Assembly: GCA_017533325.1 (NCBI GenBank) | Contig: JAFXIF010000015.1 | Coordinates: 1 to 38,914, forward strand | Length of the DNA: 38,914 nt | From: Alphaproteobacteria bacterium | GTDB lineage: Bacteria > Pseudomonadota > Alphaproteobacteria > CAAHEQ01 > UBA3637 | Direction of reading: 5' to 3' | In this document: piece after piece, positions 1 to 38,914 of the stretch | Numbering within the stretch: the stretch's first letter is position 1 | Layout: each line of letters starts with the position of its first letter | Program-made: the position numbers and the translations under genes | Notes under the pieces: model-generated | Seen by the model: only the letters and a program-made list of their open reading frames with translations | The model's database searches: none | What the model was told of the DNA's origin: nothing

Positions 1-1449
1 CTAAAAGAGCCTCTAAAACTTCTGCTTCAGCCGGAGTTAATCCCAAGTCTTTTTCAAGATCTTTCGACTCTTTTTTTCCAATCAAATAGGACCCGTCATT
101 TTGATCAATGATTTTAACCAATTTATTTTCTTTCAATTTCAAGTCATTATCCTTATTAAAGACTTGATAGACGCCTTCTTCCTGATTAAGTCCGTTTGTG
201 AGTTTTAGCTCAAGATGGGCCTTTTCATCACCTTCAACCGTGTCATGTCTTAAGGAGCCAAAATCAGACAAGTCATTCAATGTAACTTTAAGTGTTGAAT
301 CCTCCCCAAAAGTGATTATATCTGCCAAAACCTGTTTATTATTAATATCTAAACTGGTTCCTGGTTTTACCTCAATATCCTTAAAGGAAACAGTTTCTCC
401 CTCCCCTCCTAAATCCATATTATCGACAACAACTTTATTCGTAACAGTTAAATCTTCCGGCAATTGAAGCGTAGATTCGGTTAACATATAAGTTGCTCCG
501 GTTCCTTGCTCTGCCAACGCTTTATCAATCTCAACATTTGCATTTCTAAATGCAATAATATTACCGGATTCGTTATTCAATGCTTCTGTTACTTTAAATG
601 TTGTCCTCTTTCCTTCTTTCAATGTCGGCGTTGTGAAAAGTTTATCACTTGCAAGATAATAAATCAATTTATCATCAGCAGTATCTAAAGTCTCCTTATC
701 ATCTGTATAAGAAATAACTTTCCCATTTAAAAGAGCAATTTCAGCATCTTTTTCGGCTTTTGTATAAGAACCAAAACCAATAGTTGCACCCAGTCCTTCA
801 ATCATAAATTGAATACCACCTATTGTCGTCTTATTCACTTCCATCTCTTCTTTATTCGTGTAATGCACAGCTGAACCAACTGATACAATCTCACCATTGT
901 CACCAGGGAAAGCCCCAACAATCACAGAATGATTTATATCGCCCCCATGCGTTTTGAGTTCCCCACCTAAAACAGCATTAGAATCCATACCATTAAAGAA
1001 TACATCTGAGCTTGAAATCATGGTCCCATCGGTTTGCAAATAATAGCCTTGATAATTATCATTAACAGAATTATCACCCAAAATAACCGTTCCTTCTCCA
1101 GATTTTATAATCATTGGTTTTCTTGATGGATTATTTTCATCAATACTTCCGCTAATTCCTCCTTCAAACGATCCGACTGTTCCTTTTCCACCAGCTAAAT
1201 ACATCTCAACATCACCGGCTGAACCAGTTAATTGAGAAAAAGTGCTTAAATCAATATCATTCGGGGTTTCAATATCAGCAAGAATCGTTTTATTCGCCGC
1301 AAAAGTGAATCCATCATTAAAAGTCACAACATTTGGTTCAACTCCGGTCATTGATAATGAATCAACCGCCAACGCTCCCCCGTGTGCGATATAATTAGCT
1401 TTTGCTTCATTATTGATAAATTCAGCGTTGCCATTAAATATTGTTCGCC
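1..1449 (-). CDS. 3' continuation of the Pmp-like adhesin gene, in a shifted frame, running off the left edge
   Basis: The minus strand stays open from about 1441 to the window edge and continues the adhesin that starts at 6716, two frames later. Its translation contains the same features as the upstream part: FNGNAEFINN and HGGAL repeat units near 1360-1440, a third copy of the GTVILGDN module mark near 1080-1100, and a GGELKTHGG unit near 980. The short piece between about 1535 and 1443 is in a third frame (FEKNVLFKNN, then KDGGALGGAAFLTGEQ). Two single-base deletions, about 93 bases apart, would explain the break. The C-terminus, where an autotransporter beta-barrel would be expected, lies outside the window. 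It may be the disrupted tail of a pseudogene or the result of two sequence errors. Confidence 0.7.
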
Positions 1450-1451
1450 TG

Positions 1452-4400
1452 TTAAGAAAGCCGCACCACCCAAAGCTCCGCCATCTTTGCCAACTGCTTT
1501 ATTATTTTTAAATAACACATTTTTTTCAAATTCTGTATAGCTGAAAGACTCATTAAAGCGCCACCTGCACCGAGTGTTAACCCAATAGCTTCATTATTTT
1601 CAAACAAGGTATCTTTTTCAAAAGTAATTTTTGCGAAAATAATATTTCCCATATTATCCAATTTAGGCGGAGACGACATATTTACAACATCCGCAGTCGT
1701 ATTTACAAGAGCGCCACCATTTACCATATCGCCATAAACGCTATTTTGTTTAAATACGGCATTTCCTTTAAATGTGGTATCAACAACACTATTTATCATA
1801 GCTCCACCAACAGCAGATGTTCCCACCACAAATGGTGTTGAAGCTTTATTACCTTGGAAAAGAACATCTTTTTCAAAAATAAGGTCCCCAATAATAACGG
1901 AAGTTCCTACAGAATCGAATTCCGTGTATCCGAAATTATAAACCGCACCCGCGACAGAAAATGCATTACTTTCAACTTCATTTGAAACGAAATAAGCATT
2001 ATCTTTAAAGACAATATTCCCCTCATTATATAAAGCTCCTGAAACTCCCGGTGCCATGGTCTTGACTTTATTTTCAACAAAATAAGCTTCTTTATCAAAA
2101 GTTATATCTCCGACACGAATGATATTGTTATTAGCATCTTTATAAAAATAACCGATATTCTCAAGAACTTTACCAGACCACTCATTGTTAAATGATTGAA
2201 TTAAATTATTTTTAAATACTGTCGTATCTTTAAAATTAATTGTTCCTTCAATATTTGTAATTAATCCGGAAGATGAATCGGTTCCATATAATTCATTATT
2301 TGAAAAAGTTGCTTTTCCATCAAAATTCATAATTCCATTCATAGAAATTGAGCCATCGCTGTTGTAAATAATATCATTATAACCAAGCAAAGAAGCATTC
2401 TCAATCAATCCGGAGACAATTTGTGATGAAGCAATATTTTTATCAACTAAAACATCTTTTCCCAAATTTATGTTTCCACCCTCATTTTTTATAATTCCAC
2501 CAAAAATTCCCATATCGGCGGACAAAAGATTCTCTTGAAAAACAGTATTCCCGTCAAAATTAAGTTCGTTCGATACTAACACGTTCCCATTTTTATCAAA
2601 AAGTGGATTTCCTTGATCATCAGTCAATGGTCCTCCATAATTGTAAATAGCTCCATAAATTTGATCTTGTGTGCTTAACTTATTATTTTTAAATATAGCA
2701 TCCTCTTCAAACGTTAGCTTTGACTCATTATAAATAACTCCACCTTCCACAAGATCATAACCATTTTCCCCCTCATTATTTAAAAATTGTGTCTTTCCGT
2801 TAAAAACAATGTCTCCTTTGGTGATTAAATTACCATTTTCATCAGCAGAAACAACAACATAGTTATCAATCAAATAAGCTGACTGATTATTTTTAAAAAC
2901 AGTCTCATTTTCAAAAGAAAGTGTTCCACCTGAATTCTCAAAAGCAATCCCTTTTGTATTTTTAACCACAACATTATCAAAAATCGCTTTGTTATTTTCA
3001 CCTAAAATCCCCACAACAGTCGCATTATCAATGGTTAAATCTTGAACCGTTAAAGTGCCGCTTGTTTCATTCATTTGGAACAAATAATATCCATTAACAT
3101 GAATAATACTTTCCTCGGCATTTGTTGTTGCCCCTTTTATGAACTTCAAAGAATGAGCAACCTCTCCAATTTCACCCGTAATCGGCATGGTTGGATTTTC
3201 ATCTTTTGCATCAACTTGATAATGATAGATATCACCAATTTTTTCTCCGGAATTTTTCATATCAAAAATGGCATTACCTTTATACCTAACCGTTGTTCCA
3301 AGGTTATTTAATTCTGAATCCGGATATAAAACATAGATATGTTGCCCACCTTTATCAGCCTGCAAAACAACTTTAGACCCTGCAAAATCTGTTAATATGT
3401 ATTCATCTTCACCAAATGTTGCCTCGCCAAATAATGCTTGATATCCACTATCATCTTGCATCAAATCCAAATTTAATGTATTCAAGTTGAAAGTTGATTT
3501 TGTTGTCGAATTAATCGTGTCCCCATAATCCATATTTAAAACAGAATTGCTTGAAGTTAAATTTTCAAAATTAAGAGCATCAACTGTATCATTTAAAAGA
3601 TTAAAAGTGACCGTTTCATCTGTTTTATAATGACCATTATATGAAGATAAACCAAATTTCAATTCTGAATCTTTAAAAGAAATGCTATCAATTCCATCTT
3701 CATCTTGTAAAGCAACATCTTTAGTCAAAGAATACCTTGCTTTTTCAAGCGTATCTGTTGTTAAAAGCTTTTCGGTAACGTCATAATCCACATATTTTGC
3801 ATTTTTGATATTCTTATTAGTGGCATTTTCATAAACATAAATTTTTCTTGAAGCCATATCAACTTCATCTTGCTTTATTTTTGAAGTATAAGCTCCAAAA
3901 GTTAAACTTCCTCCCTTCATAATGATATCATTTGTTAAAGATACCTCTTGTTCATTTGGATTATTTGTCAAATATGTTAACAAACCGCCTTCCGAAACTG
4001 TAACCCTCAAATCAGCCAAACTATCAGAGTGAACACGAAGGTCCCCCCCTTTAAGCTCATGGGTTTTAGCAAAATTCAAAGATTGAGGATTGGTCACAAT
4101 AACACCATCAGTCAAACTAAATTGAGATGTATAATTAAGTCGATCATAATCTGGATCATCATCATGGAAAAAATTAAGCTGAGACGTTGGATTTTCAAAA
4201 TATCCATTATCCATATTATCGCCTAAAATTAAGGTTCCTTTTCCGCTTTTAAGGATAATCCCGCCATCATTAAATATACCAGCATCAAGTGTACCAACAG
4301 ATCCTTCTTCTAAATCAAAATGAAGAGTGCCAACGCGATTATAAATATCATCACCAGCCCCAATACTCATAGACTGATTATCACTAAAAATAAAACTTTT

Positions 4401-6716
4401 TTTAAAGGTTGTTGTTCCTGTATGAGTAAAAAGCCCTCCTCCCAAATCAAATATATCACAATAAATTGAGTTATCAATAATAGAGACATCAGCATCAAAA
4501 ACAATATTGCCCCCATTAAATAGCGCACCTCCAAAAGCATTATATGACCCCCAATGACTTCCAACAACACTGAAAGATCCTGTAAGATTTAAATTTGCCA
4601 TATTAGATAACGCACTAGATGCTTGATAAGAATTTGTAAAAATAACATTATCCAAATGAAAATTTGCCATTTGAGGAAGCGAAGTCGTATTTTTTAAAAC
4701 AGCTATATAAGAAGTATTTAACCCTATATTTTTTAACTCAAGAGACATGCTCTTTTGATCAAAAGAAATTGATGCGCCAAAAAGAAGGTTCTCTCGTGGA
4801 TCTGCCGTCGCACCAATAATTTTTTTAAATCCAGGCGCTAAACTTTCATATTGATAGCTATTGTCATCTCGATATCCATAAACACCATCAATTAAAGTCC
4901 CATTCTTTTTCAAATCAAAAACCAAGTTCCCTTCTGTTTCTATAAATTCTTTCAGTGTATTCGCATCAGTATAAGAAATACTACCTTGAACATTAACTTC
5001 TTGACCGCCTTTTTCAACTGAAAGATATAAGCCTTTATAATAACCATCCATTTCAAATGTTTTTGACTCAAGGAATGTTGCACCCCCCATTAATGCTTGA
5101 TAAGAAACAATATTTTCCGAAACTATATTTTTACTCGGCATAATACTTTTTAAATCAAAAATAACATCTGTTAATTGTGTATCAATAACGTCTGCATACT
5201 CTATTGATAAAGGAAGATTCATCGCGTTCAAATTCGAAAATGTTATATTATCCGTAAATTGATTAACGGTTGTTATGGTATTTGATGTATCTAAATTATA
5301 TACCCCCGAATATGTAATTGTTCCTCCGCCAAAAGAAACATCTCCGTTTTTAAATACAACCTCAGCACCTTCTTTTGCAATATCTGAGTGAACCAAATAA
5401 TTCGTTCTTGTTTCTTCAGCAACCGAATCCATTGTAAAAAGCGTATTTATTGAATTTTCTGCAACATAATTCTTAATGTAATTTTGTTTAATATCATCAG
5501 TATAAACATCAAAATAAGCTTTGGAATACTCATTCATTTTAACACCAGACAAATCCGTCGTTCCTCCGGCACTATAATGTTTCCAAATCATCATATTATT
5601 TTCATCAGCTCCAGTAAATGAAGCCGAAAATGGTATGTTTGACCCGTGTGTTTCTAAAATACCACCTGTAAAAATATTTTGTTCGGCAAGAGTGAAATTA
5701 TCACTTTTGGCAACAGTAAGACCTGCTGTCTGATTAAATGAGCCATCCCCCTCATTTAACATATTATCACCCAAAATAAGCGTTCCTGAATTATTTTTAT
5801 TAATTATACCTCTATTATCAATACCCCCATCTAACGATCCAACGAGCGGTCTATTTTCTTCAGTTCCATGAGAAAAGTTTATTGTGGCATCATAAACATT
5901 TAAAATATCCACCCCTGATTTATTCTCATCTAATACTGTTTGAACAACATTTTCCGCAAAAAGAAAATCTTTATTAAAAGTTATTTGATCTGTATTATAA
6001 ATCGCACCGCCTCCCGCATAGTAATATTGATGATTATATCTTGGAGAACTTAATGCTGTATTTCCTTTAAAAACAGCTGAACCATTGAATATAATGTCTT
6101 TATCATTATAAATCGCTCCACCATAAGCAGACATATACTGACCTGATTTAGCCATGTTTCCAATAAAACTAGCATCTTTATTAAATTGAATTGTTCCAGA
6201 GTTATAAATTGCTCCACCAAAATTATTCCCTGAAGCCCCATCATGGATCGACAAATTATCTTTAAACATTACATCAACATCAAATAAAACAGAACTTGAA
6301 AAATTAGTTACAGTTGATCCATACATATAATTTGTATAAGATGTTGGAGTTAATGTATTATTTGAAAATAAAAGTAAGGGATTTGTCGTTGTATCAGAAT
6401 TTTGAAAATGAAGTTTCGCGCCATCTCTTACTTGAAAAACCGCTGTATTAGCTGTTGTATCAAGATTTTTATAAATCAAATTTTTACCCGCTAAATCTAT
6501 TTTTGTATCACTTAAAATTTTACTTCCATCAGAAGAGCTTAAATCATTTTCAATGTTATTCAAATTTTCTGAAGGGACCAATATATTAGCGGTTGCTGAT
6601 GATTCAATTGATAAAATAAAAGAAAATGCCATCAAATTTGCAAGGAAGCATTTTTTTAAAATGTTCAAATATCTTTTTTTAAGTTCACGCAAAGCGGTTC
6701 TTGAATAATATGACAT
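1452..6716 (-). CDS. Giant Pmp-like surface adhesin / autotransporter passenger (frameshifted at its 3' end)
   Basis: The 1754 codons begin at an ATG six bases after a strong AAGGAGG ribosome site. A long basic N-terminus and a hydrophobic segment (about residues 23-36) end in an ATA signal-peptidase-like site near residue 43, like the extended signals of autotransporters. The body is rich in GGAI/GGAL units followed by FxxN units (FIGN, FKGN, FKNN, FQEN, FVEN), the paired signature of chlamydial polymorphic membrane proteins. Larger modules also repeat: TLILGDNM occurs at about residues 312 and 828, each followed by a GG-x-L-x-x-H stretch and a YQAL(M/F)G-x-ATF segment. An exported beta-helical adhesin is inferred. 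The last ~30 residues (from LKKMCYLK) are out of frame with the repeat pattern, so the true product continues in other frames to the left edge. It is transcribed from the promoter in the repeat block upstream. Confidence 0.85.
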   Translation of the reverse strand: MSYYSRTALRELKKRYLNILKKCFLANLMAFSFILSIESSATANILVPSENLNNIENDLSSSDGSKILSDTKIDLAGKNLIYKNLDTTANTAVFQVRDGAKLHFQNSDTTTNPLLLFSNNTLTPTSYTNYMYGSTVTNFSSSVLFDVDVMFKDNLSIHDGASGNNFGGAIYNSGTIQFNKDASFIGNMAKSGQYMSAYGGAIYNDKDIIFNGSAVFKGNTALSSPRYNHQYYYAGGGAIYNTDQITFNKDFLFAENVVQTVLDENKSGVDILNVYDATINFSHGTEENRPLVGSLDGGIDNRGIINKNNSGTLILGDNMLNEGDGSFNQTAGLTVAKSDNFTLAEQNIFTGGILETHGSNIPFSASFTGADENNMMIWKHYSAGGTTDLSGVKMNEYSKAYFDVYTDDIKQNYIKNYVAENSINTLFTMDSVAEETRTNYLVHSDIAKEGAEVVFKNGDVSFGGGTITYSGVYNLDTSNTITTVNQFTDNITFSNLNAMNLPLSIEYADVIDTQLTDVIFDLKSIMPSKNIVSENIVSYQALMGGATFLESKTFEMDGYYKGLYLSVEKGGQEVNVQGSISYTDANTLKEFIETEGNLVFDLKKNGTLIDGVYGYRDDNSYQYESLAPGFKKIIGATADPRENLLFGASISFDQKSMSLELKNIGLNTSYIAVLKNTTSLPQMANFHLDNVIFTNSYQASSALSNMANLNLTGSFSVVGSHWGSYNAFGGALFNGGNIVFDADVSIIDNSIYCDIFDLGGGLFTHTGTTTFKKSFIFSDNQSMSIGAGDDIYNRVGTLHFDLEEGSVGTLDAGIFNDGGIILKSGKGTLILGDNMDNGYFENPTSQLNFFHDDDPDYDRLNYTSQFSLTDGVIVTNPQSLNFAKTHELKGGDLRVHSDSLADLRVTVSEGGLLTYLTNNPNEQEVSLTNDIIMKGGSLTFGAYTSKIKQDEVDMASRKIYVYENATNKNIKNAKYVDYDVTEKLLTTDTLEKARYSLTKDVALQDEDGIDSISFKDSELKFGLSSYNGHYKTDETVTFNLLNDTVDALNFENLTSSNSVLNMDYGDTINSTTKSTFNLNTLNLDLMQDDSGYQALFGEATFGEDEYILTDFAGSKVVLQADKGGQHIYVLYPDSELNNLGTTVRYKGNAIFDMKNSGEKIGDIYHYQVDAKDENPTMPITGEIGEVAHSLKFIKGATTNAEESIIHVNGYYLFQMNETSGTLTVQDLTIDNATVVGILGENNKAIFDNVVVKNTKGIAFENSGGTLSFENETVFKNNQSAYLIDNYVVVSADENGNLITKGDIVFNGKTQFLNNEGENGYDLVEGGVIYNESKLTFEEDAIFKNNKLSTQDQIYGAIYNYGGPLTDDQGNPLFDKNGNVLVSNELNFDGNTVFQENLLSADMGIFGGIIKNEGGNINLGKDVLVDKNIASSQIVSGLIENASLLGYNDIIYNSDGSISMNGIMNFDGKATFSNNELYGTDSSSGLITNIEGTINFKDTTVFKNNLIQSFNNEWSGKVLENIGYFYKDANNNIIRVGDITFDKEAYFVENKVKTMAPGVSGALYNEGNIVFKDNAYFVSNEVESNAFSVAGAVYNFGYTEFDSVGTSVIIGDLIFEKDVLFQGNKASTPFVVGTSAVGGAMINSVVDTTFKGNAVFKQNSVYGDMVNGGALVNTTADVVNMSSPPKLDNMGNIIFAKITFEKDTLFENNEAIGLTLGAGGALMSLSAIQNLKKMCYLKIIKQLAKMAELWVVRLS

Positions 6717-6779
6717 CAGATGCCTCCTTAAAAAATGAAATAAAAAATGTCTACATATCGGTTTCCTTTTGTTAATTGT
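6717..6779 (-). promoter_or_regulatory. Conserved adhesin 5' leader (copy 1) with a start-stop mini-ORF
   Basis: Read on the minus strand, this leader begins ACAATTAACAAAAGGAAA and ends in AAGGAGGCATCTG just before the adhesin ATG. It is clearly similar to 38853-38909, which precedes another start codon. Inside it, AAAAGG is followed 8 bases later by ATG (6756-6754) and immediately by the stop TAG (6753-6751). The right-hand copy has ATG-TAA at the matching place. Each leader therefore holds two Shine-Dalgarno sites, one for a one-codon ORF and one for the main gene. Confidence 0.7.
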
Positions 6780-6836
6780 TTTAAAGTGAAAAAATATGCC
6801 TGATTTTTAAGCAATATTTTCCACCCCCATACTTTT

Positions 6837-6867
6837 ATTATACCATGGGTTTAAATTTTCGTGTCCC
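6837..6867 (-). promoter_or_regulatory. Predicted promoter of the adhesin gene (ON orientation)
   Basis: On the minus strand there is a perfect -10 box TATAAT (6842-6837) with a -35-like GGGACA (6867-6862), 19 bases apart, and an A/T-rich stretch further upstream. Transcription would start near 6830 and give a leader of about 115 bases into the adhesin ATG at 6716. The same boxes are conserved in the second copy (38582-38612), where the -35 is TGGACA. The 19-base spacer is longer than ideal. Confidence 0.6.
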
Positions 6868-7065
6868 AAATTTTTCAAAAAAAATTGATGATTTTTTGAT
6901 ATTTTCTTTTAGTTTATTGATTTTAAATGATTATTTTTTATTAAAAAATTGAATAAAAATGAATAAAAAGATGAAATTTTATGTTTTTGTTTCAAAAAAA
7001 AACCGGTCAAAAATCAAAAAAAAAGAACCTGTTTTAATGCGTCATTTTTGAGCCAAAAAGCCGGC

Positions 7066-7087
7066 AAATCTAACGACCGTTAAATTT
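7066..7087. repeat. Palindromic site at the distal end of repeat copy 1
   Basis: The arms AAATCTAACG and CGTTAAATTT flank AC, with one mismatch between the arms. Positions 7072-7090 match the 19 bp inverted repeat of the right-hand element at 18 of 19 positions. It has the look of a tyrosine-recombinase core site (two arms around a short centre), but it could also be a regulator-binding site or a MITE end. Confidence 0.6.
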
Positions 7088-7131
7088 CCGATCTATAAAA
7101 TTAAAATAACATATCGATTTTTTAAATCGAG

Positions 7132-7168
7132 CAAAAAAAAGCCCTGAAAAATCAGAGCTCTTTTTTTT
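7132..7168 (-). terminator. Rho-independent terminator of gyrA
   Basis: The arms at 7140-7147 (AGCCCTGA) and 7152-7159 (TCAGAGCT) pair with one G-T pair around AAAA. An A-run lies on the left and a T-run on the right, so it can act on either strand. It lies about 40 bases after the gyrA stop and insulates the adhesin promoter from gyrA transcription. Confidence 0.75.
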
Positions 7169-7197
7169 ATTTAATAAAGAATTACTTTAATAAAGAA

Positions 7198-10014
7198 TTA
7201 CTCTTCTGTTTCCTCTTCTTGAAGAGAAGCACTTTCTTCTTCAGTTGAAACTTCTTTTACCGTACCTGTTTCAGAAATTTCATTTAAAGAATCAGTTGGT
7301 TGAGTTTCATCTGTTTCTTCCACTTCTTCTTCAACATCTGTAATACAGGTTGCGGACACAACTTTTTCATCTTTATCCAAACGGAACAAAATTACACCCA
7401 TTGTGCTACGACCGGCAATTTTAATATCACTGATTCGCATCCGAATAAGTTTACCGCCGTCTGTCACCATCATCAAGTGCGCATCATCCGGCACCGGCAT
7501 TGTGGCAACAACATCAGCTTTTCTGCGCTCATCCATTTTAATATTGGTAACACCGGATGTGCCACGCGCAGTAATCCGATATTCATAAGCACTGGTGCGT
7601 TTTCCAAAGCCTTTATCCGTGATTGTTAAGATAAATTCTTCTTCAGATGCCATTTTTTCAAATTCTTCAGGTGGTAATGTGGCATTTGTGGTTGTTTCTG
7701 TTTCAATCACTTCGCCCTCTTCCATTTCACCCAAAGCTCTTCGTTTTGCAGCAGCTTCTTTCAAATAGGCATCGCGTTTTTCAATATCGGCTTTTGCGTG
7801 TTTAACAATTGACATTGAAATCACACTTTCACCATCCGGCAATTTCATACCGCGAACACCCGTTGAAGCTCTTGATTCAAACACACGAACATCTGTGACC
7901 GGGAAGCGAACACATTTACCACCGGCTGCCGCCAATAAAACGTCATCTGTGTCATTACAAATTTGAACACCGATAAGCTTATCGCCTTCATCCAATTTCA
8001 TGGCAATTTTACCATTGGACTGAACATTATAGAAGTCCGTCAATCTGTTGCGGCGCACACCACCGGAAGCCGTTGCAAACATCACTGTTTGATCACCACA
8101 TTCTTCCTGAGATTCCGGCAATGTTAAAATCGTTGAAATCGCTTCCCCTTGTTGAAGCGGAAGCAAGTTAATCAATGCCTTCCCAAGTGATTGCGGAGAT
8201 CCTTCCGGCAAGCGATATGTTTTGATTTTATAAACAATCCCTCTGCTTGAAAAGAAAAGAAGCGGACTATGTGTGCAGGCAACAAAAAGTTGAGAGACCT
8301 GATCTTCTTCTCTTGTTGACATACCGGAACGACCTTTTCCGCCGCGATTTTGCGCGCGATACGTTGAAAGCGGAACACGTTTGATATATCCGTTATTTGA
8401 AACGGTTACAACCATTGTTTCACGCGGAATCAAATCTTCCATATCCTGTTCAAATTCAGCATTATCAATCGTTGTTAAACGTTCGGAAGAAACTTGAGCT
8501 TTTACAATTTCTAATTCTTCTCTGATAATGGCATAAATTTTTTCTCTGGATGCAAGTGTTGATAAATATCCTTTAATTAAAGCAGCTAATTCGCCAACTT
8601 CCCCATGAATTTTATCACGTTCCAAACCGGTCAAGCGGTTGAGTTTTAAATCCAAAATCGCTTTGGCTTGAGCTTCTGAAAGCATATAGCAACCGTCAAT
8701 GACTTTTCTGTCCGGTTCGTCAATCAAATCAATAAGTGTTGCAACATCAGCGGCATCCCACTTTGTTGCCATCAAACGTTGTTTGGCAACTTGCGGATCC
8801 GGAGCACTCTTAATCATTTCAATGACATTATCCAAGTTTGCAACGGCAATAGCTAACCCAACCAAAACATGAGCTCTGTCACGTGCTTTATTGAGTTCAT
8901 AAACCGTGCGACGGCGAACAACTTCTTCACGGAACTTGATAAAGGCATCCAAAATTTGCTTTAAGTTCATCAATTCCGGCCGACCGTTATTCAAGGCCAA
9001 CATATTCATACTAAAGCTTGTTTGCAATGAAGTATATTTGAATAATTGATTTAAAACAACATCCGGATGGGCGTCTTTTTTAAGCTCAATCACAACACGA
9101 ACGCCTTGACGATCGGATTCATCGCGTAAATCAGAAATGCCTTCAATCACTTTATCTTTAACCAATTGCGCAATTCGGATAATCATTTCCGCCTTGTTCA
9201 CTTGATATGGCACCTCTGTTACAATAATGGCCATACGATCTTTTTTGATCTCCTCAATGCTTGTTCGTCCGCGCATAATCACAGAACCGCGACCTGTTGT
9301 ATAAGCGGAACGCGCACCACCTCGACCCAAAATTAAACCACCTGTCGGAAAATCAGGGGCCGGCACATAATCCATCAATTCGTCAATTGTAATTTCCGGA
9401 TTATCAATCATGGCAATCGCAGCTGAAATCACTTCACTCGGATTATGTGGCGGAATGTTTGTAGCCATACCAACAGCAATACCGCCGGAACCATTCACTA
9501 AAAGATTTGGGAATCTGGCCGGCAAAACTTCCGGTTCTTGGCAAGTTTCGTCATAGTTCGGTCTGAAATCAACTGTATCTTTATCAATATCTTCCAATAA
9601 ACAATGAGCCGTTTGAGCCAAACGAGCTTCCGTATAACGCATGGCAGCTGCTTTGTCACCATCCATTGACCCGAAGTTTCCTTGAGATCCGACCAAAGGA
9701 ACACGCATTGAAAAGGTTTGCGCCATACGAACCATTGCTTCATAAATCGATCTATCACCATGCGGGTGATATTTACCCATAACATCCCCGACAATACGAG
9801 CAGATTTTCTGAACGGTTTATTGTAATCATACCCATTTTCATGCATTGAAAATAAAATCCGGCGGTGAACAGGCTTTAACCCGTCTCGAACATCCGGAAG
9901 AGCACGAGAAACGATAACACTCATTGCATAATCCAAATAGGATTTGCGCATTTCGTCTTCAATCGGAGCAGTTACCGTATCTAACGCCATCGAACTTACT
10001 GATGTTTCATTCAT
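7198..10014 (-). CDS. gyrA: DNA gyrase subunit A
   Basis: This is the breakage-reunion subunit of DNA gyrase, which introduces negative supercoils with GyrB. The catalytic tyrosine sits in [11 protein letters not shown] (Y127, E. coli Y122). The C-terminal DNA-wrapping domain has the GyrA-box variant QNRGGKG, which marks it as GyrA and not ParC. At 938 residues it is longer than E. coli GyrA (875). The extra length comes from a charged insert ([20 protein letters not shown]) typical of alphaproteobacteria and a very acidic Glu/Thr-rich tail. In the quinolone-resistance region the sequence is [12 protein letters not shown], with Arg at the position of E. coli Ser83 and Glu at Asp87. A perfect 16-base tandem duplication (7171-7202) spans the stop codon. 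Confidence 0.97.
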
Positions 10015-10051
10015 TTATATTTTCTCTCTTTTTTGTTAAAAATTCATCTGA

Positions 10052-10519
10052 TTAAAACGGAATTTCATCATCAAAAGAATCGTTTGAAGATCCAAGCCCC
10101 GTTGCATCCCAACCGGAGGATGAGTTATTTGCATCAGATGAAACAGAAGAAGACCCGCCCATTCCTTCACCTTTGGCATCCAACAGCACTAATTCACCAC
10201 GGAAAGCTCCTAAAACTACTTCCGTTGTAAATCTTTCCTGACCGCTTTGGTCCGTGTATCTTCTTGTTTGAAGAGCCCCTTCCACATAAACTTTTGAACC
10301 TTTTTTCAAAAAGCGTTCTGCAAAATCGGCCAAATTTGCATTAAAAATGACAACACGATGCCATTCGGTTCTTTCTTGTCTTTCACCGGATTTATCTTTC
10401 CATGTGTCACTTGTGGCTACAGATAAGTGAGCAATTTTTTGACCCGCCGTTGAATGTCTGATTTCAGGATCACGTCCTAAATTGCCAACCAATGTAACTT
10501 TATTAATGCTACCTGCCAT
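10052..10519 (-). CDS. ssb: Single-stranded DNA-binding protein
   Basis: The 155-residue protein begins MAGSINKVTLVGNLGRDPEI, the standard OB-fold start of bacterial SSB. It continues with the EWHRVVIF and KGSKVYVEGALQTRRY core segments. A Ser/Gly/Asn-rich linker (about residues 115-145) leads to the acidic tip DDEIPF, which recruits replication and repair partners. The start follows an AAGGAA site. It lies 37 bases upstream of gyrA on the same strand and may be co-transcribed with it. It binds ssDNA during replication, recombination and repair. Confidence 0.97.
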   Translation of the reverse strand: MAGSINKVTLVGNLGRDPEIRHSTAGQKIAHLSVATSDTWKDKSGERQERTEWHRVVIFNANLADFAERFLKKGSKVYVEGALQTRRYTDQSGQERFTTEVVLGAFRGELVLLDAKGEGMGGSSSVSSDANNSSSGWDATGLGSSNDSFDDEIPF

Positions 10520-10667
10520 TTTAAATTCCTTTCTTTACTTTTCGTTACTCTTTCATTATGTCTTTTTGTCTGAAAAAAACAATCTTAATCACTTTACCTT
10601 TTTTTTCAAAAAAAGAAAAGCTTTTTTTATAGTTTTAAAGAAAAAAAACGCCGATTTTTAAGCCTTT

Positions 10668-11591
10668 TTAAACAAATTCTTTCGGCAGATAACTTAAATT
10701 TGTTTTTAAAACCTCTTGCGCAATAAAATGCCCCTTTGAAGCACAATTTTTAAAGTCATCTTTTTTATGATAAGCCAATAAAAAACCAGCAGCAAATCCA
10801 TCCCCTGCCCCATTGGTATTTTGAATATTTTCCAAACGAGGAGCCTCAAAGAAATATTTCTCAGTTTTATTAAATATTTCAACACCTTTTGCGCCACAGG
10901 TTTTAACACAAAGCGTTTGATTTAACTCTTTTTGATGAACGCCCAATGCTTCAAATTCATATTCATTTCCAAATAAAACATCTATTTGAGGCAACAATTT
11001 TAAAATTAAGTCTTTCTTATTTTGAACACAATGAACATCCGAGAGTGTTAAATAAACTTTTGTTCCTTGAAATTTTGCTCTTAAAATAACATCTTCAACC
11101 AACTCCGGTCGCCTGTTGATCATATACCCTTCCGTTAAAATGGATTTGGTCTGTTTTAACAATTCATCACTCACTTCTTGAGATGATAATAAATTAGCTG
11201 CACAAGGGCGCGCACATTGAGTTCTGTCTTTATCCGCATGGACCATCACAACACTGCATCCCGTTTTATCTTCAGGCGTTTGAATTAAGTAAGAAACAAC
11301 ATGATAATCTTTTAAACTTTTTTCAAAAAAATCCACCTCTTTATCTTTTCCGGCTTTGCCGATAAATCCTGCTTTTGAACCTAATAACGCCATATTTCTG
11401 ATCGTATTGGCTGCCGATCCACCCGCATAATCTGCCAATGAGGGTTTTTCTCTCAAATAAGAATGTTCCTCTCTTGTGGCAACAAAAAATAATCCTTTAA
11501 CCGGCAAAATTTTTTGCATCACAGGATCTGATTCATCAAATGCAATTATTTTATCGACAATGGCATCGCCGACACCCAATATATCCAACAT
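10668..11591 (-). CDS. PfkB-family carbohydrate/nucleoside kinase (adenosine kinase-like)
   Basis: This is a 307-residue ribokinase/PfkB-fold kinase. The N-terminal glycine motif GGSAANTIRNMALLG is the sugar-binding signature, and NTNGAGDGFAAGF near residue 255 holds the anion hole and catalytic Asp of PfkB signature 2. The opening LDILGVGDAIVDKI resembles alphaproteobacterial proteins annotated as adenosine kinase, so phosphorylation of adenosine or a related sugar is likely, but the substrate is not shown by sequence. The start has a GGGAG site and overlaps the upstream HAD gene by 41 bases, implying translational coupling. Confidence 0.88.
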   Translation of the reverse strand: MLDILGVGDAIVDKIIAFDESDPVMQKILPVKGLFFVATREEHSYLREKPSLADYAGGSAANTIRNMALLGSKAGFIGKAGKDKEVDFFEKSLKDYHVVSYLIQTPEDKTGCSVVMVHADKDRTQCARPCAANLLSSQEVSDELLKQTKSILTEGYMINRRPELVEDVILRAKFQGTKVYLTLSDVHCVQNKKDLILKLLPQIDVLFGNEYEFEALGVHQKELNQTLCVKTCGAKGVEIFNKTEKYFFEAPRLENIQNTNGAGDGFAAGFLLAYHKKDDFKNCASKGHFIAQEVLKTNLSYLPKEFV

Positions 11592-12168
11592 TTTTTTCTC
11601 CCGTTATTTTTTTTAAATTCTCAAAAGCCGTTTCTTTTTGAAAAACAAAACTTTTCATTCCGACATCTAAAGCAGCTTTAACATTTTCAAGTTTATCATC
11701 AATAAATAAAACATCTTTGGCATTCAGATTCATTTTTTTTAATACAGCACTAAAAATCCTTTTATCCGGTTTTAAAAGCCCTAATTGATAAGACGGAAAC
11801 ATAAGTTCTTTAGAAAAAGGAAGCCCATCCAAGGTTCCTTCAAAATTCGGCAAAGCATTTGAAAGCAATCCCATTTTAATATTTTTACTTTCAAGATAAC
11901 GCATTAACTCTTTCGTTTGCGGATAAACAGACCCCATTCCTTTTAATAAAGAGTCCTCAATTTCTTTTTGTGTTTTCAATGAATATTGAATATTTGTTTG
12001 CTGACACACATTTTTTGCAAAAGAAGAAAAAGAGATTTCTCCCGTCATCAACTCTTTCCATTGAAACGAATAAGTGGATTGATTGCTTTTTTTTGCTAAC
12101 CACTTTTTAAACGGCGTCAACGAATAAGGATAAATCACCCCACCACAATCAAATAAACAAACTTTCAT
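11551..12168 (-). CDS. HAD-superfamily hydrolase (subfamily IA)
   Basis: The 205-residue protein has the HAD motifs in order: nucleophile loop CLFDCGGVI near residue 8, motif II LLSNALPN near 102, a conserved Lys in LLKPDKRIF, and the acidic motif FIDDKLENVKAA near 155. The FDxGGV form with Gly in place of the second Asp is common in YihX-like phosphatases acting on sugar phosphates. It probably dephosphorylates a small metabolite. Its 3' end overlaps the PfkB kinase gene, so the two may act in the same nucleoside or sugar salvage step. The nearest AAAGGAG site is about 16 bases before the ATG, further than usual. Confidence 0.85.
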   Translation of the reverse strand: MKVCLFDCGGVIYPYSLTPFKKWLAKKSNQSTYSFQWKELMTGEISFSSFAKNVCQQTNIQYSLKTQKEIEDSLLKGMGSVYPQTKELMRYLESKNIKMGLLSNALPNFEGTLDGLPFSKELMFPSYQLGLLKPDKRIFSAVLKKMNLNAKDVLFIDDKLENVKAALDVGMKSFVFQKETAFENLKKITGEKNVGYIGCRRCHCR

Positions 12169-12223
12169 CTTTAACCGGCTTAAGCTCCTTTAATGCCATT
12201 TTAACCGGAGAAAGGAAAAAAGT

Positions 12224-12643
12224 CTAGCATTTATTTTCCCAAGGCAATTGAGGCGTTAAGGCAGGATACCTGATACCAACAATATCCGGCTCATAAGAAG
12301 ATTTACTTGATTGAAATAAAACACAGGTGATAAATTCATAATCTTTAAAAAGATTTTTCACCATTTCAAAACTACTCCCCGTTTCTGTTGCATCATCAAC
12401 AAGCAAAAATTTTGTCCCCGGCTTAAAATGTTCCAAAGTTGAACCACCATACCCGTTTTTTCTGGAATAATTAATATATTCCATTTTCCTTTTTAATTGG
12501 TAAGCAATATATCCCGAAGGAATTGAACCGCCTCGCCCTAAAGATACAACAGCTTCAACATTGATATTTTCTTTTTTTAATTGTTCAAGACAGTTCATCA
12601 TTGCTTCTTGAACTTCCATCCATGAAAAACGAATTTTTTTCAT
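12224..12643 (-). CDS. Phosphoribosyltransferase (xanthine/hypoxanthine-guanine type)
   Basis: This 139-residue class I phosphoribosyltransferase carries the PRPP-binding loop LLVDDATETGSS (about residues 80-91) and an N-terminal VVSLGRGGSIPSGYIA loop. Both resemble Gpt-type purine salvage enzymes, which join a purine base to PRPP. The start has a good AGGGGAC site. It lies about 55 bases upstream of the HAD/PfkB pair, suggesting a small purine or nucleoside salvage cluster. The base specificity cannot be read from the sequence. It ends in TAG. Confidence 0.85.
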   Translation of the reverse strand: MKKIRFSWMEVQEAMMNCLEQLKKENINVEAVVSLGRGGSIPSGYIAYQLKRKMEYINYSRKNGYGGSTLEHFKPGTKFLLVDDATETGSSFEMVKNLFKDYEFITCVLFQSSKSSYEPDIVGIRYPALTPQLPWENKC

Positions 12644-12771
12644 ATATTTTGTCCCCTTTGATTCAATTTTAAAATTATATAAAAAGGAAACAAAAAAAAC
12701 AATTCTTTTTTTATTTCATCTTTATTTTTCGATAAAAATAAGGTATATACTCTTAAATAAAGGAGCAAAAA

Positions 12772-13032
12772 ATGAAATTTAAAATTCAGATAAGTTTAAT
12801 TATTGTTTTGTTTTTATTAAATGTTTCTTCTTATATTTGGACATTTTTTGACTCATTTGCCCTTCAAAATAAAGAAGTTTATGGTATTATCTCAATATTT
12901 AATGATTTTATCTTTGTTGTTTGTTTTTTAGCAGGCCTTCGCGGTTTAAAGAGGGCAAAATTCAACTCATCGATTTTATTTTTAAGTATTCCGCTTATTT
13001 ATACGCTTTTTTTAATTTTAAATTTCAGATAA
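12772..13032 (+). CDS. Small three-helix membrane protein of unknown function
   Basis: The 86-residue protein follows a clear AAAGGAG site. It consists of three hydrophobic segments (about residues 6-26, 40-58 and 66-84) separated by short polar turns, with basic GLKRAKF between helices two and three. I do not recognise a family. It is divergent from the phosphoribosyltransferase gene and lies 32 bases upstream of the YggU-like gene, so the two may be co-transcribed. A TATACT-like -10 lies just upstream, near 12744, without a convincing -35. Confidence 0.65.
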   Translation: MKFKIQISLIIVLFLLNVSSYIWTFFDSFALQNKEVYGIISIFNDFIFVVCFLAGLRGLKRAKFNSSILFLSIPLIYTLFLILNFR

Positions 13033-13064
13033 AATTTTAGTTAACCAGAAGAAAGAAGTTATCC

Positions 13065-13361
13065 ATGCCTTTTTTTATCATTCACCAAGAATATATTGAA
13101 ATTAACGTCCGCATTCATCCGGGGGCTAAAAAAACGGCATTTAACGGTATATGGGATGATAAACAACTTAAAATAAACATTCAAACGCCACCGGTTGACG
13201 GTAAAGCAAACGAAGCCTTAATCGTTTTTCTATCAAAATTTTTTCATATCAGAAAAAGCGCCGTTCTTTTACTTTCAGGCGAAACTTCAAGAGAAAAGAA
13301 ACTGGCACTTTATGATATTGATGAAAAAACTTTTATGAAAAAAATATCTCCATACTTATAA
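13065..13361 (+). CDS. DUF167 / YggU family protein
   Basis: The 98-residue protein has the DUF167 core: VRIHPGAKKTAFNG, then LKINIQTPPVDGKANEALI and LLSGETSREKKL. The family is a small alpha/beta fold of unknown biochemical role found across bacteria. The length is typical. It converges on oadB with only one base between the two stop codons, so no terminator fits between them. Confidence 0.92.
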   Translation: MPFFIIHQEYIEINVRIHPGAKKTAFNGIWDDKQLKINIQTPPVDGKANEALIVFLSKFFHIRKSAVLLLSGETSREKKLALYDIDEKTFMKKISPYL

Positions 13362-13362
13362 A

Positions 13363-14610
13363 TCAACAAAGAGCAAGCAAAATACCGGCTGCAATGGCTG
13401 ATCCCAAAGCCCCCGAAACATTTGCCCCCATAGCGTGCATTAACAAATGATTATCCGGATTTTCTTCCACACTTAATTTTTCGCTGACTCTGGCTGCCAT
13501 CGGAATTGCAGAAACACCGGCAGAACCGATAAGCGGATTAATTTTATTTTTTAAAAATAAATTCATGACTTTTGCCATTAAAACACCGCTAGCCGATCCA
13601 ACCACAAAAGCAACCATTCCCAAAATCAAAATAACCAATGTTTTGGAAACCAAGAATAAATCGGCTGACAGTTTTGACCCCACTGAAATCCCTAATAAAA
13701 TTGTGACAATATTAATCAATTCATTCGAGGCAGTTTTGGAAAGTCGATCGGCAACCCCTGATTCTTTTAATAAGTTTCCAAACATCAGCATACCGATTAA
13801 AGGCAAAGCCAATGGAACAAAAAGACCGGTCAATATAATAACTAAAATCGGGAATAAAATTCTTTCTTTTTTGGAAACGGGGCGTAATTGTCCCATTTGA
13901 ATCATACGTTCGTTTTTCGTTGTTAATGCCCGCATCACCGGCGGTTGAATCACCGGCACAAGTGCCATATATGAATAAGCGGCCACGGCAATAGCCCCCA
14001 ACAATTCCGGAGCCAATCTAGACGCTAAGAAGATAGAGGTCGGGCCATCTGCACCTCCGATAATGGCAATGGATGCTGCTTGTTTAATCGACAAAGAAAT
14101 ATCAGGAAAAATTCCCGTTAAACAAATAGCGCCCAAAAAAGTTCCGAAAATGGCAAATTGAGCCGCACCACCTAAAAAAGCTGTTTTAGGATTGGCAAGC
14201 ATAGGAGAAAAATCAATCATTGCCCCCACGCCCATAAAAATTAAAAGCGGAAATAAACCATTTTCAATACCGGTATGATAAAGAATATAAAGCAATCCGC
14301 CTTCCTCAGTTAAACCTGCTCCCGGAATATTTGATAGCACCCCTCCGATTGCAATCGGGATTAAAAGTAATGGTTCAAACTTTTTACAAATACCCAAATA
14401 AAGCAAAAAGCAACAAATGGCTATCATTAAAATTCTGGATATTCCTAAAGGAAGAAGCATACCTGCCGGTGTTGCCTCTTGAAACAATTGCCAAAGCGCC
14501 GTTTGTTTTAAAATTTGCATAACGCTTTCATTATAAAGCGCCAACTCAACACATCCGAAAATCGAAAGAAGGATACAAGCGCTCCAAAAAAAGACAGGAT
14601 ATTTTTTCAT
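13363..14610 (-). CDS. oadB: Oxaloacetate decarboxylase beta subunit (sodium-pumping membrane decarboxylase)
   Basis: This 415-residue polytopic membrane protein belongs to the OadB/MmdB/GcdB family, which decarboxylates carboxybiotin and couples it to Na+ export. The conserved [19 protein letters not shown] segment (about residues 180-200) contains the Asp essential for Na+ transport. It is followed by [20 protein letters not shown], and the C-terminal half has conserved SVGSKLSAD and [13 protein letters not shown] motifs. The ATG follows the OadA stop codon directly, so the operon is tightly coupled. The gene ends in TGA. Confidence 0.95.
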
Positions 14611-15462
14611 TTACTTAACCTCAAATAATTTTTGATTGGTTTCAACCTGCGCGCCGACTGAAACAAACATATCTGTTATTTTTCCGTTTTGCGGTGCTTG
14701 AATAAATGTTTCCATTTTCATCACTTCCACACAAAGAACATTTTCCCCTTTTTTAACTTCTTTTCCCAAAGGAGCCAAAATTGAGGTAACTGTCCCCGGC
14801 ATTTTTGCTTTAACAACAACACCATTTCCGGCAGGATTACTAACATCTTCTCCGGTGGATTTTAAATTTTCTTCAAGCGCAGAAAAATCAGAAATTTGAT
14901 ATTCCTTTCCATTGACAAATGCTTTTTCCCCATTAAGCTTAACTTCATATTTTTCACCATTAATCGACACTTGATAGGAATTGGTTTCTTTGCTTTTATC
15001 TTTTTTCGTTTCTTTATATCTGACACCAACTTTGCCTTTTCCTTCTAAAAAGGCAATACCTTTGGCACCGCAAGCAGCCGTAATGAAAACATTTTCATCT
15101 GTTACTTCTAAATTATGCTCTTTTAAAATTCCTTCATAATGAGCCCTGCTCTTCTTTGGATTTTTATCATTAATGGATAAAACGCTTTCTTTTGTCGGCT
15201 CTAATCCTAATTGTTCAGACGCAATTTGAACAACTTTTTTATCCGGCGCCACCGGCGTTTTCCCAAAATAACCCAACACCATTTTACCATATCCTTCGGC
15301 AATTTTTTGCCATGGACCGAACATCACATTATTAAACGCTTGTTGGAAATAAAATTGAGAAACAGGAGTAACAGAAGTTCCAAATCCGCCTTTTAAAACA
15401 ACTTCTTCCATCGCCTTAATCATTTCTGAATATTTATCCATCAAATTATTATCACGAAGCAT
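14611..15462 (-). CDS. oadA: Oxaloacetate decarboxylase alpha subunit, C-terminal part with biotin domain
   Basis: This 283-residue open frame is the rear half of OadA. It opens in the conserved MLRDNNLMDKY region, has TSVTPVSQFYFQQAFNNV, and ends in a biotin carrier domain with VEVMKMETF (biotin attached at K249). It reads in the same frame as the preceding N-terminal half: TGA at 15489-15487, then eight sense codons (GALTANTQ), then this ATG. There is no good ribosome site for the ATG, since GGAG is about 20 bases away. The split is therefore most simply one nonsense change (GGA to TGA) in a full-length oadA of about 605 codons. Readthrough or reinitiation could still make both halves. Confidence 0.9.
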   Translation of the reverse strand: MLRDNNLMDKYSEMIKAMEEVVLKGGFGTSVTPVSQFYFQQAFNNVMFGPWQKIAEGYGKMVLGYFGKTPVAPDKKVVQIASEQLGLEPTKESVLSINDKNPKKSRAHYEGILKEHNLEVTDENVFITAACGAKGIAFLEGKGKVGVRYKETKKDKSKETNSYQVSINGEKYEVKLNGEKAFVNGKEYQISDFSALEENLKSTGEDVSNPAGNGVVVKAKMPGTVTSILAPLGKEVKKGENVLCVEVMKMETFIQAPQNGKITDMFVSVGAQVETNQKLFEVK

Positions 15463-15486
15463 TTGTGTATTGGCAGTTAACGCTCC

Positions 15487-16428
15487 TCACGGCATAGGAG
15501 ACCAAGGAATCATCGGTTCCGTATGCAACGCTTCAGGTGGAATAAAATAATCATTTAACGCTTCTTTAAAATGATCTTCCACTTTCATCAAGGCATCAAT
15601 ATCGCAATCTAATTCATAATCAGATCCGCGCAAAGCATGCCATAAAGTTGCCACATCAGGTTGACACGTTCCCCCTGAAACAGGAGCCATGGATAAATCC
15701 ACCCGATGAGCCCCACCCTCAATCGCAGCCAAATAACAAGCCAACCCAGTGCCTGCCGTTTCATGTGAATGATATTGAATCAAGATATCATCCCCTAAAA
15801 TTTTACGCGCCCGCTTAATTGTTTCATAAACAACTTTTGGTGTTGCCGTTCCTGAGGCATCTTTAAAACAAACCGAATCAAAAGGCATTTTGCTTTTAAT
15901 AAACGCTTTTAATCTGGCCTCATAAAACTCCGGTGTATGAGCACCCTTACAATGAGGCGGCAAACTCATCATGGCAACACAAAGCTGATGCTTTAATCCG
16001 GCTTTATGAATAGCTTTTGCACTGTAAATCAAATTTTCCGGATCATTGAGCGCATCAAAATTTCGGATAGTTGTCATACCATGTTTTTTAAACATTTTAG
16101 CATGTAAATCAATCATATCGGAACTTTGAGAATCAAGCGCAACAACATTCACCCCTCGCGCCAATGTTTGAAGATTAACGTTTTTTCCCGCAATTTTTCG
16201 AAACGAATCCATCACATCAAAGGCATTTTCATTATTATAGAAAAACGAAGCTTGAAAAGAAGCTCCGCCACCGGCTTCAATGTTTTTCACACCGGCATCA
16301 ACAGCTTCTTTCACAATCGGCAAATAATCTTTAGATAAAACACGCGCACCGAAAACGGACTGAAACCCATCTCGAAATGCCGTACATAACCAATCTATTT
16401 TCTTTTGTTTTCTTGTTTTTGAAACCAT
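15487..16428 (-). CDS. oadA: Oxaloacetate decarboxylase alpha subunit, N-terminal carboxyltransferase domain
   Basis: The 313-residue HMGL-like TIM barrel transfers CO2 from oxaloacetate (or a related acid) to biotin. Metal and active-site motifs are present: FRDGFQS (D20), CFKDASG with the carboxylatable Lys K189, and the metal-binding YHSHETAG (H220, H222). It is more divergent than Klebsiella OadA, so pyruvate carboxylase-like or other acyl substrates cannot be excluded. The frame ends SPMP-TGA, where the family has Pro-Gly-Gly, so TGA replaces the first Gly. It starts directly after the oadG stop with an AGGGG site. Confidence 0.9.
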   Translation of the reverse strand: MVSKTRKQKKIDWLCTAFRDGFQSVFGARVLSKDYLPIVKEAVDAGVKNIEAGGGASFQASFFYNNENAFDVMDSFRKIAGKNVNLQTLARGVNVVALDSQSSDMIDLHAKMFKKHGMTTIRNFDALNDPENLIYSAKAIHKAGLKHQLCVAMMSLPPHCKGAHTPEFYEARLKAFIKSKMPFDSVCFKDASGTATPKVVYETIKRARKILGDDILIQYHSHETAGTGLACYLAAIEGGAHRVDLSMAPVSGGTCQPDVATLWHALRGSDYELDCDIDALMKVEDHFKEALNDYFIPPEALHTEPMIPWSPMP

Positions 16429-16608
16429 TTATTTCCCCTTTTTTTCTTTCAATGCCAACACAACGGCCAACGCTTCTTTATCTAAAGTTTGTTTGGTATA
16501 ACCTGTTAAAATAACTCTTAATAAATTCATAAAACACACAAGCAAAAATAAAAAGAAAAAAACACTGCCCATGCCCATAACGGTAATTAAAAAACTTTGT
16601 TCAATCAT
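16429..16608 (-). CDS. oadG: Oxaloacetate decarboxylase gamma subunit
   Basis: This small membrane-anchor subunit organises the alpha and beta subunits of the Na+ pump. The protein has one N-terminal transmembrane helix (ITVMGMGSVFFFLFLLVCFM) and a short polar tail. I place the start at the ATG of MIEQSFLI, seven bases after AAGGGGG, giving 59 residues. An upstream in-frame ATG would add 17 residues but has no ribosome site. The OadG family is poorly conserved, so the call rests on length, topology, and the position directly ahead of oadA and oadB. Confidence 0.8.
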   Translation of the reverse strand: MIEQSFLITVMGMGSVFFFLFLLVCFMNLLRVILTGYTKQTLDKEALAVVLALKEKKGK

Positions 16609-16739
16609 AATTGCCCCCTTACTTTTTTTAAGAATAACATCTAAAAAAAACGAATGCAAGGTCTTTTACTTTTTGCTTTTAAAAAAAACAAGATGTCAAC
16701 CATTAAAAAAGTTGATTTTTTTTCAAAAAAACGATAGGT

Positions 16740-16750
16740 TATAATATACT
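16740..16750 (+). promoter_or_regulatory. Possible -10 region for the lysozyme-like gene
   Basis: TATAAT (16740-16745) overlaps TATACT (16745-16750), about 20 bases before the ATG at 16769. No well-spaced -35 is evident. The divergent oad operon starts on the other side of this 160-base gap. Confidence 0.35.
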
Positions 16751-16768
16751 ATAACAAAAAGGGTCAAA

Positions 16769-18349
16769 ATGAAGAAAATATTTTATAAACTTTTTATTTT
16801 AGGAGGTCTTTTAACAAGCACAACGCTGATTTCTAATTCGAAATCGGGGAAAAAAGATATTGCGATACCAAATGTGCCGGCTCAAAAAGAAATGCCTAAA
16901 GAAAAAGCAACACCTTTACCTGTTCAAAAAGAAGCCCCCGAATTAAAGGAGGAAGAAGCTCTGAAAACAACTCCTCAAGCAAAAACGGTTGAAACAAAAG
17001 AGGGTAAAAAATCAAAATATTCTTCTGCATTGTTAACTTTTTTAAGAACTCTACCACCATTAGTTAAAAAAACACAAATTTTCCCGCATATAAACGAAAT
17101 TAAACTGCCAACTAAAGAGGAATTTAAAACCTTTATCGAACACCAAAAACAATTATTAAAAGAGGAAGAACTCGCCTCTCGTTATAGCTTTATTCGTCAT
17201 CTTATGGCGCCGACTTATTTAATCGAAAGCACAAGAGTTGATATTGATGAAAATAATATTGTTCACAGCCTTCCGATGGAATGTTTTTATTTTTGCGAAA
17301 GCAATGCCTTGACCATTGGCTATGGGTTAAAAATTGAATTTAACGGAAAAAGACTTGCACCGGAAGGGATTGCCGCTCTTGAAAGTTTAGACATCAAAGT
17401 AAACGGCCGTTCTCTCTCTCAACAAGAAAAAGAAGACCTCGCCTATCAGTGCATCAACAAAAGAGATGCTTATGATAAAAAGCACTCGCCAAATCTTTCA
17501 CAAATGAGATATGAAGCGCAACGGGAAATTTTATTTCCAAACGGGCAGCCCTCTATTTCAAAAGAAAATGCTCTTGCCAGCATGCAAATTGAATATACTG
17601 ATAAGCTTGAAAGGCTTTTAAGAAGAAATCCGTTTTTGGGGAATTCTTTTTATTCTCAATCTCTTGGAACTGATCTTGCTTACCAATACGGAAACGGAGG
17701 CGTCACAAACTGCAACTATTATAAACAGGCAAAAAATAAAGTATTATCAAGCACAATTTCTGCAGGGAAAGATGATCGCTTAAAAATCAGAAAATATTTA
17801 TGCGCACTGGCATACAGATATCATCAAGACACTCTCAAAAGAAAAGGCGCGCAAATTACTCAAGAAGAGCAAAATGCCTTTACATTATTTGCCCTTCAGA
17901 AATATTTTGAACTTTTTAAAAATGACATCATGCAAAGAAGCGCTCATCATATTATGCTTCTTGAAAACTTTATGACGCTTGTGATGATGCAACACCAGCA
18001 AGATCTTCAAGAAATTCCCTTGAGATCCTTTCAAATAGTTGAATGCGAACAAAAAGCTCATAAACTTGTTTATCATGACTTGTTCCATTCCTCCCCTATT
18101 TTACAACTTCCCAAAAAAATTCGGCCTATTACAATGGTTGATGCCATAAAGGGATCTAAAAAAAGTTTGGATGCCTGGATGAAACCGAGACGACTTTCTT
18201 TAAAACCGGAAGAATTTATGGAAAAGATTTTATTTGAAGAAGCTGAAAAAAAGATTAAAGTTTACAACAAAAAAAATAAGAAAAGTATTTCTATTAAAAG
18301 AACGCCTTCCAGACCTAATATTGCTAGGAACAAAGGAAGCGAAAGATAA
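16769..18349 (+). CDS. Exported protein with a possible lysozyme (GH24)-like domain
   Basis: The 526-residue protein has a signal-like N-terminus (KLFILGGLLTSTTLIS) and a Lys/Glu/Pro-rich linker to about residue 90. The middle contains CESNALTIGYGLKIEF; TIGYG is the hallmark of T4-type and phage lysozymes. Further segments resemble the same fold in order: ISKENALASMQIEYTDKLERLL, then TDLAYQYGNGGV. The upstream Glu (about residue 153, IESTRVD) could be the catalytic acid, but its spacing to TIGYG is longer than usual. The C-terminus is Lys-rich and basic. A peptidoglycan-acting envelope enzyme is plausible but unproven. It is 13 bases upstream of trpS. Confidence 0.6.
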   Translation: MKKIFYKLFILGGLLTSTTLISNSKSGKKDIAIPNVPAQKEMPKEKATPLPVQKEAPELKEEEALKTTPQAKTVETKEGKKSKYSSALLTFLRTLPPLVKKTQIFPHINEIKLPTKEEFKTFIEHQKQLLKEEELASRYSFIRHLMAPTYLIESTRVDIDENNIVHSLPMECFYFCESNALTIGYGLKIEFNGKRLAPEGIAALESLDIKVNGRSLSQQEKEDLAYQCINKRDAYDKKHSPNLSQMRYEAQREILFPNGQPSISKENALASMQIEYTDKLERLLRRNPFLGNSFYSQSLGTDLAYQYGNGGVTNCNYYKQAKNKVLSSTISAGKDDRLKIRKYLCALAYRYHQDTLKRKGAQITQEEQNAFTLFALQKYFELFKNDIMQRSAHHIMLLENFMTLVMMQHQQDLQEIPLRSFQIVECEQKAHKLVYHDLFHSSPILQLPKKIRPITMVDAIKGSKKSLDAWMKPRRLSLKPEEFMEKILFEEAEKKIKVYNKKNKKSISIKRTPSRPNIARNKGSER

Positions 18350-18362
18350 AAAAGGATAAAAA

Positions 18363-19385
18363 ATGAAATTAGAAAACAAAACAATTTTAACAGGAGTCAA
18401 ACCAACAGGCACTTTGCATATCGGTAATTATTTCGGCGCTATTAAACCAATGATTGAATTTGGTCAAAAAACGGCTGAACAAAATGCAACGCACATCATG
18501 TTTGTTGCAGATTATCATGCTATTAACGCTATTAAAGACCCTGTTTTTTTGGCAAAAACAACAAAAGAATTGGCTTCAGCTTATTTAGCCGCCGGGTTAG
18601 ATCCGAACCATTCTGTTTTTTATCGCCAATCCGATATTCCCGAAATCTTTGAATTGACAACTATTTTAATGGCCTATACCCCAAAAGGATTTATGAATAA
18701 AGCGCATGCTTATAAAGCAGCCGTGGATAAAAATTTGGCAAAAAATGAACCGCAAGATGCCGGTATTAATATGGGATTATATACTTATCCTGTTTTAATG
18801 GCCGCCGATATTTTAGCTTATGATACGGATATTGTCCCAGTTGGAAAAGATCAGGTGCAACATGTTGAAATTGCTGCAGATATTGCCGGCGCCATTAATG
18901 CTGTTTATGAAGCCGAAGTTCTTAAAATTCCAACAAGCTTTTTAAAAGAAGAAACGCAAATTGTCCCAGGTATTGATGGGCAAAAAATGAGCAAGAGCTA
19001 TAACAATGTTATCCCGCTTTTTGGAACGGACAGCGAAATCAAAAAAGCAGTTATGAGCATTAAAACAGATTGTCAGGATATTAATGATCCGAAAAATCCG
19101 GAAGATATTTTACTTTACCATATTGCAAAAGGAATTGCCCCGAATGAATTGGTGATGGAAATAAAAGAAGGATTGGAAAAAGGCGGTATGGGATATGGAA
19201 CCATCAAAAAAATGCTGTTGCAATCCATTTTGAATGATTTAGGCGAAAAACGGGAAAAATATAATTATTATATTTCTCATTTTGACGAAGTCGAAGACAT
19301 GTTGCAACAAGGCGCTCAAAAAGCAAGAGCAATTTCAGGCGCTGTTTTAGCTCGAGTAAAAAATCATATTTTTAACCGAAAATAA
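18363..19385 (+). CDS. trpS: Tryptophanyl-tRNA synthetase
   Basis: This 340-residue class I synthetase charges tRNA-Trp. The HIGH-type motif is TGTLHIGNYFGA (residues 16-26) and the KMSKS loop is GQKMSKSYNN. The middle has TYPVLMAADILAYDTDIVPVGKDQ, characteristic of TrpRS. The length is normal for bacterial TrpRS (about 330-340). The start follows AAGGAT. It lies between the lysozyme-like gene and the LOG-like gene with gaps of 12-13 bases, so all three are probably one transcript. Confidence 0.97.
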   Translation: MKLENKTILTGVKPTGTLHIGNYFGAIKPMIEFGQKTAEQNATHIMFVADYHAINAIKDPVFLAKTTKELASAYLAAGLDPNHSVFYRQSDIPEIFELTTILMAYTPKGFMNKAHAYKAAVDKNLAKNEPQDAGINMGLYTYPVLMAADILAYDTDIVPVGKDQVQHVEIAADIAGAINAVYEAEVLKIPTSFLKEETQIVPGIDGQKMSKSYNNVIPLFGTDSEIKKAVMSIKTDCQDINDPKNPEDILLYHIAKGIAPNELVMEIKEGLEKGGMGYGTIKKMLLQSILNDLGEKREKYNYYISHFDEVEDMLQQGAQKARAISGAVLARVKNHIFNRK

Positions 19386-19397
19386 GGAAAATTTATT

Positions 19398-20045
19398 ATG
19401 AAAAAAACTCTTTTTCTTTTATCTTTTTTTATCTTCTCAACACCTGCTCTTTCTGCGATTGAGAATATTGCAGTTATCGGGTCATCAAATAAAAATTTTA
19501 ACTCGACTTATTCAAAAAATGTTTCCCAGTTGGCATCTTATTTAGTCAGTCAAAAAAAGAATATTGTCTGTGCCGGAACAGGAATGGGTTTAGCAGGAAC
19601 TTTTTTAAAAACAGCCTATAATAAAAAAGGAAATGTGACTGCCGTTTCCTATCAGGAACAAGATGAAACAAACTGCCCTAAAAATCATCCTTGTCAAACA
19701 ATGGATATGACAACCGTTCAAAATTTTGCAGGGCAAGCAGATATCTTTATTCGTGACAGCGAAGCACTTGTCTTCCTTCCGGGAGGATTTGATGTGATGT
19801 ATGTTTTTAATTATTTTGAAACGCTTGTGCAAAATAAAAAACAGCCCTATAAACCGGTTGTTTTCCTTAATACCAATCATTATTGGGATCGCATGAATGA
19901 AATGTTGATTGAAATGCGCCGCCAAAATATTTTAAGTAAAGAAATGTTAGATGCAATCGCTTTTGAAAATAAACCGAACAATGTTTTAAAAACAATTGAG
20001 AAACTTCAAAAAAACATTGAAAAAAATTTAAGAAACGAAAAATAA
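19398..20045 (+). CDS. Exported LOG-family (lysine decarboxylase-like fold) protein
   Basis: The 215-residue protein carries a clean signal peptide (KKTLFLLSFFIFSTPALSA, cleavage near residue 20) ahead of a Rossmann-type LOG domain: IAVIGSS, then CAGTGMGLAGTFLKTAYNK, then LVFLPGGFDVMYVFNYFE. LOG enzymes release cytokinin-like bases from nucleotides using PGGxGTxxE. Here the GT pair and its spacing are altered, although Glu is kept in NYFE. Export to the periplasm and the altered motif make a normal LOG phosphoribohydrolase role doubtful; it may bind nucleotides. Confidence 0.75.
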   Translation: MKKTLFLLSFFIFSTPALSAIENIAVIGSSNKNFNSTYSKNVSQLASYLVSQKKNIVCAGTGMGLAGTFLKTAYNKKGNVTAVSYQEQDETNCPKNHPCQTMDMTTVQNFAGQADIFIRDSEALVFLPGGFDVMYVFNYFETLVQNKKQPYKPVVFLNTNHYWDRMNEMLIEMRRQNILSKEMLDAIAFENKPNNVLKTIEKLQKNIEKNLRNEK

Positions 20046-20063
20046 AGAATAAAAAATCCACCT

Positions 20064-20175
20064 TTGAACTGTCCTTTCTTTTTTTTCTTATTATACTAAA
20101 TTCCCCCGAAGTTTGCTATCTCTATTCTTCGGGGGGACTTTTTTTCCTGTCCAACTTTTTTTTAGGACAGTTCAA
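20064..20175. repeat. Nested inverted-repeat element between convergent genes (possible IS3-like MITE)
   Basis: Perfect 12-base inverted repeats TTGAACTGTCCT (20064-20075) and AGGACAGTTCAA (20164-20175) bound a 112-base stretch. It contains an inner hairpin (20103-20111 with 20127-20135) and a CCTGTCCAACTTTTT stretch near the right end. TGAACTGTCC ends and TGTCCAACTTTTT resemble, from memory, IS3-family insertion-sequence ends. No transposase or clear target duplication is present. The repeat GGACAG at the right could also pair with CTGTCC at 20147-20152, giving alternative hairpins. Confidence 0.5.
20103..20142. terminator. Strong hairpin terminator between the LOG-like and YhdP-like genes
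   Basis: The nine-base GC-rich stem CCCCCGAAG / CTTCGGGGG with a 15-base loop is followed by GACTTTTTTT on the plus strand. It sits 58 bases after the LOG-like stop and serves as the terminator of the plus-strand operon. T-rich flanks on the left may let it work on the minus strand as well. Confidence 0.8.
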
Positions 20176-20192
20176 TTTTAGGGTATTTTTTA

Positions 20193-23100
20193 TCAGAAGA
20201 ATCGACCTAAAATACCGGGAGCAATACTGGAAAGCGGTTTAAAGGAAACAATCGGATTTGCTGGTGTTCCCGTTACTTCATATTTAACCCCCATTAAACC
20301 GCCACCTTTTGAATCTTTAAATAAATGTCCGATAACAGGAATTCGCCCCGGCAATGAATTAATAATATATGCCGGAATAACGGAACCCGATAACGCTAAT
20401 GAAGATAAGGCTGCTCGCCCTGAAAAGGTTATCCCCAAAGCCGTTCCGTATGTTACGCCATCTTTTATAAATAATGTGAAATTAGGCGATAATTCAAAAC
20501 TAGCTTCACCATTTGAAAAACTTAAATCATTTCCTTGAATAGCATCCCAAATACCCAAAATCGTAACCGCCTGCATCACAAAACCTGGCTTTTTAAGCTT
20601 AATATCTTTTAATTTTAAATCACCCGCAAAACCACCATTTGGCAATACCTTTCCTTTAACTTCGGCACTTCCTTTTTCAAATTGATCTGAAAAACCTAAA
20701 CGATTTAATAAATCACCAACATCCGTTGTTAAGGCATCTAATCGCCCGTCTTTTGGCGTATAATTAACCGAAACAGGTTCTCTGCCCATAGCAAACAAAA
20801 ATAAATTTTGCCACAATGATCCGTTTCGATAAGCTTTTAAAGCAACTTGTTTTAACGGCATATCTTTATTCAATGTTAAAGAATCTAAATTAACATCTAA
20901 ATAAATTTCGGCTAAATTATTGCCTCCTAAAGGAGTCATTTTCAACTCAGGATTAGGATTCGGTTCGGCATTTTTTAAAAGAGGAAACTCTTTTAATCCA
21001 CTGATATTTAATTTTGAACCGGAAAGGTTTAATTTAAAGAATTCTTTTTCATAATATTCAACATTTCCTTTAAAATCAGAATCTTGAAGTTGTGCTTGTT
21101 CAATATTTAAAGAGAAACCCCGTCCTTTTAAGAAAACATTTCCTTTTAATTTCGTTTGTTTATCGGCCTGATAATCGAATAAAATTTTGGAAAGCCATCC
21201 ATTCGAATCAATTGAAAAAGTTGTGTTTAATTGACCCGCCTCCCCTTCATTTTTTAAATAAGTCAACGGGTTAAAAATAACTTTTGCTGTTTTTAAATCA
21301 CCATTTAAATCAAACCGATAAATCCCATTCATGTCCTTTTGAATAACGCCATCTAAATAAAAAGGTCCTTGTATAAAAGTTGAAATATCATTGTAATAAG
21401 GCTTTAAAACTTGATCATTAATCAGCCCTTTCACTTCATATTTACTTTGAAGCGGATTTTTTAAAGTCGGAGCAAAAAACTCATCCCACTTAATTTGAAG
21501 CGGAACACCCAACGAATAAGCTTTACCATTTAATGAAAGTTTTTCATTATCCACAACCAATGAAAAATCCGATTGTTCCAATTTAACCGGCATCTGCTCT
21601 AAAGAAATCGTTCCATCTTTTAAATTAGCTTTTACATCCACTTTGATATCAGATGGTTTTAATGAATCAGTTAACGGAAAGTTTAAAAAGACCTCTCCTG
21701 TTGCCATTCCACTCACCTGATTCGGTAAAATTCCAAAGGAACGAATTAAATCTAAAGGTTTTTGGTCAATTAAAGAAAGCATTTCTTGAACAGGCCCGGA
21801 AACTTTTAATTCGATTTTCGAATTTGAAACATCATCCAATAAATCAGTTAAATAAACATTCCCGACTTCAAGCTGAACGTTGTTCATTTTTCCGCTTGTT
21901 GCAAAAATTTCAACTCTATCCGGATAAAGCATCACTTTGCCTGCGGCTTTTTCAACAGGTGGTAACGGCTTTAAATAATGAACGTCAACACCGGAAAAAG
22001 AAACATCACCAATTAAATCAGAAATCTCACTTCCTTTAAAATAAAGAGTAAAAAGCGCCGTTGTCAAAGAGCCATTTTTCAAATTTTCTTTAACCCAGGC
22101 ATGTGCATCCGGACCTAAATAAGAGGGCCAAACAACAGAAATCTGATCAGTCGGAATATTGTTTAAACGAGCATTAATCGTTGTTGTTATCTCATTTAAA
22201 TCATTTGAATTTAAAAAAGATCCGATACCGTTAATCACAATATCAACATCAGCACTTAATCCGCTTGAAAGCTCAACATCAACCGGCCGGATAAATAATT
22301 GCTCCAACTGATTACCAAAAACACCCTGAGCCCTTATCTTTTTAATAGGATAAACAATATCAAGCGGATGCGGAAGATATATGCTACCCTTTCCATTTGT
22401 TTCAACATTAAAAGAAAGTTTTTGAACCATTTCTTTAAAAGATGAATCTTTCTTTTCAAATGAAATTTCACCTTCTACCGTTCCTGAAAGTGAAACTTTA
22501 AACCCATTAAAAATATCAATGGCTCTGCCCATTTCATTTAATCTTAAATCATTAAAATTGGATTGAAATGTGATTATTTTAGCCGGCACGTTTAAATATG
22601 CATCAACAATCAACGTCATCGGTTTTTTCTTATCCACAATCATTTGTCCGAAAGAGGAAATTTCATATTTATAAAACCGATGGCGCTTCAATGTTAAATT
22701 TAAATTCGGAAATTCAAATAATTTACCTTCTTTCAAATCATTTAAGACAACAGTTGAATTTTTAAGGGTAAATTTGCGCAATTTTGAAAGCGTTGACAAT
22801 GATTTAATCGCATCATTAATAATAATGCGTTGATCTTGAACTAAAATTGGATTAACCGAAGCCAAGTCTTTTTCAACCTCTTTTTTAACAAGGTCTTCTT
22901 CTAAAGGTTTATCTTCCAAAATAAACTGATTATTTTTATTTAAAGTAACATATAAATAGGCATTGGAAAGAAAAATATTTTTAGGAACAAAGCTCAATGA
23001 AAAAAGTTGCATAAGTCCATAAGAAAATTTAACATTCGGCAACTTTAAAATTTCTTTATTCTGAGCATCCTTTAATTCAAGGTTATCAATTTGAACATGA

Positions 23101-23342
23101 AAAAGCCCCATACGGGAGGCGCGCGCAGACAGAACAATACTTTCTGCGCTTAAATGCAAATTTTTTGAGGGTGATAAATAAGATTCAACTTTCGGCAATA
23201 AAAAACCCAAGTCAACCGGTTCTTTATGAAGCTTATAATAAGCAACGCTTATCAAGACAAAAATCGTGCAAACAAAAATAATGAAAAAATATTTCAATCC
23301 CAATAAAGAATACTTCAATGGTTTATTAATTCTTTTTTTCAT
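20193..23342 (-). CDS. YhdP/AsmA-family envelope protein (DUF3971, AsmA-like C-terminus)
   Basis: This 1049-residue protein has one N-terminal transmembrane anchor (about residues 13-33) and a long beta-rich periplasmic body. The C-terminal block is diagnostic of the YhdP/AsmA-like family: VTILGIWDAIQGNDLSFSNG, then SGSVIPAYIINSLPGRIPVIG, then GTPANPIVSFKPLSSIAPG at the end. Relatives form bridge-like grooves that move phospholipids from the inner to the outer membrane, so a similar envelope-lipid role is likely. The ATG overlaps the PiT stop (ATGA). It is the last gene of the PBP1A-led operon and ends TGA-TAA. Confidence 0.88.
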   Translation of the reverse strand: MKKRINKPLKYSLLGLKYFFIIFVCTIFVLISVAYYKLHKEPVDLGFLLPKVESYLSPSKNLHLSAESIVLSARASRMGLFHVQIDNLELKDAQNKEILKLPNVKFSYGLMQLFSLSFVPKNIFLSNAYLYVTLNKNNQFILEDKPLEEDLVKKEVEKDLASVNPILVQDQRIIINDAIKSLSTLSKLRKFTLKNSTVVLNDLKEGKLFEFPNLNLTLKRHRFYKYEISSFGQMIVDKKKPMTLIVDAYLNVPAKIITFQSNFNDLRLNEMGRAIDIFNGFKVSLSGTVEGEISFEKKDSSFKEMVQKLSFNVETNGKGSIYLPHPLDIVYPIKKIRAQGVFGNQLEQLFIRPVDVELSSGLSADVDIVINGIGSFLNSNDLNEITTTINARLNNIPTDQISVVWPSYLGPDAHAWVKENLKNGSLTTALFTLYFKGSEISDLIGDVSFSGVDVHYLKPLPPVEKAAGKVMLYPDRVEIFATSGKMNNVQLEVGNVYLTDLLDDVSNSKIELKVSGPVQEMLSLIDQKPLDLIRSFGILPNQVSGMATGEVFLNFPLTDSLKPSDIKVDVKANLKDGTISLEQMPVKLEQSDFSLVVDNEKLSLNGKAYSLGVPLQIKWDEFFAPTLKNPLQSKYEVKGLINDQVLKPYYNDISTFIQGPFYLDGVIQKDMNGIYRFDLNGDLKTAKVIFNPLTYLKNEGEAGQLNTTFSIDSNGWLSKILFDYQADKQTKLKGNVFLKGRGFSLNIEQAQLQDSDFKGNVEYYEKEFFKLNLSGSKLNISGLKEFPLLKNAEPNPNPELKMTPLGGNNLAEIYLDVNLDSLTLNKDMPLKQVALKAYRNGSLWQNLFLFAMGREPVSVNYTPKDGRLDALTTDVGDLLNRLGFSDQFEKGSAEVKGKVLPNGGFAGDLKLKDIKLKKPGFVMQAVTILGIWDAIQGNDLSFSNGEASFELSPNFTLFIKDGVTYGTALGITFSGRAALSSLALSGSVIPAYIINSLPGRIPVIGHLFKDSKGGGLMGVKYEVTGTPANPIVSFKPLSSIAPGILGRFF

Positions 23343-24346
23343 AATAAGACCCCAAAATTTTTAGCAAAATACATAAATACATAACATAAAAGACCGGCAC
23401 TTAAAGGCGCAACTCCCCAAGAACAAAAAACCAATCCGGCCACTTTTAATTTAAGACCATCAATCCCTTTTGACAAGGCTATGGCAATAATGGATCCAAT
23501 AATTGCTTCTGATAACGGAACGGGAATTAAGGGAAAAGACGGCAAAGAAAGGGCTTCTAAAAAATTTTTAAGCGCCGAACTTGAAAAACAAAATAAAGTC
23601 AGTGCAGAGGAAAAAACAACAATAAAGGCTTCCATCGGCGATAAAGGGAACATGCCTTTACTCACCGTTTTAATCACGCGTTTATCAGCTCCCAAAAAAC
23701 CGATACTTACCCCTAATGCCGTTAAGAAAAATAAAAGAGCTGTCATCTTTTTATCAACAGAAATAAATGGCCCTGCAATGCTGGCAATATTATTGGCGCC
23801 TAAGGAATAAGCACAAAATGAACCAACGATAATAAGCAATAAGCGAATAACAACATCGCGATATAAAAGTTTGATCGGATGTTTCTTTAATAATTTTTTT
23901 AAAAAGTAAAATAAGGCAAACGCCAATAAACCGGATAAAAACGGTGTTGCCACCCACCCTAAAAAACTTTTCAATACCAAATGATTATCAATGGATAAAT
24001 GATGAAAAACATTTAAGGAAATTAATGCTCCGGTGCTTGTTTGTGTAATCGAAGCCGGGATTCCCAGTAAACTTAAAATGTAAATCACAAGACCGGCTGA
24101 AACGCAAACAAAAAATGCTTCTTGAAAAGAATTTACCACTGCTAATTGATTCACATGGCTCGTTGTAGCATACCCACTCAAAAACACGCCAAGGAAAATA
24201 AACAAAGATGCCAATAAAGCGGCTGTTTTCAAACGAATCATTCTGGTTCCGATTGCGCTACCAAATAAGTTACTGAGGTTATTCTTCCCTAAGGACCAAC
24301 CCAAGAAAACCGCACCCGACATAAAGAAACAATCTAAAATTGTCAT
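23339..24346 (-). CDS. PiT-family inorganic phosphate (anion) transporter
   Basis: The 335-residue membrane protein has about ten hydrophobic segments and the duplicated PiT signature in variant form: SLGKNNLSNLFGSAIGTRM near residue 18 and SLGANNIASIAGPFIS near 180. Classical PiT proteins carry GANDVANAF with Asp; here both copies have Asn at that position. The gene follows a DUF47/PhoU-like gene by nine bases, the usual partner of PiT transporters. Phosphate uptake is likely, but the changed motif leaves room for another anion such as sulfate. An AGGA site precedes the ATG. Confidence 0.82.
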   Translation of the reverse strand: MTILDCFFMSGAVFLGWSLGKNNLSNLFGSAIGTRMIRLKTAALLASLFIFLGVFLSGYATTSHVNQLAVVNSFQEAFFVCVSAGLVIYILSLLGIPASITQTSTGALISLNVFHHLSIDNHLVLKSFLGWVATPFLSGLLAFALFYFLKKLLKKHPIKLLYRDVVIRLLLIIVGSFCAYSLGANNIASIAGPFISVDKKMTALLFFLTALGVSIGFLGADKRVIKTVSKGMFPLSPMEAFIVVFSSALTLFCFSSSALKNFLEALSLPSFPLIPVPLSEAIIGSIIAIALSKGIDGLKLKVAGLVFCSWGVAPLSAGLLCYVFMYFAKNFGVLL

Positions 24347-24355
24347 ATTATTTTC

Positions 24356-25021
24356 CTATAATGCGTGTTTAACCGCCATAATATTTAAAATATCAGCAGC
24401 ATCTTCTGCAATATCAGAAATTTTTTCAATGTGATAAACAAATTCTTTTAATTGAATTTGTCTTGCCAACTCTATTTTTTCATTGAAAACCATTTCTTTT
24501 AACTTTAATGCTTCTTCATCCACAAAATGTTCCGTTGTATAGGTTTGAAGCGTAAACTCTTTAATGCTTTTTCCTGAAAAGAAAGTGCGCACACCGGATA
24601 CAAGTGAACCGACACATTCCAAATCCCAATGAATCATTTTAATCAATCCCTCTTTTAACGAGGTAAAAACTTTTGGTTTTTCAACACTTACAACCAATAA
24701 ATTCGATTCATATTTATTAATCACTTTATCGCACATTTCAAGCAACTTCAAAATGTCCGATCTCATATCCGGCAAAATCATATATTGATATAAATTATTT
24801 TCAATTTTCCGCCGATATGCATCATTTTCAGCTTCCAAAGTTGAAACTTTATGCACCAACTCCAAAAAAGAACTTGAAGCCCCTTCTTCAAGATAAATTT
24901 TCATTGCTTGACCATAAAAAATGCCCGCCTGAATAATATTTAACAAAAAGGCCGTTATCATTTTTTCAAGTTCATGCGTTTTTTTAAAAATATCCAAACC
25001 CAAAAGCGTTTTTCTTTTCAT
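24356..25021 (-). CDS. DUF47 / PhoU-like accessory protein of the PiT transporter
   Basis: The all-helical protein of about 221 residues resembles DUF47 (PhoU-like) proteins that pair with PiT transporters. It has the long helical heptad pattern and the C-terminal HVEKISDIAEDAAD-type motif (here VYHIEKISDIAEDAADILN), with acidic metal-binding residues. I choose the ATG at 25021 (MKRKTLLG), five to six bases after AGAGG and just after the prfB stop. A longer frame from 25045 would overlap prfB. It probably regulates the transporter encoded next. Confidence 0.82.
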   Translation of the reverse strand: MKRKTLLGLDIFKKTHELEKMITAFLLNIIQAGIFYGQAMKIYLEEGASSSFLELVHKVSTLEAENDAYRRKIENNLYQYMILPDMRSDILKLLEMCDKVINKYESNLLVVSVEKPKVFTSLKEGLIKMIHWDLECVGSLVSGVRTFFSGKSIKEFTLQTYTTEHFVDEEALKLKEMVFNEKIELARQIQLKEFVYHIEKISDIAEDAADILNIMAVKHAL

Positions 25022-25022
25022 T

Positions 25023-26145
25023 TTAAACCTCTTGATTTTGTTCATCTTTGGCTTTTAATCCGGAAAGCGAAGCGCGCATAAAGGAATTTAAATCTCCGTC
25101 TAAAACACCACCTGTATCAGATGTTTCATAACCGGTTCTTAAATCTTTTACCATTTGATAAGGTTGCAAAACATAAGATCTGATTTGATTTCCCCATCCG
25201 TTATCGCCTTTTAAGTCTTCAATTTCTCCTTGTTCTTTTTTTCGTTTTTGAAGTTCTAATTCATACAATCTGGATTTTAACATATTAAAGGCTTCATCTT
25301 TGTTTTGAAATTGAGAACGACCTGTTTGACTTTGAACCACAATACCTGTTGGAATATGAGTGATTCGAACGGCACTTTCCGTTCTGTTCACATGCTGACC
25401 GCCGGCACCGGATGCCCTGAAAACATCAATCCTTAAATCTGCCGGATTAATATCAATTTCAATCGAGTCATCCACAACCGGATATACCCAAACAGAGGCA
25501 AAACTTGTGTGCCGTCTGGCATTGGAATCAAACGGAGAAATTCGAACCAAACGATGAACTCCGGATTCATATTTGAGCCACCCGTAAGCATTCACCCCTT
25601 CAATTTTCATCGTAGCGGATTTAATGCCTGCCTCATCCCCTTGACTTTCTTCCAATAATGAAACTTTATATCCGTTTTTTTCCGCCCAACGCATATACAT
25701 TCGCATGAGCATTGACGCCCAATCTTGAGATTCTGTTCCACCGGCTCCTGAATGAATTTCCAAAAAGCTGTCATTCGCATCCCCTTCTTTGCAAAGCAAA
25801 GAGGCCAATAACATTTCTTCAACAACAAGGTCCAAATTTGAAAATGAGATTTCCGCTTCCGATAAAAGCTCCAATTCGCCTTCCATTTCAGCCAGCTCAA
25901 TCATTTCATAGGTGGAAGAAACAGTGTTTTCCAATTCTTCAATTTTTTCGATTTGAGCGATAAGCCGGGTTCTTTCACTGATAAGCTTTTGCGCTCTTTC
26001 CGGATTTTCCCATAAAGAGACTTCAGAAGTTAAGGAATCCAATTCATCTTTTCTGAGCTTTGCATTATCCCAGTCAAAGACGTCCTTTCAGCAAATCAAT
26101 TGCCGTTTGATATTTTTGCTTAAATGCTAAAATTTCTGCTTTCAT
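25023..26145 (-). CDS. prfB: Peptide chain release factor 2 (programmed frameshift)
   Basis: RF2 ends translation at UAA and UGA. The ATG at 26145 follows AGGAGT and opens a 23-codon frame that ends in TGA (26076-26074). A +1 shift at CTT-TGA-C joins it to the long frame (DWDNAKLRKDELDSL), giving 373 residues. The anticodon-like tripeptide SPF is at 203-205 and the catalytic GGQ (ASGAGGQHVNR) at 248-250, almost the E. coli positions. The autoregulatory shift senses low RF2. It lies in the operon between a small unknown gene after PBP1A and the DUF47 gene. Confidence 0.96.
26073..26088 (-). promoter_or_regulatory. prfB +1 programmed frameshift signal
   Basis: The order on the minus strand is AAAGGA (26088-26083), three bases (CGT), then CTT-TGA-C (26079-26073). 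The internal Shine-Dalgarno at this 3-base distance pulls the ribosome forward one base when UGA is read slowly. The layout matches the classic E. coli prfB site, although the SD is weaker than AGGGGG. Confidence 0.93.
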
Positions 26146-26172
26146 GTTTACTCCTTTTTTAGCACACCTAGC

Positions 26173-26649
26173 TTATCTTCCTCTTATTTTTGAAAAAAGA
26201 GAAACCATAAACGTATTTATTTTTCGAACGGGTTTTGCCCCACAAACTCTTGCTTTTACGCTTTTAACAAAAAAAGAATAATCCCGTTTTAAATCCATTT
26301 GTTCTTCAGTCATAACATCTTTTACAATTTGCATACGAACTTTTCTGTCTCGAAGCAAATATTCCATATCCAAAATTTCTGCCTGACACAGTTCTTTATA
26401 ATTTCTTAACCTGTCCGGATGCGGATTTTCTTCACTCAAAACAGTGGCAATATCTCTTGTTTTATCAAACTCTTTTCTTTCTTGCTGATTTTTTGAATTT
26501 TCTTTTAAAGCATCAGAAAGAGTGTGTATTTCCTTTTTGCCGGTCATTAAAAATTTAACATGATCATAAACAAAGGCAGAGCGCAAAAGCTTTCTGGCTC
26601 TTCTTAATTTTTCTTCAATCGGCATATAATTAAATAAATCTCTATCCAT
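26173..26649 (-). CDS. Charged helical protein of unknown function
   Basis: The 158-residue protein starts after TAGGAGTAAAG, nine bases past the PBP1A stop. It is rich in Lys, Arg and Glu with predicted long helices, no signal peptide and no transmembrane segment. The C-terminus is strongly basic (GAKPVRKINTF to KIRGR). I recognise no family. Its position between PBP1A and prfB suggests it is co-expressed with them. Confidence 0.7.
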   Translation of the reverse strand: MDRDLFNYMPIEEKLRRARKLLRSAFVYDHVKFLMTGKKEIHTLSDALKENSKNQQERKEFDKTRDIATVLSEENPHPDRLRNYKELCQAEILDMEYLLRDRKVRMQIVKDVMTEEQMDLKRDYSFFVKSVKARVCGAKPVRKINTFMVSLFSKIRGR

Positions 26650-26657
26650 CTTTACTC

Positions 26658-29057
26658 CTAATATAATCCACCCATTTCAGGCATGGATTCGTCTTTTTCT
26701 TCAATCATTTCTTGTCCACCGATAACATTATTACTCGGCATATCCGCATCCGTTGTTTTAAATGCTTCCGTTATCACAGCGCCTGATTGTTGGGGCTTAC
26801 CCGTTGTCGGATTAACCTTAACAAGACGAACGCCTTTTGGAATTCTAAACGGAATATCGGGTTTGTCTTTCAAGGCTTCGCTCATAAAGTCCCTAAAAAT
26901 CGGACCGGCCACAACACCCCCCGTATCATTTGCACCCAATGTTTGCGGATTATCAAATCCGACCCAAACACCGGCCACCAAATCCGGCGAAAATCCGATA
27001 AACCATGCGTCAAAACTATCATTACTGGTTCCACTCTTGGCCCCCAATGTTCGGCGCACCGCTTTGGCAACGCGTCCGGTTCCTCGTTCAACAACACCGG
27101 TTAAAATATGAACCATTTGATAAGCACTAACCGGATCTTGAATCTGTTCTTTAGCATCAATGATTTCCGGCTTCTCCATAGGGCTTGCCAATTCACCGAC
27201 ACAATTTGGACAAGGTCTCATGTCATGCTTATAAATGGTGTTTCCATCTCTATCTTGAATTCGGTCAATTAAATTCGGTGTGATTTTTTTACCACCGTTC
27301 ACGAGCGCCCCATAAGCCGTTGTTAACTTCATCAATGTTGTTTCATGAGCGCCAAGGGCTGAAGATAAAACTTCTTGCAAATGGTCTGTAATACCGAATT
27401 TTCTTGCATAATCAGCAACTTTTTTCATCCCGATTGCTTGCGCTAACCGAATGGTCATCAAGTTTCTTGATTTTTCAAGCCCCACCCGAAGCGTTGTCGG
27501 CCCATAGAATTTTTTACTGTAATTTTTCGGTTTCCATACACTTCCATCCGGCAATCTCATCACAATCGGCGCATCTAAAATCAAAGTTGACGGCGTGTAT
27601 CCGGCATCAAGAGCTGCCAAATAAACAAACGGTTTAAAAGAAGACCCCGGCTGGCGTTTAGCTTGAATACCGCGATTAAATTGGTTGCGATAAAATGAAA
27701 ACCCGCCGACCATTGCCAAAACACGCCCCGTATGCGGATCCAAAGCAATCAATGCGCCTTCTGCTTGAGGAAGCTGTTGCAAATAATAGGTTCCTTCTTT
27801 TTCATTTTTTAAGCTGACAAAAACAACATCTCCTTTTGCAAGAACATCACTTACTTTTTGAACGGCCTCTAAAGAAATTTTTGCATTTGCTAAAGCTTTT
27901 CTTGCCCATTTTAAGGTTGAAACCAAAATTTTTCCACTTTTGCCGTTTGATAAATAAATTTCAGCTTCTTTTTCTTTGACATTTGTGACAACTGCATAAA
28001 GCCACCCTTCCGGCACATAGGCAGGAATTTCTTTTTTTTGAAATTCCTCTTTAAAATCAGGCAACGAAACATCAATTTTTTCTTTAGCCCCACGCCAACC
28101 ATGTCTTTTATCATAATTCAGCAAGCCTTCTTGCAACGCCTTAACAGCCGCCGCTTGCAATTTCGGGTCCAAACTTGTGCGAATAAACAAACCACCGTTA
28201 TACATGGCATCTTCGCCATATTTATCAACAATAAAACGGCGCACTTCTTCAGCATAATAACCGCTGATGCGCAAAGCATTTTTTGGTCTTTGAACAACAG
28301 TTAAATCTTCTTCTTGTGCTAGAGCACCTTCTTCAGCGGTAATATAACCGTCATCCACCATTCGGGAAATAACCCAATTTCGTCTGGCAATCGCTTGTTC
28401 TTTTTTACTGACCGGATTATAATTATTCGGCGCTTTCGGTAAAGCCGCTAAATAGGCCACTTGCGCAATAGTCAAATCTTTTAAATTTTTATCAAAATAA
28501 TTAAGCGCAGCACTAGCAACACCATAAGAGCCCTGCCCTAAATAAATTTCGTTTAAATAAAGTTCCAAAATATGGTCTTTTGTGTATGTTTTTTCAATTT
28601 TTCGAGCCAATAAAGCTTCTTTAATTTTTCTTTCAATAGATTGTTCCGATGTGAGCAAAAAGTTTTTGGCAACTTGTTGTGTAATCGTTGAAGCCCCCAT
28701 TGGCCGGCGACCTGTTCCGATATTTTTAATATTAATAATCATCGCACGAGCAAGCCCCATAAAATCGATGCCTCCATGTTCATAAAAATTCTTATCTTCA
28801 GCCGCCATAAAAGCACTGATAACCAACGGAGGAATACTTTCAATCGGAACAAATGAGCGTTTTTCATTGGCATATTCAGCCATCAAGGAACCGTCATTTG
28901 CATAAAGTCTTGATGTAACAAGCGGGCGATAATCTGCTAATTGTTTATAATCCGGCAACCCCACCGAAAAATGAATCATCACGGCAAAACCGATAATAAA
29001 AACAATAAAACAGCAGAAAAAACCCAAACTGACCAACATTGAAAGAAATCTCATCAT
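26658..29057 (-). CDS. mrcA: Penicillin-binding protein 1A (bifunctional glycosyltransferase/transpeptidase)
   Basis: This 799-residue class A PBP polymerises and crosslinks peptidoglycan. After an N-terminal membrane helix (residues 8-30), the GT51 domain has AAEDKNFYEHGGID (catalytic E87), GASTITQQVAKN, RKIKEALLA and LYLNEIYLGQGSYGV. The transpeptidase domain has the SxxK motif in GSSFKPFVY, SxN in KSRNLMT, and KSGT in GAKSGTSNDSFDAWF. The length matches alphaproteobacterial PBP1A. It heads the six-gene minus-strand operon; PBP1A followed by prfB is a familiar alphaproteobacterial order. Confidence 0.96.
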   Translation of the reverse strand: MMRFLSMLVSLGFFCCFIVFIIGFAVMIHFSVGLPDYKQLADYRPLVTSRLYANDGSLMAEYANEKRSFVPIESIPPLVISAFMAAEDKNFYEHGGIDFMGLARAMIINIKNIGTGRRPMGASTITQQVAKNFLLTSEQSIERKIKEALLARKIEKTYTKDHILELYLNEIYLGQGSYGVASAALNYFDKNLKDLTIAQVAYLAALPKAPNNYNPVSKKEQAIARRNWVISRMVDDGYITAEEGALAQEEDLTVVQRPKNALRISGYYAEEVRRFIVDKYGEDAMYNGGLFIRTSLDPKLQAAAVKALQEGLLNYDKRHGWRGAKEKIDVSLPDFKEEFQKKEIPAYVPEGWLYAVVTNVKEKEAEIYLSNGKSGKILVSTLKWARKALANAKISLEAVQKVSDVLAKGDVVFVSLKNEKEGTYYLQQLPQAEGALIALDPHTGRVLAMVGGFSFYRNQFNRGIQAKRQPGSSFKPFVYLAALDAGYTPSTLILDAPIVMRLPDGSVWKPKNYSKKFYGPTTLRVGLEKSRNLMTIRLAQAIGMKKVADYARKFGITDHLQEVLSSALGAHETTLMKLTTAYGALVNGGKKITPNLIDRIQDRDGNTIYKHDMRPCPNCVGELASPMEKPEIIDAKEQIQDPVSAYQMVHILTGVVERGTGRVAKAVRRTLGAKSGTSNDSFDAWFIGFSPDLVAGVWVGFDNPQTLGANDTGGVVAGPIFRDFMSEALKDKPDIPFRIPKGVRLVKVNPTTGKPQQSGAVITEAFKTTDADMPSNNVIGGQEMIEEKDESMPEMGGLY

Positions 29058-29221
29058 GCTCTATCCTTTTTTATTATCTTTATGCACAAAAATTTTAAGC
29101 TATTTTATAACAGCTTATTTTACGCGAATAAAAATTTTTTTTCAAGAATAAAATCAATGGATTTATTTAAAAATCACCAAAAAAGAAAACCTAAAAAAAA
29201 CACTTAATTTTTAAGCCAAAT

Positions 29222-30412
29222 TTACACTTTCCATTTCTTTAAAATAAAGGCGGATGGAAGGAATAAAATTAAAAAGATAAGAAGGTTTACGCTCAAAGGA
29301 TTTCCATCCAAAATAAACTTGGATAAAATCAAGCAAACAGCTGTCAGTAAGCGCCCCGTCATTGAATTAACAGAAGCTGATAACGCCCTGTTTTTTGATG
29401 TTGAAATTTCATGAATTCTGGCAATGGCACTGATCAGCCAGGTCACTTGCAATGAAATCATCAAACAAACAAAAACAAGCAAAAAAAGTGTTAGAACAAG
29501 CGGTGTATTTTCACCGATAAACATCATAGCAAAAAAGCTTAAAATAAAACCAAAATAAACAATCCAACCTAATTTAACCAAATTGAATTTTTTTAATATT
29601 TTATGCGCAAAAAAACTTCCGCTTGCTCTGGCCATATGATTTAAAAAGAAAACAACACCAAACAATGTGACCGGAACCATCGCCACTTTCATCACAGGTT
29701 GCATACTCCACATAAAAATTTGATAGGTTGCTGTTAAAAAAGCGGAAAAAACAATTAAATTTATAAACTCTCTTTTTCTAAACGCCCGTCTAACCTCAGC
29801 ATAAATCGAAATATATTTTTGGCGCATTGTTACCAAATTTTTATTTGGCTTTACATCAATATCCGGAATAAAAAAGAGCAATAATGTTGAGATACTTGTA
29901 AAAATAATCGTCAACAAAATAATCATTTTTGCACCCAAATGACCATAAATATAAGCACCGGTCAATGATGAAATGCTTGTTCCGATTGAAATCCAAAAAT
30001 AAAGCCTGCCATATCGCTTTAACATGGCCACGGTTTTATTTTTTGTTTTTAACAATTCATAGATATAGGAGTCCCCTGTTCCAACGAAAGAAACAATCAC
30101 AAAAGCATACAAAATTTCGCCAAGGAAAATAATCGGTTTTGTCGGGAAAAAATAAAGAAGCAAAAACCTTAAAACCAACACCAAATTTGAAAGAATCAAT
30201 ATCTTTTTTTTGCTCACACGATCCGCAACATATCCCATGGGGACATCAAGCAATAAACAAGTTAAAGAACTTAATCCCTGAATGAGAAAGAAGTCAGCCA
30301 AAGTAATACCGCATGAGGTATAAAACAAATACAATACCGGCAATAAAAACAAATGACTTTTCAAAAAAACGGACAGGTTTAACAGTCCGAGAACAGATGT
30401 GATTTGTCGCAT
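29222..30412 (-). CDS. Major facilitator superfamily transporter
   Basis: The protein of about 396 residues has 11-12 hydrophobic segments and the MFS loop motif DVPMGYVADRVSKKK between helices 2 and 3, matching the G-x-x-x-D-R-x-x-x-R/K signature. The start at MRQITSV follows GGGGAG by five bases. A longer frame upstream lacks a ribosome site. The substrate is unknown; the family includes drug and metabolite exporters. It is divergent from the traX-like gene. Confidence 0.85.
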   Translation of the reverse strand: MRQITSVLGLLNLSVFLKSHLFLLPVLYLFYTSCGITLADFFLIQGLSSLTCLLLDVPMGYVADRVSKKKILILSNLVLVLRFLLLYFFPTKPIIFLGEILYAFVIVSFVGTGDSYIYELLKTKNKTVAMLKRYGRLYFWISIGTSISSLTGAYIYGHLGAKMIILLTIIFTSISTLLLFFIPDIDVKPNKNLVTMRQKYISIYAEVRRAFRKREFINLIVFSAFLTATYQIFMWSMQPVMKVAMVPVTLFGVVFFLNHMARASGSFFAHKILKKFNLVKLGWIVYFGFILSFFAMMFIGENTPLVLTLFLLVFVCLMISLQVTWLISAIARIHEISTSKNRALSASVNSMTGRLLTAVCLILSKFILDGNPLSVNLLIFLILFLPSAFILKKWKV

Positions 30413-30480
30413 GAGAGCTCCCCTTTTTTTTAGCATCATATAAAATGTTTTCCAATCATTCAACAAAAAAATTAAAATTC

Positions 30481-30509
30481 TTGCAGATAAAAATTAAATT
30501 TGATATTGT
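30481..30509 (+). promoter_or_regulatory. Possible promoter of the TraX-like gene
   Basis: TTGCAG (30481-30486), a 17-base spacer and TATTGT (30504-30509) lie just ahead of the ATG at 30516. The expected start of transcription falls at or next to the ATG, and there is no Shine-Dalgarno site, so translation may be leaderless. The box match is modest. Confidence 0.35.
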
Positions 30510-30515
30510 TGAGAC

Positions 30516-31253
30516 ATGTTAAATATAAAAAAAATCGCTACACATAGCTTAAATTTTGATATTTTAAAAATTGTGGCACTTATAACCATGGTTATAGACC
30601 ACATCGGATACACCTTACTTCCCTATAATATGGATTTAAGGATTATCGGACGAACCACTTTTCCGATTTTTGCTTTTTTACTCAGCTATCATCTTGCCAA
30701 ACAAAGCATTTTTAAAAAATATATCCCAAGATTATTTTTCTTTGCCGTGCTTTCAACATTGGTTATTGCACCTTTTGATTTAAAATTTAACGGATATTTT
30801 AAACTGAATATTTTTTGGTCATTTTTAATTGCGGTTCTTTCTTTATTTATTTTTGACAAGATATCAAAAGAAAAAACGGATAAAAGATTAAAACTATTTA
30901 TAACAGCCTTATGCTTTTCTTTTTTCGGCGCTCTTTCTTATTTATGCGATTATAAATTAACGGGATTTATTTTAATTCTCTCTCTTTACTTTTATTTTAA
31001 AACAAATAACAAGATTTTTTTTGCAACAGCTTTAATTGATTCTGCACTTATAAACAGTGACGACCTTTTCGTTGCCCCTCAAATTGTTGTTCCGTTTGTC
31101 GTTGTGACTGTTCTAACAACTTTTTATTTATTGCATCAATCAAAATATATTCAAAAAAAGCAAACCAGATTTTTAAAACCATGGTGGATTTTTTACTTTT
31201 TTTATCCGGTGCATTTTTTGATTCTTTATCTTATCAAAACTTATTACTTTTAA
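30516..31253 (+). CDS. TraX-family membrane protein
   Basis: The 245-residue polytopic membrane protein opens with the TraX signature: LKIVALITMVIDHIGY, then RIIGRTTFPIFAFLLSYHLA. The F-plasmid TraX protein N-acetylates pilin, and chromosomal homologues are thought to be acyltransferase-like membrane proteins of unknown substrate. There are about eight hydrophobic helices. No conjugation genes are nearby, so this is probably a chromosomal housekeeping or envelope-modifying member. Its 3' end overlaps the convergent next gene by four bases. Confidence 0.82.
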   Translation: MLNIKKIATHSLNFDILKIVALITMVIDHIGYTLLPYNMDLRIIGRTTFPIFAFLLSYHLAKQSIFKKYIPRLFFFAVLSTLVIAPFDLKFNGYFKLNIFWSFLIAVLSLFIFDKISKEKTDKRLKLFITALCFSFFGALSYLCDYKLTGFILILSLYFYFKTNNKIFFATALIDSALINSDDLFVAPQIVVPFVVVTVLTTFYLLHQSKYIQKKQTRFLKPWWIFYFFYPVHFLILYLIKTYYF

Positions 31254-31921
31254 GAGTCTTTATTAACCTTTGACATTGAAAAACGACCATGATTTCTTAG
31301 GGCTTCTTTTTTACCGTTTTCAATCCAAACAAGAATATTCTCAATGATATATTCTATATTCAAAGAAATAATTTTTTTATGCTTTCCTTTTTTATCAACA
31401 AAAGAATTAAGATTTTTGATTAAAAATGTTATTTCTTTTACAATATTTAATAAAGAAGAAATTTGTTTTTCCGTCAAAATTTCAAAAGTTGAAGGTTTAT
31501 GAATAATATTTGTCAACTCTGTTTTAATGTCACGTAAAACCTGTTCATCAATCGGTTTTATCTGTAATTTTTGATAAATTTCACTGTTTTCAAGTTCTAA
31601 AAAATCATCTAACTCCGATAAAGTTTCAGGCTTCTTCATTTGAAGCAAATCGCAAATAAAATCAATCAATAACGTTAATTGATTATTAATATCAACGCTC
31701 ACACTTTCAAACAACGTATTATGCAATTTTCTGGAAGTTATTTTATTAATCACATCATAAAAAATAAAAACAAGAGGAATACTGACCAAGCCGGAGGCAA
31801 CATTAATCAGCAAATTATTTAATCCCTCATCCGAAATAAATTTATCGGTCAAAAGATATAAGATAATGCCCGATAAAAAAGCAACTAAAAAAGGAAGAAT
31901 TTTCGTAAATAATTTTTTCAT
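31250..31921 (-). CDS. Membrane-anchored protein of unknown function
   Basis: The 223-residue protein has two N-terminal hydrophobic segments (about residues 7-26 and 36-58) and a helical, charged cytoplasmic tail with a possible coiled coil. I recognise no family. It converges with the TraX-like gene and diverges from msrAB. No strong ribosome site precedes the ATG. Confidence 0.65.
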   Translation of the reverse strand: MKKLFTKILPFLVAFLSGIILYLLTDKFISDEGLNNLLINVASGLVSIPLVFIFYDVINKITSRKLHNTLFESVSVDINNQLTLLIDFICDLLQMKKPETLSELDDFLELENSEIYQKLQIKPIDEQVLRDIKTELTNIIHKPSTFEILTEKQISSLLNIVKEITFLIKNLNSFVDKKGKHKKIISLNIEYIIENILVWIENGKKEALRNHGRFSMSKVNKDS

Positions 31922-32007
31922 ATATATTTTATAAGGTTATTTTATATTTTTTCAAGAATACTTTTTGCTCCTCTTGAAAAAGCATTTTTTATTTTTATAT
32001 CTTTGGC

Positions 32008-32862
32008 ATGACTGAAAAAATTACATTTGCTGCCGGTTGTTTTTGGACTATTCAATATATTTTTGAAAAAGAAGATGGCGTTCTTTTCACTCAATCAGGT
32101 TACACGGGCGGATATACTTTTTGCCCCACATATCAAGAGGTCTGCACTTCCAAAACCGGTCATGTTGAAGCTGTTCAAATTACTTATGACAATAAAAAAA
32201 TTTCCTTTGACAGTCTTTTAACCCTTTTTTTTAAAATTCATAATCCAACATCTTTTTTAAAACAAGGTGATGATATCGGACCTCAATATCGTTCCGTTAT
32301 TTTTTATCACACCAAGGCTCAAAAAGAAAAATCCATTCAAAAAATAAAAGAACTTGAAAAAGAAAAAAAATATAAAATTGTAACCGATATTGTGAAAGCG
32401 CCCATTTTTTATCCGGCCGAAGAATACCAGCAACACTATCTTATTAAAAATAATTTATTACCCATTCGAATAAAACATTCAGAAACAGAATGGAAAAAAC
32501 TGCTCACATCAGAAGAATTTTTTGTTTTAAGAAAAAAAGGAACTGAAACGCCTCATACCGGCATTTACACTTCTTTTTTTGAAAAAGGCGTTTATCGATG
32601 CAAGGCCTGTGGGGAAAAACTTTTTTTAAGCTCTGCAAAAATAAAATGCGCCTGTGGGTGGCCCTCTTTTGATACGGCAATAAAGGATAGCACATTCATC
32701 AAAAAAGATTTTTCTTTCTTTATGATCAGAGATGAAGTTCTATGTAACAGATGTTTATCTCACCTTGGCCACCGATTTTTTTCAATAAATTCAAAAACAA
32801 AACAAAGATATTGCATCAACTCCATTGCTCTTGATTTTGAACCGAATATAGCATCATTTTGA
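32008..32862 (+). CDS. msrAB: Fused methionine sulfoxide reductase A/B
   Basis: The 284-residue fusion repairs both S- and R-methionine sulfoxide. The MsrA part (about 1-155) has the catalytic Cys in FAAGCFWTIQY (C11) and GYTGGYTFCPTYQEVCTSKTGH. The MsrB part (about 165-284) has TPHTGIYTSFFEKGVYRCKACG, ACGWPSF, a zinc-binding CNRC, HLGHRFF, and the catalytic Cys in RYCINSIALDF. No signal peptide is seen, so it acts in the cytoplasm. There is no Shine-Dalgarno site before the ATG, and a TTGAAA / TATCTT promoter-like pair ends close to it, so leaderless translation is possible. Confidence 0.95.
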   Translation: MTEKITFAAGCFWTIQYIFEKEDGVLFTQSGYTGGYTFCPTYQEVCTSKTGHVEAVQITYDNKKISFDSLLTLFFKIHNPTSFLKQGDDIGPQYRSVIFYHTKAQKEKSIQKIKELEKEKKYKIVTDIVKAPIFYPAEEYQQHYLIKNNLLPIRIKHSETEWKKLLTSEEFFVLRKKGTETPHTGIYTSFFEKGVYRCKACGEKLFLSSAKIKCACGWPSFDTAIKDSTFIKKDFSFFMIRDEVLCNRCLSHLGHRFFSINSKTKQRYCINSIALDFEPNIASF

Positions 32863-32914
32863 CTCGTTGAAAAGTTATCTGTCAATCAAATCAGTTGTTT
32901 TCACTCAACAAAAA

Positions 32915-32945
32915 ACCGCCTGTCAAAAAAACAAGCGGCTTTTCC
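32915..32945 (-). terminator. Terminator of the rpsF-rpsR-rplI operon
   Basis: On the minus strand a stem GCCGCTTG / CAGGCGGT closes around a T-rich loop and runs into TTTTTT. One mismatch is present. It lies just after the rplI stop at 32961. Confidence 0.75.
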
Positions 32946-32960
32946 TTAATCCAATAAAGA

Positions 32961-33497
32961 TTAGGCAGAAACTGTTTCTGTTGCTATTTCTTGTTCAGCA
33001 GCAGCTTTTGCTTCAACTTCTGCTTTTTTCTTGAAAGAACGTTTTGCATCATCTTCAGAACGAGCAATGTTTACACGAACTGTTTGAGATACATCCGGAT
33101 GCAAGGACAAACGAACATCAAAAATACCAAGATTTTTGAACGGTTGGCCCATCACGATTTGTTGTCTTTCAACTTTAAAGCCGGCTTCATGAATAGCTTC
33201 ACAAATGTCGCGCATTGTAACAGAACCATATAATTGACCTGTTTCAGCAGCTTGACGAATGATAACAACTGAAAGATTTTTCATTTTTTCAGCCAAAGCT
33301 TCAGCTTCTGTTTTTAATTTCAAGTTATAAGCTTCATATTCTTTGCGTTTTGCTTCGAAAAGAGCCAAGTTGTCTTTAGTCTTACGCAATGCTTTCTTTT
33401 GCGGGAGCAAATAGTTGCGGGCATAACCGTTCTTAACATTGACGATGTCACCCATTTGACCAAGACGTTCAATTTTTTCTAAAAGAATAATTTCCAT
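32961..33497 (-). CDS. rplI: 50S ribosomal protein L9
   Basis: The 178-residue protein starts MEIILLEKIERLGQMGDIVN, the standard L9 N-domain, with KNGYARNYLLPQKKALRKT in the rRNA-binding part. A long helix links to the C-domain (FDVRLSLHPDVSQTVRVNIAR). It is longer than E. coli L9 (149) because of an Ala/Glu/Lys-rich tail, as in other alphaproteobacteria. An AAGGAG site precedes the start. It is the last gene of the S6-S18-L9 operon. Confidence 0.97.
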   Translation of the reverse strand: MEIILLEKIERLGQMGDIVNVKNGYARNYLLPQKKALRKTKDNLALFEAKRKEYEAYNLKLKTEAEALAEKMKNLSVVIIRQAAETGQLYGSVTMRDICEAIHEAGFKVERQQIVMGQPFKNLGIFDVRLSLHPDVSQTVRVNIARSEDDAKRSFKKKAEVEAKAAAEQEIATETVSA

Positions 33498-33508
33498 CTT
33501 TATTCTCC

Positions 33509-33742
33509 TTATTCTGAAACGAATGGTAATAAAGCCAAGAAACGGGCGCGTTTAATTGCTTTTGACAATTCGCGTTGGTGTTTAGCACATGTTGCAGAAA
33601 CACGAGCCGGAACAACTTTACCACGTTCTGAAATATGGCGGCTTAATTGTTTGATGTCTTTATAGTCAATTTTAGGTGCATTTTCACCACAGAACGGACA
33701 AGACTTTTTATGATGGAAGAAAGAACCTTTGATATCAGCCAT
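33509..33742 (-). CDS. rpsR: 30S ribosomal protein S18
   Basis: The 77-residue protein has the S18 core: [50 protein letters not shown]. It binds the S6 partner in the 30S platform. The start overlaps the rpsF stop by one base (TAATG), so translation is coupled. An N-terminal [10 protein letters not shown] segment gives a possible zinc-binding pair of Cys residues. Confidence 0.97.
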
Positions 33743-34122
33743 TACATATCTCCTTCTGAAATTTCAACATCGTATTTTTCTTCAGCTTTGAATTTTCTGG
33801 ATTTAGCTTCCATCATAACTGACGGACCTTCTTCCAATTCATCAACTTTGATTGTCAAATAACGAATCAAGTTTTCATCCAAACGCATTAAACGTTCCAT
33901 TTCGATAACAGCGTCAGCCGGAGCATCGATGTTCATTAATGTATAATAACCTTTACGGTTCTTTTGAATTTTATAAGCTAAATTGCGTAAACCCCAATTT
34001 TCGCGTTTTGAAACTTTACCACCCATGGATTCAACAACTGAAGCATATTTGTCTGTCAATTCATTGACTTTTGCCGGCGTTAAATCTTGTCTGGCAATGA
34101 ATACATTATCATAAAAAGGCAT
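33742..34122 (-). CDS. rpsF: 30S ribosomal protein S6
   Basis: The 126-residue protein begins [20 protein letters not shown] and has [27 protein letters not shown], the S6 signature. A charged C-terminal tail ([17 protein letters not shown]) extends past the fold. The start follows AAGGAG. It leads the S6-S18-L9 operon from the promoter at 34246-34274. Confidence 0.97.
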
Positions 34123-34240
34123 TTAAATTTCTCCTTTTGGTTTTTCTCGTTTCGGTTAAAACAAATCATTCCACATGAATAACTTGCCTGAAACATAGCC
34201 CCTGTCCGATATTATCAAGAGCAAGGATAATCGGAAAGCT
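34123..34240 (-). promoter_or_regulatory. rpsF leader with a hairpin (possible S6:S18 control element)
   Basis: The leader of about 118 bases starts almost directly with a hairpin: CCGATTATC pairs with GATAATATCGG (a two-base bulge) at 34205-34234, followed by ACAGGGGC. CTTGC in the loop can also pair with GCAAG further down. Many bacteria carry an rpsF leader structure with a CCG motif that binds the S6:S18 complex for feedback control. I infer, but cannot prove, that this is one. Confidence 0.4.
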
Positions 34241-34245
34241 TGAAA

Positions 34246-34274
34246 AATATACAGGAAAAATTTCAAAAAATCAA
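34246..34274 (-). promoter_or_regulatory. Promoter of the rpsF operon
   Basis: On the minus strand TTGATT (34274-34269), a 17-base spacer, and TATATT (34251-34246) form a good sigma-70-like promoter. Transcription would start near 34239, giving a 117-base leader to rpsF. Confidence 0.6.
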
Positions 34275-34313
34275 GTCTTTTTTTTATTTTTGATTATAAA
34301 AGAAGTCTTTTGG

Positions 34314-34802
34314 TCAAATATCTTTCTTTTTTAAATATGGCAACAATTTTTTTACTACCAAATTGGCAATTTCATTTTGTTCTTCTTTTTTATTATATCC
34401 TTGAATCACATTTGAAATAAATGAAAAAATCAAATAAATCCAAAACAACGAAATACCAAGTTCAATCACACCGGAAAACAAAGAAACCATTTTTTCAAGC
34501 GAGTAAATTTTTGCCTCCGCCAACGCCCCGCTTGAAGCCGTTCCGATATACTCCGTAATTTTTTTAACCGATAAAGACAAGGTCTCTTTACTTTTTTCAA
34601 ATTGTTCCCATAATAAAGAAACTTTATCTTTTTCATGCATGACATCAAATTGATTTAAAAGAATATTTTTCACATTCGCTTTAAAATAAAACAACAAAGA
34701 ACTAATCAATAAAAATTTAAAAAGTTCAAACCAAAGAGCTGAGAAAAAACGTTTTATTTTATCTTTAAAAGATTCTTGCTCATCAAACAATTCTTCTTGC
34801 AT
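34314..34802 (-). CDS. Membrane protein of unknown function
   Basis: The 162-residue protein has an acidic N-terminus (MQEELFDEQESF), one hydrophobic segment (about residues 25-45), a helical middle, and a second hydrophobic segment (about 113-135). Its tail is Lys-rich (VVKKLLPYLKKKDI). I recognise no family. The ATG follows GGAG by six bases and lies 11 bases after priA, so it is probably translated from the priA transcript. Confidence 0.65.
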   Translation of the reverse strand: MQEELFDEQESFKDKIKRFFSALWFELFKFLLISSLLFYFKANVKNILLNQFDVMHEKDKVSLLWEQFEKSKETLSLSVKKITEYIGTASSGALAEAKIYSLEKMVSLFSGVIELGISLFWIYLIFSFISNVIQGYNKKEEQNEIANLVVKKLLPYLKKKDI

Positions 34803-34813
34803 AAAAAACTCCG

Positions 34814-36772
34814 TTAAAAAAAGCTATATGGATTAATATCAATTCTTAAACTGACATTAGACGGAATGATAACTTTATTCATCCAAGCCGTTAAAATATT
34901 TTGCATTTTCACCTCTTTTTGTGCCTTGATGAGCAACCGGTATCTAAATTTTCCACGAAGTAGCGCAATCGGAGCAGGTGTCGGCCCTAAAACATCAAAT
35001 CCATCTAAAAATGGCGCCATGGAAACAATTTTCTTCGCCGTATCCACAACTGCCTGTTCATTTTTTCCGCTTAAAATCATGGCGGCTAATTGACCAAATG
35101 GCGGCATTTGCAACATTTCTCTTGTCATGATTTCTTGTTCCATAAAAGTTTGCCTGTCATTATTTTGAAGCGATTGGATCACCAAATTTTCGGGCACATA
35201 CGTTTGCAAAACAGCCGTTCCTTTTTTTTGTTCACGCCCGGCTCTTCCCGTTACCTGATGAAGCAATTGAAAAGTGCGCTCCCCTGCCCTTAAATCTCCG
35301 CCGGAAAGCCCCATGTCCGCATCAATCACGCCCACCAAAGTTAAATTGGAAAAGTGATGCCCTTTTGCTAAAATTTGTGTCCCGATTAAAATATCAATTT
35401 CATTGTTCTTAATTTTTTCAAGTAAAACAGCAAACTCTTTCGGATTATTTAATGTATCTGAAGTCACCATACATAATCTGGCTGAAGGAAATAAACTTGA
35501 AGCTTCTTCATGAATGCGCTCAACACCCGGCCCACAAGCAACAAGCGTTTCTTCTTGCCCACATGTCGGACATTCTTTCGGAATTCTTCTGATATAACCG
35601 CAATGATGGCATTGAAGAATATTTCTTTTTTTATGTTCCACCAAAAAGGCGGCACAATGCGGGCATTTAATCCTCTCTCCACACGCTCTACATAGCATTA
35701 ACGGTGCATAACCGCGTCTGTTTAAAAATAAAAGTGTTTGCTCTTTTTTTTGAATATTTTCGGCAATTAAATTTTTAAGGTCTTCCGAAATAAAGCGAAC
35801 CGGCCCTTTTTCTTTTTGCCTCATATCAACCAACCTGATATCCGGCAAAACAGCTCCTGAAAAACGTTCTTTTAATTCGATATGATAATATTTGCCTTGT
35901 AATACATTACAATAAGTTTCAATACTTGGCGTTGCAGAGGCTAACAAAATAGGGCAATTTGCAATTTTTGCTCTGACAACCGCCATATCGCGCGCTTGAT
36001 AAAGAACGCCGTCTTCTTGTTTAAAAGATTGATCATGCTCTTCATCCACAATAATTAAATCCAATTTTTTATACGGCAAAAATAAAGCCGATCGCGCCCC
36101 GACAATAACCCTTGCCTCGCCTTTTAAAATAGCTTGCCATGTGTCTCTTCGTTGCTTTTGGGTAACTCCTGAATGCCATAAAGCCGGTTTAACACCAAAT
36201 CTTTTTTCAAACCGATCCAGCCAAGCTGTTGTCAATGTAATTTCCGGCAATAAAACAAGCGTTTGCCCCCCTTGTTCAATAGCTCTTGCAATCGCTTCAA
36301 AATAAACTTCCGTTTTTCCGGAACCTGTTACACCGTCTAATAAAGAAACGGCAAAGCCATTTGAAATTTGATCTGTGATTTGCTCAACAGCCGCTAATTG
36401 GCTATCTGAAAAAGAAAGCGTTTTATGCTTGGGATTCGGGATGGGAAAATTAAGTTTTTTTTTGCTTTCCTTTTCAAAATCGGTTAAAAGTGCCATTTTT
36501 AAAACAGCCCCTAAAGGCGCTAACGTATAGGCACTGACCCAATTAACAAATTGAATCGTTTCCAAAGGAAGTACTTGATAAGGAAGAACTTCTAATATCT
36601 CTTTAATTTTGCTTTTATCCAAATGAGTATTCGGAGCTTTATCCCACACAACACCCATCATTTTTTTTCGGCCAAACGGCGCAATCACAAACGTGCCAAC
36701 AGGCAAGTCTGTTGAACTCAAATAATCATAACACCCCAGCGGTGTTGGAAAAAGAACAGATATCTGTTGCAT
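34814..36772 (-). CDS. priA: Primosomal replication restart helicase PriA
   Basis: The 652-residue SF2 helicase reloads the replisome at stalled forks. The Walker A motif is GVTGSGKTE (residues 148-156) and the DEEH box is at 243-246, followed by QSFKQEDGVLYQARDMAVVRA. A zinc-binding array (CRACG, CPHCA, CHHCG, CPTCG; about residues 360-410) is intact. The C-terminal helicase motifs include GTQILAKGHHFSNLTLVGVIDAD and QVTGRAGREQKKG. It is shorter than E. coli PriA (732), with a compact N-terminal 3'BD. Confidence 0.96.
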   Translation of the reverse strand: MQQISVLFPTPLGCYDYLSSTDLPVGTFVIAPFGRKKMMGVVWDKAPNTHLDKSKIKEILEVLPYQVLPLETIQFVNWVSAYTLAPLGAVLKMALLTDFEKESKKKLNFPIPNPKHKTLSFSDSQLAAVEQITDQISNGFAVSLLDGVTGSGKTEVYFEAIARAIEQGGQTLVLLPEITLTTAWLDRFEKRFGVKPALWHSGVTQKQRRDTWQAILKGEARVIVGARSALFLPYKKLDLIIVDEEHDQSFKQEDGVLYQARDMAVVRAKIANCPILLASATPSIETYCNVLQGKYYHIELKERFSGAVLPDIRLVDMRQKEKGPVRFISEDLKNLIAENIQKKEQTLLFLNRRGYAPLMLCRACGERIKCPHCAAFLVEHKKRNILQCHHCGYIRRIPKECPTCGQEETLVACGPGVERIHEEASSLFPSARLCMVTSDTLNNPKEFAVLLEKIKNNEIDILIGTQILAKGHHFSNLTLVGVIDADMGLSGGDLRAGERTFQLLHQVTGRAGREQKKGTAVLQTYVPENLVIQSLQNNDRQTFMEQEIMTREMLQMPPFGQLAAMILSGKNEQAVVDTAKKIVSMAPFLDGFDVLGPTPAPIALLRGKFRYRLLIKAQKEVKMQNILTAWMNKVIIPSNVSLRIDINPYSFF

Positions 36773-36828
36773 TTTTTTTGAAACCTTATATACTTTTCTT
36801 TAAGCTCAAGGACAGGATACAAAAAAAC

Positions 36829-37782
36829 ATGGAAGAATACAAGCCACTTTCTTATACAACAAGTAAAAAACTTAAAAAGATTATTTTAGATTGGCAACGA
36901 TTTTTGTTATCCGAAAGGCGACTCGCTGACAAAACGGGGGAATCTTATTTAAGAGATTTAAAAGAATTTTTTCATTTTTTCAGCGAATATAATGAAAAGG
37001 TGGCAGATGTTACCGATTTAAAAAATATGACTGTTTCGGATTTCAGAGCTTTTTTAGTTTGGCGCAGTGATCACAGTATTTCAAGATCCAGTATTGCAAG
37101 AGGGATGTCAACCTTAAGAAATTTCTTTAAATTTTGCACTCGAGAATGCCTTTTTGAAAATACAGCCGTGATGTCAATTCATACCGGAAGAAAACCAAAA
37201 GTTTTGCCAAAACCGCTTTCTGTTGATGATGCCTTTTTATTTTTAAAAGCAGTTAAAGATGTTGCCAAAGATTCGTTTCAAGAAAAAAGAGACACCGCGC
37301 TTTATATGCTTCTTTACGGGTGCGGTTTAAGAATTAATGAAGCCTTGCAACTCAACAGAATGGATGTGCCGTTGGATAAAGATGCTTTTGTAATTTTAGG
37401 AAAAGGAAACAAGGAACGATTAATTCCATTACTTCCCATGGTGAAAAATGCCATTGCCGATTATTTGGAATTATTGCCAACCAAAAACCCAAATATCCCC
37501 CTTTTCATCGGCGCAAGAGGAGAACGCTTAAATGCAGGCGTTGTTCAAAGAAACGTTCGCTTTATCAGAAAATATTTAGGGCTTGCCGACTCTGTGACTC
37601 CTCACGCATTAAGGCATAGTTTTGCAACTCATCTTTTGCAAGGTGGAGGAGATTTAAGAACGGTTCAAGAATTGTTAGGCCATGCCTCATTAGCGGCCAC
37701 TCAACTTTACACAGAAATTGATAAAGCGCATTTATTGAATGTATATGATAAAGCACACCCTCGCGCTCACTTAAAAAAATAA
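36829..37782 (+). CDS. xerC: Tyrosine recombinase XerC-type
   Basis: The tyrosine recombinase of 317 residues (from the ATG at 36829) resolves chromosome dimers with XerD at dif. Catalytic residues are present: R168 in GCGLRINEAL, K192 in GKGNKERLIP, H259 and R262 in HALRHSFATHLL, H285 in LGHASL, and nucleophile Y294 in TQLYTEI. An in-frame ATG at 36712 would overlap priA and is not preferred. It lies about 750 bases from the putative invertible element at 38530-38834 and is the only recombinase in the window. It reads as a housekeeping XerC, but a role in inversion is possible. Confidence 0.92.
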   Translation: MEEYKPLSYTTSKKLKKIILDWQRFLLSERRLADKTGESYLRDLKEFFHFFSEYNEKVADVTDLKNMTVSDFRAFLVWRSDHSISRSSIARGMSTLRNFFKFCTRECLFENTAVMSIHTGRKPKVLPKPLSVDDAFLFLKAVKDVAKDSFQEKRDTALYMLLYGCGLRINEALQLNRMDVPLDKDAFVILGKGNKERLIPLLPMVKNAIADYLELLPTKNPNIPLFIGARGERLNAGVVQRNVRFIRKYLGLADSVTPHALRHSFATHLLQGGGDLRTVQELLGHASLAATQLYTEIDKAHLLNVYDKAHPRAHLKK

Positions 37783-37802
37783 AAAAAGCATTAAATGACT
37801 TA

Positions 37803-37831
37803 TTGACGAGCGGTAAGATTTATGTTAAAGT
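37803..37831 (+). promoter_or_regulatory. Promoter of the two small genes after xerC
   Basis: TTGACG (37803-37808), a 17-base spacer, and TAAAGT (37826-37831) form a good sigma-70-like promoter. An AAGGAG site follows before the ATG at 37862. This separates the pair from xerC. Confidence 0.7.
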
Positions 37832-37861
37832 GACAAAAAAGGTAAAAAAAGGAGACTTTAA

Positions 37862-38086
37862 ATGACCGAAACTTTAGAAAATTCCATGGACATTGAAACA
37901 AGAAATCAAGCCAGAGCTGAACTTGCTTTTGGATTGGTAGCTGATGCCCATCCGATTGTTAATGATCAATATAATTTAGATGGGACCGTATATTTTGGAG
38001 GAACTTATCTTCAAGGCGAACCGGAACGCACCATTCAAGCGCAAAACACTCACTTTCAATCAATGGTAAAATCCGGGGGCAGATAA
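37862..38086 (+). CDS. Small protein of unknown function
   Basis: The 74-residue soluble protein is preceded by a promoter and a strong AAAGGAGAC site. It is acidic in its N-terminus and contains a GTVYFGGTYLQGEPERT segment. No signal, membrane segment or known motif is seen. It is followed after six bases by the next small gene. I do not recognise it. Confidence 0.65.
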   Translation: MTETLENSMDIETRNQARAELAFGLVADAHPIVNDQYNLDGTVYFGGTYLQGEPERTIQAQNTHFQSMVKSGGR

Positions 38087-38092
38087 ATTTTC

Positions 38093-38440
38093 ATGACAAG
38101 TTTATATCAAAATGAGTTTTCTATTGAAAAAGAAGACGCTTATGTTATTTTTCCGACACGGGATGATGAAATTGTTTTTGCTATTTCAGTCAAAGAAGAA
38201 GATCCGGTCAAACCTAAGATTCTTTATGACGGAAAAGAGCATGCTTTATTGTATCGTTCAGAAACGGATATTGTGATTTTGGATTATTTACCGGAAAAGA
38301 TTAAAGAAAAGCTTCAAAATGTTGATGAAGCTTATATCGTTGAAATCGATTATCGCGTCAAAAAAATGAAATATAATTATGATGCTTTTATCGAGTTGGT
38401 TGAAGAATACCCGTTTGATATAACAAAGTATTTATATTAA
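38093..38440 (+). CDS. Small acidic protein of unknown function
   Basis: The 115-residue protein appears to have a compact alpha/beta fold with alternating strands (AYVIFPTRDDEIVFAISV, then TDIVILDYL, then AYIVEIDYRVKKMKY). It has no transmembrane segment or motif I recognise. It shares a transcript with the preceding small gene and ends 39 bases before a strong terminator. Confidence 0.65.
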   Translation: MTSLYQNEFSIEKEDAYVIFPTRDDEIVFAISVKEEDPVKPKILYDGKEHALLYRSETDIVILDYLPEKIKEKLQNVDEAYIVEIDYRVKKMKYNYDAFIELVEEYPFDITKYLY

Positions 38441-38478
38441 TTTTTTCAACTTAAATTTACGATAAAACAGCTTAAATA

Positions 38479-38520
38479 AACCGACTTTAAACTCTTTGTT
38501 TTCAGTCGGTTTTCTTATTT
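38479..38520 (+). terminator. Terminator after the small gene pair
   Basis: The 8-base stem AACCGACT (38479-38486) / AGTCGGTT (38504-38511) with a 17-base loop is followed by TTCTTATTTTTTTT. It separates the small genes from the invertible element just to the right. It would also face transcription from the promoter at 38582-38612 when that reads leftward. Confidence 0.75.
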
Positions 38521-38529
38521 TTTTTAGGT

Positions 38530-38548
38530 CGGAAATCTAACGGTCGTT
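38530..38548. repeat. Left 19 bp inverted repeat of the putative invertible element
   Basis: CGGAAATCTAACGGTCGTT is a perfect inverted match of 38816-38834. The sequence beyond it differs from the other end. Confidence 0.85.
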
Positions 38549-38581
38549 TTTTGTTCCGAACTTTTTCCTTTCCATACTTTT

Positions 38582-38612
38582 ATTATACCATGGGTTTGAA
38601 TTTTCGTGTCCA
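38582..38612 (-). promoter_or_regulatory. Predicted promoter inside the element, pointing left (OFF)
   Basis: On the minus strand TGGACA (38612-38607), a 19-base spacer, and TATAAT (38587-38582) match the left-hand adhesin promoter. In this orientation it would transcribe toward the terminator at 38479-38520 and not toward the gene at 38910. Confidence 0.6.
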
Positions 38613-38815
38613 AAATTTTTCAAAAAAAATTATTTGTTTTTTAATATTTTCTTTTAGCTCGTTGATTTTTAAGAATTATTTTTTATCAAAAATTTGCATA
38701 AAAATTGATAAAAATATGAAATTTTATGTTTTTTGTTACAAAAAAACCGGTCAAAAATCAGCAAAAAATAACCTGTTTTAAGGCGTCATTTTTATGCCAA
38801 AATGCCGGCAAATCT

Positions 38816-38834
38816 AACGACCGTTAGATTTCCG
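38816..38834. repeat. Right 19 bp inverted repeat of the putative invertible element
   Basis: AACGACCGTTAGATTTCCG is the exact reverse complement of 38530-38548. It overlaps a palindrome (38810-38831) with perfect 10-base arms around AC. The whole site can be read as 11-base arms around a 6-base centre, the layout of a tyrosine-recombinase core site. Confidence 0.85.
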
Positions 38835-38852
38835 GGCTTTTACTTTTCCGCC

Positions 38853-38909
38853 ACAATTAACAAAAGGAAAAACCATGTAAACATTTTTTTATTTTAAAGG
38901 AGGCATCCC
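38853..38909 (+). promoter_or_regulatory. Conserved adhesin-type 5' leader (copy 2) with a start-stop mini-ORF
   Basis: It begins ACAATTAACAAAAGGAAA, has ATG (38875-38877) directly followed by TAA (38878-38880), and ends in AAAGGAGGCATCCC before ATG at 38910. It is the counterpart of 6717-6779 and lies outside the inverted repeats. Confidence 0.7.
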
Positions 38910-38914
38910 ATGAC
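38910..38914 (+). CDS. Start of a gene cut by the right edge; probably a second Pmp-like adhesin
   Basis: Only ATG and two more bases are in the window. The perfect AAAGGAGG site and the leader shared with the left-hand adhesin predict a related surface protein. Its identity cannot be read from this sequence. Confidence 0.4.

Follow-up and report, generated by a model that had tools for sequence, protein, structure and literature searches.

In the hix and gix sites of the Hin/Gin-type serine invertases, two palindromic arms flank a central pair of bases, and Hin and Gin each serve one local switch with an enhancer. In chlamydiae, the expression of the Pmp proteins is variable; promoter inversion is not a known mode of Pmp gene variation. 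For a single master invertase that flips promoters throughout a genome, the capsules of Bacteroidales are the best-known example. In B. fragilis, a single serine recombinase, Mpi, inverts 13 regions, 7 of them capsular polysaccharide promoters (PMC4747536), and the consensus of the repeats is ARACGTTCGTN (PMC8375218). A further precedent, this time for autotransporters, is ipuS of uropathogenic E. coli, an invertible promoter that controls the adhesin UpaE (PMC6083910).

The window analysed here, a stretch of 38,914 nucleotides, is contig C65 of its source genome (G000; 1.44 Mb in 73 contigs). Below, G024 stands for the sister species, G021 for another genome of the family, and C-numbers for contigs. 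The source, a small-genome gut alphaproteobacterium, carries, with good probability, a dispersed promoter-inversion system for surface autotransporters. As in Hin/Gin systems, palindromic arms surround a two-base centre, and one recombinase encoded in the genome (on C24) aligns to solved DNA invertases; unlike the single local switch of Hin or Gin, the switches are dispersed. With the chlamydial Pmp family the system shares autotransporters carrying the Pmp repeat. The likeness to B. fragilis Mpi lies in many dispersed promoters with one common inverted repeat and with surface products (PMC4747536), and in the presence of a gene for an Mpi-family serine recombinase; both repeats have ACG-NN-CGT in common, with GT as the centre here and TT in B. 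fragilis (PMC8375218). On the other hand, the host is alphaproteobacterial, the targets are autotransporters and not capsules, the arms are longer, the promoter is of the extended -10 and not of the Bacteroides type, and several Mpi homologues are present, some of them behind switches of their own. The arrangement of a putatively invertible promoter ahead of an autotransporter gene recalls ipuS/UpaE (PMC6083910); that system, however, is a single locus on which tyrosine recombinases act, two of them from adjacent genes, whereas the present one has many loci, and serine recombinases whose genes lie elsewhere. A search mainly of the openly accessible literature, outside which lay the main 2019 inverton survey (cited in PMC11868660), returned no report of inverted autotransporter promoters in Alphaproteobacteria.

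Anatomy of the Element

The sequence-only reading of this DNA had described perfect 19-bp inverted repeats (38530-38548 and 38816-38834) bounding a segment of 305 bp, and they lie exactly there (Table 1). A perfect 19-bp inverted repeat with a spacing of 40-400 bp occurs once in the window and in none of 60 Markov-simulated windows. Each repeat is a portion of a longer recombination site: the right-hand, gene-proximal site is a near-perfect palindrome, and its outer arm is identical in the left-hand site, the inner arm of which is degenerate. The six-base centre CGGTCG, reported before to be the same in both repeats, is indeed identical in this element.

The -10 box was also correctly placed as directed away from the gene at 38910, since ATTATA on the plus strand at 38582-38587 is TATAAT on the minus strand, where it forms an extended -10 (TGG-TATAAT). 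The -35 that had been claimed is present but weak, as it fails a strict sigma-70 scan. Strict scanning of the element region for promoters and terminators found nothing. Across the copies of the element, the -10 block, the stretch immediately following it and the sites are nevertheless the best-conserved portions. The promoter is predicted to be active. The terminator-like hairpin recognized by eye sits where transcription in the OFF state would run. Just 5 nt of the gene lie inside the window, and its identity comes from the untranslated region, the ribosome-binding site and the start, which match those of paralogs. After inversion, the -10 box would stand 127 nt from the ATG, compared with 125 nt at the ON copy on C16 and 120 nt at the 6827-7090 element; the distances of 128 and 121 given earlier equal 127 and 120 by a different way of counting.

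Table 1. Coordinates of the features discussed, in the window unless a locus and contig are named.
Feature	Position	Strand	Basis
Autotransporter-family gene behind the 6827 element, with Pmp-like repeats	1452-6716	-	
Paralogous element, ON orientation; gene-proximal site missing, distal site kept at about 7066-7090	6827-7090	-	
XerC-type tyrosine recombinase adjoining priA	36712-37782	+	Best match XerC, below curated cut-off
Hairpin resembling a terminator, AACCGACT...AGTCGGTT, then a T-rich run	38479-38511	.	By eye; loop exceeds scanner limit
Putative invertible promoter element, 305 bp, assembled OFF	38530-38834	-	Sequence inspection, genome-wide copy search
Promoter-end (distal) recombination site, CGGAAATCTAACG-GT-CGTT, with GT centre (38543-38544) and degenerate inner arm	38530-38548	+	
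Extended (TG-type) -10 box TATAAT, directed leftward and thus away from the gene	38582-38587	-	
Weak -35-like TGGACA, conserved among copies; spacing to the -10, 19 bp	38607-38612	-	
Palindromic-end (gene-proximal) recombination site, AAATCTAACG-AC-CGTTAGATTTCCG, with AC centre (38820-38821)	38810-38834	-	
Conserved 5' untranslated region; ribosome-binding site AAAGGAGG at 38896-38903	38835-38909	+	Common to paralogous loci
Autotransporter-family gene start (ATGAC...), cut by the contig end	38910-38914	+	Comparison with C45, C35, C73, C42
Mpi-family recombinase gene; 120-bp segment upstream bounded by AAAACGGTCGTTTTAG-type inverted sites	L073 1312-2150 (G000:C70)		
Mpi-family recombinase gene after a 61-bp perfect inverted repeat including its own ribosome-binding region, at contig start	L186 1-251 (G000:C66)		
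Serine-recombinase homologue without catalytic region, with its own small inverted-site pair	L075 1165-1953 (G000:C34); L110 6310-7065 (G024:C63)		

Copies Across the Genome and Their Genes

About 17 copies of the element were recovered from the genome with the element itself as query, and exact paired cores at the correct spacing were found for 11 copies (none for a reversed control pattern). In each of the 12 copies with an assembled gene side, the unit ends some 75-110 bp before the start of a member of one gene family, in most cases with a shared untranslated leader that contains a strong ribosome-binding site; where enough of the gene is present, the encoded N-terminus is M-T-N-Y-S-R-T-T-L-R-E-L-K-K-R-Y-L-N or close to it. 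The proteins, putative adhesins, carry Pmp-like repeats (Chlam_PMP domains) and, where complete, a C-terminal autotransporter barrel. This barrel (PF03797) was found at C12, C63 and C16, and the whole genome has 15 barrel matches, some of them without a visible switch. The distal neighbours of the switches are mostly ordinary genes (e.g., accA, a chaperonin, transporters), and each switch-plus-autotransporter unit therefore occupies an unrelated place in the chromosome. At four loci of G000 (L060, L061, L065 and L067, on C42, C43, C60 and C68), the OFF promoter faces the start of another gene, such as those for a MarC-type membrane protein or a CoA transferase, and these switches might drive either neighbour.

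The block at 6827-7090 had been described as a paralog directed into its own gene. The direction stands, and what had been overlooked is that its gene-proximal recombination site is absent. The same is true of the copy on C63; both are ON and, having lost that site, look locked in this state, which for 6827-7090 is probably the case. This locked state, the family of about 17 copies and the Mpi-family recombinases all go beyond the earlier description. The gene at 1452-6716 has a reading frame broken near 1.5 kb, and homologous sequence goes on in another frame to the contig edge (window 1-1500). The gene behind the ON copy on C16 likewise has a frame break, in the barrel. Such breaks may be real changes, slippage-type variation or assembly errors.

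Recombination Sites and Candidate Recombinases

The consensus of the sites is AAATCTAACG-GT-CGTTAGATTT, with perfect 10-bp arms around an invariant GT; the positions beside the GT vary between sites, even between both sites of the C34 element. Since the symmetry extends up to the central GT, and the GT is invariant despite changes in its neighbours, the sites fit a serine invertase exchanging two bases, and they resemble serine-invertase sites. Three intact Mpi-family serine recombinases are encoded in the genome (C24, C70 and C66 types), together with one degenerate homologue (C34). The C24 recombinase scores 287 against a curated Mpi-family cut-off of 272 and, in its alignment with the solved invertases, keeps the Y-x-R-V-S catalytic motif. 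Among 43 genomes of the family, paired sites are present in three only (G000, G024 and G021), and the closest orthologs of the C24 protein are those of G024 (85%) and G021 (71%), all other family genomes having at most 64% identity; the orthologs of the three genomes form one well-supported clade. In an exact-pattern scan of named genomes, the sister genome, that of isolate RGIG9879 from yak rectum, was the only match apart from one unrelated hit that looks like chance. The co-occurrence of C24 orthologs and paired sites in related species points to the C24-type homologue as the candidate catalyst, and it could also reflect mere species closeness.

We consider it likely that the elements form an Mpi-type multi-promoter inversion system for autotransporters. 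An Mpi-family serine recombinase would act in trans on all the dispersed units; it would pair the two inverted sites, cut at the central GT and invert the 305-bp segment. In the ON state, the predicted extended -10 promoter would face the autotransporter gene about 125 bp away. In the OFF state, seen at 38530-38834, it would face the distal flank, where a terminator-like hairpin is often present. Given about 15 switchable loci, of which most are OFF, and two that look locked ON, the set of Pmp-like autotransporters on the surface would differ from cell to cell.

Against the assignment to a single enzyme stand two other Mpi homologues, as well as XerC and XerD, in the same genome. Inversion by another member of the Mpi family (C70 or C66 type), or on sites common to several members, is the most serious competitor, though an unlikely one: the C70-type gene has inverted sites of its own with the same core, AACGGTCGTT, and an ortholog in G024, but the outer arms of its switch are unlike those of the autotransporter sites, and G021 has paired sites but no Mpi homologue that belongs to the C70 group.

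Decidedly improbable is an inversion of the promoters by host XerC/XerD, with the repeats serving as dif-like sites (11-bp arms around the six-base centre CGGTCG). The palindromic site does admit an 11-6-11 reading, in which the inner ends are TAA-N6-TTA, the XerC gene is 750 bp from the element, and XerC and XerD are the only two tyrosine recombinases found in the genome (XerC in the window, XerD on C24). However, each of the five relatives checked has XerC, whereas most of them have no paired sites, so that its presence does not track the switches; the symmetry of the sites reaches the central two bases; and TTA is missing from the promoter-end inner arm in most copies. Moreover, the six-base centre, identical at 38530-38834, differs between the partners of the C34 element (TGGTCG vs. 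GGGTCG), which the strand exchange of a tyrosine recombinase should not tolerate. The gene at 36712-37782 was itself considered as a dedicated invertase and rejected: being next to priA and present in the five relatives, it is a housekeeping XerC. No dedicated tyrosine recombinase was found beside the switch.

Orientation States and Signs of Inversion

The assemblies point to DNA inversion at the elements. Thirteen of the switchable copies are OFF, one (C16, with both sites intact) is ON, and one, at a contig end (C12), has junctions of both orientations. The OFF group comprises nine fully assembled copies (38530-38834 and eight others) and four copies cut by contig ends, in which the promoter end is joined to the distal flank. 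The first 29 bases of C12 match positions 335-363 exactly in reverse complement, and one distal flank is attached to both element ends; this would require both junctions among the assembled reads, but the 29-base duplication may also have arisen as an artefact of assembly. Contig C66 begins with the same picture for another switch, and its 61-bp repeat is likely a trace of mixed orientations in the assembly.

A comparison with relatives for the flipped state, suggested by the sequence-only reading, found it at an orthologous locus that is OFF in G000 (C15) and ON in G024 (C20): the flanks agree in 62 of 64 bases through the core and then run into opposite element ends, and the break in homology coincides exactly with the core of the site. 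The small switch ahead of the C34 gene also has opposite orientations in G000 (OFF) and G024 (ON), in surroundings that are not syntenic. A second candidate pair of OFF and ON orthologs (G000:C68 and G024:C5) was discarded, as the shared block is wrongly oriented relative to the elements. At the XerC locus of G024 (L177, on C8), the autotransporter gene runs in the direction opposite to that expected from the window, a hint of rearrangements on a larger scale between the switch loci. Taken together, the copies in two orientations, the OFF/ON ortholog pair and the contig with both orientations support the phase-variable invertible promoter that had been proposed ahead of a Pmp-like adhesin gene.

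The same evidence bears on whether the repeats are relics, left by loci duplicated long ago in two orientations and now fixed, which we regard as very improbable. Two loci do look locked ON and some genes have broken frames, including the one behind the ON copy on C16; nevertheless, most copies keep both repeats perfect or almost perfect, whereas the interior of the element drifts to about 84-93% identity; both orientations seem to be recorded in one sample at C12; and the state of the orthologous locus differs between species. That the 305-bp unit is a MITE or another mobile element with terminal repeats is hardly credible and was rejected, for in spite of its many dispersed copies with terminal inverted repeats, the 12 copies with an assembled gene side all lie just upstream of a single gene family, no target duplication was seen, the between-species difference in orientation at one locus has its breakpoint inside the repeat core, and two copies without one end still keep the promoter.

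Possible Switches on the Recombinase Genes

Mpi-family genes themselves are found behind inverted repeats. The sites upstream of the C70-type gene have the core of the autotransporter sites and different outer arms, and the inverted repeat of the C66-type gene differs in sequence from the other switches. The C70 gene adjoins genes for ankyrin-like repeat proteins (by eye). This organization suggests that the supply of recombinase is phase-variable. A layered switch, in which the apparently intact C70 recombinase and the catalytically dead C34 homologue both stand behind small invertible promoters with the same or a similar core and form a self-modulating network of surface variation, is offered only as a tentative idea; in such a network, the C34 relative could compete for sites, and the supply of recombinase would itself switch at random. 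Several matches to Mpi-family recombinases were obtained in each of nine same-genus genomes searched, and upstream inverted repeats of other sequence accompany some Mpi-family genes of the same genus, so that further promoter-inversion regulons across the genus are likely.

Biological Significance

Promoter inversion would explain the poor assembly of such genomes at the switch loci. Through promoter flipping, the organism probably changes its cell surface at random. Applied to a whole autotransporter family in small-genome gut Alphaproteobacteria, the logic described for the capsules of Bacteroidales suggests convergent or exchanged systems of surface variation among unrelated gut bacteria.
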